Positions 1-64,000 of a DNA stretch of 64,000 nucleotides are shown piece after piece. Position numbers and translations under genes: made by a program. The notes beneath the pieces were generated by a model, which was not told where the DNA came from, did no database searches, and saw only the letters and a list, made by a program, of their open reading frames with translations. The number at the start of each line of letters is the position of its first letter. Position 1 is the stretch's first letter. This stretch comes from Chitinispirillaceae bacterium. GTDB lineage: Bacteria > Fibrobacterota > Chitinivibrionia > Chitinivibrionales > Chitinispirillaceae. The stretch spans positions 1 to 64,000 of the forward strand of contig JAFGIN010000120.1 in the NCBI GenBank assembly GCA_016929595.1. The letters are read 5' to 3'.

Positions 1-105
1 GAATGGTGAATGGTGAATGGTGAATGGTGAATGGTGAATGGTGAATGGTGAATGGTGAATGGTGAAGGGTGAAGGGTGAAGGATGAAGGATGAAGGATGA
101 AGGGT
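1..105. repeat. 7-bp tandem repeat array (minisatellite)
   Basis: Fifteen consecutive 7-bp units: nine exact GAATGGT units (1-63), then GAAGGGT and GAAGGAT variants up to 105. The array begins at the window edge, so it may be longer. Its end (98-110, TGAAGGGTGAAAT) is nearly the reverse complement of 133-145 (ATTTCACACTTCA), so the boundary can fold into a hairpin. It lies upstream of the heme operon. No open frame of interest covers it. Confidence 0.95.
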
Positions 106-158
106 GAAATTAAGAACATCGATATCTTTTTTATTTCACACTTCACACTTCAAAATTG

Positions 159-214
159 ACTTAGTCACTTAGTCACTTAGTCACTTAGTCACTTAGTCAC
201 TTAGTCACTTAGTT
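159..214. repeat. 8-bp tandem repeat array
   Basis: Six perfect ACTTAGTC units (159-206) and a seventh with one change (ACTTAGTT, 207-214). The array ends about 25 bp before the hemB start and about 15 bp before its ribosome binding site (GAGG near 229). It therefore lies in or next to the leader or promoter of the heme operon, where copy-number change could alter spacing. A regulatory role is inference. Confidence 0.93.
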
Positions 215-239
215 ACAATTTTTCAATTGAGGTTTTCAG

Positions 240-1205
240 ATGGGATTTCCGGATATAAGGATGCGTCGGTTGCGGTCGGGGCCGCATATCAGGTCGATGG
301 TACAGGAAACGAGATTGTCGATAGATAACCTCGTAATGCCTGTTTTTATTTGTGAAGGTGAAAAGGTTACGGTACCCATAAAGAGTATGCCTGGAATAAA
401 CCGCTACTCAATAGATCTTGCTATTGAGGAGTGTCGGAAGATTACGCAGCTTGGCATACATTCAGTGCTTTTATTCGGGATACCATCAAAGAAAGGTAAC
501 CATGTCGGAACTGACAGAAACGGTATAATACCCAGAGCTATTAAAGCGATTAAAGCTGCACTGCCTGATCTGTATGTCATCACCGATGTTTGCAATTGTG
601 AGTATACCGAACACGGACATTGCGGAATCGTCGTCAATGGTACTGTTGATAATGATGCTACACTTGAGATACTTGCGAAACAGGCGGTATTACACGCACA
701 GTCCGGGTGTGATATGGTTGCACCAAGCGACATGATGGATGGACGGGTTGGTGTGATAAGAAAGGCACTTGACACTAAAGGGTTTTCTGAAATTCCAATT
801 ATGTCGTATGCTGTAAAGTATGCATCCGCTTTTTATGGTCCATTTCGTGAAGCTGCTGATTGTGCGCCGAAATTTGGCGATAGAAAAGCCTACCAGATGA
901 ATCCTGCAAACACCAGAGAAGCGCTGCGTGAAGCTGAACTTGATATTGAGGAGGGGGCAGATATCATAATGGTTAAGCCGGCTCTTTCTTATCTTGATAT
1001 TGTAAATCAAATAAAGAGCAAATACACCATTCCTGTTGCAGCGTATAATGTAAGCGGGGAATACTCGATGATAAAAGCTGCGGCCGCAAACGGGTGGATC
1101 AATGAAGATGCGGTTGTAATGGAGATGTTGTTATCGATGAAACGGGCTGGAGCTGATATAATTGTTTCATATCATGCTCAGAGGGCCGCTGAATTATTAC
1201 AATAA
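240..1205 (+). CDS. hemB: delta-aminolevulinic acid dehydratase (porphobilinogen synthase)
   Basis: Condenses two 5-aminolevulinate molecules to porphobilinogen in the cytoplasm. The 321-residue length is typical. A zinc-type cysteine cluster is visible (DVCNCEYTEHGHCG, about residues 115-130), as are both active-site lysine regions: MSYAVKYASAFYGPF (about 190) and IMVKPALSYLDIV (about 245). The ATG follows a GAGG box by about 8 bases. It is the first gene of a nine-gene heme operon that supplies everything from glutamyl-tRNA to late Ahb-pathway steps. The 8-bp repeat array sits immediately upstream. Confidence 0.97.
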   Translation: MGFPDIRMRRLRSGPHIRSMVQETRLSIDNLVMPVFICEGEKVTVPIKSMPGINRYSIDLAIEECRKITQLGIHSVLLFGIPSKKGNHVGTDRNGIIPRAIKAIKAALPDLYVITDVCNCEYTEHGHCGIVVNGTVDNDATLEILAKQAVLHAQSGCDMVAPSDMMDGRVGVIRKALDTKGFSEIPIMSYAVKYASAFYGPFREAADCAPKFGDRKAYQMNPANTREALREAELDIEEGADIIMVKPALSYLDIVNQIKSKYTIPVAAYNVSGEYSMIKAAAANGWINEDAVVMEMLLSMKRAGADIIVSYHAQRAAELLQ

Positions 1206-1215
1206 GGACGGAATT

Positions 1216-2328
1216 GTGAGTCATTCTACATCAGTTCATGGCAGAGATCCGATACTTCGGCTTGTTGCATGGGAAATAACACGTTCCTGCCCATTATCAT
1301 GCCGTCACTGCAGAGCCAGCGCTCAAAGTGGGCCATACCAGGGAGAACTATCAACATCAGAGTGTTTTTCTGTCCTGGATTCGATTGCGAAAATGGGGTC
1401 CTGCATCATAATTCTGACAGGTGGTGAGCCGATGCTTCGCTCTGATATCTTTGAAATAAGCCGCTACGGTACTCAAAAAGGGTTGAGAATGGTTATGGCA
1501 ACCTGCGGTAGCCTCCTGACTGAAACCTCCTGTAAAGAACTTCGCGATAGCGGTATTTCAAGAATAAGTCTCAGTATCGATGGGGCTGATGCCCTGAGTC
1601 ACGATACGTTCAGGGGGGTTGATGGAGCTTATGAAATTGTAATGAAAGCAATCACATTGCTCAAGGATAATGGAATAGAGTTTCAGATCAACACAACGAT
1701 AACAAAGAGTAATGTGGGTGAACTTAAAAAAATATATGAAACTGTGGTGGAGCTGGGAGCTGTGGCGTTTCACCCATTTCTTCTGGTACCAACGGGCCGG
1801 GGTTCAGCACTCACCAGTGAAATAATTTCTGCTCAGGAATATGAGCAGGTTTTAAATGAAATTTATGAAATCAGCCTGGAACAGAAAATTTTAGTGAAAC
1901 CTACCTGTGCTCCTCATTACTATAGAATATTAAGGGAACGGGAACGGGAACAGGGGCGTTCAGTGACCAGAGAAACTCATGGGTTGGATGCACTGACTAA
2001 AGGGTGTCTTGGTGGACAGGGATTTGCATTTATATCTCACAGAGGGATAGTGCAGATCTGCGGCTTTCTGGACATGGAAGCCGGGGACCTTCGTTCTTCG
2101 CAATACAATTTCCAGAAAATCTGGAGTGAGTCCACCCTGTTTAAACAGATACGCGCTGTTAATGAATATCATGGAAAATGTGGATATTGTGAATATCGAA
2201 TGGTTTGTGGCGGCTGCAGGGCTCGGGCATTTACCATTAATGGTGATTTTCTCGGAGAGGAGCCGCAATGTCTTTATACTCCGGCATCATCATTAAGTAC
2301 ATCCGACAATTTTAAAGTGCAGAGGTGA
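1216..2328 (+). CDS. ahbD: radical SAM heme b synthase AhbD (Fe-coproporphyrin III decarboxylase)
   Basis: Radical SAM protein of about 370 residues. The cluster motif CPLSCRHC lies near residues 25-32, and a C-terminal SPASM-like cysteine set (CGYCEYRMVCGGCRARA ... C) follows. The KPTCAPHYYR segment and the CGGCRARA...GDFLGEEP ending fit the AhbD branch, which oxidatively decarboxylates two propionates of Fe-coproporphyrin III to give heme b. AhbC/NirJ proteins instead tend to carry a VDNHADG-like segment, which is absent here. The frame stays open from 1162, but GTG at 1216 is preferred: it follows AAGGACGG by 4-5 bases and avoids a 44-bp overlap with hemB. A GGGAAC triple repeat at 1934-1951 encodes an ERERE run. 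The AhbD-versus-AhbC call rests on memory of motifs. Confidence 0.85.
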   Translation: MSHSTSVHGRDPILRLVAWEITRSCPLSCRHCRASAQSGPYQGELSTSECFSVLDSIAKMGSCIIILTGGEPMLRSDIFEISRYGTQKGLRMVMATCGSLLTETSCKELRDSGISRISLSIDGADALSHDTFRGVDGAYEIVMKAITLLKDNGIEFQINTTITKSNVGELKKIYETVVELGAVAFHPFLLVPTGRGSALTSEIISAQEYEQVLNEIYEISLEQKILVKPTCAPHYYRILREREREQGRSVTRETHGLDALTKGCLGGQGFAFISHRGIVQICGFLDMEAGDLRSSQYNFQKIWSESTLFKQIRAVNEYHGKCGYCEYRMVCGGCRARAFTINGDFLGEEPQCLYTPASSLSTSDNFKVQR

Positions 2329-2332
2329 GAGT

Positions 2333-3631
2333 GTGCTCCATAAAAAAAGTATAGATGCCTTTGACAGGGCCCGGAGAGTGATACCAGGTGGCGTTAATTC
2401 ACCGGTGAGAGCATTCAAAGCGGTTGGTGGTGACCCGGTATTCTTTTCAAAAGGTGAGAAGGCCTGGTTGACTGATATTGATGGGAACCGGTATATAGAT
2501 TATGTCGGTGCATGGGGACCAATGATTCTGGGACACGCGTTTCCTCCGGTTCTGGAAGCAATCAGGAGAACGGTAAATGATGGAACTGCTTTTGGTGCTC
2601 CAACTGAACGTGAAACAGAACTGGCAGAACTGATTATCTCAATGGTTCCATCAATCGAAATGGTGAGACTTGTAAATTCCGGGACAGAAGCCACCATGAG
2701 TGCGATTCGTCTGGCAAGAGGGTATACCAAACGTGATCTGATAGTAAAGTTTCAGGGGTGTTATCATGGACATGGTGATAGTTTTTTAATTGCCGCAGGT
2801 TCGGGTGCATTGACGTTTGGAATACCTGACAGTCCCGGAGTAACCAAAGCTGTTGCCAATACGACTCTTCTTGCGCAGTTCAACGATATCAATTCTGTTA
2901 AAGAGCTCTTTGAGAAATATGGTGAGCAGATAGCTGCGATAATTGTAGAACCCGTGGTTGGAAACATGGGAGTGATCATTCCCGAAAGTAACTTTTTACG
3001 ATCATTACGGGACATTACTAAACAGTATGGCGCGCTATTGATTTTTGATGAAGTTATGACCGGTTTTCGTTTATCCTCCGGAGGGGCACAACGTATCTTT
3101 GGAGTTTTTCCGGATATAACCACTCTGGGTAAAATTATTGGTGGTGGAATGCCGATAGCTGCTTATGGGGGATCTGAAGCTATCATGTCTCATATTGCGC
3201 CGGTTGGGGCTGTGTATCAGGCTGGTACTTTATCAGGAAATCCACTGGCTGTAACAGCTGGCATTGAGATGCTCAAAGTGCTCAAAAATGATTCTTCGAT
3301 TTATGAACAGATTGGTAAAAACACAGAGTACCTTTCGAAATCGATACATAAAGCTTGTACCGGTGCAGGGATACCATGTGTGATTAATCAGATCGGTTCC
3401 ATGATGACCTTGTTTTTTACCGAGAAAACATCAGTGAAAACCTATGCTGATGCAATCGCGAGTGATCGTGAAAAATTCAGCATCTATTTTCGTGCGATGC
3501 TTGAATCTGGTATTTATCTTCCGCCTTCTCAATTCGAGTCCTGGTTCATTTCTGCTACACATGGAAAGATTGAGATTGATTTGACAGTAGAAAAAAATGA
3601 AGAGGTATTAAGGAAAATCGGAGGGGTGTGA
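2333..3631 (+). CDS. hemL: glutamate-1-semialdehyde 2,1-aminomutase
   Basis: PLP enzyme converting glutamate-1-semialdehyde to 5-aminolevulinate, the step after HemA. The 432-residue length is typical. Visible motifs are the N-terminal RVIPGGVNSPVRAF, GCYHGHGDSFL, FDEVMTGFR and the PLP-lysine segment TLGKIIGGGMP (about residues 263-273). The start is GTG after AGAGGTGAGA, 4 bases beyond the ahbD stop. With the HemA gene directly downstream, the C5 route to aminolevulinate is complete. Confidence 0.97.
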   Translation: MLHKKSIDAFDRARRVIPGGVNSPVRAFKAVGGDPVFFSKGEKAWLTDIDGNRYIDYVGAWGPMILGHAFPPVLEAIRRTVNDGTAFGAPTERETELAELIISMVPSIEMVRLVNSGTEATMSAIRLARGYTKRDLIVKFQGCYHGHGDSFLIAAGSGALTFGIPDSPGVTKAVANTTLLAQFNDINSVKELFEKYGEQIAAIIVEPVVGNMGVIIPESNFLRSLRDITKQYGALLIFDEVMTGFRLSSGGAQRIFGVFPDITTLGKIIGGGMPIAAYGGSEAIMSHIAPVGAVYQAGTLSGNPLAVTAGIEMLKVLKNDSSIYEQIGKNTEYLSKSIHKACTGAGIPCVINQIGSMMTLFFTEKTSVKTYADAIASDREKFSIYFRAMLESGIYLPPSQFESWFISATHGKIEIDLTVEKNEEVLRKIGGV

Positions 3632-3634
3632 CAT

Positions 3635-4687
3635 ATGCTTCATATAGGAGCTTTAGCAACAGATTTCCGGTTGTCGTCAATAAAGATGCGTGATGTTTTG
3701 TATCTTGAGAAGGAGCGTCTTGCCGGATTTATAAAGAATCTGCCTCAGGATACACCGATACGCGAAATTGTAGTCCTTTGCACCTGCAATAGGATTGAAA
3801 TCTATTATGTTTGTGATGACCATTCTGCTGCTGCGGAATGGCTTGTACAGTTTTTAGCGAATTTTCACAAGGTACCATTCGAAAGGGTGAAATCAACACT
3901 GATCAACTATCGCTGTTCTGAAGCGGTACGTCATATTTTCAGAGTTGCATCTGGGGTCGAGTCGATGGTATTTGGGGAGCATGAAATTCTTGGACAGATC
4001 CGGGATGCGTATTTTTTCTGTAGGGATCAGGCAACAACCGATTCTTTTCTAAACCGGCTTTTTCAACAGGCGATTGCAACTGGTAAGCTGGTCAGGAGTC
4101 GTACCGATGCCAGCAAGGGTTCTTTGTCGGTTTCATCAATTGCCGTCGAAGCTGTCCTTGAGAACAATGACGGTAAACTTGACAATTCAAATATCCTGGT
4201 GGTTGGACTGGGTACTATGGGATTGAGAGCCGTAAAGAGACTTGCAATAAAAAATCCCCAAAAGCTTGGACTTTGCAACAGGACTGATGAGCGGGCTGCA
4301 CTAATGTGTGAGAAGTTTAATGCCCGGCATGTACCGTATGCAGATTTTACAAAGAACATAAATGATTATGATTGTGTCATTTGTGCAACATCCTCTCAGA
4401 ATTACATTCTTTTGCCTGAGCATCTGTCGTATAATGGTAAGACCAGGGATAGACCGCTTCAGGTGGTTGATCTTGGGGCCCCCCGAAATGTGGACCCCGC
4501 AATAACTGCAATAAAGGGCGTATCTCTTGTTTGCGTCGATGATTTACGTGCTACAGCCGATCGCCATCTTAAGGAACGGGAGCACGAAATCGGTGATATC
4601 GAGAGTATCGTCGAAGAACAGGTCTTGGAATTTACAAGATGGTATCAATACAGAAGTGAGTGTGAATGCAGTCAAAAATCCTCTTAG
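3635..4687 (+). CDS. hemA: glutamyl-tRNA reductase, C-terminally short
   Basis: NADPH-dependent reduction of glutamyl-tRNA(Glu) to glutamate-1-semialdehyde. The catalytic Cys51 is in VVLCTCNRIEIY, the tRNA/substrate region contains GEHEILGQIRDAY, and the nucleotide-binding VVGLGTMGLRAVKRL lies near residue 190. The protein has only 350 residues. It stops after the spinal-helix segment (EEQVLEFTRWYQ) and lacks most of the C-terminal dimerization domain found in roughly 420-residue family members. The last 22 bases overlap hemC. No continuation in another frame is possible without running through hemC, so the short form looks genuine. Confidence 0.93.
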   Translation: MLHIGALATDFRLSSIKMRDVLYLEKERLAGFIKNLPQDTPIREIVVLCTCNRIEIYYVCDDHSAAAEWLVQFLANFHKVPFERVKSTLINYRCSEAVRHIFRVASGVESMVFGEHEILGQIRDAYFFCRDQATTDSFLNRLFQQAIATGKLVRSRTDASKGSLSVSSIAVEAVLENNDGKLDNSNILVVGLGTMGLRAVKRLAIKNPQKLGLCNRTDERAALMCEKFNARHVPYADFTKNINDYDCVICATSSQNYILLPEHLSYNGKTRDRPLQVVDLGAPRNVDPAITAIKGVSLVCVDDLRATADRHLKEREHEIGDIESIVEEQVLEFTRWYQYRSECECSQKSS

Positions 4688-5559
4688 GAACACGTGGCTC
4701 CAAACTTGCCCTTGCGCAGGCAGATATTGTTGCAGGAAAAATTAACAATCTCGATCCGTCAATACAGGTCGAGATTGTTGTTATTTCTACTGCCGGTGAT
4801 AAGGATCAGAAAACCAGTCTCAGGGAGATCGGGGGCAAGGGGGTTTTTATTCGTGAAATCGAACAGGCTCTTCTTACCGGTAAAATTGACATTGCGGTTC
4901 ACAGTTTTAAAGATATTACAGTACAGACTGCGGAAGGGCTGCATTTAAGCGCTTTTCTAAAGCCCGAATCGGTATGTGATGTATTGATTTCAAAATCAAA
5001 AATACCTTTTAATGAAATCGCACCAGGTTCAAGGATTGGAACTGGAAGTATGCGCCGCAGAGCGCTTTTGAAACGGATGCGATCTGATCTTGAGTATGTT
5101 GATATACGGGGAAATATTGATACCCGGATCTCCAGAATGGAGCAGGGGGCATGCGCAGGTATTCTTCTGTCAGAAGCTGGTCTGATACGTCTTGGTTTAA
5201 GCGGCAAAATAAGTGAGCGGTTTGATCCGGAACGGTTCCTTCCTGCACCCGGACAGGGGGTTGTAGCGATTCAGACCAGAATTGAAGATACGGAACTGTC
5301 GCATCTGTTAAGAAATGTCGGAGATGAGGAACAGTTTGTTGTCTCAAGTGCAGAATTTGCGGCACTTGAGTGTCTGGGATTTGATTGTCGGATGCCGTTC
5401 GGGTTATTATCTCGTCTCTGGGGTGATCGGATTACAATGAAGGCTTTTTACGAGGTTTCTCAGAAGGATATGTTTGTTGAAGAATCCGTTACGGGAAACA
5501 GGTCTGATGCTATAAAGACTGGAAAACATCTGGCAGCACAGCTGCTTGAACGTTTATAA
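4666..5559 (+). CDS. hemC: porphobilinogen deaminase (hydroxymethylbilane synthase)
   Basis: Polymerises four porphobilinogens to hydroxymethylbilane. The N-terminus LLGTRGSKLALAQA and the segments GKGVFIREIE, VHSFKDI and RRRALLKR are characteristic. Cys241 (GFDCRMPFG) is the expected attachment site for the dipyrromethane cofactor. The surrounding sequence differs from the usual GGC-P-G context but keeps the cysteine. The 297-residue length is near normal. The start ATG lies inside hemA, which suggests translational coupling. Confidence 0.96.
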   Translation: MQSKILLGTRGSKLALAQADIVAGKINNLDPSIQVEIVVISTAGDKDQKTSLREIGGKGVFIREIEQALLTGKIDIAVHSFKDITVQTAEGLHLSAFLKPESVCDVLISKSKIPFNEIAPGSRIGTGSMRRRALLKRMRSDLEYVDIRGNIDTRISRMEQGACAGILLSEAGLIRLGLSGKISERFDPERFLPAPGQGVVAIQTRIEDTELSHLLRNVGDEEQFVVSSAEFAALECLGFDCRMPFGLLSRLWGDRITMKAFYEVSQKDMFVEESVTGNRSDAIKTGKHLAAQLLERL

Positions 5560-5574
5560 GGGAGATGCACGAAT

Positions 5575-6213
5575 TTGTTTTATTATCCTGTAATGCTTGA
5601 TCTGAGAGACCGCAGGTGCTTTGTTGCTGGCGGGGGCAGAATAGCCTTACGAAAGGTGATAGGTCTGCTGAGGGCACACGCCAGAGTTACCGTAGTTTCT
5701 CCGGAATTCAATAAAAGATTTAACCGGTTCAATCAGCTGATTACCATGGTGCAGAAGAGATTTGATATACAGGATATACCTGCGGATTGCGCAATTGTTA
5801 TTGCTGCGACCAATGTACAGGATGTCAACAAACTCATTTTTGACAGGTCAAGGGAACTGAATATTCCCTGTAATGTTGTTGATCAGCCGGATCTCTGTTC
5901 TTTCATTGTGCCCGCTGTTATTCGCAGGGGTGATATTTCAGTAGCTGTTTCGACTAACGCATCTAGTCCGCGTTTTTCAAAATATGTCAAGAAGAAAATT
6001 GCTGAGACGTTGACAATAAAATACGCTCAGGTAGCCTCTTTTCTCTCAGATGTTCGATTGTTGTTAAAAGAACAGTGTCCTGATCAGGCTAAAAGGTTCG
6101 TAATCTGGGAGATGATGTTTGAGCATGATCCTCTGGAATGCGTCGAAATTGACGGAATTGAAAGATTCAAACATGATATGTTAAAAAAAATAGAAAAAAA
6201 ATTACTTGAATAA
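5575..6213 (+). CDS. precorrin-2 dehydrogenase (SirC/CysG N-domain type)
   Basis: NAD-dependent oxidation of precorrin-2 to sirohydrochlorin. The protein starts with an NAD-binding fold (MLDLRDRRCFVAGGGRIALRKV, about residues 7-28), followed by CNVVDQPDLCSFIVPAVIRRGDISVAVSTN, typical of the Met8/SirC/CysG-N family. At 212 residues it resembles stand-alone SirC-type dehydrogenases rather than full CysG. Whether it also inserts iron cannot be read from sequence. The start is a TTG about 10 bases after AAGGGAG; the nearby ATG at 5565 is out of frame. Confidence 0.92.
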   Translation: MFYYPVMLDLRDRRCFVAGGGRIALRKVIGLLRAHARVTVVSPEFNKRFNRFNQLITMVQKRFDIQDIPADCAIVIAATNVQDVNKLIFDRSRELNIPCNVVDQPDLCSFIVPAVIRRGDISVAVSTNASSPRFSKYVKKKIAETLTIKYAQVASFLSDVRLLLKEQCPDQAKRFVIWEMMFEHDPLECVEIDGIERFKHDMLKKIEKKLLE

Positions 6214-6225
6214 ACAGGTTATCTT

Positions 6226-7737
6226 ATGAAAAAGAGCAGTAATCGTGGTGTCGTATATCTTATTGGTGCTGGCCCGGGCGATCCGGGACTGATTTCTGTA
6301 AAGGGCAGGGAACTGCTGAATTCCTGTGACGTTGTAATTTACGATGCGCTTGTTAATGAAACACTCGTTGCGACACTTCCGGCTTCCATAAAAAAAATAT
6401 TTGCCGGTAAAAGGGGAAATCAACCGTCAACTCCACAGAGTGCGATAAATAAGATGCTCGTTCAGGAGGCCCGAAAAGGTAACTGTGTTGTTCGGCTCAA
6501 AGGTGGAGATCCCCTGCTTTTTGGACGGGGAAGCGAGGAGATGGAGTACTTGCGTGAATATCAGATCGATTTTCAGGTAGTTCCCGGAATCTCATCTGCG
6601 ATTGCAGCACCTGCCTGGGCGGGTATTCCGGTGACACATCGCAGTGTTTCCCGATCTGTCGCGATCGTGACCGGGCATCTTCAGGCTGGCGAGCCGATTG
6701 AAAACCTTACTATTCCTGTTGCTGATACCATTGTGTTTTTGATGGCCATGCAGAATCTACCTCTATTAATTGAGCGGATTCTTTCTGAAAGAAAATTTGT
6801 AAAGACAACCCCTGCTGCGATTGTTCAGAATGGGACATTACCGCATCAGAAAGTAGTCAGCGGGTCACTGGGTACAATTAGTAAACTGAAAGAGAAATAC
6901 AGGATCGAGGCTCCAGCCGCATTTATTGTTGGTGAAACAGCAAGGTTTACAAAAACGTTATCCTGGTATGAAAAACCGGTTCTTGCGGGAAAGCGTGTTG
7001 TCGTACTGAGAACACCGGAGCAATCAGATGAAATGCTAAGATCACTCTACGATGCAGGTGCGATCTCTATTCCCTGGCCGATCATTGAGATAAAACCCCG
7101 CGCGCGTGAATTGAAGAGACTGTCTGCCGGGTTTCTCTCGAAGTTTTCGGCAGTAATCTTTACAAGTCCAAATGGTGTTCGCCTGTTCATGGATGCTTTA
7201 CTGCAGAAAAATATCGATTCCCGTAATTTTGCAGGGAAAAAAGTATACACATTAGGTGGTGGTACTGCTTCAGTTCTCAGAAGATACGGAATTATCCCTG
7301 ATGGGGTTCCCGAAAAATTTGTTGCAGAGGAACTGCTCAGGATTCTTCCGGAGAATATGATGGGGGAGCAGGTCCTGGTTCCACGGGCTTCAGTGGCGAG
7401 AAATATCCTGATAGAAACTCTTATACACAGGGGCGCTGTTGTCACCGAATTTCCAGTGTACGACACAGTCAGGACAGAATCTGCTTACTGTCCTGTTGAG
7501 GATGGTGATTATGTATTATTTACAAGTTCTTCAACCGCAGAACACTATTTTTCCAATGATCTTTCTAAAAACAGGAAAATTATTCCATGTTGCATTGGCG
7601 ATATAACTGCTGCAACGGTTAAAAAATATTTCAATGGTACTATTTACACAGCACAGAATGCATCAGTACCTGCATTGATCGATGCCTTGAAAGATGCGGC
7701 TGCTGTTAAAAAACAAAAGAAAATCAGAAAAAGATGA
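6226..7737 (+). CDS. cobA-hemD: fused uroporphyrinogen-III C-methyltransferase and uroporphyrinogen-III synthase
   Basis: A 503-residue fusion. Residues about 8-245 are a SUMT domain that methylates uroporphyrinogen III to precorrin-2 (YLIGAGPGDPGLISVKG, GGDPLLFGRGSEE, VPGISSAIAAPAWAGIPVTHR, IVTGH). Residues about 255-490 are a HemD domain (VVVLRTPEQ, FTSPNGVRLFMD, FTSSSTAEHY) that cyclises hydroxymethylbilane to uroporphyrinogen III. Such fusions are known in clostridia and other anaerobes. The product feeds the neighbouring dehydrogenase. The last 4 bases overlap ahbA. Confidence 0.95.
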   Translation: MKKSSNRGVVYLIGAGPGDPGLISVKGRELLNSCDVVIYDALVNETLVATLPASIKKIFAGKRGNQPSTPQSAINKMLVQEARKGNCVVRLKGGDPLLFGRGSEEMEYLREYQIDFQVVPGISSAIAAPAWAGIPVTHRSVSRSVAIVTGHLQAGEPIENLTIPVADTIVFLMAMQNLPLLIERILSERKFVKTTPAAIVQNGTLPHQKVVSGSLGTISKLKEKYRIEAPAAFIVGETARFTKTLSWYEKPVLAGKRVVVLRTPEQSDEMLRSLYDAGAISIPWPIIEIKPRARELKRLSAGFLSKFSAVIFTSPNGVRLFMDALLQKNIDSRNFAGKKVYTLGGGTASVLRRYGIIPDGVPEKFVAEELLRILPENMMGEQVLVPRASVARNILIETLIHRGAVVTEFPVYDTVRTESAYCPVEDGDYVLFTSSSTAEHYFSNDLSKNRKIIPCCIGDITAATVKKYFNGTIYTAQNASVPALIDALKDAAAVKKQKKIRKR

Positions 7738-8180
7738 CAGATCTGGAAAGTCGAATACTCAATTTCATTCAAACGCAGTTCCCTCTGGTTTCGCGTCCGT
7801 TTAAAGTGATTGCTGAAAAGACTGGCACCACAGAAGAACAGGTACTTGCTATTTTGAGAAAACTCACCGGAAATGGCGTACTTAGAACAATACGGACAGT
7901 GATTAACTGGCCAAAAGTCGGGTTCTCAACATTGCTTGTTGGAGTTAGTGTTGAACCTCCTTTCCTTGATACCGTGGCAGAAGAGATAAATCAGTATGAA
8001 ACGGTGACGCATAACTACTCACGTGAGGGAGAACGAAATCTCTGGTTTACATTGATTTATGAAAGTGAAGCTGAGAAAACGGGGTTGTTTGCGAAAGTTA
8101 TGAGTTTACCAGGTGTTAATGATTTGAGAGAATTTCCGGCGGAGAAAACATATAAAATAGGGTTGGTTCTCGATGTCTGA
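7734..8180 (+). CDS. ahbA: siroheme decarboxylase subunit AhbA
   Basis: A 148-residue protein with an AsnC/Lrp-like fold: an N-terminal helix-turn-helix region (IAEKTGTTEEQVLAILRKL, about 23-41) and an RAM-like C-terminal domain with THNYSREGERNLWFTLIYE (about 86-104). In the Ahb pathway AhbA and AhbB together decarboxylate siroheme to 12,18-didecarboxysiroheme. The operon context and the paired partner gene argue against a transcription factor. It overlaps cobA-hemD by 4 bases and ahbB by 8, so it is almost certainly translationally coupled. Confidence 0.9.
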   Translation: MTDLESRILNFIQTQFPLVSRPFKVIAEKTGTTEEQVLAILRKLTGNGVLRTIRTVINWPKVGFSTLLVGVSVEPPFLDTVAEEINQYETVTHNYSREGERNLWFTLIYESEAEKTGLFAKVMSLPGVNDLREFPAEKTYKIGLVLDV

Positions 8181-8640
8181 ACGTATAAACGACAGGAAGG
8201 TGCTTTCGGTTGTACAGAAACCGCTGGAACTTGTATCTGAGCCATTCGTAACTTTCGCAGAAAAGCTCAATACCGATGTTGAAACCGTACTGCACGCGAT
8301 AAAAGATCTGATGGAACGGGGGATAATCCGTCGGATTGCGGGTATCGTCAAACATAATAAAGCTGGATTTACCCACAATGCGATGGTTGCATTTGAGGTT
8401 GAGGATGCGTGCTGTGATGATGCAGGTATGAAACTTTCTTCACTGCCATTTGTAACGCATTGCTACAAAAGAAAACCTTATCATGACTGGCCTTATAATA
8501 TCTATGTCATGATGCATGCGCGTAATGCAGATGATTTCGATCAGAAAATTGCTGCAATGAAAGAGCTCTTTCCATTCAAATCAGTCAGTGTGCTTAAATC
8601 GATAAAAGAGTACAAAAAAAGTCATTTTTTAATAAGTTAA
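8173..8640 (+). CDS. ahbB: siroheme decarboxylase subunit AhbB
   Basis: A 155-residue partner of AhbA with the same AsnC/Lrp-like architecture. Characteristic segments are MERGIIRRIAGIVKHNKAGFTHNAMVAF (about residues 38-65) and FVTHCYKRKPYHDWPYNIYVMMHA (about 94-117). The latter histidine/tyrosine/tryptophan-rich strand is conserved in siroheme decarboxylases. It is the last gene of the heme operon. The 217 bases after it (8641-8857) hold no recognisable gene. Confidence 0.9.
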   Translation: MSERINDRKVLSVVQKPLELVSEPFVTFAEKLNTDVETVLHAIKDLMERGIIRRIAGIVKHNKAGFTHNAMVAFEVEDACCDDAGMKLSSLPFVTHCYKRKPYHDWPYNIYVMMHARNADDFDQKIAAMKELFPFKSVSVLKSIKEYKKSHFLIS

Positions 8641-8857
8641 AGTGGTAACAATACAGGTGCAAAGACCACGATCTCGCTTTTCATGATTCTGCGTTATGAT
8701 GGGTGAGGTCAAAATGCTTCGAGTTAAGGGATTTGGTTTTGCGATAAAAGAAAAATACATTTTATCATATTTAGCGAGTTCTGAATGTATCAAGCCTGGT
8801 ATGAGTTGCTCTTTAAGTACTGCCTGAAAAAATTGGGAAATCACGAAAGTAATTTAA

Positions 8858-11143
8858 ATGGATGAAATAATGTACAGAAACCCTTCTGCTCCCATTGATT
8901 TACGAGCGGATGATTTATTATCAAGAATGACCATTGATGAAAAGATCGCACAGATGCAGGGGATCTGGGTCGAAAAATATGATCGTCTTTTTGACACGGA
9001 GGGTAATTTCGATTCCGGTAAAGCATTAAAAAGCTATCCATCAGGTATCGGGCATATCGCCCGACCGTCTGAGAGAGCGAAAAATAATGCGTTGCCGGGG
9101 CGTAATGCGCAGGAGTGCGTTACATTAACAAACGAAATCCAGCGTTTTTTTGTAGAGAAAACCAGGCTTGGGATACCTGTTATTTTCCATGAGGAGTGTC
9201 TTCATGGAATGATGGCCAGGGAGGCAACAAATTATCCTGTACCGATTGCTCTTGCGTCAATGTGGGATACAGAGCTGATAGAAAAAATATATTCACAAAT
9301 AGCTATAGAAACACGTTCCCGCGGGGGACATCAGGTATTTGCTCCGGTGCTGGATATTGCCAGAGATCCGCGATGGGGGCGTTTCGAAGAGACTTTCGGT
9401 GAAGATCCATATCTTACCGGACAGATGGGGATCGCCGTTGTAAATGGTCTTCAGGGCAGGAGTGGCAATGGAAAAATCAGTGAGGGGCATGTTGGTGCGA
9501 CCTTGAAACACTTTGCCGGTCACGGTCATCCGGAATCAGGGACTAATACAGCGCCAGCTCACTATGGGGAGAGAGAACTGCGTGAAATCGTTTTATCACC
9601 CTTCAGGGCGTGTATCGGGAAGGCATTTCCTGTGGGGATCATGCCTTCCTACAATGAAATTGACGGGATACCATCACATGCGAATCGATGGCTTCTCAAG
9701 ACAATGCTCAGAGAAGAGTGGGGATTTGACGGTGTAGTTACTGCGGATTACTATGCGATACAACAACTTTACGAGCAGCATAAAATCACTCCTGATAATT
9801 TTGGTGCTGCGGCAGCAGCTTTATATGCGGGTGTTGATATTGAACTGCCGGATCCACTATGTTATTGCTGCATAAAAGATTTGATTGATAAAAGTAAAAT
9901 TGATAGTGAGATGATTGATCAGGCTGTAAAACGTCTGCTGTATTGCAAGTTGCGAATTGGCCTGTTTGAGAACCCCTATTCAGATGAGAAACTTGTGGTG
10001 GATACTGAAAGAGAAGAAAAAAACGCACAGACTGCGCTTCTGGCTGCTCAAAAATCGCTGATCCTGCTGAAAAATGAAAATAACATACTTCCGCTTGATT
10101 GTAACAGAATAAAAACACTTGGGGTTATCGGGCCAAATGCGGATGCGGTGCTTACCGGAGGATATAGTGATTCCCCACGTCATGTGGTAACATTACTGGA
10201 GGGATTGAGAGAACGCCTTGGAGACTGTGTCAAGGTTGTTTACAGTGAAGGGTGCCGGATAACAGAACCGGGAAGCTGGTTCAGGGATGAAGTACGAATA
10301 CCCGATCCGCAAGAAGAACGTGTGCGAATCGATGAAGCTCTTTCTGTTGCCCGCGAATGTGACATCATAATACTTGCGGTGGGAGAAAATGAGCTGGTTT
10401 GCAGAGAAGCATGGGCTGAGAGTCATCCGGGAGACAGTGCATCACTGGATCTTCCGGGCAATCAGAACGAACTGATTACGCGTTTGTCAAAACTAGGAAA
10501 GCCGCTGATAGCGGTGTTGTTTCATGGAAGAGCACTATCAATGAATTTGCTCAATAAGTGCGCTGATGCAATTGTTGACTGCTGGTATTCTGGGCAGGAG
10601 GGTGGGAGAGCAATAGCCGGTGCTCTTTTTGGTGATTTTTCTCCTGGAGGCAAACTGACTGTATCTATACCAAGGTCAGCTGGACATCTGCCGGTTTTTT
10701 ATAATTATAAACCAACAGCAAGAAGAGGGTACATATTTAACGATGTATCTCCTTTGTATCATTTCGGGTATGGACTAAGTTACACAACGTTTGAATTTGG
10801 ACAACCGGTTTTATCAAAAAACTCTATACGAAGAGGTGAAAACACTGTACTTGAAATAAAGATCAAAAACACAGGTACAATGGCAGGTGATGAGGTAGTT
10901 CAACTCTATATCCGTGACTGTATCAGCTCTGTTACCCGGGCGGTAAAAGAGCTGAAAGGATTTCAAAAGATCACACTTCAGCCCGGTGAGGCATCAGTGC
11001 TCAGTTTTAGAATAACTTCCGATATGCTTGCGTTTTATGATATGGAGATGAATTACACAGTCGAACCCGGTGAATTTGAGATCATGGTTGGAAAATCTTC
11101 AAGAGATGAGGATCTGCAAAAGGTGATGCTCTCTGTAGAATAG
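8858..11143 (+). CDS. glycoside hydrolase family 3 beta-glucosidase/beta-xylosidase-like
   Basis: A 761-residue GH3 enzyme that hydrolyses beta-linked glycosides. The N-terminal (alpha/beta)8 domain (about 15-335) contains ATLKHFAGHGHPESG and the predicted nucleophile Asp297 in GVVTADYYAI. The GH3 C-domain (about 395-620) and a fibronectin-III-like domain (about 660-750, ENTVLEIKIKNTGTMAGDEVVQLY) follow. No signal peptide is visible, so it probably acts in the cytoplasm on imported oligosaccharides, perhaps cellodextrins from the GH8 enzyme in this window. Exact substrate is undecided. The upstream ribosome binding site is weak; ATG at 8870 is an alternative. Confidence 0.92.
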   Translation: MDEIMYRNPSAPIDLRADDLLSRMTIDEKIAQMQGIWVEKYDRLFDTEGNFDSGKALKSYPSGIGHIARPSERAKNNALPGRNAQECVTLTNEIQRFFVEKTRLGIPVIFHEECLHGMMAREATNYPVPIALASMWDTELIEKIYSQIAIETRSRGGHQVFAPVLDIARDPRWGRFEETFGEDPYLTGQMGIAVVNGLQGRSGNGKISEGHVGATLKHFAGHGHPESGTNTAPAHYGERELREIVLSPFRACIGKAFPVGIMPSYNEIDGIPSHANRWLLKTMLREEWGFDGVVTADYYAIQQLYEQHKITPDNFGAAAAALYAGVDIELPDPLCYCCIKDLIDKSKIDSEMIDQAVKRLLYCKLRIGLFENPYSDEKLVVDTEREEKNAQTALLAAQKSLILLKNENNILPLDCNRIKTLGVIGPNADAVLTGGYSDSPRHVVTLLEGLRERLGDCVKVVYSEGCRITEPGSWFRDEVRIPDPQEERVRIDEALSVARECDIIILAVGENELVCREAWAESHPGDSASLDLPGNQNELITRLSKLGKPLIAVLFHGRALSMNLLNKCADAIVDCWYSGQEGGRAIAGALFGDFSPGGKLTVSIPRSAGHLPVFYNYKPTARRGYIFNDVSPLYHFGYGLSYTTFEFGQPVLSKNSIRRGENTVLEIKIKNTGTMAGDEVVQLYIRDCISSVTRAVKELKGFQKITLQPGEASVLSFRITSDMLAFYDMEMNYTVEPGEFEIMVGKSSRDEDLQKVMLSVE

Positions 11144-11270
11144 GGGTTTTCCGGGTAATATCTGTATTCATACCCTATAATTTTCAATTTTTCCGGTCAT
11201 TCAGTTCTGTTATATCGTATTTTATACATTATGGACTCATCTGATCACAAAACAGCAAAGGAGTGTGTTT

Positions 11271-12002
11271 ATGCTCAATAGATTCCTGATTGTCGTATGT
11301 TTCTGTTTGTCGCTTGCATATTCTCAGGATAGCAGCACTACCAGTGTTCCACCCCCTCCTTCGGCTTCTTATGGAGATGATATAGCCGTTGTCACAGCCA
11401 TATTGAGCAAAAGTGGGATGACCGAAGTCAGTGCGCAGCAGGTTGCTGTCGTGGAGGGAGGAAGAGTTGTTTCTCTGGACCTCACAAATACAGATATTGC
11501 CAAAGATGGTATCAGCGCGATTCCATCAGAGATCGGGCAACTTTCAGAACTTAAAAAATTCGTGTGTAATAATAACAGTGTTACAGAAATTCCGGATGAA
11601 ATAGGAAATCTCTCAAAACTCGAAATACTGATTTTTCAGAGTAACAGGATAGAAAAGGTCACAGCTGCCATTGGAAAATGCACCTCGCTTGTGGATCTTG
11701 ATCTCCGTCATAATCAGCTTGGTGAGATACCTGCTGAAATTGGCAATCTTAAAAAATTAGCACGACTCTGGCTCTGGGGAAATAAGTTGACATCGCTTAA
11801 CGATGCTGTTACCCGGATTACATCATTAAGAGAAATTTATTTGAAGGATAATCGTTTAACAACTTTGCCGGCAGGGATCATGAAGATGAATCTTACTTAT
11901 TTTGACGTGATCGGGAACAAAATCTGTAAGCCCGATCCAAAATTAAAGGCATGGTTGGTAAAGAGTGACAAGCGATTTAAAGAAACGCAGAAATGCTGGT
12001 GA
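11271..12002 (+). CDS. secreted leucine-rich repeat protein
   Basis: About 243 residues. A signal peptide (MLNRFLIVVCFCLSLAYSQ) is followed by a short Ser/Pro linker and about five leucine-rich repeats of the bacterial type, such as LSKLEILIFQSNRIEKV, LVDLDLRHNQLGEIPAEIGNL, LARLWLWGNKLTSL and LREIYLKDNRLTTLP. It is probably an exported binding protein with unknown ligand. The ATG at 11271 is preferred over the GTG two codons earlier because it follows AAAGGAG by about 8 bases. The convergent TPR gene begins on the far side of a strong palindrome. Confidence 0.85.
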   Translation: MLNRFLIVVCFCLSLAYSQDSSTTSVPPPPSASYGDDIAVVTAILSKSGMTEVSAQQVAVVEGGRVVSLDLTNTDIAKDGISAIPSEIGQLSELKKFVCNNNSVTEIPDEIGNLSKLEILIFQSNRIEKVTAAIGKCTSLVDLDLRHNQLGEIPAEIGNLKKLARLWLWGNKLTSLNDAVTRITSLREIYLKDNRLTTLPAGIMKMNLTYFDVIGNKICKPDPKLKAWLVKSDKRFKETQKCW

Positions 12003-12011
12003 TATTTTTTT

Positions 12012-12063
12012 TCGATGGCATCGTAGGGACGCAATGTTATTGCGTCTCCTACGATGCCATCGA
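12012..12063. repeat. long intergenic palindrome (GTAGGGACGC type)
   Basis: A 52-bp near-perfect inverted repeat: the arm TCGATGGCATCGTAGG/GACGCAAT pairs with its downstream complement across a GTT centre with one bulged base. It lies between two convergent genes. No T-run follows it on either strand, so it looks more like a dispersed palindromic (REP/MITE-like) element than a normal intrinsic terminator. The core GTAGRGACG is shared with the palindrome at 30112-30145. Confidence 0.9.
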
Positions 12064-12082
12064 ATGCATTAATTAATAATTC

Positions 12083-15000
12083 CTATTCCCCATCAATTTT
12101 TTTCATAGCAAGTTCGACATCATGGTTTATTCCTCCGGCTTTTACATATTTTCTGTAATATTCTTTGGCTTTTTTACTATTAATTAATTTGTCATAGTAT
12201 ATATTACCGATATAACGAAGTGCTTCAACCGGTTGACCTTTTCCAAGCTTAAGAGCGATCTGATACTGTTCGATAGCGCGTTCGTAAAGATCATCACCTT
12301 CAAATGCTTTACCCAGCATGAATCGAAGATTAGAGTCATCGGGATGATGTTCAATGCCGCGTTCAAGGATTCTGGCTGCGCTGGCGTATTCATTCTTCGC
12401 GAATTTGAGGTTTGCCATAAGAGAATGAACTTCAGGATAGAGTGGATATCGCTTGTCGACCTCAGTATAATAGAGGAAAGCGGAGTTTGTATCCCCACTT
12501 CTTTCAAATGCCAGACCCAGATAAATCAGGTATTGCATATTAAGAGTATCATAGGTGGTAGCGGTTGAGAGATTATTGATTGCTGAGTCATACATTGCTT
12601 TACTGAGATATGCTCTTCCCAGGCCGGCGTATACATACGGATGCTCCGGAGCGATGCGTTTTGCGATAGAATACGCCGTAATTGCGGCCTCGCTGTTTTT
12701 TTCTTCTTCATAAATTTTTCCCTGAGCAAGCTGCATCCATGGTGTTGTATTGGATCTGAATTGTGTAAGCAGCCTGCGCGCTTTTTTGAGATCGCCGATT
12801 TCACAACTACTTTCAATTACTTTGTACAGTGCGACTTCATGATTTGGATTGTTAGTCAAGATGGTCTCGAAAAAGTCGCGTGATTCAACGTATTTACGGT
12901 TATACGAAAGTGCTGTACCCAGTTTAAATGCGCGGGTTTCGTTAAAGCCACCTTTTTCCCAGGATTTGAAATAGTATTCAGTTGCCTGTGTAAATTTGAA
13001 GCTTTCAAGATAATTGTCACCTAGTACCTCATAGGCTGGAGCGTATGATGGATCCATTTTGATGACTTCGTTGAGAATCTGAGTTGCGGATTCCATACGG
13101 TTACATTCGCGATATGTAAGGCCGGCAAGATACATGGTACGAATTTCAGGGGGCTTTTTTCCCAATGCGACGGTCAGGTATTCAAGTCCACCTTTACTAT
13201 CCCCCGATTTTGCGAGGGTATATGCAACACTGATAAGATAGAGGGGGTTGTTTGAATTGACTGATAGTGCTGCCCGGTATTCATTGAGTGCAAGGGAATA
13301 ATTTCCCTGTGTACAAAGGAGGTTACCAAATTCAAAATGGAGTTCGGGATTGGAAGGGTTAAGGTCTATACTTTTCTGCAATTGAATTTCCGCATCCATC
13401 TGAATGTTTTTAGCAACGTAATAACGGGCAAGCTGATAATGAATTTCCCAGTTCGGCTGGGAATATTTCAATGCTGATTTCAAGTAAGAAAGCCTGATGC
13501 TGTCATTACCTTGAAGCTCATACGCTTTTGAAAGATAGAGATAGGGTGCGGCGTCTGTCGGAATAAACCGGATTGCATCTTCAAACATGGCAATTGCTTC
13601 AGAGATTTTTTTCTCTTCGAGCAATATCTTTCCAAGTTCCATTTTAGTATCAAAACGTTTCGGATCTAAAATGAGCCATTCCCGGAGCAATGATACGAGA
13701 GTGGTTGTTTCATTAAGTTTTCGGTAACACTGGACAGTGAGATCGATGATCTCGGTATTATTTTTCTGAAGTGTACGGGCTCTTCCCAGAGGAGAAATTG
13801 CAGATGTGTAGTTTTTGAGGCTCACATAAGATATACCCAGTGCTCTAAGGGCTTCAAAATCTTCAGATTTAAGTGCAATCGTTTTATTAAGTGGTTGCAA
13901 AGCTGCTTCAAACTGATTCCGGTTAAAATAGATAAATGCGAGTTCTTTCCATGCATCAGCATCTGAAGAGACCTGCGCAAGATACTTTTTGTATAGTACT
14001 TCTGCTTCATCCGGTTTATTGAGAGCGACATTTGTTCTGGCAAGCAGTTTTACCAGACCTACAGGTACTTTTGGATATTTAAGAGCCTGGTTCAGGATTC
14101 TTTGTGCATCAGTATAACTTTTGTTTTGGTAATATAACGCGCCTGCATGCTCATAGCTTCGCATATCTTCAGGAAATTCTTTGATTGCGCTTTCATAACG
14201 GGCAATAGCATTTGCTGTCAAATTTTTATATTCATAGAGTTCTCCGCTATGGAAAAGGAAATCACTACGCATCTCATCGGGTGGTAGTTTAAGATAACGA
14301 TCATACATTGATAATGCAGATATGGTATCACCTGTTTTTTCATATGCATGTGCACTGATACGAAGTCCGGGACGGCTATTCTGATCTTTTGATAACAGAA
14401 TAGAACACCAGGGCAAAGCAGTAGAATGTTTGCCTGTAGCATTATATGATTCAGCCAGCATCAGGGCAACTTTCTGATCATGTTTCCACTTGTCTGAAAC
14501 ACCTTCTAAAAGAGAGATTACCCGTGTGTAATCTTTACGCACAAAGAGAATTGATGCGAATGATGCATTTACACTGAAATCCTTGTACCCATTTTGAAGG
14601 AATTCCGAATAGATTGCTTCTGCCTTTGGGAAGTTCTTTGTTCTTAAAAACAGGTGGCCGGCTTCAGCAAGTTTTGACCAGTACCGTTTATTGTTAATTT
14701 TAAAAAGCTTGACATAAATTTCTGCTACGGAACTGTCTTTTCCCATATTCTGGTATGCCAGTGCACAACCGATAAGTGAACGTTCACTGGTTGCATTGAA
14801 TGTTATGCTTTTAAGGAATGATTTTACGGCTTTATCAAAAAGAGAATTGGATGTATAGAAGGTGCCAAGATGGAAGTATACCTCTTCATCACCAGATCCG
14901 AAAGTTTGTGCATCAGTAAGAAAATATTCAGCAGACTTTACATCACCTTCTCGTAAGTGAAGAATTGCCAGGTAATATCGTGCCAGGGGATGTTTTGGGT

Positions 15001-16867
15001 CAAGCTCTATAATCCGGGTATACTCTGTTTTTGCCGGGACATAAAAATTGAGTTCGAAATGGAGTCGTGCGATCTGTTCCTGAAGGTCAAGAATATCTCC
15101 ATGAAGTTCGCGCTCTTTCATATAATGTGTCAGAGCCAACCGTTTATCGCCTTTGGCGAGATAGAGGTCACCAGCTGTCCGATGCGCATTTTTCAAAGGT
15201 TTTTCTGCAATAACCTGATTAATAAGCTTTTCCGCAGTAGTATAATCCTTTTTATGAAAGTAGGCGATTCCAAGAAATAAACGGCAGACTATCTTGTCAG
15301 CTGATAGTTGGAGAGCGGTATTGAGAATCGAGACAGCCTTCTCGTAGTCCGCCGTTTTTATGTAAATTTTTCCAAGTGTCAGATAAGCCTCAGCGTCATT
15401 TTTGACATTTAAACAATATGACTCCAGCGCAGGACGTGCCTTTTCTGTATTTCCTTCAGAGAATTCCAGAAGAGCTATTTCCTTTTTTAACACGATATTG
15501 GCTGCGAATTTCTGTTCAATACTCCGCAGCAGGTTCAATGCGTCAAGAACATGATTATCCTGTGCCATTGCACGTGCAGCCTTGAGGTAGAGATCAAAAT
15601 TTTCCGGATCTGATTGAAGCGCTTTGTAATAATTTTTCGAAGCATCACTGTATTTCTGCTTCTTTACATTGCAATCGCCCATCCACTGCATAATCGTCGG
15701 GTTTTCCGGAAGAAGCGACGCTGCTTTTTTTATTGCTTCATAAGATTTATCATATTCTTTAAGCGCGCTGAGACTTTTACTCAGTTCCAGGTATGCCAGC
15801 CCATTTCCCGGAGTTACTTTGATAAGTTTCCGGATCAATTTAAGTGCATCCTGATGCTGGGCGGCATTATTTTTCTCGCGGGCTAAAAACAGCAGTGAGC
15901 CGCCCTGGAGTGAATCAAGACTGAGGATCTGCTGATGTATTGACATCGCGTATCCTCTTTGGTCCAGACCTTCAAAATTCAGAGCTTTTTCAACCAGCAG
16001 GTCAACAGATTTAACCTGACGTTGTTCACTGAGCGCAATGGTATTCAATGCTTCATTGAATCTCCCGGCAAGCCGGTAGCTTTGTGCAAGAGGATAAAAG
16101 ATCTCAGTATGCAATGGTGCAAGATCAAGAAGCTCCTTGTAGTATTTGGATGCTTTATCATAGCTCTCCGAACGTAATGCATTTTGTGCACAGTAGTAAT
16201 ATGCTAAAAGCATATGGGGGTCTTTTTCAATGATTTTCTCATATTCTTTGAAATTCTTTTCTGATGGTGACGAGTGCTCTTCAATGAACACTTCTCCGAG
16301 TTTTCGCAATGACCTGTAATTGTTCGAGAGAAGCGGGATTTCAAGTGATCTCAGGGTAGAAGCGGAAGCGCCTGCGATGAGACGCTTAACCATCAGTGAA
16401 ATACATGTGTCAATGCCACTGGCTATGCTGTCAAATGAGATGTCTTTTTCTTCCTGTGCAAGTATTTTGTGATCACTTATTGACTGAATCTCGCTATAGA
16501 GTCTGATAGACTTAATTTTTGCCAGAACCTCAAACCGTGTGGTCATAATGTTTTTACATTTCAGTTCTTGTGCGGCCTTAAGAAAATCTTTTCCGGAGAT
16601 CTCTTTGGAAAAATTATTGAGATCTGGAATGACCTTGATAATCTCATCGGCTTTTGCGATCCGGATCTCTGGAAGTGGTTCCAGTTTGAATCTCAGAAGA
16701 CGATCGAAGAGGGCGACAGCCCAGAGATCCTGGTTTTTAGTTTCAGTTCCCACATCAACAGGGCGGGATATAATGATAGATTCCACAGCGCGGTTCTGAA
16801 ACACCGTTTCAGAATTCAGCCCGGCCGATAACGATAACAACATTACAACAAAGAATGTTTTTTTCAT
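12083..16867 (-). CDS. giant exported tetratricopeptide-repeat protein
   Basis: About 1594 residues. After a signal peptide (MKKTFFVVMLLSLSAGLNS) comes a non-TPR N-terminal domain (about 20-190) of unknown type, with alternating strands and helices somewhat like small periplasmic LpoB/TolB-N-like folds. The remainder (about 195-1590) is an almost continuous run of 34-residue TPR units, e.g. DPHMLLAYYYCAQNALRSES. It is probably a periplasmic or surface scaffold; the partner is unknown. ATG at 16867 is chosen because it directly follows GGAGAGC. An upstream in-frame TTG (16879) overlaps that ribosome binding site and is unlikely. A secreted NHL protein is divergent from it. Confidence 0.88.
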   Translation of the reverse strand: MKKTFFVVMLLSLSAGLNSETVFQNRAVESIIISRPVDVGTETKNQDLWAVALFDRLLRFKLEPLPEIRIAKADEIIKVIPDLNNFSKEISGKDFLKAAQELKCKNIMTTRFEVLAKIKSIRLYSEIQSISDHKILAQEEKDISFDSIASGIDTCISLMVKRLIAGASASTLRSLEIPLLSNNYRSLRKLGEVFIEEHSSPSEKNFKEYEKIIEKDPHMLLAYYYCAQNALRSESYDKASKYYKELLDLAPLHTEIFYPLAQSYRLAGRFNEALNTIALSEQRQVKSVDLLVEKALNFEGLDQRGYAMSIHQQILSLDSLQGGSLLFLAREKNNAAQHQDALKLIRKLIKVTPGNGLAYLELSKSLSALKEYDKSYEAIKKAASLLPENPTIMQWMGDCNVKKQKYSDASKNYYKALQSDPENFDLYLKAARAMAQDNHVLDALNLLRSIEQKFAANIVLKKEIALLEFSEGNTEKARPALESYCLNVKNDAEAYLTLGKIYIKTADYEKAVSILNTALQLSADKIVCRLFLGIAYFHKKDYTTAEKLINQVIAEKPLKNAHRTAGDLYLAKGDKRLALTHYMKERELHGDILDLQEQIARLHFELNFYVPAKTEYTRIIELDPKHPLARYYLAILHLREGDVKSAEYFLTDAQTFGSGDEEVYFHLGTFYTSNSLFDKAVKSFLKSITFNATSERSLIGCALAYQNMGKDSSVAEIYVKLFKINNKRYWSKLAEAGHLFLRTKNFPKAEAIYSEFLQNGYKDFSVNASFASILFVRKDYTRVISLLEGVSDKWKHDQKVALMLAESYNATGKHSTALPWCSILLSKDQNSRPGLRISAHAYEKTGDTISALSMYDRYLKLPPDEMRSDFLFHSGELYEYKNLTANAIARYESAIKEFPEDMRSYEHAGALYYQNKSYTDAQRILNQALKYPKVPVGLVKLLARTNVALNKPDEAEVLYKKYLAQVSSDADAWKELAFIYFNRNQFEAALQPLNKTIALKSEDFEALRALGISYVSLKNYTSAISPLGRARTLQKNNTEIIDLTVQCYRKLNETTTLVSLLREWLILDPKRFDTKMELGKILLEEKKISEAIAMFEDAIRFIPTDAAPYLYLSKAYELQGNDSIRLSYLKSALKYSQPNWEIHYQLARYYVAKNIQMDAEIQLQKSIDLNPSNPELHFEFGNLLCTQGNYSLALNEYRAALSVNSNNPLYLISVAYTLAKSGDSKGGLEYLTVALGKKPPEIRTMYLAGLTYRECNRMESATQILNEVIKMDPSYAPAYEVLGDNYLESFKFTQATEYYFKSWEKGGFNETRAFKLGTALSYNRKYVESRDFFETILTNNPNHEVALYKVIESSCEIGDLKKARRLLTQFRSNTTPWMQLAQGKIYEEEKNSEAAITAYSIAKRIAPEHPYVYAGLGRAYLSKAMYDSAINNLSTATTYDTLNMQYLIYLGLAFERSGDTNSAFLYYTEVDKRYPLYPEVHSLMANLKFAKNEYASAARILERGIEHHPDDSNLRFMLGKAFEGDDLYERAIEQYQIALKLGKGQPVEALRYIGNIYYDKLINSKKAKEYYRKYVKAGGINHDVELAMKKIDGE

Positions 16868-17019
16868 TTTGCTCTCCAATTTTACCGCTTAAATAACATT
16901 CTGAATAAATGGTAACCCTCAATGAAACTTAAAATCAACACTAAATTATATTTACTGTAACTTATTTTTTTGAAAGTGCTGAAAAATGGGTTCAGGAGAG
17001 AGATGTTTTTGAAAATAGT

Positions 17020-18336
17020 ATGGACCGCAATATGATAAACAGATCCATCAAAATCGTCTTTACGATAGAGCTTCTTATTTTCTGGTCAGTGTGCAGTTTT
17101 GCCCAATCCCTCGTATTTCCTCCATACCTGCATTCATATGGTATTCGCAAAGCCGCTCCGCGTCATCTGTTCATGTTGATGGGAGCAAGGACTTTTTTTG
17201 ATGATCCGCAGGGGCTCGCTACGACACGTTTGAAATCGTGGGATAAACCTGAAACAGAAAAAGATGATGACGAGGTAATCGTATATGGTGTGAATTCGGG
17301 GCGTCATGAGATTCTGTTCAATATCTCAATGTATACACTCGATATTTATGGGAAAAAAGGGAGTGATACCGGCTGTTTTCTGTACCCTAAGGGGGTTGCC
17401 GCTAATGAGGACGGTGATGTTTACGTTGCTGATTCCGGGAATAATCGGGTAGTACGATTGTATAACCCTGAGAAGACGCTTATCTGGAAGGGTGCTTTAA
17501 CCGGTGACAAAGAGCAGGGGATTACACTGAGCGGTCCATCGAGGGTTGCGCTGGACGAGGAAAAAAATCTTTACGTTACCGATCCGGGTAATAAGAGAAT
17601 CGTTGTGTTTAATGATCTTGGGAAAATCAAAACCGTTATTGGTGGCAATCGTGGTTATAATTTTGAAACCTCTCCGACAGCACTTGCCGTTGCTGATGGG
17701 TCGGCCAGATGGAGCTATTTCAAAAAGGAAAAAGCAATTTTCTGTGCGGATCGAAATGGAACCCGGATATTGAAATTTAATAGTAACGGGCAACTGGAAA
17801 AGCAGTTCAACCTCCCTGAGGGGTATGCGGCCGGATATGGGGCTATAGATTACTATCATAATTACTGGATAACCGATATAAGCAAGCATTGCATAATCAA
17901 ATTCAGCCATACTCTTGAACTACTTGACATCTTTGGCTCATTTGGAAAAGGGGACAACCAGTTTGATCAGCCCCGTGGTATTACAATCTATAAAAGATAC
18001 GGGCAAACATTTGTAGCTGAACGGAAAGGCGCACAGTATTTTTGGGTAGGTACAAACCTTAAAAGTGTATCCTGTACTTCCTCTGAAGACGGGATGTATA
18101 CAATAGAAGTAGATGCAACAGAGTATAGCTTTTTATCCTGTTTTTTCGTGAATAAAAAAGATACTTCTTTTCTCACGAAGCGGCTTATGGTGCATCCGGG
18201 TAAACAGTCATTTACACTGCAATCTGCTTTGAAAGATTTGACAGGGAAAACAGGTGTACTGAAGATTGAATCTACGTATTCTTCGTATACCTATAATTCC
18301 TGGACGTATCCTTTTACTGTTACTTTGAAAAAATGA
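17020..18336 (+). CDS. secreted NHL-repeat (beta-propeller) protein
   Basis: A 438-residue exported protein: signal-like segment about residues 10-29 (FTIELLIFWSVCSFAQ), then NHL-type repeats between about 120 and 350 (GVAANEDGDVYVADSGNNRVVRLY; VALDEEKNLYVTDPGNKRIVVF; QPRGITIYKRYGQTFVAERKGAQYF). A C-terminal Ig-like segment follows. It is likely a binding propeller, not an enzyme. The start is uncertain: ATG at 17032 would give a cleaner signal peptide, and neither has a clear ribosome binding site. The AGGAGAG at 16994-17000 belongs better to a 10-codon ORF starting at 17003. Confidence 0.83.
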   Translation: MDRNMINRSIKIVFTIELLIFWSVCSFAQSLVFPPYLHSYGIRKAAPRHLFMLMGARTFFDDPQGLATTRLKSWDKPETEKDDDEVIVYGVNSGRHEILFNISMYTLDIYGKKGSDTGCFLYPKGVAANEDGDVYVADSGNNRVVRLYNPEKTLIWKGALTGDKEQGITLSGPSRVALDEEKNLYVTDPGNKRIVVFNDLGKIKTVIGGNRGYNFETSPTALAVADGSARWSYFKKEKAIFCADRNGTRILKFNSNGQLEKQFNLPEGYAAGYGAIDYYHNYWITDISKHCIIKFSHTLELLDIFGSFGKGDNQFDQPRGITIYKRYGQTFVAERKGAQYFWVGTNLKSVSCTSSEDGMYTIEVDATEYSFLSCFFVNKKDTSFLTKRLMVHPGKQSFTLQSALKDLTGKTGVLKIESTYSSYTYNSWTYPFTVTLKK

Positions 18337-18366
18337 AGAACTAACAATAAACTGAAAGGCAATAAC

Positions 18367-19023
18367 GTGGCTTTACGTAAGGAAGAAATCAATCGAAAAC
18401 TGCTTCATTTAATGGCACTGCTTATGCCGGCAGGTATTTTTTATCTCCCGTATCTGTTTTCCATAAATTATTATGTTTCGGTAATCATACTGGCTGTATT
18501 ACTTGTCGGATCTGTAATCATAGAGCATCTCAGATTTAGAAATCCCGCGGTTCAAAAGCTTTTTTATTCAGTTGCAGGATCGATGCTGCGGGAGGAGGAG
18601 TCGAAAAGCACGACCGGATCCACCTATGTGATTGGTGCGGCGCTGCTATGCGCACTTCTGTTTAAAGAAAATCCTCACGTTGCGTTTATGGTGCTTTTCA
18701 TGTTTATTCTCGGTGATGCCATTGCTGCAATCGTCGGTATAAGTATCGGACGTATAAAAATCGGCAAAAAGAGTCTGGAAGGTTCTCTTGCATGTTTTAC
18801 TTTATGCATGATATTATTGTATGCCCTTTTCCCGCTTTTTCCTGGAATCCTCGATCAATGGGGAGGAAAGATGCCGCTGCTGGTGGCTGTTGGGACATCA
18901 TTGGCGATCACATTGTTTGAATTGATACCACTGAAGTTATCAAAAAACATTGTCATAAACGATAATCTTGCTGTTCCGGTGATTGCTGGTTTTACCATGC
19001 TTGGTCTTATGAAATTGCTGTAA
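18367..19023 (+). CDS. integral membrane cytidylyltransferase / dolichol-kinase-like protein
   Basis: A 218-residue, highly hydrophobic protein with about six or seven membrane segments. The stretch STTGSTYVIGAALLCALLF and the later FMFILGDAIAAIVGISIGRIKIGKKSLEGSLA resemble the CdsA/dolichol kinase (SEC59/phytol kinase) superfamily, with the conserved G-D-A-x-A-x-x-G signature. It probably handles a polyprenol or phospholipid precursor. The exact substrate cannot be told. GTG start after AAAGGCAATAAC. It is probably cotranscribed with the NHL gene 30 bases upstream. Confidence 0.75.
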   Translation: MALRKEEINRKLLHLMALLMPAGIFYLPYLFSINYYVSVIILAVLLVGSVIIEHLRFRNPAVQKLFYSVAGSMLREEESKSTTGSTYVIGAALLCALLFKENPHVAFMVLFMFILGDAIAAIVGISIGRIKIGKKSLEGSLACFTLCMILLYALFPLFPGILDQWGGKMPLLVAVGTSLAITLFELIPLKLSKNIVINDNLAVPVIAGFTMLGLMKLL

Positions 19024-19109
19024 GCTGAATCGAACGATCACTTTACGCGATCTGCTCAAAGCAGCTATGCAATTTGTCGTCAAGGAATCATCCGAATCAG
19101 GTTCAGGTA

Positions 19110-22100
19110 TCAGAAGTTGAGCGAGACTGCGCTGCCATTTTTCCCATGTGTTAGTTCAAGTCGTGTGTCGATACGTTCTCTGAGTTCTCCGACATGCGAT
19201 ATTATGCCGATCAGTCTTCCACCATGGCCAATATCAGCAAGAGCCTGAAATGCGCAGTCAAGTGCTTCAGCATCCAGGCTTCCGAAACCCTCATCAATAA
19301 ACAGCGTGTCAAGAAAAATCCCGCCAGAATGAGACTGAACGACATCTGCGAGTCCCAGCGCAAGTGATAATGCGGCAAGGAAACTTTCGCCTCCGCTTAA
19401 AGAACTTGCCGGCCTTGAAATTCCCGTATAGGAATCAAATACCATAAGGTCAAGTCCTCCGGAGGTACGCTGGTCCAGGTGGGTCTTCGCACGGTGGAGT
19501 GAGTAACGGTTCTGACTCATAATTGTCAGGCGGTGAGTACCGGCGCTGAGAACTTCATCAAGCAGTGATGCCAGCACAAAACGTTCGAAAGTAATCCGCA
19601 TCGAATTATTTCCTGTACTGATCTCTGAGAGGCTGGCCGCCATCCCGTATTCTTTCTCATAATGTGACGCGTTTTCCAGAAGCGTTGTCAGTTCTGTATG
19701 AGTTTTTTCAAGTTGTGTCAACTGGTTTTTAATGCTGCTGATAGTTGAGATTGTCTCTGTGTTTTGGTTTTTTGTTTCCTTCAATCGCGTCTGTAATTGT
19801 TCAATGTCCGGTTTTTCACAATCTACACAGAGGCTTTGAGCACGGTTTTTCCTGTCCTTTGCGCTATGAAACCCGCGGTTAAATGATTCGATCTTTTCCC
19901 GCAGCGATGCAATTTCTGAGGCACTCTTTTTTGACTGGCTGTAGTGACTTTCACTTGTAAGTTTTGACGAAAATAATTCATCATTGAATCGCCTGGAACA
20001 ATCATTCTGTTCGATTTCAAGCACAGTCATTCGTTCCTTACCTGAGTTAAGTGTACCTTCAAGGGTTGAAATATCTTTAAGTACTTTTTCCAGATCCCTT
20101 CGCATAGTTTCTATTGTGGCGGAAATTGTCGAGATTTTTTTTGTAATTAGCTGCTGCTGGGCAGTTACCTGATTTGTTTCGTTAAATTCCGGCGGAATTT
20201 CATTTTCAAGATTTTTCAGTTCGGTCTGTGCACTGCTTAAAGAGGTAAGGTCGACTGTAAGTGCATCTGTAAGGTCTTGAACATTTTTCTCTGAATCGGT
20301 GAGCGCTTTCTCGCCTCGTTCTATATCTTCGGTACACTTTTTAAGTTTTGCAGTGGCCTGTTCTGCGAGCTGCAGACCGGATGTAATTCCTTGAAGTTTT
20401 TTGTCAATTTCCTCGATTGATTGTTCATCCTGTTCAGAAGATGCTTTCAAAAGCGAATGTTCGTTCTGAAGGCGTATCAGATTCTGTTCTTTTTTACCGG
20501 TTTCACCCCTGATCTGTTCCTTTTTTAATTCATCTTTTTTTATCTCCTGTTTAAGCAGCGAGATCTGTTTTTCATCAGGTAATTTCTGTCCGGAGCGTGC
20601 CGGGGATGGATGATCTGTTGAACCGCAGACCGGGCAGGGAGTATTGTTCTGTAATGTCAATGCAAGAAGTGCTGCCCGGTATTGATACTGAAGCTCTTCC
20701 ATCTGCTCGAGCGTCTCTTTTTTCTTTTCAAGTCGGGAGCATTGCTGGTCAAATGCGGATTTCCTGGATTCAACATCCTGCTGCAGTTTTTCAATTTCTT
20801 TACAAAGACCGTCAATCTTCTGCAGTGCGGTTCGCCTGGTTGAGAATTCACGCTGTTGAATTTTGAGTAATTCAACTGCTGCAGCCTGTTCACGCTGCAC
20901 TGATAGAGTCTCATGAAGTTTGACGAGGGCTGTTTTTATTGAATCCAGACGCAGTTTTTCTTTGGTGAGAAGCTGCCGGGATTCATTAGCCTTTTGTTCT
21001 TTTTGCCGGAATTCTCCTCTTGCCTGATCGAGTCGGGATATTTTGGGTATGAGTTTTGAAATCATGTCAAGTTTTACATTAAGTTCATCACGCTGTTTTT
21101 CAAGACCGGGAATCTCTTCGTGTTGTTTCTGCAGGTTTGAATGCACATGCCTGAGTTTTTCCAGTTCTGACTGATGATGATTGACCTGTTTGACACAGTT
21201 CTGGTAATCCAGTCGGATTTTTACAAGATTGTTTTCAATGGGAATAATCTGTAATGCTTTTTGTGCGTTTTCAAGTTCATTCTGACTTTGCTGGATACTT
21301 TCCTGTTGCATCTGTAATCGAGAAAGTTCTTTTTCTGCAGTATTCAACTCCTCAAAATGAGAAAGTATCTGCTGCTTATCGGCCAAGTCACTCTGTAACT
21401 GCTCTTCAAGGTTTTGCAGGACGATTCGTTTTTCTTCGGCAGAGGCCAGATCCCTTGTAAGATTATCAATCAAAGCGGAGAGTTCCTCGCGTGATTTGCA
21501 GGAACAATTTTTCAGATGTATGGTGATCTGTCCACTTATCTGATCGTACTGTTGTTTTATCTGTCTTGATTTTTCCTTAAGGGAATCTTCTATGTATTTA
21601 TATTTATCAGTTTTAAAAAGAACAGCAAGTATTGCCTGCTTTTCCTGTGATGATGCGTTGAGCAGTTTACGGAACTCTCCCTGGGGAAGCATTACTACCT
21701 GACGGAACTGGTCACATTTGAAGCCAAGGATATCTTCGATCTTTTCGGTGACGCGGTTCCATCGGTCAGCCAGAATTTCCCAGGGCTCTTCACCGGATAA
21801 CTCTTTTTTTCTGAAAAGGATAGCAGTCGCTGTCTGTTTAGTAAAACCTTCACCGCGGGATTTCGGCCGTGTCTGTTCTGGTATACGTTCTACCCGATAT
21901 GTCGTTGTTCCCAGATTGAACGTGAGCGATACCTCCGTCGGAACCGATACGTCAGCATGATGGCTTCGCAGAAAGCCTGATTGACGGTCAGATACAGATG
22001 TCTGACCATATAGAGCAAAACAGATCGCATCGAGAATTGATGTTTTTCCCGAACCTGTCGGTCCATGTATAAGAAAAAGGGAACGGCCGCAAAGAGCACT

Positions 22101-22166
22101 GAAATCCACCGTCTGTTCATCAGCGAAAGGACCGAACGCTTTTATTCGAAGTTCAACTGGTCTCAT
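19110..22166 (-). CDS. sbcC: nuclease complex ATPase SbcC (Rad50-like)
   Basis: A 1018-residue SMC-like ATPase that works with SbcD on DNA ends and hairpins. Walker A GPTGSGKT lies at residues 35-42. Long coiled coils flank a zinc hook (CPVC near residue 511). The C-terminal half holds the ABC signature LSGGESFLAALSLALGLA and Walker B IFLDTLFIDEGFGSLD. It overlaps sbcD by 4 bases (ATGA), giving the usual sbcDC order. The function could include processing of palindromes such as those found elsewhere in this window (inference). Confidence 0.96.
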   Translation of the reverse strand: MRPVELRIKAFGPFADEQTVDFSALCGRSLFLIHGPTGSGKTSILDAICFALYGQTSVSDRQSGFLRSHHADVSVPTEVSLTFNLGTTTYRVERIPEQTRPKSRGEGFTKQTATAILFRKKELSGEEPWEILADRWNRVTEKIEDILGFKCDQFRQVVMLPQGEFRKLLNASSQEKQAILAVLFKTDKYKYIEDSLKEKSRQIKQQYDQISGQITIHLKNCSCKSREELSALIDNLTRDLASAEEKRIVLQNLEEQLQSDLADKQQILSHFEELNTAEKELSRLQMQQESIQQSQNELENAQKALQIIPIENNLVKIRLDYQNCVKQVNHHQSELEKLRHVHSNLQKQHEEIPGLEKQRDELNVKLDMISKLIPKISRLDQARGEFRQKEQKANESRQLLTKEKLRLDSIKTALVKLHETLSVQREQAAAVELLKIQQREFSTRRTALQKIDGLCKEIEKLQQDVESRKSAFDQQCSRLEKKKETLEQMEELQYQYRAALLALTLQNNTPCPVCGSTDHPSPARSGQKLPDEKQISLLKQEIKKDELKKEQIRGETGKKEQNLIRLQNEHSLLKASSEQDEQSIEEIDKKLQGITSGLQLAEQATAKLKKCTEDIERGEKALTDSEKNVQDLTDALTVDLTSLSSAQTELKNLENEIPPEFNETNQVTAQQQLITKKISTISATIETMRRDLEKVLKDISTLEGTLNSGKERMTVLEIEQNDCSRRFNDELFSSKLTSESHYSQSKKSASEIASLREKIESFNRGFHSAKDRKNRAQSLCVDCEKPDIEQLQTRLKETKNQNTETISTISSIKNQLTQLEKTHTELTTLLENASHYEKEYGMAASLSEISTGNNSMRITFERFVLASLLDEVLSAGTHRLTIMSQNRYSLHRAKTHLDQRTSGGLDLMVFDSYTGISRPASSLSGGESFLAALSLALGLADVVQSHSGGIFLDTLFIDEGFGSLDAEALDCAFQALADIGHGGRLIGIISHVGELRERIDTRLELTHGKNGSAVSLNF

Positions 22167-23311
22167 ACTGCTTCACGCGCCTGAGAATTGATTGAATCAA
22201 CCAGATTCTGAAAATAGGTTAATTGTTCACTGTTCATGTGATCACCTGTTGTCTGTTGATAAAAAGCTTTAAAAAGATCGCACTCGGAGAGCTTTCTATG
22301 GTCGGGAATACTGGTTGATGAACTCTGCATTTTGAAAAGTTCCGGACGCTCGATGTGAAGGACATTGGGATAGACGTTTCGCAATTTGCCCATTGCATCG
22401 AGCTGCGGTTCCTTATCTGTCAGTGAAATCATATAATAATCAGATTTATTGGAGAATCCGTATTTTCCCGATACTATCTCCTCAAGTGTACCCTCAAGAA
22501 TTTTAAGATCGTGTCTGGGTTGCAACGGGATCCGTTCAATATGAACAACTCCTGTTTTGTCAATTTCGATTATTGAAAAACTTTTTGAGTGGGTAACTTC
22601 TGCAAATGAATATTTCATCAATGAACCGGAGTAATGTATTCTCTGACCTGTCGTTTGAGCTCTGTGAAGGTGCCCCAGTGCGGTGAACGTGAAGTGCTCG
22701 AGTAGTTCTGCCCCCACTGTTTCTGTACCACCAATTGATAACGGACGTTCTGAGTCAGATATCTCACCACCGAGTATCGTTGCATGAGCGCATAGAACAG
22801 ATCGGATCGCTGGTGGATGGTTCTGGAGTATCGATCGGGTTATTACTTCGAATGCGCTATGGTGTGACCTGATTGAATCATTTTCAAACAGTGATCTGAT
22901 TTTTGGTGGTTCTGTGTACGGAAGAGGATAGAAATACACTGGTCCCCAGTTGTCTTCAAGAATAAGTGGAGTGATTTCCTTCTTCATTGCTCCATAAATA
23001 TGGATACCCTGTGATGAGAATATTCTGGAGCCAAAAGCCAGTCTTTCGGGGCTGTCGTGATTACCGGCGATGACGATAATTCTGCAGCGTACATCAGTAA
23101 GTACCCTGTGAAGAGTTTCATCCAGAAGTTTGATAGCTTCAGGTGGTGGAACTGCTCTGTCGTATATATCTCCCGTTACGAGAATAACATCTGGTTTGTT
23201 TTCAATGGCAAACGAAACAAGCTCTTCGAGACAAAAGGCTTGATCCTCAGTGAGGTAGGTTTCGAAAAATATGCGTCCGAGATGCCAGTCGGCGGTGTGG
23301 AGGATTTTCAT
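22163..23311 (-). CDS. sbcD: exonuclease SbcD (Mre11-like)
   Basis: A 382-residue calcineurin-like phosphoesterase, the nuclease subunit of SbcCD. Metal-binding motifs in order are DWHLGR (about residues 8-13), GDIYDR (about 47), AGNHDSPERL (about 83), CAHA (about 180) and ALGHLHRAQ (about 222). A capping domain fills the C-terminus. It is the first gene of the sbcDC pair. It is transcribed away from the tRNA-Pro gene; the 211 bases between them carry the tRNA promoter candidate. Confidence 0.96.
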   Translation of the reverse strand: MKILHTADWHLGRIFFETYLTEDQAFCLEELVSFAIENKPDVILVTGDIYDRAVPPPEAIKLLDETLHRVLTDVRCRIIVIAGNHDSPERLAFGSRIFSSQGIHIYGAMKKEITPLILEDNWGPVYFYPLPYTEPPKIRSLFENDSIRSHHSAFEVITRSILQNHPPAIRSVLCAHATILGGEISDSERPLSIGGTETVGAELLEHFTFTALGHLHRAQTTGQRIHYSGSLMKYSFAEVTHSKSFSIIEIDKTGVVHIERIPLQPRHDLKILEGTLEEIVSGKYGFSNKSDYYMISLTDKEPQLDAMGKLRNVYPNVLHIERPELFKMQSSSTSIPDHRKLSECDLFKAFYQQTTGDHMNSEQLTYFQNLVDSINSQAREAV

Positions 23312-23479
23312 AGATCAGATATTTAGAATGAAATGTGTTGGAACATAATGAAATCAGATAATTACTATCCGATTCAGGTAAAATATAAACTGCTTACTGG
23401 ATCTAACCACCCTTTATTACTACTATTTAAAAAATAATTCGGCCTTATCCACCAAAAAACAGGTAAAAGCGAATTGCAC

Positions 23480-23508
23480 TTGATAATTCTGGCACTGAGA
23501 TATATTTT
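23480..23508 (+). promoter_or_regulatory. candidate sigma-70 promoter for tRNA-Pro
   Basis: TTGATA (23480-23485), a 17-base spacer, then TATTTT (23503-23508), ending 14 bases before the tRNA. An overlapping TATATT at 23501 gives a shorter spacer. The position suits a tRNA promoter, but the match is from pattern reading only. Confidence 0.4.
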
Positions 23509-23522
23509 ATAGACCAATTAAT

Positions 23523-23596
23523 CGGAGCGTAGCGCAGTCCGGTAGCGTACTTGAATGGGGTTCAAGTGGTCGTAGGTTCAAATCCTATCGCTCCGA
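23523..23596 (+). tRNA. tRNA-Pro (anticodon GGG)
   Basis: A full cloverleaf can be drawn. The acceptor arms CGGAGCG and CGCTCCG pair perfectly. The anticodon stem CTTGA/TCAAG encloses the loop ATGGGGT, giving anticodon GGG. The T-arm GTAGG/CCTAT holds the TTCAAAT loop. The discriminator base is A and no CCA is encoded. Its 3' half reappears in decayed form at 25475-25519, which marks it as the probable attachment site of the AT-rich segment in between. Confidence 0.96.
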
Positions 23597-23604
23597 TAAA
23601 TTCA

Positions 23605-23666
23605 AAACCCTCTGAAATTGCCGAAATTAAGCGAAGTATGGCATTTTCAGGGGGTTTTTTATTTTT
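23605..23666 (+). terminator. intrinsic terminator after tRNA-Pro
   Basis: Inverted arms CCCTCTGAAATTGCC and GGCATTTTCAGGGGG (about 13 of 15 paired) with a 17-base loop, then a T-run at 23655-23660. It sits a few bases after the tRNA, so it ends the tRNA transcript. It also separates it from the convergent toxin operon. Confidence 0.85.
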
Positions 23667-23816
23667 ATTATATAACTTCTTATATTGGTATTTATGATCC
23701 GGAAATTGTTTCATACTATATCAGCAGCATTCAACCGGTAGATCCGGAATTGCGTTGCTGATGAAAAGGCATGTAAAGGGTTGAGAGAAGATTTGAAGGT
23801 GGCTTAATCCAAAACA

Positions 23817-24269
23817 CTATTCAAGAATATCTTCTTGTACTAGTTCAGAATTTTCTTTGAGATCATTCTGATTGGTTTTAAAGACACCATTACTCACCAT
23901 TTTAGAAAATAATTGGTATGGGTCTGTTTTACTCCCATCTTTTCTTAGTGTGTCTTCGTTGTTGAGCCAAAGATAAATGATGCTAAAATCATTTGAAAAA
24001 TACCTAAAAAATAACCTGCGTCTATTACCAAATTTTTCTCTTTTGTATGAAGATAGATTTCCAGATAAATTAAATCGACAATGTGTAGGGTTTGCAGGTA
24101 TTTCAAAAAAAATGATATTTCGAACAGTTTCTAAGAGCTTATATTTTGGATGAGTTTTATAATTAATCGGATCATTTTGTTTTGCACGCAAGACGTCTTT
24201 TTTTAATCGCTCAATTTCCATTTTAAAAAGGCTATGCCAAAATAACTTCCAGCCGTTGCGAATCACCAT
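23817..24269 (-). CDS. YhaV-family toxin (RelE-superfamily ribonuclease)
   Basis: A 150-residue protein that matches the YhaV toxin pattern along its length: NGWKLFWHSLF at the N-terminus, DPINYKTHPKYKLLETV, SYKREKFGNRRRLFFRY (residues 74-90), WLNNEDTLRKDGSKTDPYQ and LFSKM (101-124). In E. coli YhaV is a ribosome-associated RNase neutralised by PrlF. Here no PrlF/AbrB-type gene is adjacent. Instead a TPR protein lies 7 bases upstream in the same operon. The body is basic, with an acidic C-terminal tail. The AT-rich composition and tRNA-flanked location suggest acquisition by transfer. Confidence 0.85.
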   Translation of the reverse strand: MVIRNGWKLFWHSLFKMEIERLKKDVLRAKQNDPINYKTHPKYKLLETVRNIIFFEIPANPTHCRFNLSGNLSSYKREKFGNRRRLFFRYFSNDFSIIYLWLNNEDTLRKDGSKTDPYQLFSKMVSNGVFKTNQNDLKENSELVQEDILE

Positions 24270-24276
24270 TCATACC

Positions 24277-25119
24277 TTATTGAAGTAAAGAGTCAATTTC
24301 CTTAAGATCATCTTCTGTTATTTCTTCGATATTGTATTCATCAAAAAAATCTAAATCATTATCAAAACTATCGTTGTAATTATCTAAAGTAAATCCAATG
24401 TTAATGAAATTTAAAACATGTGATAACCCATTTTCTTCAACAAGTTCAATGAATTTATCTTCGATATCTATCAATAAATTCGTATCAACACGATATGAGT
24501 TCATATTAAAAACGAATTGAATACAATCTTCAAACGTTCGTATATCAATATTTTTCCATATGTTTGGATCAAAATTACCAAATGTATACTCTACGCATTT
24601 GAATAATAATTCACAAGATTCTTGACTTATCCTGTATTTAATCGTGAGATTGCATAAGTTGCTAATTCTTGTGGAACCATCAAATTTTCTATTAGCTAAT
24701 TTATTCCAGGATATAAGAAATTCCTTCGCTTCCTTAAAACTGCCGCAAAACAGTGCATAATCTAAAACATCTTTTAAAAGGCCTAAGTTATTGGATTGTT
24801 TCAAATATGCATCTTTAAGAATTTTAAACGCCTCTTTAAAATGTGCAAAACGAGATAGTGAAACAGCGTAGTTATGAACAGCGATTGAATCAGTTGGTGC
24901 GATTTCTAACGCTATTTTATAACATTCATTCATCTCATCTTCTTTTCCAAGAAGTGTGTTGATAATACCAAGAGCTACGTATGCATTTACCGGATCAATA
25001 CTGATTAATCTCTCTGCTTCATACTTACTTTTATTTAGAGAAAACTCGTCTATTGGAGAATCTGTGTAATTCCGCAATTCTTCAATCAATTGCACTGCTT
25101 TTGGTTTTGGTACTGGCAT
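24277..25119 (-). CDS. TPR protein, candidate antitoxin partner of the YhaV-type toxin
   Basis: A 280-residue protein not recognised as a named family. Residues about 45-112 form two TPR-like helical hairpins (NAYVALGIINTLLGKEDEM ... ALEIAPTD; SIAVHNYAVSLSRFAHFKEAF). The middle is helical, and the last 35 residues are strongly acidic (many Asp and Glu). It is the upstream gene of a two-gene operon whose second member is the YhaV-like toxin. That order and the acid/base complementarity make it the natural antitoxin candidate. This is inference: known YhaV partners are small PrlF proteins. It could also be a chaperone-like third component whose antitoxin was lost. Confidence 0.7.
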   Translation of the reverse strand: MPVPKPKAVQLIEELRNYTDSPIDEFSLNKSKYEAERLISIDPVNAYVALGIINTLLGKEDEMNECYKIALEIAPTDSIAVHNYAVSLSRFAHFKEAFKILKDAYLKQSNNLGLLKDVLDYALFCGSFKEAKEFLISWNKLANRKFDGSTRISNLCNLTIKYRISQESCELLFKCVEYTFGNFDPNIWKNIDIRTFEDCIQFVFNMNSYRVDTNLLIDIEDKFIELVEENGLSHVLNFINIGFTLDNYNDSFDNDLDFFDEYNIEEITEDDLKEIDSLLQ

Positions 25120-25208
25120 GGTTACTCTTTTATTGATATTTTGCTGTGTTTAGTAGAGCAAAAACAGAATCGGAATTTAAAACTGCAAAATAAAATTTTT
25201 TTATTTCT

Positions 25209-25238
25209 ATTATGCTGCACGATTGCAATAATTGCAAT
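25209..25238 (-). promoter_or_regulatory. candidate promoter with twin ATTGCAAT palindromes (toxin-module operator)
   Basis: Two copies of the self-complementary octamer ATTGCAAT (25222-25229 and 25231-25238) are separated by one base. On the minus strand TTGCAA (25237-25232), a 17-base spacer and CATAAT (25214-25209) make a plausible promoter. Both palindromes fall in the -35/spacer region, as expected for an autorepressed toxin-antitoxin operon. The first gene starts about 90 bases downstream. The remainder of 25120-25483 is AT-rich with no gene seen. Confidence 0.4.
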
Positions 25239-25474
25239 ATAAATAATATACATACTGCATGCCAAAATCATTACGGATAGACGACAGAATTTCATGCCGG
25301 ATTTTGTATCATATAACGGGGTTTTCGAGGTATGTGCTGTATTGCAACTGCTGTGTAACTTACATCAAAACCTATTGTTATTCTCCTCCTATTTTTTTTA
25401 TCAGATATTACTTCCGATTTGAATAATGGAGTTTGGAATGGTAGATCTAAAAAGTGTTTTAAGTGTTATCTAAC

Positions 25475-25519
25475 GAATGGGGTTCAAGGTTTCTGTTCCC
25501 AATCCGGTCGCTTCGATAA
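25475..25519 (+). other. decayed tRNA-Pro 3'-half (candidate attachment-site remnant)
   Basis: Positions 25475-25488 (GAATGGGGTTCAAG) are identical to the anticodon-arm region of the tRNA-Pro gene at 23523. The following bases align with its variable loop, T-arm and acceptor 3' strand with several changes and one small insertion (e.g. GTTCCCAATCC versus GTTCAAATCC, then CGCTTCGATAA versus CGCTCCGATAA). No 5' half precedes it. The antisense reading of this remnant supplies the last codons of the adjacent glycosyltransferase. Confidence 0.75.
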
Positions 25520-26710
25520 GGAATATTTGTATACATCAACAATTCGTTGAATCACAACCGCTGGCGCATAACATCGCTTAAACTCTTCCAATGCTTTTTC
25601 ACCCATTGATTGTCGCATGGCGTGATCAGAAAGCATCTTGTGTAATGCTTCCGACAATGCTTCTGTATCATTTTGCCTAACAAGAATTCCCGTGCTGCCA
25701 TTTTTCACGATTTCATTAACCGGTGGAATATCGATTGCGACTACCGGTTTACTATAACTCATTGCCTCTGTATATACGATACCGAAACTTTCATCAGTCG
25801 AAGGGAGTGCGAAAAGTTCACAATGCGACAGAAGATATGCCTTCATTACATCAGAGACTGCTCCTAAGTCAACAATTGATGAATCCTTCTCTGAACACTT
25901 TTCCCCGGGGCCGGCGATGACAAGTTTTGCCGGTGTACTGATCTTTTTGAATGCATCTATTAAAAGGTGGAGACCTTTATGTTTTTCCCGTCTTCCTAAA
26001 AAAAGAATGTACGGATCATCGATAACAGGATGATGTGCGATATTTCTGCGATCTGAAATGACGCTGTTTGCATTAGTAACCGGTGGAATAACATACCAGT
26101 TTTTCTGATTACCACCTGTTCTTGAAGCCATTTCCTGTTTCATCATTGCGGAAAAAAAGATCAGCGCGTTACCATTTACATAAGAGCGTAATTGCCTTGG
26201 TGAATCACCCCATTTATTGAAATGAACAGCGGGGGAGTGAACAATGGGAATAGATACCTTTCTACAGATTTCTCCTGCAAGTCTTGCCAGGTAGCCGGTA
26301 GAAAATGAGTGTACCAGGTCAGTAGCGGTCATGGAACGTTTGACATCAGCATAAAAAGCCCACTTGTAAAAAATGTATAGAATATCGAAAAGCAGGGGAG
26401 TCGGAATGATTTGTTTAATACCCGGGAAATTCCAGAGTAAAAGTGGCAAAAGGTAAATGCGCTTCATAAAAGATGGTTTCAGATAGAAAATTGCATGGCC
26501 TGCGGAATCTTTCTGAGGTTTGGGTGTGGAAGAATTGTAATGCCCGTAGAGTGTTGAAGAATCTGCTCGTGAGCTGTGAGTAAGAACAGAGCTTTGGATC
26601 GCATCAGGCAGATGTGTGATAAGGTTCCGTATGGCGTTTTCAATGCCGCCGATCGAAGGCCAGAAGCGGTCGGCAATTATTAAGAGGTTACGTTGTTTAG
26701 AATTGTTCAT
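25484..26710 (-). CDS. family 4 glycosyltransferase
   Basis: A 408-residue GT-B-fold retaining glycosyltransferase. The N-terminal half starts RNLLIIADRFWPSIGGIENAIRNL. The C-terminal Rossmann domain contains PYILFLGRREKHKGLHLLIDAFKKI and the EX7E motif in DESFGIVYTEAMSYSKPVVA. Substrate is unknown; cell-envelope or exopolysaccharide sugars are likely. No other polysaccharide genes are adjacent. Its final codons (SKRPDWEQKP) are read from the antisense of the tRNA remnant, so the original C-terminus was probably altered by the island insertion. Confidence 0.88.
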   Translation of the reverse strand: MNNSKQRNLLIIADRFWPSIGGIENAIRNLITHLPDAIQSSVLTHSSRADSSTLYGHYNSSTPKPQKDSAGHAIFYLKPSFMKRIYLLPLLLWNFPGIKQIIPTPLLFDILYIFYKWAFYADVKRSMTATDLVHSFSTGYLARLAGEICRKVSIPIVHSPAVHFNKWGDSPRQLRSYVNGNALIFFSAMMKQEMASRTGGNQKNWYVIPPVTNANSVISDRRNIAHHPVIDDPYILFLGRREKHKGLHLLIDAFKKISTPAKLVIAGPGEKCSEKDSSIVDLGAVSDVMKAYLLSHCELFALPSTDESFGIVYTEAMSYSKPVVAIDIPPVNEIVKNGSTGILVRQNDTEALSEALHKMLSDHAMRQSMGEKALEEFKRCYAPAVVIQRIVDVYKYSLSKRPDWEQKP

Positions 26711-27075
26711 GCCGGATGTGAGTCTGTATCAGTTGTGGGCAATTAGTTGCCTGGATAACCCGTAATTTTGAGAAATCTTTTTCAGCATCGATACATCAAT
26801 CTGTTCCCTTGTGTTCCAATAATCTATTTTATACTTTATATATAGTTCAGGGAAGCAATAAGTTTCCAGAAATGGTACATTTATATCGTTTTATGCAGAT
26901 AACGAATTCTGATTTTTCCCTGACATGACAATAATTAAGGATTTTCTGGTTCTGAATGGCAAACAATACCACCTCTTTTGTGAGCACCCGCTGTTGCATA
27001 ACATCTGAGTTTCATGAAATACCTGCATCTGACTGGAGTTTGGTGATTCAGGACAACTAACGATTTGGAGAGTTC
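26711..27075. other. intergenic region between divergent genes
   Basis: About 365 bases between the glycosyltransferase and helicase starts. It must hold promoters for both. No open frame with recognisable homology, RNA gene or strong hairpin was seen. The helicase start is preceded by TTTGGAGAG near 27064-27072. Confidence 0.6.
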
Positions 27076-29004
27076 GTGCAGTATCAAAATTTTGAATTGG
27101 ATCCTTTTCAGGTCGAAGCTGTTAAAGCTATCGATAATGGTGAATCATTTATCGTGGCGGCCCCTACTGGATGCGGCAAAACACTGATTGCGGAGTATGC
27201 GGTTGAAATCTCACTCAAGCTTAATAAACGGGTGATTTATACCGCACCGATAAAAGCTTTGTCGAATCAGAAGTACCGTGATTTCAGAAAACGTTTCGGG
27301 GATGAAATAGTGGGAATTCAGACAGGTGATGTTACGATCAATGCTGATGGTACATTGCTGATCATGACAACTGAGATTTTCAGGAATCTTATTCTGGAGA
27401 ATTCTTCACGGTTGAATGACATCTATTATGTAGTGTTTGATGAGATACACTATCTTGATGATCAGGATCGGGGAACCGTGTGGGAAGAAAGTATCATACT
27501 TGCTCCCCATGAGATCCGTTTTATGTGTCTTAGTGCAACGGTACCCAATATTCATGAGCTTGCTAGCTGGATGGGAACTGTGCGTAACAGGGAATTCAGG
27601 GTTATCGAGGAGACGCATCGTCCCGTACCGCTCAAGCACTATTTTTACAGTCCGAAATTTGGAGTCATGAGCCTCAAAGGGATAAAGAGACAGTACCGTA
27701 CTGATCCCAGAGAACGCAAAAAATTCCTTCGTCGTAAACCGAGTTCCAAACGGGTCGTACAGCTTGTGCTGCGTAATGGTCATGTGCCGATTCTTTACTT
27801 TTGTTTTAATCGTCGCTCCTGTGAATATAATGCAGAGATGCATGCTGAGTTGAATCTTCTTAACGATGATGAGCGTGCACGCTGCGTTGAGATGGTTAAT
27901 GAACTTGTAAAGCAGTATACACTTTCAGAATATGATAAGCTTTCTTATCTCCGTAATTTATGGGAATCCGGCACCGCATTTCATCACGCAGGTATACTTC
28001 CTGCTGCCAAGGAGATTGTCGAGAGGCTTTTTACTGCCGGTTTGATCAAACTTCTTTTCTGTACAGAAACATTCGCGCTTGGTGTCAATATGCCTGCGAG
28101 TGCGGTTGTCTTTGATGAACTGGAAAAGTTCGATGGGGTCCAGTTTAACTATCTGCTTACGCGGGAGTATAACCAGATGGCCGGGCGGGCAGGGCGCCGG
28201 GGAATGGATGAAGAAGGGTATGTTTATTCTCAGATTATACCCGAAGCAACCGATCCGAGAGAGATAGAACGGCTTCTCTCCGGCCGAAATGAACGGATCA
28301 ATAGCCGCTTTTACGCATCATACTCGACGATACTCAATCTGTACAGCAGATTTGGCGAAAAATCGTTTGATATGTTTCGTCAGAGTCTTCACAACTTTCG
28401 CAAAGGAGTATTTGCGGTAAGCAGAGCATACGAAAAAGAGGAAGTACAGATCCATAACCGTATCAAGTTTCTTCAGGGGGCAGGTTTCCTTGATGGACAA
28501 GATCTTACCGATAAGGGGAAACTTGCAGCGGCGGTCAGTGGATATGAGATTCAGGCTGCGGAACTGTATTATGCCCGCAGTTTTGATGAGTGTTCGATTC
28601 AGCAGTTGCCGGTTGTACTTGCAGCATTAATTACAGAAGAGAGCCGGTCACGGAAAAATGCTGCACCTGTTACTTCTGTGCGGTTAAAATTCGATGCTGA
28701 AAAGGTGATACACAAACTACGCACTAAAGAGATAAAACACAATATAACAGTTCCTATACGTGAGCTTGATTTTTCGCTTGCTGTACCGATAATGGCCTGG
28801 GCAAATGGCTGTTCTCTGGGTGAACTGGGTACATTCGGTGTACCTGAAGGTGATCTGGTAAGAGTGCTTCGGATGACCATCCAACTGTTGCGGACGCTGC
28901 GGGATAAGGTTCCGGATCATTATCTGGCAGACCGGTTCCATGAAGCACTGATCCTTGTTAACAGGGATGTTGTTGATGCGCAGGCACAGCTTGAGGTTGG
29001 GTGA
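27076..29004 (+). CDS. Ski2-like DEAD/DEAH-box helicase
   Basis: A 642-residue superfamily 2 helicase. Motif I is APTGCGKT (about residues 30-37), followed by TAPIKALSNQKYRDF, the DEIH box (VVFDEIHYLDD, about 120), motif III LSATVPN (about 152), then AFHHAGILPAAKEIVE and motif VI QMAGRAGRRGMD. It resembles the Ski2/HelY group, which act as ATP-dependent RNA (or DNA) helicases. The C-terminal 200 residues are helical and lack a clear named domain. GTG start after GGAGAG. Its last 47 bases overlap a convergent broken ATPase gene. Confidence 0.9.
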   Translation: MQYQNFELDPFQVEAVKAIDNGESFIVAAPTGCGKTLIAEYAVEISLKLNKRVIYTAPIKALSNQKYRDFRKRFGDEIVGIQTGDVTINADGTLLIMTTEIFRNLILENSSRLNDIYYVVFDEIHYLDDQDRGTVWEESIILAPHEIRFMCLSATVPNIHELASWMGTVRNREFRVIEETHRPVPLKHYFYSPKFGVMSLKGIKRQYRTDPRERKKFLRRKPSSKRVVQLVLRNGHVPILYFCFNRRSCEYNAEMHAELNLLNDDERARCVEMVNELVKQYTLSEYDKLSYLRNLWESGTAFHHAGILPAAKEIVERLFTAGLIKLLFCTETFALGVNMPASAVVFDELEKFDGVQFNYLLTREYNQMAGRAGRRGMDEEGYVYSQIIPEATDPREIERLLSGRNERINSRFYASYSTILNLYSRFGEKSFDMFRQSLHNFRKGVFAVSRAYEKEEVQIHNRIKFLQGAGFLDGQDLTDKGKLAAAVSGYEIQAAELYYARSFDECSIQQLPVVLAALITEESRSRKNAAPVTSVRLKFDAEKVIHKLRTKEIKHNITVPIRELDFSLAVPIMAWANGCSLGELGTFGVPEGDLVRVLRMTIQLLRTLRDKVPDHYLADRFHEALILVNRDVVDAQAQLEVG

Positions 29005-29950
29005 TGGGGGGAGACAACCAGACAAGGGGACGGCCGGACGCAAGACAGACCTCTATTTTTGAACCGCACCAGATTAATACCTGATTCGGAACAGTAACCA
29101 TTGGAGAGAGTGGATATGTCTCATTTACTGGCGCTACGATAAACACATGGTCGGGTCTCAGGTCATTTATAGAAATAATTATTGAACGGGTTACTTCGGG
29201 TGATACAGTCGCTTTGCACTCTATTGCAAGCTTTTTCTGGCCAAACTTCAGCACAAGGTCCATCTCTTCACCTTTTGCGGTCCTGTAAAAAGAGGGAACA
29301 ACTGATGGTTTCAAATGAGCGAGAATATTTTCTATGACTACACTCTCCCACGATGAACCGAAAACAGGATGTCCAAACAGGGAATCTACAGATTCAATAC
29401 TCAGTAAAGCATGGAGCAAACCTGTATCTCTTATGTATACCTTTGGTGATTTTATCAATCGTTTTTTCAGATTGTCATGAAATGGCTGTAGAATTCTTAT
29501 AATGAAGGTGCCAGCAAGAAGGTCAAGATAATGTCTCACTGTGTTATCGCTTAAATTCAGTGATGAACCCAAACGACTGTAATTAATCGTTTGCCCATGT
29601 ACATGTGCAATCATTTGAAGAAGTCGGCTTACTGATTGAGAGGATATTCCTGGCTTGATCTGTAGAACGTCTCGTTCGATGAATAATTTCAGGAAATCAT
29701 TCATCCAGATAAAACTTGTCTGAATATCTGAAGATAGAAGCGTTCGTGGATAGTCACCTCGTAACCAGTAATCAAATAGTGATATACCAGGTATCGGAGG
29801 ACATTCACTTAGAAGAAAAGGGGTAAGTTCCAGATAGGATATTCGACCAGCAAGAGTTTCCGAACTTTGGCGAATCAGATCGCGGGATGCTGATCCTAAA
29901 AGCAAAAACTGGCTGTTACGAGTATCCGCCCCCCTTGCCATTACACGCAC
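28958..29950 (-). pseudogene. 5'-truncated AAA ATPase with DUF4143-type C-terminus
   Basis: The readable homology begins at about RNSQFLLLGSASRDLIRQSSETLAGRI, the sensor-1 region of AAA_14/DUF4143 proteins, and continues through the DUF4143 nuclease-like domain (VYIRDTGLLHALL; FYRTAKGEEMDLVLKFGQKKLAIECKA). The Walker A and B motifs, normally within the first hundred residues, are missing. They are replaced by a few codons from a neighbouring HTH gene fragment. The 3' end runs 47 bases into the helicase gene. Without its ATP site it is almost certainly nonfunctional. The junction lies near 29918-29935. Confidence 0.82.
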
Positions 29951-30098
29951 TTACCGGAATTCCGGCAGCAGCGATCGATTCGATGTCACGATAAATGGTA
30001 CGGACTGATACACAAAAGCGCTCGCTGAGCTCTTTTGCGGTAACAATCGGACGGTTGATCAGCATCAGAGTGATTGATAACAGACGGTCGATTTTCAT
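29916..30098 (-). pseudogene. 3'-truncated WYL-type HTH regulator (YafY-like) N-terminus
   Basis: From ATG at 30098 the frame gives MKIDRLLSITLMLINR, TAKELSERFCVSVRTIYRDI, AAGIPVSACNGKGGGYS and a stop. This is the N-terminal winged helix (HTH_11) of YafY/WYL regulators, which normally continue with several hundred residues after the GGGY motif. Homology ends exactly there, where the truncated ATPase begins in another frame. It is therefore one half of a deletion fusion. The longer ORF from 30134 begins inside a palindromic repeat and is unlikely. Confidence 0.8.
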
Positions 30099-30111
30099 GG
30101 GATTAACAAAT

Positions 30112-30145
30112 GTTGTAGAGACGTGTGGCCGCACGCCTTTACAAC
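30112..30145. repeat. intergenic palindrome (GTAGAGACG type)
   Basis: A 34-bp palindrome: GTTGTAGAGACGTG, centre TGGCCG, then CACGCCTTTACAAC, with two mismatched positions in the arms. It shares the GTAGRGACG / YTAC ends with the element at 12012-12063, suggesting a dispersed family. It lies just upstream of the truncated regulator and downstream of the BAX-inhibitor gene. Confidence 0.75.
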
Positions 30146-30169
30146 ACGCCGGGGGTTGAATATTTCAAA

Positions 30170-30886
30170 TTATCGTCGTGACATTCTCATGACAATCTGC
30201 AAAACGTACCAGAACAACAGTGCGACAGATGCAAATAGTTCGAGTGATGCGCCAACATAGTTTTCGGTGTTGTGGTGGTTCATCACTTTTGAGGTATCGT
30301 ATAAAATTGAGCCTGCGGCGAGAAGTACCATCCCTCCTGAGAATGCAAGTCCAAGAGAAAAGCCAAAAATGGTCCCTGCCACAATCAGTCCCAGGGCGAC
30401 AAACCCACCGATGGTGAGGATGCTGCTCAGGAATGAGAAGTCCTTCCGGGTCATAAATACCGTAGCAGTAAGTCCGACAAAAAGAGCTCCCGTAATAAAT
30501 GCTGCGGTAGGGAGAACATCAGGAGATGAGAACATTGTTGCGATATAGAGGATTGGCACAAATACTATTGCTTCTACAAGCACATACAGCCCAAGTCCCG
30601 CATATTGCATTTGCCGGCTTTGTGATCCCGATGCCAGATTTCGGGCCATCCAACCAAGAAGCATGAATCCGCCGAGAATCATCAACCAGCCATATCGCGA
30701 CCCGCTTATCATGCGCATCATTGCAGGTGCCAGTGGTGATTGGATAAGAACATACTCCAGGCCGACAAATGCTGCGACTGCACCAGCAAGATGCAAATAG
30801 GTTTTTCGAATGAATTCTGCACGTTCCGATGGGACTGCTTCAGCGACCGGGAATGATCTGACCTGTTCGTTGTACGGTGAGCTCAT
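30170..30886 (-). CDS. BAX inhibitor-1 / YccA family membrane protein
   Basis: A 238-residue protein with about seven transmembrane segments: residues about 27-50 (LHLAGAVAAFVGLEYVLI), 66-84, 92-115, 122-143 and 155-215. The end segment has GSILYDTSKVMNHHNTENYVGASLELFASVALLFWYVL, the BI-1/YccA signature with its Asp residues. Members act as pH-sensitive cation leak channels or protease modulators. The specific role here is unknown. It appears monocistronic. Confidence 0.92.
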   Translation of the reverse strand: MSSPYNEQVRSFPVAEAVPSERAEFIRKTYLHLAGAVAAFVGLEYVLIQSPLAPAMMRMISGSRYGWLMILGGFMLLGWMARNLASGSQSRQMQYAGLGLYVLVEAIVFVPILYIATMFSSPDVLPTAAFITGALFVGLTATVFMTRKDFSFLSSILTIGGFVALGLIVAGTIFGFSLGLAFSGGMVLLAAGSILYDTSKVMNHHNTENYVGASLELFASVALLFWYVLQIVMRMSRR

Positions 30887-31006
30887 ATAATTTCCTCCAG
30901 TTTAATATTTGTCACGAGACCTTTTTTATAATATACAATTTCGCACAGCTGATGATGATTGTTGCAGTAATTATTGTGTGTCAGCTGGAAAAAGATTGAA
31001 ATGCAA

Positions 31007-31047
31007 TCAGCGAATGTCCGGTATTGTGAGGATACCTGCATTCGCTG
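31007..31047 (-). terminator. hairpin downstream of the porin-like gene
   Basis: Arms CAGCGAATG and CATTCGCTG pair perfectly, with an inner GGTAT/ATACC stem. On the minus strand the hairpin lies about 30 bases after the porin stop and is followed by a T-rich stretch (TTGCATTTCAATCTTTTT). It is a plausible intrinsic terminator for that gene. Confidence 0.6.
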
Positions 31048-31076
31048 TGCGCTGTTCGTACCTTAAAATGGAAGAA

Positions 31077-32147
31077 TTACTTTAATGAGGCTGTCATTCT
31101 TAAACCGAATCTGAGATCAAAGGTATTTTCACCCTGGGGATCTGAAAAAAGTCCAGCCTGGAATCTGGTTCGACCAACTTTTTTGTCTGCGTAAATGCTG
31201 ACAAGTACCGGTTTGTCCTCATTGCTGATTTTACGGTCAGCCAGATATTCCATCTCAACAGCCAGTGATGAGAGCACCTTTCCTGTCGGGATCGAACATC
31301 CTATAAGGAGTGGTACATCATAATCCCTTTTATTGGGTTTCTGGATAACACCAAGTTCGAAGTAGGGACAAAGACCTTTAATTATCTCATAACTGGCAAG
31401 GAAGTCGAAGCGGTTGGTAATAAGCGCATTCTTATTGTAGGCAATATCAAAAACATTTCCATAGTAGCCTGCAGCCACGGTCATTTGTTTCATTGGTTTG
31501 ATTGATTCGTAAATTCTCAGATATCCGGTGTTAAGTTTTACATCTGCTGCACCAAGGATAACGTTTGATGTCAGAATCCCGGTTTTGAATACAAACTCTG
31601 TTGCATTATGGTAGGTTAACCGACTTTGAAAACCCGATGAGGGATTCTTGTCAAGGTAATTTCCAAGTGTCAAATATTTCGATGTCGATGTGTTGAATCT
31701 TCCAAAGCGAACCTCAAGTAGTGGCCACACATATTTGAACCATCCCTGTTCAACCTGGAAATTCGCAACTTTAGTTTTTGAAACAGTGAGTTTGTCGGTT
31801 GATGTATCAAAAGCCGCACCGGTCAATGCTTCGTAGCCAAATCCTACAGGAAATGCCCTGATATTGATAAAAGTTTGAAAATCACCAGCCTTAAATGAAC
31901 TTCCCAGATTTATGCGTCCAAAGAAATCATCGAGGTTATCCTTTGAGTTGTTATCCCAGAATGCTTTCTGCATCTGGAGTTGAAAACTGCCGATGAGTTC
32001 GAGTGCCGGCGGTTTTTCTGCGATGGGGGGTTGTGTGACAACCGGTGCTGGTAAAGGGGGAGTGCTGGCTTTTTCCTCTGCAGCAATTGCCGGTAGCATA
32101 AATGCCAGCAGTGTTGTGATGATGATCCTGATCCTGATCCTGATCAT
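31077..32147 (-). CDS. porin-like outer-membrane beta-barrel protein
   Basis: A 356-residue exported protein. Signal peptide about residues 1-22 ends LLAFMLPAIAAEE, then a Pro-rich linker. The rest is a run of alternating amphipathic strands with aromatic residues (FQTFINIRAFPVGFGYE; FKTGILTSNVILGAADVK), ending in a strand with a terminal hydrophobic pattern (FDLRFGLRMTASLK). This suggests a barrel with unknown cargo. The first codons contain a perfect ATCAGG triplication (RIRIRI), an in-frame hexanucleotide repeat. Confidence 0.75.
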   Translation of the reverse strand: MIRIRIRIIITTLLAFMLPAIAAEEKASTPPLPAPVVTQPPIAEKPPALELIGSFQLQMQKAFWDNNSKDNLDDFFGRINLGSSFKAGDFQTFINIRAFPVGFGYEALTGAAFDTSTDKLTVSKTKVANFQVEQGWFKYVWPLLEVRFGRFNTSTSKYLTLGNYLDKNPSSGFQSRLTYHNATEFVFKTGILTSNVILGAADVKLNTGYLRIYESIKPMKQMTVAAGYYGNVFDIAYNKNALITNRFDFLASYEIIKGLCPYFELGVIQKPNKRDYDVPLLIGCSIPTGKVLSSLAVEMEYLADRKISNEDKPVLVSIYADKKVGRTRFQAGLFSDPQGENTFDLRFGLRMTASLK

Positions 32148-32384
32148 TGTTGGTCCTTTCGTTATAAGTTATCTCTTTTATAAGATTAATTCAGTTTAAG
32201 ATATCCGGAACGAATGAAAAGCATTTTTTACTTTCAGGTATCATTGTATAAGAATATGCACAAATATTTGTTCAATTTTACGATTATGTAACCTTAAAAG
32301 CAATAGCTGCCTGCAAGGTTGTTATAATATTGAGTTGAAAACAGTAGTGTTGACAGTGCCGGAGAAAGTGTACATCTTTTGTTT

Positions 32385-33164
32385 CTATGCGGTCATTCTG
32401 ATCGGTACGCCCTTTGACGCACAATATTCCTTGATTTGCCTTATGGTGTACTCGCCATAATGGAGAATGGAGGCAACCAGCGCGGCATCCGCGTGGCCTT
32501 CAGTAAAGACTTCGTAACAGTGCTCCGGTTTTCCGCCGCCGCCCGATGCAATTACGGGGATTCTTACCGAATCGGCAATCATTCTTGTCAGACGTATCTC
32601 GTAACCGCTCCTTGTGCCGTCGGCATCTATGGAGTTAACAACGATCTCACCGGCACCCAGCGCTTCGCCCCTTAGTGCCCACTCAATCGCATCAATACCG
32701 GTGTGTGTCCGGCCGCCATGGGTTACGATTTCGTATCCTGAAGGGATCGATGATGAAACCGGTACTGCAAGTACGTCCATCGAAAGTACAACAGCCTGAG
32801 CTCCCATTGCCCGTGATGTCTGAGCGATTAAATCCGGGTTTGTGACTGCTGCGGTATTGAGATTGACTTTTTCCGCTCCGGCAAGTCGTACGCGGGTGCA
32901 GTCTTCAACGGTACGAAGTCCACCACCCACCGAGAACGGGATAAAGATCTGGGATGCGACACTGCTTACCACATCGATCATAATATCGCGTTTGTCACTG
33001 GATGCAGTGATGTCATAAAATACCAGCTCGTCGATCCCCTGCTCGTAATAGTTCCGTGCAGTTTCTACCGGATCACCAATATCTTTAGTATCTATGAATT
33101 TAATACTTTTAGCAAGCTTTCCATCCCGTACATCAAGGCAGGAGATAATTCTTTTTTTCAGCAT
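32385..33164 (-). CDS. hisF: imidazole glycerol phosphate synthase cyclase subunit
   Basis: With HisH forms imidazole glycerol phosphate and AICAR from PRFAR in histidine synthesis. The (beta/alpha)8 sequence keeps the catalytic aspartates (SCLDVRDG near residue 11; VVLSMDV near 130) and phosphate loops (FSVGGGL, ASGGGGK). ATG at 33164 is chosen, giving the standard [12 protein letters not shown] start. The five extra upstream codons of the open frame overlap hisH further. HisH stop and HisF start overlap by 7 bases, so the pair is coupled. Confidence 0.95.
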
Positions 33165-33778
33165 GATTCCCCGTCCCATGTTTTAAAATTGTTTAAAATT
33201 GATAGTCCGGCAACACCGCTTTTTTCCGGGTGAAACTGAGTTGCAAATAGAGTATCTTTAGCGATTGCCGCAGGGAAATGTATCTCGTATTCACATTTTG
33301 CGATAATGTCGGAACTGTTTGATGGCTGCGGATAATAACTGTGAACAAAGTAAAATTCGGTTTCATCAACAATTCCCTTGAGCATTGGGTGAGATTTCCG
33401 TATTGAGATGGTATTCCATCCCATGTGCGGAATTTTCAGTGATGCATTCGAAAGGTTAAATTTCATTGTGCGGCCATCGATGAGCCCCAGACAACTGGTA
33501 TCTCCCTCTTCACTATGAGAAAGAATAATCTGCGTTCCCAGACAGATACCCAATATAGGAGTGCCACTTTTGAATGCTTCCTGCAGGGCCGTATCCAGTC
33601 CCCGCCGGGTGAGCGTTGTCATTGCACTGGCAGCATGTCCTACTCCAGGAAAAATGATTTTTTCAGATTTTCGAATTTCATCCGGATCCGGGGAGATAAC
33701 AGAGTCGATCCCAAGGTAATCCAGCGCCCTTTTTACCGATGTGAGATTCCCGGCTTCATAGTCAACGATTGTAATCAT
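33158..33778 (-). CDS. hisH: imidazole glycerol phosphate synthase glutaminase subunit
   Basis: A 206-residue class I glutamine amidotransferase that supplies ammonia to HisF. It has [19 protein letters not shown] at the N-terminus, the nucleophile cysteine in GICLGTQI (about residue 79) and the His/Glu pair in [11 protein letters not shown] (about 183). Histidine genes are dispersed here: hisB and hisC lie 11 kb away. The roughly 300 bases upstream (33779-34074) contain no gene I recognise. Confidence 0.96.
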
Positions 33779-34074
33779 GGCGGCTCCGTGTCAGTGCGGC
33801 CCAAAAGATCGTAATTATATCATTGTCAGCAGGTTACAAAGATACCGCACTTTTATTACAGATCTCCCTGTACCCATTCTGGCCTTGCAAAAAATATGTT
33901 CTGAACCATTCATTCAAAAGCAAAAGTTTATCGTATTGGATCCATCAGGATACCAGAAAGGCTGTGGGGACATGTATATTAAACCTGAAAAACAATATTC
34001 GGTAAAAAAACAGGGGAAGAGGAACCTCACCCCCCTTAATCCACTCTCCTCTCAGAGAGTGATAATCGATAAAG

Positions 34075-34737
34075 ATGTGGAAGGAACGTGTGAAAGAGTA
34101 TAACTGGTATCTGTTTGATGCGGATGGGACACTGTTTGATACAACGAAACTAATCTGTTCCTGTTTTATGAATACGGCGAAGGTCACAGAGGGTCGGGAG
34201 CTTGAAACTTCGAGTGTACTGTCTAATATAGGGATGGTCTTGAGAGATCAGATGGAGGTTCATTTCGGAAAACTGACCGATGAAGAGTTCGTACGACGTC
34301 GAAAAATCCATATGGATTATCAGATGTCTGTATATAAAAATTATCTCCGCCCCTTTGACGGGGTTGCTGACGGATTGAAAACGTTACTTAGTGCCGGGAA
34401 ACACTGTGCAGTGGTCACATCAAGAATGATGCCTTCGATCGGGATATTTCTTGAGCATACAGGGCTGGCAGGATATTTCGATCATTTAATTACTCCTGAA
34501 TTGACAAAAAAACATAAACCTCATCCCGAACCGGTATTCAAAGCGCTTGAATTGATGAATGCAAGGCCTGAAGAGACGCTGTTTGTGGGTGATGCAACCT
34601 TTGATATCGAGTGCGGATACAGCGCCGGGGTCGATACGGCGTTTGTGGGATGGAGCTGCAACCCACTCTCCTCACTTGTTGTAAAGCCAACATGGATAAT
34701 AAATTATATGTCTGAACTGCTGGTGGGTGTACAATGA
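34075..34737 (+). CDS. HAD-family hydrolase (phosphoglycolate phosphatase-like)
   Basis: A 220-residue haloacid-dehalogenase-type phosphatase. Motif I is LFDADGTLFDTTK (about residues 13-25), motif II VVTSR (about 104-108), the motif III lysine is in PELTKKHKPHPEP, and motif IV is VGDATFDIECG (about 175-185). The cap between motifs I and II is helical, as in PGP/GPH enzymes. Substrate is unknown. ATG at 34075 is used; GTG at 34090, close after AAGGAAC, is a possible alternative. It overlaps the ABC gene by 4 bases. Confidence 0.85.
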   Translation: MWKERVKEYNWYLFDADGTLFDTTKLICSCFMNTAKVTEGRELETSSVLSNIGMVLRDQMEVHFGKLTDEEFVRRRKIHMDYQMSVYKNYLRPFDGVADGLKTLLSAGKHCAVVTSRMMPSIGIFLEHTGLAGYFDHLITPELTKKHKPHPEPVFKALELMNARPEETLFVGDATFDIECGYSAGVDTAFVGWSCNPLSSLVVKPTWIINYMSELLVGVQ

Positions 34738-35435
34738 TAGAATTGCGAAATATTACTAAACAGTATGGAACTATAACAGCGTTAAAGAATGTCTCTTTGA
34801 AAGTAAATAAGGGTGAATTTTTTGCGTTGCTTGGACCCAATGGTGCCGGAAAAACGACGATACTGCGTATTCTGCTTGATTTCACTCATCCGACATCGGG
34901 TGATGCATTTATCAATGGAATATCAGCACGAAATCCTGAAGCCCGAAGAAATATCGGGTATCTGCCGGAGAATCTTGCAATGCCCTCCTGGATAAGCGGG
35001 TACGATTATCTGATGCGTCACGCGCTGCTTTATGGGATGGGTAAGCGCGCCGCAGCTCCTGCGATCGATAGTGTTATCGAAACCGTTGTCATGAAAGGAC
35101 GGGAGCATCATGCAGCGTCAACCTATTCAAAAGGTATGGTTCAGCGCATTGGACTGGCGGCTGCACTTGTCGCATCGCCGAAAATTATTATCCTTGATGA
35201 ACCGGGTAATGGTCTTGATCCGATAGGAACACGGGAGTTTCGCCTCATTCTTGAAGACCTCAGAAACAGAGGGGTAACCCTGCTGCTCAACTCTCATATT
35301 TTATCAGAAGTTGAAAAAATATGTACGTCGGCTGCTATTATTAACAATGGTCAGATTGTCGTAAAAGATACAATTGCGGGTCTGGTTCGCGAGGGTGAGA
35401 GTCTGGAGGATGTTTTTATCCGGGTAACAGGCTGA
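34734..35435 (+). CDS. ABC transporter ATP-binding protein without adjacent permease
   Basis: A 233-residue ABC ATPase of the export (ABC-2 or CcmA-like) type: Walker A GPNGAGKT (about residues 33-40), Q-loop region NIGYLPENLAM, signature YSKGMVQRIGLAA and Walker B IIILDEPGNGLDPIG. The Walker B follow-up has Gly where Thr/Ser is usual (DEPT). Normally a membrane permease gene follows; here the next gene is an MscS channel. It either pairs with a distant permease or works with an unusual partner. Confidence 0.88.
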   Translation: MIELRNITKQYGTITALKNVSLKVNKGEFFALLGPNGAGKTTILRILLDFTHPTSGDAFINGISARNPEARRNIGYLPENLAMPSWISGYDYLMRHALLYGMGKRAAAPAIDSVIETVVMKGREHHAASTYSKGMVQRIGLAAALVASPKIIILDEPGNGLDPIGTREFRLILEDLRNRGVTLLLNSHILSEVEKICTSAAIINNGQIVVKDTIAGLVREGESLEDVFIRVTG

Positions 35436-35489
35436 TAAAATGAAGATTACAATTTTCAATAGCAACATAATCGTTTTTAAGGAACACGT

Positions 35490-36752
35490 ATGATTTCAAT
35501 AGGTAATTTTTCAATCTCTAAAGAAGTGTTCAATCTCCTGATTCTTCTGGCAGTTGCACTTGCAGTTCATCAGATTGCCATTCGTGTTTTTATTCCGCTC
35601 TTTACAAAAATGATCCAGAAAACCAGGATTGTCTGGGATAATATACTTCTGAAACGACATGTGATTCGCAGGACGTTTCATCTTCTGCCCGCTACAGTAT
35701 TGAGTGTCGGACTACCGTTTGTCCTGGAAAACAGAGAAAGTGGTTTGTATGCAGCGTTATTTAAAGTTCTAATGCTTTACTATACTATCACAGGGTTACT
35801 GATATATATTGCACTTCTCGATACTGTACAGGATTTATTTGAACTTTCAGAATTGTCAAAGAAGTTCAGTCTTCGTGGCGTTCTTCAGGCCTTAAAAATT
35901 GTTGGCGTTCTGTCGGTAATTGTACTTGTAATAAGTCAACTTGCAGGAAAAAGTCCAGTTTACTATTTATCCGGACTGGGTGCATTTACCGCGATTCTGT
36001 TATTAGTTTTTAAGGATTCGATACTTGGTCTGGTCGCCGGTGTTCAGCTTTCTTCCATGGATCTTGTCAGAAATGGGGACTGGATAGAGATGCCCAAACA
36101 TGGTGCTGATGGTGATGTGATTGATATCTCGTTGACAACGGTAAGAATTCAGAATTGGGACAAGACGATTAGCTCGATTCCTGCATACGATCTTGTTTCC
36201 TCGTCGTTTAAAAACTGGCGTGGAATGAGTGACAGTGGTGGTCGTAGAATAAAACGGTCAATCAATATTGATTTAAACACAATTGGTTTTTTGAATAGTG
36301 ATGACATCGGGAGACTGAAAAAAATCAAATTGCTTCGCTTATACCTGGATGAAAAGCTCAGGGATATCGAGGATAGTAATACAAAACAATACAATCCTGA
36401 TGAATTGCAATTTTCAGGAAACGGTAGGAGGTTGACAAATGTTGGTACGTTCAGGGCGTACTGTGCAGCCTATTTAAAACATAATCCACAAATTCATCAG
36501 GACTTAACTTTTCTTATCAGACAGTTAGCTCCGGGTGAGCATGGTTTACCAATTGAAATATATGTGTTCACCAATATTACACGGTGGGCTGTGTATGAAG
36601 ATATCCAGTCTGACATTTTTGATCACCTGCTGGCGATTCTCCCTGAATTTAATCTTAGAGCATTTCAAGCATTAAGTGGCTTGGATATTGTCAGAGCAGC
36701 CGGAGTGTTTACACAGAAACATGACGTGTTTAACCGCGTAGCGCAAAGATAG
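35490..36752 (+). CDS. MscS-family mechanosensitive channel (YbdG-like)
   Basis: A 420-residue membrane protein with about five transmembrane helices. The pore helix/beta region reads LSGLGAFTAILLLVFKDSILGLVAGVQ (about residues 160-186) and is followed by the MscS beta domain (MDLVRNGDWIEMPKHGADGDVIDISLTTVRIQNWDKT). The extra YbdG-type C-terminal domain includes FKNWRGMSDSGGRRIKRSI. It probably releases osmolytes on hypo-osmotic shock. It starts ATG after AAGGAACACGT. The preceding orphan ABC ATPase makes the operon composition unusual. Confidence 0.92.
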   Translation: MISIGNFSISKEVFNLLILLAVALAVHQIAIRVFIPLFTKMIQKTRIVWDNILLKRHVIRRTFHLLPATVLSVGLPFVLENRESGLYAALFKVLMLYYTITGLLIYIALLDTVQDLFELSELSKKFSLRGVLQALKIVGVLSVIVLVISQLAGKSPVYYLSGLGAFTAILLLVFKDSILGLVAGVQLSSMDLVRNGDWIEMPKHGADGDVIDISLTTVRIQNWDKTISSIPAYDLVSSSFKNWRGMSDSGGRRIKRSINIDLNTIGFLNSDDIGRLKKIKLLRLYLDEKLRDIEDSNTKQYNPDELQFSGNGRRLTNVGTFRAYCAAYLKHNPQIHQDLTFLIRQLAPGEHGLPIEIYVFTNITRWAVYEDIQSDIFDHLLAILPEFNLRAFQALSGLDIVRAAGVFTQKHDVFNRVAQR

Positions 36753-36764
36753 AACAGTTATACT

Positions 36765-38636
36765 ATGGCAATCATAAATTTAAGCAACATCAGCATCGCT
36801 TTCGGCGGCCCCTGCATTCTGGATTCAATTTCTTTTGACGTACAGAAAGGTCAGAGGATCTGTATTCTTGGGCGCAATGGTACCGGGAAATCGACTCTTT
36901 TAAAGATAATTGCCGGTGAACTGCCATCCGATTCCGGCTCCGTGATTAAAGAACCGGGATTACGAGTCGCCTATCTTTCCCAGGATGTACCTGAGAATTT
37001 CAGTGGAACAATAGTCGATATCATCATTGCCGGTGCTGGCAGGATTGGTGAGATGCTTGTGCGATGGAATGTGCTTCATGCTGCGGGTTCAGAATCGGAT
37101 GAACTTCACAACCTTCAGCATGAGCTTGATAGTTGTAATGGCTGGCAGATTCAGACAGCTGCAGAGCGCCTTCTTGCTCAGATGCAACTTGATGAATTAC
37201 AGGAGTTCTCAACGCTCTCCGGAGGAATGCGCAGACGGGCTATGCTTGCACGCACACTGGTGACAGAACCAGATGTACTTCTGCTCGATGAACCGACAAA
37301 CCACCTTGACATCACATCGATTCAGTGGATTGAATCTTTCATACTCAATACAAATATAACGCTTCTGTTTGTCACGCATGACCGCAAACTGCTTAAACGA
37401 CTCGCAACAAGAATTGTTGAAATTGACAGGGGAAAGCTTTACGACTGGTCCTGTGATTATGAGACATTTCTTGAGCGCAAACAGGCGGTACTGGATGCGC
37501 AAGACCGTGAGTGGGAACGATTCGATAAAAAACTGGCACAGGAAGAGGTGTGGATTCGCAAAGGGGTGAAAGCCCGAAGAACACGCAATGAGGGACGTGT
37601 GCGTGCACTTATTCGCATGCGTAATGAACGACGGAAACGCAGAGAACGAATCGGTACGGTTTCGATGGGGATTTCAGAGTCCGGGCGCTCCGGGGACCGG
37701 GTGATCGAGACAAAAGACCTTTCCTATACATGGGGAAAAACACCCATCATGCATTCTTTGACACTGACAGTTATGCGTGGTGATAAAATAGGCATAATGG
37801 GTCCAAACGGATGTGGAAAAACGACGCTCCTGAAACTGCTCCTGGGAAAACTTCAGCCCACAGATGGCTCTATACGTTTCGGTACCAATCTCGAGCCGGT
37901 GTATTTTGATCAGCTCCGTGAAGTACTTGATACTGAAAAAACGATATGGGAAAACGTTGCTCCAGGAGGAGATACAGTATTTGTTAATGGTAAACCGCAA
38001 CATATTGTCTCATACCTCCAGGATTTTCTTTTTACTGCAGAACGGGCGAAAACCCCTGTAAAGTACCTTTCCGGCGGCGAACGTAACCGTCTGGTGCTCG
38101 CGCGTATGTTCACACAACCATCGAATGTGCTGGTTCTGGATGAGCCTACAAATGATCTGGACATCGAAACTCTTGAACTGCTTGAAGAGCTACTTAGCAG
38201 TTACAGTGGAACGGTGCTTGTTGTCAGCCATGACCGGGAGTTTCTCAATAACCTTGTTACATCGACACTCGTTTTTGAAGAAGATGCAACAGTTAAAGAG
38301 TACATTGGCGGGTATGATGACTGGGAAAGGCAGAAACAGGAACTTGAAAGCAAAGTAGAAAAACCCAAAGAAAATACGGTTGTCGTAAAAGATGAGAAAA
38401 CTGAAAACAGAAGCTTGAAAAAGCTTAGCTATAAAGAGAAGCTGATTCTTGAATCCCTTCCTCAGAAAATCGAACAGCTGGAGATGGAACAGTCTGAACT
38501 TAATGTGAAGCTTGCCGATCCCATTTATTTTAAAATAGCCGGATTTGTTTCTGAAACAAAAGACCGGCTTGGATTAATTGAAGTCGAGTTAGAAAACGCC
38601 TATCAACTCTGGCAGGAGCTGGAGTCCCGAAAGTAA
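36765..38636 (+). CDS. uup: ABC-F family ATPase Uup-like
   Basis: A 623-residue soluble protein with two ABC cassettes: Walker A GRNGTGKST (about 35-43) and GPNGCGKTT (about 346-354), signatures LSGGMRRRAMLAR and LSGGERNRLVLAR. A charged linker rich in Arg/Lys (about 245-300) joins them, and a C-terminal coiled coil (about 540-620) typical of Uup binds nucleic acid. ABC-F proteins act on the ribosome; Uup is also linked to transposon excision and branched DNA. No Shine-Dalgarno sequence is visible. Confidence 0.92.
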   Translation: MAIINLSNISIAFGGPCILDSISFDVQKGQRICILGRNGTGKSTLLKIIAGELPSDSGSVIKEPGLRVAYLSQDVPENFSGTIVDIIIAGAGRIGEMLVRWNVLHAAGSESDELHNLQHELDSCNGWQIQTAAERLLAQMQLDELQEFSTLSGGMRRRAMLARTLVTEPDVLLLDEPTNHLDITSIQWIESFILNTNITLLFVTHDRKLLKRLATRIVEIDRGKLYDWSCDYETFLERKQAVLDAQDREWERFDKKLAQEEVWIRKGVKARRTRNEGRVRALIRMRNERRKRRERIGTVSMGISESGRSGDRVIETKDLSYTWGKTPIMHSLTLTVMRGDKIGIMGPNGCGKTTLLKLLLGKLQPTDGSIRFGTNLEPVYFDQLREVLDTEKTIWENVAPGGDTVFVNGKPQHIVSYLQDFLFTAERAKTPVKYLSGGERNRLVLARMFTQPSNVLVLDEPTNDLDIETLELLEELLSSYSGTVLVVSHDREFLNNLVTSTLVFEEDATVKEYIGGYDDWERQKQELESKVEKPKENTVVVKDEKTENRSLKKLSYKEKLILESLPQKIEQLEMEQSELNVKLADPIYFKIAGFVSETKDRLGLIEVELENAYQLWQELESRK

Positions 38637-38646
38637 TCCCTGGAGC

Positions 38647-40269
38647 TCATCTGTTTATTGTCAGTCGACAGGAGATACATTCTGATAAAGAACGCAGTGT
38701 TATCCAGTAAACTCCATTACTCAGGCGGTTTAATCCATTGATACTGTGAATACCCTTCTCAAAATAGCCATCACTGAGATATTCGACCAGCTGTCCCTGA
38801 AGAGTATAGATTTTCATCGAAACAACACCTGGTTGAGGGATTGAAAACTGCAGGGCATCAGTAGTATTTCCGGTAAAGGAAAATCGTAATCCGTCACTGT
38901 TTTTTTTCTGTCCGGGATGTACGGAAACTTTGTCAAACAGAGCTTTTATTGTCATATTTTTTGTAATGATTATTGTAAGCTCCGCACTTGTACTGCTTGT
39001 ATCACCGCTCCAGCGGGAAAAGGTATATTTATCGTTTGTTGAAGCCTTGAGTTTTATGGTATCCCCTCTGGAAAATTCTTTAGCAGCAGGCGATACGGTA
39101 ATTGTCCCTGCATTTGCGGGATCTGTCTGTACTGTCAGGGTGAACGTTTCAGGTGCCGGAGGATTCCAGAGATCCGGCATATTTCCAGACAATAAGAGAA
39201 GGTACACTAATTTTAATGATGTGCTGAAATAGGATTCCTTGACAGTGATAAGGGAATCCTGGACTTTGTATGCATTGTCAAGCCAGGTCTGGTGAGATGA
39301 GTCAACCATTCCCGCGCAGGCGAAAGCCCCCAGAAAGGTTGAAGTAAGCCACTGTGATGTTCTGGTTCCATCAAGGTTGTATCCGTCGCCGACTTTTGAT
39401 GCATCACCTTTTGTAGATGACATTATCCAGGTTGCTATTTTTGAGCATATCTCTTTTGCATCATTGTGGCCATACCATAGATATCCCCAGGCTATGCGCC
39501 AGGGGGTTCGGGCGGCATCATATTTGTAGTTATCACCTGTCGAGCCGCCATTTTCCTGACACCAGTCGGGTACAAGACCGGTGGTAGTATTCTGCACTTT
39601 TTTGATCAGCGAATATGAGTTTGCGATTACTTTATTCCAGTCCTGTGAGCCTGCATGTTTAAACGATTCAAGTGCTGCTGTGCTGAAGTAGGAGGGGTTT
39701 TTCTTGTTGTCCCAGGTATCACCTGGTTTAAGGTAACCATTGGCATTAACCTCCTTGTTCCATATTTTATCGATAAGCGTCCGGGCATCATCGAGATATT
39801 TCTGATCACCCCATTGTTTGTGAGCCTGAACAAGTGCTGCAGCTACATCCAGTTCTGCATCGGTCGCCGCATTCTGACTGGCTACGTTGTTAAATCCATC
39901 GATTTTCCAGTGCATCAGTTCATTTGTGTTTAAAAAAGAGTTATAGTATTTCCAGAGTTTGTCAAACTTATCCCGGGTGTTATTGGTTTCATTGTCCATG
40001 TAAACCATGACCAGCATTCCATATCCGATACCTTCACTGACCGTCTGGCTTGGGGTATCCCACTTGATACGTGCTTTTGTTTTATCGGAACTTTCTTCAT
40101 AAAACCGGTCGATAAAATCTTTGTATGCTGCTTGTATTCTGTCGTTATTGATCATTGATGGTTTGGTACCATACGTGTATTTAGCATTTTGTGGGAATGG
40201 AAAATTAGGAGCGGCAAAAAGTGTTAAAGGTATAATTATTAAAGCGATTAAGTTAGAAAACAACTGCAT
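38647..40269 (-). CDS. secreted GH8 endoglucanase with C-terminal sorting-like domain
   Basis: About 540 residues. Signal peptide MQLFSNLIALIIIPLTLFA, then a GH8 catalytic domain (about 25-370) with predicted acid Glu79 in VSEGIGYGM and Asp137 in NAATDAELD. Residues about 380-450 form a beta-rich repeat module (DPANAGTITVSPAAKEF). The last 80 residues (ISIPQ-like, YTLQGQLVEYL ... GLNRLSNGVYWITL) resemble type IX secretion C-terminal sorting domains. It hydrolyses beta-1,4-glucan outside the cell. ATG at 40269 is chosen because AAAGGA lies 7 bases upstream; the longer frame begins with a TTG overlapping that box. Confidence 0.92.
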   Translation of the reverse strand: MQLFSNLIALIIIPLTLFAAPNFPFPQNAKYTYGTKPSMINNDRIQAAYKDFIDRFYEESSDKTKARIKWDTPSQTVSEGIGYGMLVMVYMDNETNNTRDKFDKLWKYYNSFLNTNELMHWKIDGFNNVASQNAATDAELDVAAALVQAHKQWGDQKYLDDARTLIDKIWNKEVNANGYLKPGDTWDNKKNPSYFSTAALESFKHAGSQDWNKVIANSYSLIKKVQNTTTGLVPDWCQENGGSTGDNYKYDAARTPWRIAWGYLWYGHNDAKEICSKIATWIMSSTKGDASKVGDGYNLDGTRTSQWLTSTFLGAFACAGMVDSSHQTWLDNAYKVQDSLITVKESYFSTSLKLVYLLLLSGNMPDLWNPPAPETFTLTVQTDPANAGTITVSPAAKEFSRGDTIKLKASTNDKYTFSRWSGDTSSTSAELTIIITKNMTIKALFDKVSVHPGQKKNSDGLRFSFTGNTTDALQFSIPQPGVVSMKIYTLQGQLVEYLSDGYFEKGIHSINGLNRLSNGVYWITLRSLSECISCRLTINR

Positions 40270-40501
40270 CAGATATCCTTTCAATCAGGTAAAATCTAAC
40301 TGAATGCCGGGAAAGAGAAAGATGTACTACGCCCTGAATCCGGCAATACATCAGGTCTTATATATAGTATCCATTCAGGGAGAGATTGGTTTGATCCTAA
40401 ATGGATTAATGTAAAAAAAAAAATTAAAAGACATTTTGAAAAAATTGTATTGATCTTTCGATCGCTGCATTTTCTGGAACCCTTTCATAATACCCGATTA
40501 T

Positions 40502-41491
40502 TCAGGAGATTTCAGAATCCTTTAACTTCTCTTCTTTTACCATCTCTGCGAGTTTTCTGACAATCGCATCAACTCCATCGCCTGTAACTGATGATATTTT
40601 CATCCAGTGATCGGCGATAGCAGGGGAGTCCGGGGTAAGCAGATCTGCTTTTGTTGCGATAAATACTTTTGGTTTTGCAGCGAGGTTCTGGCTGTACTCA
40701 TTAAGTTCGTGAAGCAGTACGCCTGCCTCGGCTTCGATATCTTCTGATGATGCGTCAACGAGAATCGCAAGAATCTTGGTGCGTTCGATGTGCCTGAGAA
40801 ATCGTATGCCAAGTCCCTTACCAAGATGACAATCTTCGATAAGTCCGGGAATATCGGCCATTACAAACGAATTATATCCGCGTGGAACATTGACAATTCC
40901 AAGATGAGGCTCTTTTGTTGTAAATGGATAATCAGCAATTTTCGGACGTGCTTTTGAAACAGCAGAAATAAATGTCGATTTTCCGGCATTGGGACGACCG
41001 ACAAGTCCCACATCTGCCAGAACCTTTAAAACAAGTCGTAATTTTTTCTTTTCGCCCGGTTTTCCTGGTTCACAGAATTCAGGATTGGGATTTTTAGGCG
41101 ATACCAGGGTTGCATTTCCGCGGCCGCCTCTTCCGCCCCGGGCTATCAGTTCTGATGCACCATCACGCAGACAGTCGATAACAATATCTTTAGTCTCTTC
41201 ATCACGGACAATTGTACCAAGCGGTACCTTTATTATGACATTTTCACCATTGCGCCCAGTTTTGTTGGATCCTTTTCCATGTGCTCCACGTTCAGCTTTG
41301 TATCTTTGATGATAAGCAACATCCTGGAGTGTGTGAACTTGCGGAGATCCCTCAAAATAAATGTTCCCGCCGTTGCCCCCATCACCGCCATCAGGACGAC
41401 CTTTTGATTTAAATTTCAGCCGCTCATAAGCATGACAGCCATTACCGCCATCACCTGCTTCAACCTGAATTACCGTTTCGTCAATAAACAT
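40502..41491 (-). CDS. obg: GTPase Obg/CgtA
   Basis: A 329-residue ribosome-assembly GTPase. The glycine-rich Obg fold spans about 1-158 (VEAGDGGNGCHAYERLKF, RGGRGGRGNATL). The G domain contains GRPNAGKSTFISA (about 166-178), DIPGLIEDCHLGKGLG and the specificity motif ATKAD. The variable C-terminal OCT domain is absent, as in many short Obg proteins. It is preceded by fmdB at 20 bases on the same strand. Confidence 0.97.
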   Translation of the reverse strand: MFIDETVIQVEAGDGGNGCHAYERLKFKSKGRPDGGDGGNGGNIYFEGSPQVHTLQDVAYHQRYKAERGAHGKGSNKTGRNGENVIIKVPLGTIVRDEETKDIVIDCLRDGASELIARGGRGGRGNATLVSPKNPNPEFCEPGKPGEKKKLRLVLKVLADVGLVGRPNAGKSTFISAVSKARPKIADYPFTTKEPHLGIVNVPRGYNSFVMADIPGLIEDCHLGKGLGIRFLRHIERTKILAILVDASSEDIEAEAGVLLHELNEYSQNLAAKPKVFIATKADLLTPDSPAIADHWMKISSVTGDGVDAIVRKLAEMVKEEKLKDSEIS

Positions 41492-41511
41492 GTTTTTACC
41501 GATCTGTACTA

Positions 41512-41865
41512 CTATTTACTTGTTGCTGAGGATGTTGAAGATGAAGACGATGTTGAAGATGAGGATGATGAGGTCGATCCTGATGTGCCTGCAGAAGATG
41601 CCGATGATGAAGAAGGTGTTGATGATGCACCTGAAGGCTTCGATGCGCTATCACTGCCTGCTGCTTTTTTATACGAATCTGACCGGTAATCGGTGATATA
41701 AAATCCACTCCCTTTAAACAGAAAACCGGCTCCCGGAGAGAAGAGACGTTTCACCGTTCCATCACAACCCTCTTTTTTGCAATTCTTTAATGGTTCAGCG
41801 GTGATACTTTGAAATTCTTCGAAGGTATAACCGCATTTTTCGCATTGATACTCATACGTAGGCAT
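41512..41865 (-). CDS. FmdB-family zinc-ribbon protein with Ser-rich tail
   Basis: A 117-residue protein. The N-terminal zinc ribbon (MPTYEYQCEKCGYTFEEFQS ... CKKEGCDG, residues 1-40) is the FmdB/CxxC_CxxC_SSSS type, followed by VKRLFSPGAGFLFKGSGFYITDYRS. From about residue 70 on it is nearly all serine with alanine, glycine and threonine, encoded by low-complexity DNA. The family is small and of uncertain regulatory function. It is upstream of obg, probably one operon. Confidence 0.9.
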   Translation of the reverse strand: MPTYEYQCEKCGYTFEEFQSITAEPLKNCKKEGCDGTVKRLFSPGAGFLFKGSGFYITDYRSDSYKKAAGSDSASKPSGASSTPSSSSASSAGTSGSTSSSSSSTSSSSSTSSATSK

Positions 41866-42033
41866 AATGCATATCTCCTGTTTGCGTAAAGTTCTTCCTT
41901 TATGAATACTCAGAGTTGTAAACTAAACACCGGACGAATATACTAAAAAAAATATATAAAGGCAAAACGTTTGTTTCTTTAGAGAGATAGTAACAGCAAT
42001 CCATTAAATGGCATTTGCGTTATCCGCGCACAT

Positions 42034-43311
42034 TTATAGCGGCTCTGCATAGAGATCGTAATCGCCAGAGCCGACAATTTTGACATCATAAAAGTTGCCC
42101 GGAGTAAAACTTCCATTCATAATCAAAATTTTCCCATCAATCTCCGGGGCATCGTACTGCGATCGTGCCTCGAAATTGAAATCGGTGTCAGATGACACAT
42201 CGTCAACAATTATTTCGATTGTGTTTCCAATTTTATTCTCGAGACAGGCGCTGCTGATTTCACGCTGTTGCAACATCAGGGTTTCACACCGTTTCACTGC
42301 AGTTGAAGTCCTGGGGCGAGGTTTCAGGGAATACGCGGCTGTCCCTTCTTCCGGTGAAAAGGGAAACACTCCAAGTTTGTCAAAACATGCATACTCTATG
42401 AAGCTCTGAAGCTCTTTAAAATGTGCATCAGTTTCCCCGGGAAATCCAAGAATAAAGGAACTTCGAAGTGATGCATCCGGTACTTTTTTCCTGATTTTAT
42501 CGACAAGATCATAAATACCTGTTGTGAGTGGTTGACGTTTCATAGCTTTAAGTATGGGTTCTGCAATGTGTTGCAGCGGAATGTCAAAGTATGAACAGAT
42601 TCTCTTCTCTGATGCGACCAGGTCAAGAAGCTCGTTAGAAACGTACTGTGGATGCAGATACATCATCCGCAACCAGTGAAAGTCTGTTTTTTTTAACAGT
42701 ATCTCTAATAGTTCGACAAGTGAACTACCGCTATCATTTCCATAAAAAGATGTATCCTGTGCTACAAGAATCAATTCCCGTGTTCCCTGCTGATAAAGCA
42801 GTTGTGCTTCCTGAATAATTTCATTCTGGTTACGGCTTTTAAAGTTTCCGCGAATGGATGGGATCACGCAAAATGCACATCTATGGGAACAACCCTCTGC
42901 AATTTTTAAATATTGAGTAGCTACAGGAGATTGATACTGACGCTGCAGGGGTGAGACCGGGGAGTGCTTAAGCAGTTTCTGGATTTCAGTTTCCCATTGT
43001 TGGGAACTGATCCAGTGATCAACCTCTGGAAACTGTCCTGCAACTTCATCCCGGTAGCGCTGGGAAAAACATCCACATACGATCAATTCTCTGCACTTGC
43101 CACTTTTTTTTAACGATGCGGCATCCAGAATTGAGGCTATCGCTTCCTCCTGCGCCTCCCTGATAAACGCGCAGGTATTAACAATCACTGTTTCCGCGTC
43201 ATTAAAATCATTGGTGACGCTATATCCAGCCTCACAGAACCGATGAAGAATCTTTTCTCCATCCACTATATTTTTACTGCATCCCAGATTAATAAGTAAA
43301 ATTGATGACAT
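42034..43311 (-). CDS. rimO: ribosomal protein S12 methylthiotransferase RimO
   Basis: A 425-residue radical SAM enzyme that methylthiolates an aspartate of ribosomal protein S12. The N-terminal UPF0004 domain starts SILLINLGCSKNIVDGEKI with its three cluster cysteines (about residues 10, 46 and 80). The radical SAM motif is EGCSHRCAFCVIPSIRG (about 140). A C-terminal TRAM-like domain with RSQYDAPEIDG separates it from MiaB. The following 168 bases before fmdB show no gene. Confidence 0.95.
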   Translation of the reverse strand: MSSILLINLGCSKNIVDGEKILHRFCEAGYSVTNDFNDAETVIVNTCAFIREAQEEAIASILDAASLKKSGKCRELIVCGCFSQRYRDEVAGQFPEVDHWISSQQWETEIQKLLKHSPVSPLQRQYQSPVATQYLKIAEGCSHRCAFCVIPSIRGNFKSRNQNEIIQEAQLLYQQGTRELILVAQDTSFYGNDSGSSLVELLEILLKKTDFHWLRMMYLHPQYVSNELLDLVASEKRICSYFDIPLQHIAEPILKAMKRQPLTTGIYDLVDKIRKKVPDASLRSSFILGFPGETDAHFKELQSFIEYACFDKLGVFPFSPEEGTAAYSLKPRPRTSTAVKRCETLMLQQREISSACLENKIGNTIEIIVDDVSSDTDFNFEARSQYDAPEIDGKILIMNGSFTPGNFYDVKIVGSGDYDLYAEPL

Positions 43312-43520
43312 CGATAGTATCTCCTGAGTCGTTACAAAATATATAATGAAACAGTAAAATATGATTAAACCTGTAACCCTGTGTGCTAAGAGTTCACCAA
43401 TATTTAAAAAAAACTTTGTATCGTCAGACGATCGCAGATTTTACAGTGTAAAAATCCCGGGTAAAAGTGGTGTGGGTTAATGAATTCTGAAGCTTTTTTT
43501 CGGAATGAAACGAAGTCGAA

Positions 43521-43551
43521 CCGGGTACTACCGGAATCTGTAAGTACCCGG
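43521..43551. other. stem-loop downstream of the SPOR lipoprotein gene
   Basis: Perfect 9-bp arms CCGGGTACT (43521-43529) and AGTACCCGG (43543-43551) around a 13-base loop. It lies 12 bases beyond the SPOR gene stop on the minus strand. No long T-run follows, so termination is possible but not certain. The rest of 43312-43520 shows no gene. Confidence 0.6.
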
Positions 43552-43563
43552 AAAGAAACTATA

Positions 43564-44343
43564 TTACCATGCGCTATCCCAGCCTGTTGTATCTGGTATG
43601 GAGCCTGCGTCCGGAGTTTCAGCGGGCGTCGGGGCTACAGGTTCAGGGGTAACAGGTTGAGTTACCGGGGGCTCTGGTATAACAGCTGCGGGTTCTGGCG
43701 TATATTGTGAACTGGTTTCGGTTGTAGTGTATGTACTGCTTCCGGAGTAAGATTCCGGTGAAGAGCTGTAACCTGCACCACCACTTCCCATTCCACTTCC
43801 CGACATGCCTATGTTATCATTTGATCGATTATCCACCCAGAAGTCGTAGCCGGCATCACTGAGTGTAGTTTCACCGAACGATCGTGCTGAACCAATCGAT
43901 GTAAAACCGCCGACTCTTACTCTGTAATAGGTTCCCGGCAAATCCGGTGTTGGATCTGTCACTTCACAAACATAAGACGGGAATCCCATTCCTTCAAGCT
44001 GAGTTGCTACCCTGTCTGCAAGACGTTTACTTTTTATTGTAGAGACCTGCAGCACATATCTTCCACCTTCAGAAAACTGACCAGGCTGGGCAGACAGTGA
44101 TTTTTTAACTGAAGGCACCGTGGAAAATGTTTCATTCCCAATACTTTTCTCAGCAGGAGTTTTCGTTGCTGCTTCATCCTTGTAAAATTCATCAAAGATA
44201 TCTGTAGTATCTTTAAGAACAGGTTTAGATAAGGATTTTGTTGTTAGTGTTGTGTTCTTACGACTCTGGGGTTTTTTCTGGACACATCCGCCGATAATCA
44301 ACGTCGTGAGAACTCCGGTTACAAGGAGTTTCCCAGGAAGCAT
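43564..44343 (-). CDS. SPOR-domain lipoprotein
   Basis: About 259 residues. A lipoprotein signal (MLPGKLLVTGVLTTLIIGGC, Cys20) anchors it to a membrane. A SPOR domain lies around residues 95-165 (RYVLQVSTIKSKRLADRVATQLEGMGFPSYVCEV ... YYRVRVGGFTSIGSARSFGET), which binds denuded peptidoglycan at division sites. The tail is low complexity: Ser/Gly/Tyr, then Pro/Glu/Thr-rich. ATG at 44343 is chosen because GGAGGTACT directly precedes it. The upstream 18 codons of the frame would destroy the signal peptide. Confidence 0.88.
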   Translation of the reverse strand: MLPGKLLVTGVLTTLIIGGCVQKKPQSRKNTTLTTKSLSKPVLKDTTDIFDEFYKDEAATKTPAEKSIGNETFSTVPSVKKSLSAQPGQFSEGGRYVLQVSTIKSKRLADRVATQLEGMGFPSYVCEVTDPTPDLPGTYYRVRVGGFTSIGSARSFGETTLSDAGYDFWVDNRSNDNIGMSGSGMGSGGAGYSSSPESYSGSSTYTTTETSSQYTPEPAAVIPEPPVTQPVTPEPVAPTPAETPDAGSIPDTTGWDSAW

Positions 44344-44647
44344 AGTACCTCCTCTAAAAAAAGTCAGGATAAAATGTTTACAAATATGAATATTCATTAT
44401 TTCAAAACTGTCTGCTTAAAAAAGAATTGTCGCTTTTTATAGAGAAAAATGACGACATCAGAATGCTTACGATAACGGAAATAATCTTAAAAAATTGTCA
44501 TCAAATCAAATAAAACTAACAATATTTTACATTAAATCTACAATATTGGTTGAAAAAATGCTATTAAATAGTTGAGTTTTGGTTAGATTCATTATCGAAA
44601 TGGTAATGGTGCAAGGTTGAAACGGGGAAAATCATACGACTTCCCCG

Positions 44648-44676
44648 GAAATTAAAACTTCATTGTCGGTATGAAG
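44648..44676 (-). terminator. candidate terminator after hisB
   Basis: Arms CTTCAT (44658-44663) and ATGAAG (44671-44676) with a short loop. On the minus strand they are followed by TTTTAATTT, just after the hisB stop. A second hairpin (GGGGAA/TTCCCC, 44624-44646) lies further on. The remainder of 44344-44684 is AT-rich without a recognisable gene. Confidence 0.5.
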
Positions 44677-44684
44677 AGTTTATT

Positions 44685-45275
44685 TTACAGAACACCTTTT
44701 GTCGATGGCAATATATCCGCAGCTCTCTGATTGATGGTGCATGCAGTGCAGAGCGCCCGCGCTACAGCCTTAAAAACCGCTTCCAGTGAGTGATGACTGT
44801 TTCGTCCACGAAGCAGATCAATGTGCATTGTGATTCTTGAATGATCAACAAATCCTTTGAAAAAGTCTTCGACAAGATCGCAATCGAAATCCATGATTCG
44901 TCTATCGACAAGAACAACCGAATAAATGAGATTCGGTCGTCCGGCAATATCAAGGCAGACTCTGGCCAGCGATTCGTCCATTGGAAGATAAAAGGTACCA
45001 TAACGGGTAATGCCTTTCATATCTCCAAGTGCTTTAGAAAATGCCATTCCGAGCGTTATGCCAATGTCTTCAGCGCTGTGGTGAAAATCGATGTGAGTGT
45101 CACCCTTGCAGGTGAGATTGATATCAAATAATCCGTGACGCGCGAATAATGTGAGCATATGGTCCATAAAACCGTTCCCACTGGAGATCACAGATGCACC
45201 TGTACCATCGATGGTAAGCTCGATAGTAACATCTGTTTCGTTGGTTTTTCGTGCAACTTGTGCGCTTCGTTTCAT
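44685..45275 (-). CDS. hisB: imidazoleglycerol-phosphate dehydratase
   Basis: A 196-residue monofunctional dehydratase in histidine synthesis. Metal-binding and catalytic segments are visible: GFMDHMLTLFARHGLFDI, DTHIDFHHSAEDIGITLGMAF, RRIMDFDCDLVEDFF and RGRNSHHSLEAVFKA. ATG at 45275 (MKRSAQVARKTNETDV) is chosen because it follows AGGAGTCC. The 11 extra upstream codons begin with a TTG. It lies 19 bases after hisC in the same operon. Confidence 0.96.
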   Translation of the reverse strand: MKRSAQVARKTNETDVTIELTIDGTGASVISSGNGFMDHMLTLFARHGLFDINLTCKGDTHIDFHHSAEDIGITLGMAFSKALGDMKGITRYGTFYLPMDESLARVCLDIAGRPNLIYSVVLVDRRIMDFDCDLVEDFFKGFVDHSRITMHIDLLRGRNSHHSLEAVFKAVARALCTACTINQRAADILPSTKGVL

Positions 45276-45294
45276 ATGGACTCCTGTGAAAAAA

Positions 45295-46371
45295 TCAATT
45301 GATTCCAAAAAAATTCTTTACAATTAATTTAAACTGCTCATTTTCGTAAGGTGTACCGATACTTAATCTGAAACAGTTTTCAAGCTTGGGGTAGCTTGAT
45401 ACATCACGTACAAGGATGCCGTTTTCCTGAAGGTAACTCAGCAGCTCTTTTTTTGCTGAACACCGTATACAGATAAAATTAGCCATACTGGGATACACTT
45501 TGTCGAACGGCATCTGTTTTAAAAATGAGAACATTGAATCACGTTCTGCGATCAGTGTCTGTATGGTTTCCTGTTGCAGTGAATAATTTTTGAGTAGTGT
45601 TCCGGCGATGTGCTCTGTAAGAAAATTGATATTATAGGGAAGTTTTATTTTATTGATCTGCGCAATGACATCAGAATTTCCCAGCAGATATCCTATTCTC
45701 AAACCAGCACCAGCAAATGCTTTTGAAAACGTGCGGGTAATAATCAGGTTTGGATATTCTTTGAGAAGCGGGATAGCATCATATCCGCCAAATTCAATGT
45801 AGGCTTGATCGATAAGGATAAATCCCCTGTGTATGTCAAGTATACTGCGGATCTCGGACTCATCAAGGGATGCTCCGGTTGGATTGTTGGGAGTGCAGAG
45901 TATGACAAGCGCCTCAGGATTTGTCGCAAGTGTTTTTATCAGTTCCGGTATGTTAAATTCAAGATCATTGGTCAGGTTTACACTGATACATTCTGCTCCC
46001 TTCCCTGTGGAAAGCAGGCGGTAAACAGTAAAAGTCGGCTCGCAGATGATTACCTTTGAGCCCTCATGTACAAGTGACATCATCAGAACTGAGAGCATTT
46101 CGTTCGAACCGTTTCCGGCAATCACATTGGACGATTCAAGGCCAACATGTTTTGCCAGAAGTTCTTTGAGTTCTGCAGGAATAAATGCAGGATAGCGGTT
46201 CCATGGACGTTCAATGCAAAACTTTGCGATCTCCTCTTTGATAGCTACCGGCCAGTCAAAAGGGTTTTCGTTCTGATTAAGTTTGATTGGTACATTCCTT
46301 GGTTCAAGGTGGTACCCGTTGAGATCTCTTACACATTTATTGATTAGGTTAAGAGTTTCATTTTTGTTCAT
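45295..46371 (-). CDS. hisC: histidinol-phosphate aminotransferase
   Basis: A 358-residue class I/II PLP aminotransferase. It has PIKLNQNENPFDWP near the N-terminus, GNGSNEMLSVLM, CTPNNPTGASLDESEI, the DQAYIEFGG segment and the PLP lysine in TFSKAFAGAGLRIGYLLG (about residue 216). It converts imidazole acetol phosphate to histidinol phosphate. Its start overlaps the stop of a tiny membrane ORF by 14 bases. Confidence 0.95.
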   Translation of the reverse strand: MNKNETLNLINKCVRDLNGYHLEPRNVPIKLNQNENPFDWPVAIKEEIAKFCIERPWNRYPAFIPAELKELLAKHVGLESSNVIAGNGSNEMLSVLMMSLVHEGSKVIICEPTFTVYRLLSTGKGAECISVNLTNDLEFNIPELIKTLATNPEALVILCTPNNPTGASLDESEIRSILDIHRGFILIDQAYIEFGGYDAIPLLKEYPNLIITRTFSKAFAGAGLRIGYLLGNSDVIAQINKIKLPYNINFLTEHIAGTLLKNYSLQQETIQTLIAERDSMFSFLKQMPFDKVYPSMANFICIRCSAKKELLSYLQENGILVRDVSSYPKLENCFRLSIGTPYENEQFKLIVKNFFGIN

Positions 46372-46495
46372 AATGTTTCCTGATCTCTTCTGCTAATTCT
46401 GCCATTTTTTTTTCCATGTCATTGAGCTGAGTAAGCAGATGAACCATCAGAATTATTACGCCAAGAATTGCAAGGAGAAGAAAAAATGTCCACAT
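46358..46495 (-). CDS. predicted 45-residue membrane/coiled-coil peptide
   Basis: Reading MWTFFLLLAILGVIILMVH then LLTQLNDMEKKMAEL and AEEIRKHYEQK, stop. One transmembrane helix (residues about 2-22) is followed by a charged amphipathic helix. It resembles small single-pass membrane peptides, and the hydrophobic/charged partition is unlikely by chance. It overlaps the hisC start by 14 bases, so it could couple translation to hisC. No Shine-Dalgarno sequence is visible. Function is unknown. It was too short for typical gene-length cut-offs. Confidence 0.5.
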   Translation of the reverse strand: MWTFFLLLAILGVIILMVHLLTQLNDMEKKMAELAEEIRKHYEQK

Positions 46496-46720
46496 AAAAA
46501 GTACTGATAGATTGAAACAGGGTTAAATCGATTGTTCTGATTAAAATGCTGTAATTTATACTATAGAAGTATTCGTGCAATCAAACAATTTGATCCGTCA
46601 CGCTAAAAATATAATTGAATGTTACTACCTAAACCTAAACTCGGTGATAACTACACGAATAACACGGTCACCTGTCTTCTATCACCCTATCTCTGAAAGC
46701 CAGATATATTTTTATATTAT

Positions 46721-47953
46721 ATGAGTATAATTTACTTCGCGCGCTGGATTCTTTTGGAAAATGGGGAGATTCTGCAAAATGGTGCACTCGCTGTTGAGGG
46801 GAGGACCATATCCTTTATCGGATCACGGAGCAGGGCGCGAAAGAACGCTTCAGACCGGATCATAAATCTCGGGGATACACTTCTTCTTCCGGGAATGATC
46901 AATACGCATATTCATCTCGAAGATACTGTACTTCGTGGAATCTCCAGATCCAGTGATGAAACCTTTGCTTCATGGAGTGCAAAAAAGCAGACGAGGATCA
47001 ATCAACATTCAAAAGAACAGATCAGCTCTTTGATTAGACTGGCTGTAAGGGAATTAGTATCCAATGGTGTAACAACGGTAGTGGATAGTTCCCGATCCGG
47101 TTATTCAGAAGATGTACTGAATGATGAGCCTGTACGGGCATGGATTATCAATGAATTCCATCCGCAGGATGCCTCTCTGGAAGGTGAACTGTCAACAAAA
47201 TTTATTGAGAAGCGAATGGGAAAGGCTGCAAGGCCGCAACTGAAAAAAGGAATCGGGCCATATTCGCTTTATTCAGTTTCACCCGAAGTGCAAAAGCGTT
47301 TTCTGACATATGCTGCACATGAAGGAATTCCCTGGGTGGCCCATGTCGCTGAAAGTGCAGAGGAACTTCAGGCTTTTGCAGAACATGAGGGCGATCTGTT
47401 TTTTCAGATTACACGTAAAAGACCCTGGCCGTTTGGAGAAACTCCGCTTGGGTCGCTCTATTATGCACTTGAACAGAAATTGATACCTTCAAGGGGTATC
47501 TGCCTTCACTGTAATTATGCAGGTGCGGCTGAATTGTCTGCTCTGGCATCACTGGATGCGACGATTGTTCATTGTCCGGGTTACTCTGAGTTGATGAACC
47601 ATAAAAGTTTACCTATAGATGTTGTTCTGAACAGGGGGGTACGGTTGTGTATCGGTACTGAAGGGGAGTGTGCACCAGGCTCATTGAGCCTTTTTGATGA
47701 ACTATATCTGCTCAAACAACAATACCCCCATATTCCCGCAGTGGAGATGGTGCGCTGGGTTACACAAAATCCCGCAGATGCACTTGGAGTGGGAGATCGT
47801 CTGGGATCGCTATCAGAAGGAAAATTTGCAGATCTTATCGGAGTAAGATTTTCCTGGGATGAAACTGCGGATATACTTGACGAAATGCTGTTTTCAGACA
47901 TCGAACTTGTACTGATAATGATAGACGGACAGGAAGTGATTGTGAATTATTAA
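46721..47953 (+). CDS. amidohydrolase-superfamily deaminase (MqnX/TrzA-like)
   Basis: A 410-residue metal-dependent hydrolase of the cytosine-deaminase-like group. Metal-binding residues are in MINTHIHLEDTVLRG (about residues 60-74) and WVAHVAESAEEL. A further motif is GICLHCNYAG. The position usually occupied by the fourth metal ligand Asp (GTDG/GTDS) reads GTEGE, so Glu replaces Asp. SLSLFDEL nearby recalls aminodeoxyfutalosine deaminases of the futalosine menaquinone route, but no other mqn gene is in the window. The substrate therefore stays open. No clear ribosome binding site. Confidence 0.75.
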   Translation: MSIIYFARWILLENGEILQNGALAVEGRTISFIGSRSRARKNASDRIINLGDTLLLPGMINTHIHLEDTVLRGISRSSDETFASWSAKKQTRINQHSKEQISSLIRLAVRELVSNGVTTVVDSSRSGYSEDVLNDEPVRAWIINEFHPQDASLEGELSTKFIEKRMGKAARPQLKKGIGPYSLYSVSPEVQKRFLTYAAHEGIPWVAHVAESAEELQAFAEHEGDLFFQITRKRPWPFGETPLGSLYYALEQKLIPSRGICLHCNYAGAAELSALASLDATIVHCPGYSELMNHKSLPIDVVLNRGVRLCIGTEGECAPGSLSLFDELYLLKQQYPHIPAVEMVRWVTQNPADALGVGDRLGSLSEGKFADLIGVRFSWDETADILDEMLFSDIELVLIMIDGQEVIVNY

Positions 47954-47954
47954 A

Positions 47955-47984
47955 GAAAGGCTGTCCATTAGAAGACAGCCTTTC
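47955..47984. terminator. bidirectional hairpin between amidohydrolase and flagellin
   Basis: Perfect 11-bp arms GAAAGGCTGTC (47955-47965) and GACAGCCTTTC (47974-47984) with an 8-base loop, between convergent genes. On the minus strand it is followed by TTTAATAATT, suiting the flagellin transcript. T-content on the plus side is weaker. Confidence 0.75.
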
Positions 47985-48013
47985 CGAAACGCTGGAGAAA
48001 CGGGTACGAGAGA

Positions 48014-48868
48014 TTACTGAAGTAGTGTCAGAACTGATTGTGGAATCATGTTGGACTGCGCAAGCATCGCTGTTCCGGATTGCATCAGTATCTGATTTCT
48101 TGTAAATTGGGCAGATTCATTTGCAAAGTCAACATCGCGGATCATCGACTCTGCTGCTGCCTGATTTGTTTCGCTCACCATCAGGTTGTTGATAGCGTGT
48201 TCAAGTCGATTGACATACGCTCCGATATTGGCTCGCGTGCTGTTAACACTGTTGATTGCGCTATCGATGTTCTGAATAGCACTTTGTGCACCAGTCTGTG
48301 ATGATAATGTTGCCGTGTCAAGCGATGTACTAAGGGATGCAGTTGTCATCGTGTCAATAGTAATGGTAATACTGTCGGTACCAATTGTTGCACCTGCATC
48401 GATCCAGAATACATTGTTTGAAGATGCGTTTGCGGATCCGAATCTGCCATTGGTAGAGGAGATAAGATCAACACCGTTGTAATTAGTCACTGATGCAATA
48501 CGGTTGATTTCATCCCTGAGATTACCAAACTCTTCATCTGCGTAACCACGTTCAACCGATGTAAGTGTATCATTGGCCGCCTGAATTGAGAGTTCACGCA
48601 TTCTCTGGAGAATATCGGAGATCTCGTTTGCCGCACCTTCAGCGATCTGGAGCATTGAGGTTCCATCGAGCGCATTTCGCTGCGCCTGAGCGATTCCACG
48701 GACCTGAGCTCTGAGATTTTCGGAGATTGCAAGTCCGGCGGCATCATCACTTGAACGGTTAATCCGCAGACCTGTTGAGAGTTTTTCGAGAGACTTGTTC
48801 ATATCCCTGCCTGTTTTGAACAGGGAATTCATGGCTGACATTGATGAAATGTTATGATTGATACGCAT
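48014..48868 (-). CDS. flagellin
   Basis: About 284 residues. The conserved N-terminal D0/D1 helix (MRINHNISSMSAMNSLFKT ... LEKLSTGLRINRSSDDAAGLAISENLRAQVRG) and the C-terminal D1/D0 helix (SMIRDVDFANESAQFTRNQILMQSGTAMLAQSN) flank a short variable middle. It is the filament subunit, exported by the flagellar type III system. ATG at 48868 follows GGGAGG closely; the upstream 11 codons are an artefact. No other flagellar gene is in the window. Confidence 0.95.
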   Translation of the reverse strand: MRINHNISSMSAMNSLFKTGRDMNKSLEKLSTGLRINRSSDDAAGLAISENLRAQVRGIAQAQRNALDGTSMLQIAEGAANEISDILQRMRELSIQAANDTLTSVERGYADEEFGNLRDEINRIASVTNYNGVDLISSTNGRFGSANASSNNVFWIDAGATIGTDSITITIDTMTTASLSTSLDTATLSSQTGAQSAIQNIDSAINSVNSTRANIGAYVNRLEHAINNLMVSETNQAAAESMIRDVDFANESAQFTRNQILMQSGTAMLAQSNMIPQSVLTLLQ

Positions 48869-48894
48869 AAAAAACCTCCCTGTGATGTTGGATT

Positions 48895-48917
48895 TGATCA
48901 ACGTTCCGTGTTGATCA
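48895..48917. promoter_or_regulatory. inverted repeat in the flagellin upstream region
   Basis: Perfect 8-bp arms TGATCAAC (48895-48902) and GTTGATCA (48910-48917) separated by 7 bases, 27-49 bases upstream of the flagellin start. It could be an operator or a 5' UTR hairpin. A TAAA box with a 15-base spacer lies next to it but the -10 element is poor. Confidence 0.55.
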
Positions 48918-49060
48918 GAATTGAAAGCAACTTTTACTCACAAAAATTTCCGGACATCCTCCTTTCATCTGTGAGCAGGGAGATTGTAAGAAATTGCCGT
49001 TTCTCCTCCCTGCGGTTCCATTTTCTCCTGTTAATTATATCGGTATTATCCTGCATTACT

Positions 49061-49534
49061 TTAGTTTTTTTTTCTCAACAGTTGAAAAAAGGAGGTAAGG
49101 AGGTTGCTGCATTCATGTTCGCAGATTCCGGAGATGATTTGCGGAAAGTAGCCGTAAGTACGTTCAATTTCCTGCTGGTAGAAGTGTGTATCGATAGCGC
49201 CTGTTTTTTTTTCTGGTGCCCCATACACAATTGAAGCGACCCTGGCGTTCATCAGTGCACCCAGGCACATGAGGCATGGTTCTGCTGTTACATAAATAGT
49301 GCATTCGTTAAGACGCCAGGAGCTCAGGCATGCTGAAGCTGCACTGATTGCGATTATTTCTGCATGTGCAGATGCATCTGGAATACTTTCTGTTCGATTG
49401 AACCCCCGACCGATAATTGTTCCGTTTTTAACAATAACTGCCCCGATTGGAACCTCACCTTCATCAAAAGCTTTCAGAGCTTCCTGAATGGCTGCCTGCA
49501 TAAAACGTTCATGGCTGGTAGAAAAAAGATTCAT
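49061..49534 (-). CDS. tadA: tRNA-specific adenosine deaminase
   Basis: A 157-residue zinc deaminase that converts A34 to inosine in tRNA(Arg). Motifs: EVPIGAVIVKNGTIIGRGFN, SAHAEIIAI (catalytic Glu and His ligand, about residues 56-64) and EPCLMCLGALMNAR (two Cys ligands, about 86-99). Length and the MQAAIQEALKAF N-terminus fit TadA better than other cytidine deaminases. Confidence 0.94.
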   Translation of the reverse strand: MNLFSTSHERFMQAAIQEALKAFDEGEVPIGAVIVKNGTIIGRGFNRTESIPDASAHAEIIAISAASACLSSWRLNECTIYVTAEPCLMCLGALMNARVASIVYGAPEKKTGAIDTHFYQQEIERTYGYFPQIISGICEHECSNLLTSFFQLLRKKN

Positions 49535-49732
49535 AGTTTTTTATTCATCTGGTTAGAGGTTATATTATTTAAAATCTAAATGGTGAGTTGCTTGTTTTAG
49601 AAATGAAAAACACTGTTTTTTTATACTTTTAGTAATAAAACTTGAATATAAAATAAATCATAACGTATATTTGTGAAATTTCAGGGCAGACTGTAGCCTT
49701 GTTATGTTTATTTTAAAACAGATAAATACATT

Positions 49733-51067
49733 ATGTTTGAAGAATTAACCAACAGATTTGAATCAATCTTCAAGAAGTTACGCGGGCGTGGCAAACTTAA
49801 TGAAGATAACATCGCTGAGGCGGTTCGTGATGTCAAACGGGCGCTTCTTGAGGCGGATGTTAATTATCGCGTGGTTAAAAAATTCAGCGCTACGGTACAG
49901 GAAAAAGCTCTGGGAAGTGATATCTTAAAAAGTATTACACCCGGGCAACAGTTTGTTAAAGTTGTGTACGATGAACTTTCGAAACTGATGGGCGGTGCTG
50001 CTCGTCAGATCAAACTGCATACGAACAAGCTAAATGTAATTGTAGTTGCCGGATTGCAGGGATCTGGTAAAACAACTGCCTGTTCGAAACTATCGCTCTA
50101 TTTTAGAAAGAGCGGCCACCGCCCCATGCTTGTTGCCTGTGATACCTATCGTGCTGCTGCGATTGACCAGCTGGAAACGCTTGGGAAATCACTTGGCGTT
50201 CCAGTTTATTCGGATCGCAACTCAAAACCTGTAGCAATTGCAAAAGATGCGATCGCGAAAGCTAAAGCGGATGATATTTCTTTATTAATCATAGATACTG
50301 CCGGCCGTCTTCATATCGACAATGACATGATGGCTGAACTGAAACAGATCTGTGAGCTTGCAGCACCAGAGGAGATTTTCTTTGTTGCAGATGCAATGAC
50401 TGGTCAGGATGCGGTAACCGTTGCTGAGCAGTTTCACAAAGAGATTAATTTCACTGGTGTAATTTTGACTAAACTGGATGGTGATGCCCGCGGTGGTGCT
50501 TCATTGTCGATTTTAGATGTTGCCGGTGTTCCGGTGCAATTTGTGGGAGTCGGGGAAAAACCCGATGCTCTTGAGTTATTCCATCCGGAACGGATGGCTT
50601 CCCGGATTCTTGGAATGGGAGATATTGTCTCTCTGGTTGAAAGAGCCCAGGAGACTGTTGATTTTGAAGACAGTAAAAAACTCGAACGTAAAATCAGAAA
50701 GAATATTTTCACGCTACAGGATTTTCTCGATCAGCTGCGACAGATTAAAAAAATGGGGTCACTCAGTGATCTGCTTTCAATGATTCCCGGTGTCGGAAAG
50801 CATATGCAGGATGCTGAAGTCGATAACAATGCGCTTGGCAAAATCGAGGCAATTATTTGTTCCATGACCAAAGTCGAGCGTGATAAACCACTTATAATAG
50901 ATGGAAGCCGTAAGCGAAGAATCGCAACAGGAAGTGGTACTACTGTTCAGGATGTCAATAAACTTCTGAAACAGTTCGACACCATGAAAACTATGATGAA
51001 AAGAATGAATAAAATTGCAGGTAAACGGGGCCAGGCAGCTGCGCTCAGGAATTTATCGCCATTTTGA
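49733..51067 (+). CDS. ffh: signal recognition particle protein Ffh
   Basis: A 444-residue SRP54 GTPase. The N domain (MFEELTNRFESIFKKLRGRGKLNEDNI) is followed by the G domain: P-loop AGLQGSGKTTACSKL (about 106-120), DTYRAAAIDQL, DTAGRLHID and TKLDGDARGGA. A helical M domain (about 325-440) binds signal peptides and the 4.5S RNA. It is the first gene of ffh-rpsP-rimM-trmD-rplS, a common arrangement. The 198 bases before it show no gene. Confidence 0.97.
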   Translation: MFEELTNRFESIFKKLRGRGKLNEDNIAEAVRDVKRALLEADVNYRVVKKFSATVQEKALGSDILKSITPGQQFVKVVYDELSKLMGGAARQIKLHTNKLNVIVVAGLQGSGKTTACSKLSLYFRKSGHRPMLVACDTYRAAAIDQLETLGKSLGVPVYSDRNSKPVAIAKDAIAKAKADDISLLIIDTAGRLHIDNDMMAELKQICELAAPEEIFFVADAMTGQDAVTVAEQFHKEINFTGVILTKLDGDARGGASLSILDVAGVPVQFVGVGEKPDALELFHPERMASRILGMGDIVSLVERAQETVDFEDSKKLERKIRKNIFTLQDFLDQLRQIKKMGSLSDLLSMIPGVGKHMQDAEVDNNALGKIEAIICSMTKVERDKPLIIDGSRKRRIATGSGTTVQDVNKLLKQFDTMKTMMKRMNKIAGKRGQAAALRNLSPF

Positions 51068-51133
51068 CACGATATTTATTTTACTGAAAATAAATCTTTA
51101 GTATAACTATCAACCAGTGCAGGGAGAACAGTC

Positions 51134-51478
51134 TTGCCAGTAAAAATTCGTTTAGCTCGCGTGGGCAGAAAAAAAGTCGTGCAGTATCGTGTTGTTGCTG
51201 CTGACAGTCGTATGAGACGGGATGGTCGGTTTCTTGAAACTATTGGTTTTTATGATCCACAGACCACTCCGAAGACATTTACATTTAATACAGACAGGGT
51301 CACTTACTGGATCAAAAATGGTGCGCAGCCAACAGTGACTGTAAAGAATCTTCTTGATCAGGATCGTTTTTTTGAAAAAATGGAAGGCGCTGAAAAGGGT
51401 TTGTCACCCGAACAGATGTCTCTGGAACGATTACCTGAACGTAAACGCAAACCGAAACCGAAAAAAGAAAAGAAATAA
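51134..51478 (+). CDS. rpsP: 30S ribosomal protein S16
   Basis: A 114-residue S16: VKIRLARVGRKKVVQYRVVAAD, DGRFLETIGFYDPQ, followed by a basic C-terminal extension (PERKRKPKPKKEKK) longer than the E. coli protein. TTG start 8-9 bases after AGGGAG. The small KH-domain gene (khpA/ylqC) often found after rpsP is absent here. Confidence 0.97.
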   Translation: MPVKIRLARVGRKKVVQYRVVAADSRMRRDGRFLETIGFYDPQTTPKTFTFNTDRVTYWIKNGAQPTVTVKNLLDQDRFFEKMEGAEKGLSPEQMSLERLPERKRKPKPKKEKK

Positions 51479-51493
51479 CTGGCTTCGGGGATC

Positions 51494-52024
51494 ATGACAC
51501 AAAATGAAGATGCCGCACTAGTTGGAATTGGAAGAGTTCTAAAAGCGGTCGGCCTTGACGGGTTGTGTTCGATCGAGGTGTTTGGTAACACTTTGATCGA
51601 CTGTGCGACTCCTTTTAGTGTACAACTCGGAGAAACGACAAATGCCGTTTCTGATGCTGTCATAGAAAGTGTAGAGCTGCGGAATAAAATGTATGTCTGC
51701 AGTTTTAAAGGCATAACCGACAGGGGCGGCGCGGAATCATTGCGTGATTTGAACATCTATATTACTCAGGACAGGTTACCGGCATTAGGAAATGATGAAT
51801 ATTATCATTTCGAGCTGGAGGGGATGGATGTTCGATACGAAGATGGGGAACTGGCTGGTACTGTTGAGGCGGTATATAATTATCCTTCAACAGATGCTCT
51901 GGAGGTACGTCTGAATGATTCTTCGAAAGTTACCTTGCCATTAATTCCAGACTGTGTGATCCGGGTTGATAAAAAAGCCCGGTCTGTTTTTATAAAGAAA
52001 GATTTTCTGGAAGAGCTTCTGTAA
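51494..52024 (+). CDS. rimM: 16S rRNA processing protein RimM
   Basis: A 176-residue ribosome maturation factor for the 30S head. The N-terminal barrel (ALVGIGRVLKAVGLDGLCSIEVF) and the C-terminal PRC-barrel domain (YYHFELEGMDVRYEDGELAGTVEAVYNYPSTDALEVRL ... PLIPDCVIRVDKKARSVFIK) are clear. It is between rpsP and trmD, its usual place. Confidence 0.95.
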   Translation: MTQNEDAALVGIGRVLKAVGLDGLCSIEVFGNTLIDCATPFSVQLGETTNAVSDAVIESVELRNKMYVCSFKGITDRGGAESLRDLNIYITQDRLPALGNDEYYHFELEGMDVRYEDGELAGTVEAVYNYPSTDALEVRLNDSSKVTLPLIPDCVIRVDKKARSVFIKKDFLEELL

Positions 52025-52040
52025 GCTCTTTAAATTGATC

Positions 52041-52754
52041 ATGCTCTTTGATATTCTGACACTGTTTCCATCGATGTTTGAAGGCGTCTTTTCCGATAGT
52101 ATTATCAGGCGTGCTGTGGATAAAGGACTGGCAACAATCGAATTACACAATATTCGGGATTATTCGGATGATCTTCGTCACAAGACGGTTGATGATTATC
52201 CTTACGGTGGAGATGCCGGGATGTTGCTCAAGCCTGAACCCCTGGCGAAGGCTCTTAATGATGCGAAGGTGCGTCACAAAGCACATTCTCCCTGTGTGAT
52301 ATATCTGTCACCTCAAGGTGAGTTGTTAAACCAGGATGTGGTAAACAGTCTGCTTGAGTGTCAATCATTGATATTGTTATGTGGCAGATATAAAGGGGTT
52401 GATCAACGAATAATAGATCGTTATGTTGACCGGGAAGTATCGATTGGTGATTTTGTCCTTTCCGGAGGTGAGCTTCCTGCGATGGTGCTCATAGATGCTC
52501 TGGTGCGGCTGATCCCGGGAGTTTTGGGGAACAGGGATAGCGCTGAAACAGATTCCCTCTACAATGGTCTGTTGAGCCATCCCGAATACACTCGTCCGGA
52601 AGTATTCGAGGGAATGCAGGTACCGCCAGTTCTTCTCAGTGGACATCACGCAAATATCCGTTTGTGGCAGAAGGAGCAGGCGGAAAGAATAACAAAAGAA
52701 AAGCGCCCCGATTTATGGGCCAGGTACACTAGTAGCAAAGTGTCAGATAAATAA
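52041..52754 (+). CDS. trmD: tRNA (guanine-N1)-methyltransferase
   Basis: A 237-residue SPOUT enzyme that methylates G37 of tRNAs. Motifs: LFDILTLFPSMFEGVF, DDYPYGGDAGMLLKPEP, SPQGELLNQ and the knot CGRYKGVDQRIIDRYVDREVSIGDFVLSGGE. ATG at 52041 is preferred over the TTG two codons earlier because it gives the standard N-terminus. The ribosome binding site is poor, so it may rely on coupling to rimM. Confidence 0.96.
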   Translation: MLFDILTLFPSMFEGVFSDSIIRRAVDKGLATIELHNIRDYSDDLRHKTVDDYPYGGDAGMLLKPEPLAKALNDAKVRHKAHSPCVIYLSPQGELLNQDVVNSLLECQSLILLCGRYKGVDQRIIDRYVDREVSIGDFVLSGGELPAMVLIDALVRLIPGVLGNRDSAETDSLYNGLLSHPEYTRPEVFEGMQVPPVLLSGHHANIRLWQKEQAERITKEKRPDLWARYTSSKVSDK

Positions 52755-52831
52755 AACTGATAGTTAATATGATTCTGTTAAATAGAAAATAAAGCAATTG
52801 AAATATTTTATGAGTTTATGAGGAGGTTTCC

Positions 52832-53176
52832 GTGTCTGAGATAATCAGAGCAATCGAAAAGAAAACAATGGCAGGTCGTACAATCGGGTACAATCCTGGA
52901 GATACTGTTAATGTTTCCTTCAAAATTAAGGAAGGTGAAAAAGAACGTATTCAGCAATTCCAGGGAGTTGTTATTCAGACACGCGGTAGTGGTTTAAATG
53001 CCACAGTGACAGTTCGAAAATCTTCAGGTAACATTTATGTTGAAAGAATTTTCCCGGCATATTCTCCCCTGATTGCAGAAGTTAAAGTCTTGAAACGTGG
53101 TCGTGTCCGTCGTGCAAAACTGTACTATCTACGCGGTCTGACAGGAAAAGCTACACGTATCAAAGAAAAGAAATAG
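52832..53176 (+). CDS. rplS: 50S ribosomal protein L19
   Basis: A 114-residue L19: PGDTVNVSFKIKEGEKERIQQFQGVVI, GSGLNATVTVRKSSGNIYVERIFPAYSPLI, KRGRVRRAKLYYLRGLTGKATRIKEK. GTG start after GAGGAGG. It is the last gene of the ffh-to-rplS operon, directly before a strong terminator. Confidence 0.97.
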   Translation: MSEIIRAIEKKTMAGRTIGYNPGDTVNVSFKIKEGEKERIQQFQGVVIQTRGSGLNATVTVRKSSGNIYVERIFPAYSPLIAEVKVLKRGRVRRAKLYYLRGLTGKATRIKEKK

Positions 53177-53210
53177 GCTGTTCATAATAATTTGATTGTT
53201 GTATTATATA

Positions 53211-53275
53211 AGGAGAAGATTTTCCGGATAGAGCTGCTTCAGGCAAATCTCTATCAGAAAATCTTCTCCTTTTTA
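53211..53275 (+). terminator. strong intrinsic terminator of the ffh-rplS operon
   Basis: A 22-bp stem: AGGAGAAGATTTTC plus GATAGAG on the 5' side pairs with CTCTATC and GAAAATCTTCTCCT, with one bulge. A 15-base loop and a T-run from 53271 follow. The arm AAGGAGAAG and its complement are long enough to look partly like a processed stem, but the position after rplS is right for termination. Confidence 0.9.
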
Positions 53276-53303
53276 TTTGGTTTTAATTATGATGTGAATT
53301 GCT

Positions 53304-54296
53304 ATGACTCTACCGGAAAGAAATGAGTTAAAAACCGGAAAAAGACCGGTGCTGCAGCAGATAAGAAGTTTGAAACCTGGTGAGATCCTGTTTGAAGAGG
53401 GAACTCAGGGACGAGAGTTTTTTATTATGCAGGAGGGGAGGGCCGGCATATATAAGGACACTCCCGACGGTCGTATTGAATTAGCGGTTGTTGAGCAGGG
53501 CGGTATTATAGGAGAGATGTCACTGCTTGACAATTTACCCCGCTCAGCGACTGTACAGGCTTTGGATCCGTGTAAAGTTCTGGTTGTGAATCAGGCTTCG
53601 TTTGAGAAAATCATGCAGGATATTCCTGTCTGGTTACAGAGTATTATTAAAATTGTCGTGAGCAGACTTCGTGACGTCAATAAGAGGGTTGATCAATCTG
53701 TGCTCCGGGATAAGGAACGGGGGTTGGCGCATCTGTTGTTGCTTCTTCTTCCAGCTATGAAAACACGTAAGGATTCCAGTGCTGCCATTGAATTCAATCA
53801 ATTAATTTTTGAAACATTTTTTATCTGCAGGCTGCGAAAAAAAGAGATAAAAAAAACTATCGATATTCTTGTTAAAAGACAGTTGCTTACTATCATAAGT
53901 GAAAAAGATGGATCACAGTGGGTGCTGGTTAAAGAACCGGAAGGACTGAAACTGTTTGATGAGTATCGCTTGCTCAAAAGTCAAAAGCAGTCTTTCAAGG
54001 AAGTTTCAATACCGGAAGAAGCGGTTGTCACTCTGAAAAATATTGCGTATGTCGCACAGAAAAATGGTAAGGAAAGTTCTGATGGAACATCGATTATGAA
54101 ATCAGTTCTTGTCAAAGATTTTTCTGAAAAAAATGCAGGACAGATTGATAGATGTTTGCTTGATCTCAGACGGAGGAGCCTGATTAATGTAGTTCCATCA
54201 GGTTCCGATATGATAATAACATTCAGAGGTGAAGACCTCAGGCGAATTACCAAAATTAAAGAATGGATGCCCCATTTTGAGCGGGAATTCTCATGA
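53304..54296 (+). CDS. cyclic-nucleotide-binding-domain protein, tandem copy 1
   Basis: A 330-residue cytoplasmic protein. The N-terminal CNB domain (about 18-140) has LKPGEILFEEGTQGREFFIMQEGRAGIYK, GGIIGEMSLLDNLPRSATVQA. A long helix joins it to a C-terminal part (about 150-330) containing two winged-helix-like segments rather than a classical CRP HTH. It may be a cAMP or c-di-nucleotide sensor acting on DNA or partners. It overlaps its paralogue by 4 bases (ATGA). Ligand is unknown. Confidence 0.82.
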   Translation: MTLPERNELKTGKRPVLQQIRSLKPGEILFEEGTQGREFFIMQEGRAGIYKDTPDGRIELAVVEQGGIIGEMSLLDNLPRSATVQALDPCKVLVVNQASFEKIMQDIPVWLQSIIKIVVSRLRDVNKRVDQSVLRDKERGLAHLLLLLLPAMKTRKDSSAAIEFNQLIFETFFICRLRKKEIKKTIDILVKRQLLTIISEKDGSQWVLVKEPEGLKLFDEYRLLKSQKQSFKEVSIPEEAVVTLKNIAYVAQKNGKESSDGTSIMKSVLVKDFSEKNAGQIDRCLLDLRRRSLINVVPSGSDMIITFRGEDLRRITKIKEWMPHFEREFS

Positions 54297-55318
54297 ATAT
54301 TTCAGATGATAAAGTTGGAACGGGCAAAAACCTGCTTAATCGGCATGAACGGTCGTTCAAGCGCGGGTCGCTCATGTTTATCGAGGGGGAATCCAGTGCT
54401 GAGATGTTTATTGTTCGATCCGGGAAAATACGAATTCTCAAACAGGAAGGGGAGGGGGTTGTTGAACTGGCGGTTTTAGGACCCGGGAGTGTTATCGGAG
54501 AGCTGGCTCTACTGGATCATCAACCCAGAAGTGCAACTGCTCAGGTTATTGAAGATACGCTGGTCACTGTCATTGACGAGGACCTTTTTGCAAGAACAAT
54601 TGAAAAAATTCCCAACTGGCTTGCATCACTGATTCAGCTTGTGGTAAAAAGGTTGCGCGATACAATGAAGCGGACCAGTGATGATGTAATTAACAAAAGC
54701 ATCGCCGGTGTGACAAAAGTGATTCTGCTCCTTTACGAAAATAAAGCTCTTACAATTAATAATGAAAGACTTATTCCGCTAAGTCTTGTAAAGCAGACTG
54801 TGTTTGCAGTCATCGGGTTAGGGGGGATGGAGGTCGAAAAAATCCTTCTGCATCTGATATTCAAGGATATGGTGCTGATTCGTAGAAGTGAAGATGGACA
54901 GGAATATCTTTTTGTAACGAACAATGCTATTTTGCAGCTTTATGTGAATTATTTACGGACTCATAGCCGGGGTGGAACTTTAACGGGTGAAGAGCTGGAT
55001 GATCAGACGTTTGATCTTATCGAAACTGTTCTTGCTGCCGGAGAGAAAAACGGGAAAAAAGAGCACAACCAGATTGTACACCTTGGAATTCAGCAGGTTG
55101 AAATTGAGCTCGAACGAAGTGGAAAAGGACGATTCATAAATTACGATGCTCTTGACAGAGCAATAGAGTTGAAGTTGCTGATAAAGCAGGAGAACGTAAC
55201 CGACACTGAATACGGAAAGCATAAACGTGCGGTTCTTGTTTTTAATGAAGAGACGTTACGCAGGGTGCTTCTTTTGAAACTGTGGTTACCTGTTTTTAGG
55301 GAGGAAATTCGATTCTGA
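54293..55318 (+). CDS. cyclic-nucleotide-binding-domain protein, tandem copy 2
   Basis: A 341-residue paralogue of the preceding gene with the same layout: CNB domain about 20-145 (FKRGSLMFIEGESSAEMFIVRSGKIRILK; GSVIGELALLDHQPRSATAQV), a linking helix, then winged-helix-like segments (SLVKQTVFAVIGLGGMEVEKILLHLIFKDMVLI). The matching architecture shows an old tandem duplication. The two products may form a heteromer. Its TGA stop overlaps the likely CTG start of the next gene. Confidence 0.82.
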   Translation: MNISDDKVGTGKNLLNRHERSFKRGSLMFIEGESSAEMFIVRSGKIRILKQEGEGVVELAVLGPGSVIGELALLDHQPRSATAQVIEDTLVTVIDEDLFARTIEKIPNWLASLIQLVVKRLRDTMKRTSDDVINKSIAGVTKVILLLYENKALTINNERLIPLSLVKQTVFAVIGLGGMEVEKILLHLIFKDMVLIRRSEDGQEYLFVTNNAILQLYVNYLRTHSRGGTLTGEELDDQTFDLIETVLAAGEKNGKKEHNQIVHLGIQQVEIELERSGKGRFINYDALDRAIELKLLIKQENVTDTEYGKHKRAVLVFNEETLRRVLLLKLWLPVFREEIRF

Positions 55319-56061
55319 GAGCATTAAAATGGTATAAAAGTCTTGAGGTCAACAGCTTTCGGGCTGAGGAAGGCTTCTTTATTGTCGAGGGTGCACGGGC
55401 AGTTCATCAGATACTCGGTACTTCGCCCCATTCTGTTGATGAAATTTTGATAACTGATCAGTGTGAGGCGGGGATGTTCAGTGCTGATGTAACTGTTCGA
55501 AGAATAACCTCATCACAGATGGATTCTATTTCAACACGTAAAAATTCTCAGGGTGTTATTGCTGTGGTTAAAATTCCACTTGAAAGTACTGCTGATACAC
55601 TTCCGCAGCAAATTGGAAACAGGGTGTTACTTCTTGAGCATATACAGGATCCCGGAAATGTGGGGACATTATTGCGCAGTGCTGCGGCATTTGATTTTTC
55701 AGGAGTCATTCTTTCAACAATGTCAGCAGACCCGTTTGCGCCCAAGGCGGTTCAAGCCTCAGCCGGATCCCTGCTTTCACTATGGGTACGACGCACATCA
55801 CAGTATTTAAATCTTGCTGAACAGTTGCGTCGTAAAGGATTTAAACTTGCTGCAATGAGCACGAAAGGCTCTGAAGTGTCCTTTGGAAAATATGAGAATA
55901 TCATTGTGGCACTGGGTAATGAAGGAAACGGGTTGAGTGAAGAGGTGCTGACTGCCGCTGACATGCACTGCAGAATAGAGATAAACGACAGAAAAGTTGA
56001 ATCACTGAACGTGGCTGTTACGGGAGCTCTGGTAATGCATGCTGCAGTTTCAGGCAAGTGA
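55315..56061 (+). CDS. TrmH/SpoU-family RNA methyltransferase with probable CTG start
   Basis: A 248-residue SPOUT enzyme that 2'-O-methylates tRNA or rRNA. The substrate-binding N-domain (LKWYKSLEVNSFRAEEGFFIVEGARAV) is in frame only if translation starts near 55312-55318. Catalytic motifs: QDPGNVGTLLRSAAAFDF, ALGNEGNGLSEEVL, VESLNVAVTGALVMHAA. After the in-frame stop at 55297 no ATG, GTG or TTG occurs before 55447, which would cut off the N-domain. CTG at 55315 overlaps the upstream TGA as CTGA and follows AGGGAGG by 10 bases; ATT at 55312 is the alternative. It overlaps the convergent GGDEF gene by 12 bases. Confidence 0.85.
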   Translation: MRALKWYKSLEVNSFRAEEGFFIVEGARAVHQILGTSPHSVDEILITDQCEAGMFSADVTVRRITSSQMDSISTRKNSQGVIAVVKIPLESTADTLPQQIGNRVLLLEHIQDPGNVGTLLRSAAAFDFSGVILSTMSADPFAPKAVQASAGSLLSLWVRRTSQYLNLAEQLRRKGFKLAAMSTKGSEVSFGKYENIIVALGNEGNGLSEEVLTAADMHCRIEINDRKVESLNVAVTGALVMHAAVSGK

Positions 56062-57186
56062 TATACGTGCCCGTCCCTCTTTTTTTGATTGGTAAAGTGC
56101 CTGGTCAGCTCGACGAATCAACGCTTCATCCTGTTCAGCACCTTGTGCTTCTGTAATACCGATAGAAAGAGTGGTTTCACCTGCAGCAATCGACATATAC
56201 TGTTTCTGGATTCTCTCTGCGGCAACACACGCCTGGTTTTTATCGGTATCTGGAAGCAGAACTATAAATTCGTCTCCGCCGATTCGAAATGGTAAATCGA
56301 CATCGTTTCGCAGGCACATCCGGATAATCTGACCAAGAGATCGTAATACCTGATCTCCCATCTGATGGCCCAGAGTATCGTTAAGCAATTTGAAATGATC
56401 GATGTCAATCATGATAACAGACAGTTTTCTGTCAGGGGATCTTTTTAGGCGGGACAACTCCTTTTTAATTTGCTCATGGAAGTGACGGGCATTGTAGAGA
56501 CCCGTAAGGCCGTCGGTTATGGCAAGCTTACTGAGCATTTCGTTCTTTTTGACAAGTTCCATCTCCAGCTTTTTCTTTTCTGTAATGTCTTTTGCTGTGA
56601 CCACAAGACCGATAATGTCACTTTTATCATTTTTCATTTCTGACATACTGAGATTAAGAAGAATTATATTGTCTTGCTTTGTTCGCATCGGTATTTCTTC
56701 ATTTACCGACTTTCCTGTACGAAGCACAGCACAGATTATCTTACGCTCATCTTTACTGTTTACAAAAAGACTTGTGAGCGGTTTTCCAACTATCTCTTCC
56801 TGTGAATATCCAAACCGTGTCTGGGAACCGATATTAAATTTCATGATAAAACCGTCGGTATCGATGGTAAAAATTATATCCGAGGAGTCCTGGAGAATAC
56901 TTTCAAAGTATTTTGCGATATTCTGAAATCTCCTGGACAGCAGCTTCCCTTTTTCAATGGCTTCGTCGTATGAAAAGATTGTTTTTTTCAACCAGTAATA
57001 TGCGACACCCGTAATGATTATGGTATATAGTGCTGTAATGGTAATTGTCAGGGTATTACAAATGATACTCAGAAGAGTGATGATACATATTCCAGAGAAC
57101 AATACCATGCTGGCGCAGTGTATTGGCTCAGTATGTTTTAATTTATATAACTTCGAAATCTGTCCTGTCACAAACTTAAATGGCAT
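56050..57186 (-). CDS. membrane diguanylate cyclase with PAS domain
   Basis: A 378-residue sensor. Two transmembrane helices (about 25-65) precede a PAS domain (about 88-205, SDIIFTIDTDGFIMKFNIGSQTRFGYSQEEIVGKP). The C-terminal GGDEF domain (about 220-375) has DGLTGLYNARHFHEQI and RIGGDEFIVLLPD, so it should make c-di-GMP from GTP. The product-inhibition RxxD site is degenerate: Asn stands where Arg is expected (NDVD before LPFRIGGDEF). It is the only c-di-GMP enzyme in the window. Signal sensed is unknown. Confidence 0.93.
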   Translation of the reverse strand: MPFKFVTGQISKLYKLKHTEPIHCASMVLFSGICIITLLSIICNTLTITITALYTIIITGVAYYWLKKTIFSYDEAIEKGKLLSRRFQNIAKYFESILQDSSDIIFTIDTDGFIMKFNIGSQTRFGYSQEEIVGKPLTSLFVNSKDERKIICAVLRTGKSVNEEIPMRTKQDNIILLNLSMSEMKNDKSDIIGLVVTAKDITEKKKLEMELVKKNEMLSKLAITDGLTGLYNARHFHEQIKKELSRLKRSPDRKLSVIMIDIDHFKLLNDTLGHQMGDQVLRSLGQIIRMCLRNDVDLPFRIGGDEFIVLLPDTDKNQACVAAERIQKQYMSIAAGETTLSIGITEAQGAEQDEALIRRADQALYQSKKEGRARISLA

Positions 57187-57412
57187 GTATTCACCAGGTA
57201 CCTGAAAAACGTTAACTCTTTATTAGTATACACTTATTGATTTAAATAGTGAAGGTTAATTCTTCCGGTGTCTATTGAGCATTTAAAGAAGTATGTTGAA
57301 TTTTTATGCGGAAAACATATATTTCATCTGAATTGTTCAATGCTAAACTGGTTTCGTTGTATCGCCAGGTTGGCGGTCACAGTAAATAATCCTGAATGAA
57401 GAGTGTGCAATT

Positions 57413-57799
57413 ATGATGACCCGGGTATTTCCTAAAAAAACGCGAGGGCAGATTGAAGCTGAAATATCTGATGCAATGACTCGTTTTGAGAAGGAGCACA
57501 TGGGTAGAGGACCTATCGAGACAAGAACATATCTTGTTGAAGATATGGTGATTGTACGGTTAAAAGGTGTTCTCACAAAAGCCGAGCACAAACTGATCAG
57601 ATCAGACAGAAATGCAAGAGCCCGTGAATTGATAAAGCAGGTCCGGAGTGAACTGATTGAAGATGGCAGATCGATGCTGGAGGATATTATAAAGGGAATC
57701 TTGCGTCGGAAGGTTCGGAGTCTCCATACCGATATAAGTACCGAAACCGGCGAAAAATTGATCATTTTTACGCTGGATCGTCCTCCGGAACTGGAATAA
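57413..57799 (+). CDS. DUF2294-family protein
   Basis: A 128-residue protein matching the DUF2294 pattern: KTRGQIEAEISDAMTRFEKEHMGRGPIETRTYLVEDMVIVRLKGVLTKAE ... LIKQVRSELIEDGRSMLEDIIKGILRRKVRSLHTDISTETGEKLIIF. Function is unknown; relatives are small cytoplasmic proteins. It is transcribed alone. The 226 bases upstream (57187-57412) show no gene. Confidence 0.85.
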   Translation: MMTRVFPKKTRGQIEAEISDAMTRFEKEHMGRGPIETRTYLVEDMVIVRLKGVLTKAEHKLIRSDRNARARELIKQVRSELIEDGRSMLEDIIKGILRRKVRSLHTDISTETGEKLIIFTLDRPPELE

Positions 57800-57870
57800 A
57801 CAGAAAAATGATTTTTAAATTGAATTATCTTGCTTGGATAAAAGATTTTTTTTATCTTTAGATGTTCAAT

Positions 57871-58025
57871 AGGCATTTGGGAGGGGTATGGTGCGCCATA
57901 TTTTGCCTGGATGTAGATTGGGTACCGAACGAATATGGTCGGTTGTCAAGTTTACGTGCTTTTAAAGGGGTACGTGAAGGTGAGGACCAAAGAAATGCAT
58001 TCCGCATCTCTCTGGTCTTTTTTTT
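57871..58025 (+). promoter_or_regulatory. structured leader with attenuator-like terminator upstream of PEP carboxykinase
   Basis: Successive hairpins can be drawn: AGGCA/TGCCT (57871-57908) enclosing TATGG-TGCG-CCATA; ACCGA/TCGGT (57924-57943); ACGTGC/GTACGT (57954-57975); and a terminator stem GACCAAAGAAATGC / GCATCTCTCTGGTC (57985-58017, 12 of 14 paired) followed by eight T residues. The terminator sits 42 bases before the PEPCK start and nearly 200 after the previous gene, so it looks like an attenuator or riboswitch expression platform. No known riboswitch class was recognised. Confidence 0.6.
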
Positions 58026-58066
58026 ATCCTTTTTTTCAGGTGCTAAAAAATAATAGAAAGGTTTAT

Positions 58067-59878
58067 ATGACTTCCAATTTGAAGTTGAAGCAGTGGGTTG
58101 ATGAGATGGCTGCGATTTGTCAGCCGGATTCGATTGAGTGGTGTGATGGTTCAAAAGCTGAGTATGATCGTTTACAGAAGTTGGTGATTGATCTCAAGCT
58201 TGCGACAAAACTTAATGAAACAAAACTTCCAGGATGTATCGCTTTTAATTCAGATCCATCCGATGTTGCACGTGTGGAAAACCGTACCTATATTGCCTCA
58301 AAGACAAAGGATGCGGCCGGACCGACGAACAACTGGATTGATCCGGAAGGACTTAAGGCAACAATGAAAGGACTTTATACCGGATGTATGAAAGGGAGAA
58401 CTATGTATATCATCCCTTTCAGCATGGGTCCGATAGGTTCCCCGATTGCCAAAATCGGAATTGAGATTACTGATTCGCCTTATGTTGTTTTAAACATGAT
58501 TATTATGACACGCGTTGGCACAAAAGTTCTTGATGTCCTTGGCAGTGATGGAGAATTTATCAAGTGCATGCATTCAGTTGGAAAACCGCTTGCGGCTGGA
58601 GAAACAGACAATGGTAAGTGGCCATGCGCTCCGCTTGATAAGAAATATATCTCTCATTTTCCTGAGGAACGTATGATCTGGTCATATGGCTCAGGATACG
58701 GCGGTAATGCGCTTCTTGGAAAAAAGTGTCTTGCTCTTCGTATTGCATCTGCGATTGCACACGATGAAGGCTGGCTTGCCGAACACATGCTTATTCTTGG
58801 GATCACAAATCCAAAAGGTGTCAAGAAATATGTTGCTGCAGCATTTCCCAGTGCGTGCGGTAAAACAAACCTGGCGATGCTCATTCCAACAGTTCCCGGC
58901 TGGAAAGTCGAGACGATTGGTGACGATATCGCCTGGATGAAATTTGGTGAAGATGGTCGCCTCCATGCTATAAATCCTGAAGCTGGATTCTTTGGTGTTG
59001 CTCCCGGTACATCCATGAGCTCCAATCCAAGCGCCATGAAGACGATCAATAGAAACACTATTTATACCAACGTTGCTATTACCGAAGACAAAGATGTCTG
59101 GTGGGAAGGTATTGGCTACGATGCTCCTGGTAAACTGATTGATTGGAATGATCATGAATGGATTCAGGACAAGGGAAATAAAGAACAGAAACCGGCTGCT
59201 AATCCCAACGCACGTTTTACAGCGCCGGCATCACAGTGTCCGGTTATTGCCCCTGAGTGGGAAGATCCTGCTGGTGTTCCGATCAGTGCAATTCTCTTTG
59301 GTGGTCGTCGTCCGGGCACCGTACCGCTTGTTCATCAGTCAATAAATTGGGAACATGGTGTGTTTATGGGATCTATCGTTGGCTCAGAAATCACTGCCGC
59401 AGCTCTTGATCTCAAGGCTGGTACTGTTCGTCGTGATCCGTTCGCGATGCTTCCGTTCTGCGGTTACCATATGGGTGATTACTTCCAGCACTGGCTCAAT
59501 ATTGGCAAGAAAACCGATGCCGACAAACTGCCGAAGGTTTTCTTTGTTAACTGGTTCCGTAAGGCACCTGATGGTAAATGGCTCTGGCCGGGTTATGGAG
59601 AAAACAGTCGTGTTCTTAAATGGATTTTCGAACGAACTGAAGGTACCGGAGCGGCTGAAGATTCTGCGATTGGATATATTCCTGCACAGGGTGCAATTGA
59701 TATATCTGGCCTTGACGTTCCTGCCAATGATATGGAAGAACTTCTTAAAGTCGATAAATCAGAATGGCTTGATGAAGTTGTTAAAATCAAAGAATATTAT
59801 GCTACGTTCGGCGATCGTTTACCAGCCGGACTCAGCAATCAGTTGAAAGCACTTGAAGAAAGACTTAGTAAAGCATAA
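58067..59878 (+). CDS. pckG: phosphoenolpyruvate carboxykinase (GTP)
   Basis: A 603-residue GTP-type PEPCK interconverting oxaloacetate + GTP and PEP + CO2 + GDP. The kinase loop [14 protein letters not shown], the metal site [31 protein letters not shown] and [14 protein letters not shown] are present. In fermenters making succinate it often runs toward oxaloacetate. ATG at 58067 after AGAAAGG is chosen. The frame continues upstream to 57935, but that part runs through the terminator and is not protein-like. A terminator-like hairpin separates it from accD. Confidence 0.96.
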
Positions 59879-59885
59879 TAATGAG

Positions 59886-59916
59886 AAGGTACTCCTGTGA
59901 AGGGGTACCTTTTTTT
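59886..59916 (+). terminator. terminator between pckG and accD
   Basis: Arms AAGGTACTCCT and AGGGGTACCTT (one G-T pair) with a 4-5 base loop and a T-run at 59910-59916. It begins 8 bases after the pckG stop and ends 33 bases before the accD start. Either it partially uncouples accDA from pckG by limited read-through, or accD has its own promoter within pckG. Confidence 0.8.
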
Positions 59917-59949
59917 AACTTTAGAAAAAACGATGTACCGGAGGTGAGC

Positions 59950-60786
59950 ATGCCCTGGTTTATAAAAACCAAGACGGAGCGTGAAGCACAAAAAGAGATT
60001 TCTGATGATATATGGGAGAAGTGTAATAAGTGTAAAGCCCATGTTTTCAAACAGGATTATATCAATAATTTAAATGTTTGTCCCAAATGTGGATCGCATG
60101 GAAAAATCACTGCTTATGAAAGAATTGGAATGACCCTTGATTCCGGAACTTTCAAAGAGCTCAACGAGACAATTTCGCCGGCAGACCCGCTCGGTTTTAT
60201 TGATGGTAAGGGGCCATATACGGCAAAAGTAGATCAGGCACGCAAAAAGACTGGTCTCAATGAAGCTGTTGTAACGGGTACTGGTAAAATTAATGAGATT
60301 GCCGTTGTTATTGCTGTAATGGATTTCAGATTTCTTGGTGGAAGTCTTGGAAGTGCAACTGGAGAAAAAATTCTTCTGGCGTCAAATTATGCCTGTGAGC
60401 ATAAACTTCCTTACATAATTTTTTCTGCATCTGGCGGTGCCCGTATGCACGAGGGTATCCTTTCTCTTATGCAAATGGCTAAAACATGTGCTGGAATTGC
60501 CCGTCTTGACGAAAAACAGCTTCCGTTTATCTCTGTGCTTACAGATCCAACCACTGGTGGTGTGAGCGCATCGTATGCAATGGTTGGGGATGTAAATATT
60601 GCAGAACCGGGGGCACTCGTTGGTTTTGCAGGTCGTCGGGTTATTGAACAAACTATTAAACAGAAGTTGCCGGATTCATTCCAGACTTCAGAATTTGTGC
60701 TGGAGCATGGTTTTCTGGATATGGTTGTCCATCGTAAGGATTTAAAAAATACACTTTCGGGGATCCTTTCATATTATAACAGGTAA
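59950..60786 (+). CDS. accD: acetyl-CoA carboxylase carboxyltransferase beta subunit
   Basis: A 278-residue crotonase-fold carboxyltransferase subunit. The N-terminal zinc ribbon (CNKCKAHVFKQDYINNLNVCPKCGSHGKI) and the catalytic core (DFRFLGGSLGSATGEKI; FSASGGARMHEGILSLMQM; DPTTGGVSASYAM) are typical of AccD. With AccA it transfers the carboxyl group from carboxybiotin to acetyl-CoA. ATG at 59950 follows GGAGGTGAGC. The 23 earlier codons of the frame read through the terminator. Confidence 0.96.
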   Translation: MPWFIKTKTEREAQKEISDDIWEKCNKCKAHVFKQDYINNLNVCPKCGSHGKITAYERIGMTLDSGTFKELNETISPADPLGFIDGKGPYTAKVDQARKKTGLNEAVVTGTGKINEIAVVIAVMDFRFLGGSLGSATGEKILLASNYACEHKLPYIIFSASGGARMHEGILSLMQMAKTCAGIARLDEKQLPFISVLTDPTTGGVSASYAMVGDVNIAEPGALVGFAGRRVIEQTIKQKLPDSFQTSEFVLEHGFLDMVVHRKDLKNTLSGILSYYNR

Positions 60787-60795
60787 GGATGTAAA

Positions 60796-61746
60796 ATGAG
60801 TGAATTCGACTTTGAAAAGCCGGTTGCTGAAATGGAAAAAGCGATCGAAAAATTAAAAAACATAAATAGTGATAATAAAACAGATTTTAATGCTCAGCTT
60901 GCGGATCTTGAGGCAAAACTCATTGAACGTAAGAAGGAAATATACGATAACTTGACACCATGGCAAACTGTTCAGGTTGCGCGTCATCAGAAACGTCCGG
61001 TATTATTTGATTATATCAAGTATATTTTTACCGATTTTATCGAGCTTCATGGTGACAGGCACTTTGGTGATGATCATGCAATGGTGGGTGGTTTTGCGAA
61101 GCTTGGCAATGAGAAGGTGATGCTTATTGGTCACAGCAAAGGCAAAAATATCGAAGAAAATATCAAGCGTAATTTCGGTCAGGCAAAACCTGAGGGGTAT
61201 CGTAAAGCATTACGGTTGATGAGGCTTGCCGAAAAGTTCAATGTGCCTGTTATCACTTTTGTTGATACGCAGGGTGCATTTCCGGGACTTGATGCAGAAG
61301 AGCGGGGGCAGCATGAAGCAATTGCACGCAACCTCACAGAAATGGCGAAGATAAAAGTACCGATTATTACAGTTGTTACTGGTGAAGGCGGTAGCGGTGG
61401 TGCACTTGGTATTGCTGTCGCAGATTCTGTTATGATGCTTTCTTATGCTGTTTACTCAGTCATTTCTCCCGAAGGATGTGCCGGGATTTTATGGCGCGAT
61501 GCATCATTCTCCTCAAATGCTGCTGAAGCTCTGAAAATCACCGCAAAATCCTTGTTAGAACTTGGTGTTATTGATGAAATCATACATGAACCCGTTGGCG
61601 GTGCGCAAACCGATCCTCAGCAAACGGCGGAAAATATTAAAGAAGTGGTTTTGAAACAATTGAAGAAACTGTCCGCCTATTCTGCGACAAAACTTTTGAA
61701 TAAACGCTTTGAAAAATTTTCTGCAATGGGCAAATTCAACAGATAA
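60796..61746 (+). CDS. accA: acetyl-CoA carboxylase carboxyltransferase alpha subunit
   Basis: A 316-residue partner of AccD: FEKPVAEMEKAIEKLKN, WQTVQVARHQKRPVLFDYIKYIFTDFIELHGDRHFGDDHAMVGGFA, GKNIEENIKRNFGQAKPEGYRKALRLMRLAEKFNVPVITFVDTQGAFPG and TVVTGEGGSGGALGIAVADSVMM. Standard length. It lies 9 bases after accD and 18 before the fused carboxyltransferase/biotin carrier gene, so all three form one operon. Confidence 0.97.
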   Translation: MSEFDFEKPVAEMEKAIEKLKNINSDNKTDFNAQLADLEAKLIERKKEIYDNLTPWQTVQVARHQKRPVLFDYIKYIFTDFIELHGDRHFGDDHAMVGGFAKLGNEKVMLIGHSKGKNIEENIKRNFGQAKPEGYRKALRLMRLAEKFNVPVITFVDTQGAFPGLDAEERGQHEAIARNLTEMAKIKVPIITVVTGEGGSGGALGIAVADSVMMLSYAVYSVISPEGCAGILWRDASFSSNAAEALKITAKSLLELGVIDEIIHEPVGGAQTDPQQTAENIKEVVLKQLKKLSAYSATKLLNKRFEKFSAMGKFNR

Positions 61747-61764
61747 CATAAGGAAATTGTAAAT

Positions 61765-63759
61765 ATGGATAAGAAAGAAAAAACTGAAGATCAGCTGCAC
61801 AAAATCCCGCTTCGTATTACAGATACGACCCTTCGCGATGCTCACCAGTCGCTTTGGGCAACCAGAATGCGGACCGATGACATGATGAGCATAATCGATG
61901 TAATTGACAATGTCGGTTATTATTCACTTGAGTGCTGGGGTGGTGCGACATTTGACGTATGTTTGCGGTTTCTCCGGGAAAATCCATGGGAACGTCTCAG
62001 GATGATTAAATCAAAAGCAAAAAATACCCCTCTTCAGATGCTGCTGCGTGGGCAGAACCTGGTAGGGTATCGCAATTATGCTGATGATGTTGTTGACAGA
62101 TTCGTAAAAATGGCATGTAAAAACGGTATTGATATTATTCGTGTTTTCGATGCTCTTAACGATACGAGAAACCTTGAAGCTGCTATCAAAGCTGTAAAAA
62201 AACATGGCGGACATGCACAGGGAACTCTCTGCTACACAATTTCCCCTGTACATACGATTGAAAAATATGTTCAGTATGCAAAGGAGCAGAAAGCACTTGG
62301 GATTGATTCACTTTGTATAAAGGATATGGCGGGTATTCTTTCGCCGATAGGTGCAGAGCGCCTCGTAAAAGCTCTCATTAAAGAACTTAATATTCCCATT
62401 CAGATCCACTCGCATATGTCTAGCGGTATGGCAATCGCTACTTATGTAGAAGGTGTTCGTGCCGGTGCTGGTGCGATTGACTGTGCTATTTCACCGATGT
62501 CGGGATTCTCATCTCAGCCACCTGTTGAGACAATGGCAGCAATTTTCGCCGAAACAAACTATTCTGCGGGACTTGATATAGAAGCTCTTGAAAAAGTTGC
62601 AAAATACTTTGAAGAACTACAGCCTAAACGTCGGCAGTCAAGCTCTTCAAATGCATTTATTGATCCGGGTATTCTTGTTCATCAGATTCCTGGTGGAATG
62701 ATTTCAAATTTCAGATCTCAGCTTGAACAGCAGAAGGCACTTGATAAATTACCACAAGTACTGAAAGAAGTTTCACAGGTTCGCGAAGATCTCGGTTTCC
62801 CGCCACTGGTTACGCCTACCAGTCAGATTGTTGGAACTCAGGCAGTGATGAATATTATTGCTGGTGAAAGGTATAAAATTATACCCAATGAAGTAAAAGA
62901 TTATGTCAGAGGAATGTACGGTCGTTCACCTGCGCAAATCAGTGATGAATTTATCAAAAAAATTCTTGGAGATGAGAAACCGATTTCTCATCGTCCTGCG
63001 GATAAACTGACTCCAATGCTACCGAAAGCAACTGATGGAATTGATCCAAAATATATTGAGCAGGAAGAGGATATTATATCATACGTAATGCTTCCTGAAC
63101 CGGCGCTTGAATATTTTAAATATCGGGCGACCCCGGCTGATCAAAGACCGGAAACTCCTGCAAATCTTGAATTGAAAAAAATTACTCAGGGTAGCGCTGC
63201 TCCCGCCGCTCCTATAGCTCAGAAGGTAGAAGCGGTACAGGAAAGTTCTGCTGCAGTAGATACTGTTTTTCCAGATAGATTCAAGAATATTGCAGGTGAG
63301 CTGCTCGATAAAATTGATGGCCTTTCACTGGAAGAATTACTTTTCAGAAAAGGTGATTTTACGATTGCAGTAAGACCTTCAGGTGTTGTGTCCTCCTCAG
63401 CTGCGCAGGCTGCCGGTTCTATTGCGGGGGCCGCACAGAAAACGGTAAGCGCTCAGAGTGTTCAAAAAACTGAGGCTGCACCACAAGCCGCTCCTGCAAA
63501 ATCTGAGAAAGCCGCATACTCTCAGACAATAAATGCACCTCTTACTGGAACTTTTTACAGTTCTCCCGGTCAGGGCAAAGAGATGTTTGTTAAGGAGGGG
63601 GATATTGTGAACGCTGGAGATAAGGTGTGCATTGTTGAAGCGATGAAGCTGTTTAACCCGATATCTGCAGCTGTTAAATGTAAAATTGTAAAGATTATCG
63701 CATCTGAAGGGCAGGCTGTGGAAAAAGATCAGCCGCTCATTGGAATTGAACCAGTCTGA
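61765..63759 (+). CDS. oxaloacetate/pyruvate-type biotin carboxyltransferase fused to an AccB-like biotin carrier
   Basis: A 664-residue fusion. Residues about 12-460 are the PycB/OadA/transcarboxylase-5S-type carboxyltransferase: ITDTTLRDAHQSLWATRMRT, the active-site lysine in SLCIKDMAGIL (about 190) and the metal pair in QIHSHMSSG. Residues about 515-664 look like AccB: LLDKIDGLSLEELLFRKGDFTIAVRP, an Ala-rich linker, then APLTGTFYSSPGQGKEMFVKEGD, CIVEAMKLFNP with biotinyl Lys628. The insertion in TGTFYSSPGQGKEMF matches the 'thumb' of acetyl-CoA carboxylase carriers, absent from 1.3S-type domains. No oadB/oadG or accC gene is nearby. It could serve pyruvate carboxylation, oxaloacetate decarboxylation or transcarboxylation. 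Confidence 0.88.
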   Translation: MDKKEKTEDQLHKIPLRITDTTLRDAHQSLWATRMRTDDMMSIIDVIDNVGYYSLECWGGATFDVCLRFLRENPWERLRMIKSKAKNTPLQMLLRGQNLVGYRNYADDVVDRFVKMACKNGIDIIRVFDALNDTRNLEAAIKAVKKHGGHAQGTLCYTISPVHTIEKYVQYAKEQKALGIDSLCIKDMAGILSPIGAERLVKALIKELNIPIQIHSHMSSGMAIATYVEGVRAGAGAIDCAISPMSGFSSQPPVETMAAIFAETNYSAGLDIEALEKVAKYFEELQPKRRQSSSSNAFIDPGILVHQIPGGMISNFRSQLEQQKALDKLPQVLKEVSQVREDLGFPPLVTPTSQIVGTQAVMNIIAGERYKIIPNEVKDYVRGMYGRSPAQISDEFIKKILGDEKPISHRPADKLTPMLPKATDGIDPKYIEQEEDIISYVMLPEPALEYFKYRATPADQRPETPANLELKKITQGSAAPAAPIAQKVEAVQESSAAVDTVFPDRFKNIAGELLDKIDGLSLEELLFRKGDFTIAVRPSGVVSSSAAQAAGSIAGAAQKTVSAQSVQKTEAAPQAAPAKSEKAAYSQTINAPLTGTFYSSPGQGKEMFVKEGDIVNAGDKVCIVEAMKLFNPISAAVKCKIVKIIASEGQAVEKDQPLIGIEPV

Positions 63760-63781
63760 AAAATTGATTTTTCCCTTTTTT

Positions 63782-63819
63782 GAGAGCTGTCTTCTTTTAT
63801 GAGGCAGCTCTTTTTTTTT
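63782..63819 (+). terminator. terminator after the carboxyltransferase operon
   Basis: Arms GAGCTGTC and GGCAGCTC (63784-63791 and 63803-63810) with an 11-base loop, followed by nine T residues. It lies 23 bases after the stop codon. Confidence 0.9.
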
Positions 63820-63851
63820 CCTGGTTTTCAGAAACTATCATAGTTTACATT

Positions 63852-63962
63852 AACACCCTTGTCCCTCGTTAACGGGGGAAGGTGGCCGACTTGTGTAGAG
63901 TGATATCGTCGACGAAGTAAGGTGGATGGGGGAACCCGTAACAAGAGGGAACAAGAGTGTTT
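63852..63962. repeat. MITE-like intergenic inverted-repeat element
   Basis: About 110 bp with long imperfect terminal inverted repeats. The left end AACACCCTTG-TCCCTC-GTTAACGGG corresponds to the reverse complement of the right end CCCGTAACAAGAGGG-AACAAGAGTGTT. The GC-richer interior (AAGGTGGCCGACTTG ... AAGGTGGATGGGGG) has no open frame. It resembles miniature or REP-type intergenic elements. Target duplications were not evident. Confidence 0.7.
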
Positions 63963-64000
63963 TGAGGCACATTTTTATTACAATAAATAAAGTGCAGCCC

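What the first reader, a model, noticed from the sequence alone, without database searches (positions are those of the whole stretch)
23817..25119. YhaV-type toxin paired with a TPR protein instead of PrlF
Seen: a 150-residue protein with the YhaV pattern (NGW start, RRRLFFRY, a WLNNEDTLR/KTDPYQ block) lies 7 bases after a 280-residue TPR protein with a strongly acidic tail. Known: YhaV is a RelE-superfamily RNase whose described antitoxin is the small AbrB-like PrlF. Inference: the TPR protein is a new type of antitoxin or a chaperone-like controller, making this an undescribed toxin-antitoxin variety.
Basis: partly seen in the sequence, partly recalled or inferred. Interest (0 to 1): 0.78.

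Follow-up and report, generated by a model that had tools for sequence, protein, structure and literature searches.

The report
YhaV toxin paired with TPR protein
A small DNA insertion beside a proline tRNA gene carries an intact bacterial RNA-cutting toxin of the YhaV family whose usual antitoxin is missing and whose place is taken by an acidic helical-repeat protein; it looks like a toxin-antitoxin pair with a new type of antitoxin, but it was seen only once and its function is untested.

Summary
ORF 23817-24269(-) is a genuine YhaV (Pfam PF11663, E 2.2e-36; AlphaFold model pLDDT 94, RelE/ParE fold) that keeps all invariant family residues, including the conserved arginines and lysine. It starts 7 bases after a 280-residue, acidic (pI 4.5) TPR/alpha-helical protein that fills the antitoxin position. 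No PrlF (PF15937) or AbrB/MazE domain (PF04014) was found in the 6.6 Mb genome (95% complete). Among the other YhaV ORFs examined (about 170, some redundant; five phyla plus plasmids and phages), nearly all, and every intact one apart from one beside a decayed PrlF, have a PrlF-type neighbour. New here: the pair is the only cargo of a 1.9 kb, AT-rich (31% against 43% G+C) islet between tRNA-Pro(GGG) and a displaced copy of that tRNA's 3' half. Relatives carry equally small islets at tRNA-Pro, one of them a complete hicAB module. Best reading: a horizontally acquired YhaV toxin-antitoxin module whose antitoxin has been replaced by an acidic TPR protein. That the TPR protein binds and neutralises the toxin is inferred, not shown.

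The parts
23522..23597 (+). tRNA-Pro (anticodon GGG), intact; the integration target
   Evidence: ARAGORN
23598..25474 (.). AT-rich islet, 1877 bp, between the tRNA and its displaced 3' copy; the only long ORFs are YhaV and TPR
   Evidence: GC 0.31 against 0.43 outside
23817..24269 (-). YhaV-family RNase toxin, 150 aa
   Evidence: PF11663 2.2e-36; all invariant residues kept; AF2 pLDDT 93.9 with RelE-fold matches in PDB
24270..24276 (-). 7-base intergenic gap (GGTATGA); TAAGG, made of the TPR stop codon plus GG, is a possible ribosome-binding site for yhaV, suggesting translational coupling
   Evidence: sequence
24277..25119 (-). Acidic TPR / alpha-solenoid protein, 280 aa, with acidic tail (residues about 245-280); candidate antitoxin
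25222..25238 (.). Perfect 8-1-8 palindrome ATTGCAATAATTGCAAT overlapping promoter-like hexamers (25265..25236 and 25237..25209, - strand) upstream of the TPR gene; possible operator, weak
   Evidence: promoter-like matches are no more frequent than in shuffles
25475..25521 (+). Displaced 3' half of tRNA-Pro (att-like remnant); first 14 nt identical (GAATGGGGTTCAAG, anticodon loop to 3' anticodon stem), 35 of 47 aligned columns identical, ends at the same GATAA
   Evidence: the 14-mer occurs exactly twice in the 6.6 Mb genome

Best explanation
A horizontally acquired, stand-alone two-gene toxin-antitoxin module inserted at tRNA-Pro. The downstream gene encodes a YhaV with all conserved residues intact, a RelE-superfamily mRNase. 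The upstream gene encodes an acidic TPR protein that has taken the place of PrlF. Most likely the TPR solenoid and its acidic tail bind the basic YhaV and block its RNA- or ribosome-binding face. Loss or titration of the TPR protein would free YhaV, cut mRNA and stop growth, which stabilises the islet and/or serves defence. Shown: toxin identity and intact invariant residues, operon-like layout, islet boundaries, absence of PrlF. Inferred: binding, neutralisation, trigger.
For: YhaV identity, intact conserved residues and RelE fold. Antitoxin-first order with a 7-bp gap and a possible ribosome-binding site made from the TPR stop codon; YhaV modules are listed as A/T order in PMC11980606. No PrlF or AbrB-domain protein in the genome, with the PF04014 controls ringing in 9 of 14. 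Charge complementarity: YhaV pI 9.6, TPR 4.5, tail 4.05; the eight reference PrlFs have pI 4.3-5.2. Both genes share the same foreign composition and are the only cargo of a tRNA-bounded islet. A relative's islet at tRNA-Pro carries a complete hicAB module.
Against: The pairing was seen once. No homologue of the TPR protein outside generic TPR similarity. No DNA-binding domain was recognised in the TPR protein, although type II antitoxins usually autoregulate. The TPR model beyond residue about 125 is low confidence (single sequence). No complex model. The YhaV sits on the longest end branch of its tree (2.08; median 0.3), so relaxed selection or loss of toxicity is possible despite the conserved residues.
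Confidence: 0.5

Rival explanations
1. Regulated effector module: the TPR protein is mainly a sensor or controller (protein- or peptide-binding solenoid) that holds YhaV inactive until it meets a trigger such as a phage protein, so the pair is an abortive-infection system rather than an addiction module.
For: TPR solenoids are typical protein-recognition scaffolds; a 280-aa solenoid is large for a mere antitoxin (the PrlFs here are about 105-120 aa). Neighbouring relatives' tRNA-Pro islets carry other single conflict-type genes: AAA-ATPase_like/PDDEXK_9, SLFN_AlbA_2, hicAB.
Against: No PADLOC match worth the name (CARF_RelE 0.011); no phage or defence-island context; no evidence of a trigger.
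Confidence: 0.2
2. The TPR gene is an unrelated passenger. YhaV lost its PrlF when the islet was trimmed and is now silent, weakly toxic or decaying.
For: Single occurrence; long YhaV branch; a decayed PrlF next to an intact YhaV is seen elsewhere (L133); TPR genes are common.
Against: YhaV keeps every invariant residue and an open frame; the TPR gene has the same composition as YhaV, sits in the antitoxin slot with a 7-bp gap and is the only other islet gene.
Confidence: 0.2
3. The TPR protein is a TAC-type chaperone that needs a third, small antitoxin not recognised here.
For: Toxin-antitoxin-chaperone systems exist (SecB-like chaperones; PMC5105189, PMC6377645).
Against: No further ORF of credible size in the islet; known TAC chaperones are SecB-like, not TPR.
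Confidence: 0.07

Closest known systems
prlF-yhaV type II toxin-antitoxin module (E. coli K-12; PF15937 + PF11663)
   Same: Homologous YhaV toxin (38% identity to an E. coli YhaV), toxin gene second, short spacing, acidic partner
   Different: Partner is a 280-aa TPR protein with no AbrB fold and no PrlF similarity; no PrlF anywhere in the genome
Short-loop cyanobacterial YhaV subtype (L005, L008, L013, L175, L176, L178, L179)
   Same: Shares the short loop before YKREKF and groups nearest in the tree (93/80 support, long branch)
   Different: These have small PrlF-like antitoxins, recognised by HMM or by eye as AbrB-like
hicAB islet at tRNA-Pro(GGG) in a same-family genome (L228, G011)
   Same: TA module as the only recognisable cargo of a sub-2-kb islet between tRNA-Pro and its displaced 3' end
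   Different: Ordinary HicA/HicB proteins
Toxin-antitoxin-chaperone (TAC) systems
   Same: A larger helper protein is thought to control an RNase toxin
   Different: TAC has three genes and a SecB-like chaperone; here two genes and a TPR protein

Membership tests
YhaV toxin family (PF11663) | Match to the family profile over its length | tested here: met
   2.2e-36, profile 1-136 of 138
YhaV toxin family (PF11663) | Conserved basic/active-region residues (R77, K79, R85, R89, R109, D116, Y118, window numbering) | tested here: met
   All present; which ones are catalytic was not mapped, since the primary paper is not held
YhaV toxin family (PF11663) | RelE-superfamily (BECR) fold | tested here: met
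   AF2 pLDDT 93.9; Foldseek PDB hits are RelE/ParE toxins (RelBE2 4.7e-4, TMt 0.79)
YhaV toxin family (PF11663) | mRNA cleavage / growth inhibition | not testable with these tools
   needs expression assay
prlF-yhaV module | PrlF (AbrB-type) antitoxin gene adjacent upstream | tested here: not met
   TPR ORF in that place; no PF15937 or PF04014 in the genome; PrlF HMM on the TPR protein E 0.66
type II toxin-antitoxin module | Two-gene operon of toxin and protein partner | tested here: met
   7-bp gap, same strand, isolated islet
type II toxin-antitoxin module | Partner protein neutralises toxin by binding | not testable with these tools
type II toxin-antitoxin module | Autoregulation by a DNA-binding antitoxin | tested here: inconclusive
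   No DNA-binding domain found in the TPR protein; one palindrome overlaps the putative promoter
TPR protein superfamily | Tandem 34-residue helical hairpins | tested here: met
   Sub-threshold Pfam TPR, PDB designed TPR 3.7e-8, helical hairpin model; only the N-terminal ~110-140 residues are convincing

The most novel reading that the evidence does not exclude
A TPR solenoid with an acidic tail is a new class of antitoxin and sensor for a RelE-superfamily RNase: it replaces PrlF, neutralises YhaV directly and releases it on recognising a trigger protein, and it travels as single-module cargo in tRNA-Pro islets.
Probability: 0.2. Interest if true: 0.72.

Novelty: new variant of a known kind. 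Interest (0 to 1): 0.46.

Why it matters
YhaV has so far been tied to PrlF. A YhaV kept intact beside a TPR protein would show that its antitoxin can be exchanged for a repeat-scaffold protein of quite another fold. This is directly testable with a two-plasmid rescue assay. The tRNA-Pro islets also give a place to look for further compact toxin-antitoxin or defence-like modules in this phylum.

Tried and rejected
Hidden PrlF in the islet or genome: none. Recurrence of the pair: YhaV searches in 168 genomes of the own phylum (only this one), 388 of the phylum of G168 (a verrucomicrobial genome; 1 hit), 386 of the phylum of G171 (Nostoc; 52 with hits), 297 of the phylum of G169 (an acidobacterial genome; 2) and 350 of the phylum of G173 (name not told; 6), plus 80 genome-contig, 40 viral and 11 plasmid loci: no TPR-YhaV pair. 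One YhaV fragment (L190) follows a TPR-containing ORF, but that ORF is a surface-lipoprotein-assembly outer-membrane protein (SlipAM 1.2e-23) and the toxin is a 101-aa fragment: rejected as coincidence. Foldseek with the TPR model gave only generic TPR proteins. I considered reading seven substitutions at near-invariant YhaV positions (S69, S73, Y75, N104, V125, F130, K131) as loss of a PrlF contact surface. Most are shared with the short-loop subtype, which does have PrlF-like partners; by eye only K131 is unusual against the aligned sequences. Rejected as evidence. Empty-site comparison: the flanking genes SbcD and the glycosyltransferase were not found at the tRNA-Pro loci fetched from relatives, so the uninterrupted site was not seen. 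One search gave no hits at all, even for repeats already seen, so its alignment settings are taken as faulty; one search replaces it.

Full report
OBSERVATION. Two ORFs lie on the minus strand, 280 aa at 24277-25119 and 150 aa at 23817-24269, separated by 7 bases. The second matches Toxin_YhaV (PF11663) at 2.2e-36 over nearly the whole profile. In an alignment of 47 YhaVs it keeps all invariant residues (L22, P61, R77, K79, L86, F87, W101, R109, D116, Y118, F121) and the near-invariant R85 and R89. Its AlphaFold model is confident (mean pLDDT 93.9) and its best PDB matches are RelE/ParE-type toxins. A review (PMC5408214) states that highly conserved arginines of YhaV are needed for activity; the primary paper was not available, so I could not map which ones. 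The first ORF has weak Pfam TPR matches, clear similarity to designed TPR chains (3.7e-8) and a helical-hairpin model that is confident over about residues 1-110 only (single sequence). The tail from about residue 245 is strongly acidic (14 D/E, 1 K/R; pI 4.05), against YhaV pI 9.6.

NO PrlF. The genome (6.6 Mb, 95% complete) has no match to PrlF_antitoxin PF15937 and none to MazE/AbrB PF04014, a search whose controls rang in 9 of 14 named genomes. A PrlF HMM made from 139 sequences gives the TPR protein E 0.66, the same as unrelated genes.

HOW UNUSUAL. I fetched 11 plasmid loci, 40 viral-contig loci and the 80 best genome-contig loci encoding YhaV. 128 of 132 YhaV ORFs have a PrlF next to them. 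The four others are the window, two fragmentary or frameshifted matches (L050, L052) and L133, an intact YhaV beside a decayed PrlF reading frame. Searches of 386 genomes of the phylum of a Nostoc, 388 and 297 of the phyla of a verrucomicrobial and an acidobacterial genome and 350 of a further unnamed phylum added loci that again have PrlF, or AbrB-like PrlF relatives, apart from a few YhaV fragments or divergent ORFs. The loci partly overlap between searches, so 'about 170' other ORFs is a rounded count with some redundancy. In the window's own phylum YhaV was found only in this genome (1 of 168). The TPR protein has no dedicated homologue in any collection tried; its phylum-wide matches are generic TPR proteins at E 4.5e-5 or worse. 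In a 94-row tree the window's YhaV has the longest end branch (2.08, median 0.3) and groups, with modest support (93/80), with a short-loop cyanobacterial subtype that has PrlF-like partners. Partner replacement from a PrlF-type ancestor is therefore the simplest reading, but the long branch makes the placement unsure.

WHERE IT SITS. The pair lies in an AT-rich segment (31% G+C against 43%) directly after tRNA-Pro(GGG), the only tRNA gene in the window. At 25475-25521 lies a displaced copy of the 3' half of that tRNA: the first 14 bases, from the anticodon loop onward, are identical and occur exactly twice in the genome. The whole alignment scores 44 against a maximum of 28 in 500 shuffles. 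This is the usual signature of integration into a tRNA gene, with the crossover in the anticodon region and the displaced 3' end left at the far side (general knowledge of tRNA-targeting integrases). No integrase is present; the whole islet is 1.9 kb. In 45 tRNA-Pro loci scanned (the window's included), other genomes show the same layout: G015, islets of 2.2 kb with a 48/48 repeat and one AAA-ATPase_like/PDDEXK_9 gene (two near-identical contigs, possibly one locus); G002, 2.2 kb with a SLFN_AlbA_2-HTH gene; G011, about 1 kb with a complete hicA-hicB module, where the repeat is shorter (24 nt of the tRNA 3' end, 23 identical). In G013 an integrase gene lies beside a tRNA-Pro 3' remnant. tRNA-Pro is thus a site of tiny cargo islets in this group, and at least one of the others is a plain toxin-antitoxin module. 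This supports reading TPR-YhaV as a self-contained module of the same sort. The uninterrupted site with the same flanking genes was not found.

MECHANISM. Most likely (0.5): the TPR protein is the antitoxin. Shown: toxin identity and conserved residues, gene order, islet boundaries, no PrlF. Supported but indirect: opposite charges, same foreign composition, possible translational coupling (TAAGG made from the TPR stop codon), a palindrome overlapping the putative promoter (about one such palindrome in ten regions of this size and composition would be expected by chance, by my rough estimate). Inferred: binding of the basic YhaV surface by the TPR groove and acidic tail, release on loss of the TPR protein, mRNA cleavage.

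VERDICT. Real, not an artefact of gene calling; a member of the YhaV toxin family but not of the prlF-yhaV module as defined, because its PrlF criterion was tested and not met. New variant of a known kind, seen once.

Noticed in passing
L213/L214 (G015 C154, C94), L215 (G002 C10), L228 (G011 C84): tRNA-Pro genes in genomes related to the window's carry 1-2.3 kb islets with single cargo modules (AAA-ATPase_like/PDDEXK_9; SLFN_AlbA_2-HTH; hicAB) bounded by duplicated tRNA 3' ends and without integrase: an apparent hotspot for minimal islets.
   Followed up: partly
L218 1882-3021 and 3108-3148 (G013 C11): Phage_integrase-family ORF (PF00589 2.7e-10) lies next to a tRNA-Pro 3' remnant; a candidate source of the recombinase for these islets.
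   Followed up: no
L224, L233, L255: Short (120-135 bp) repeats of the tRNA-Pro 3' end just downstream of the intact tRNA gene, without room for cargo; possible empty or collapsed att sites.
   Followed up: no
window 25484-25521: The end of the glycosyltransferase ORF (25484-26710, - strand) overlaps the displaced tRNA remnant, so its last residues may have been set by the insertion.
   Followed up: no
window 25222-25238: Perfect palindrome ATTGCAATAATTGCAAT, once in the window, overlapping promoter-like hexamers upstream of the TPR gene.
   Followed up: partly
L190 318-2026: A 101-aa YhaV fragment directly after a SlipAM/TPR outer-membrane protein gene; judged coincidental.
   Followed up: yes
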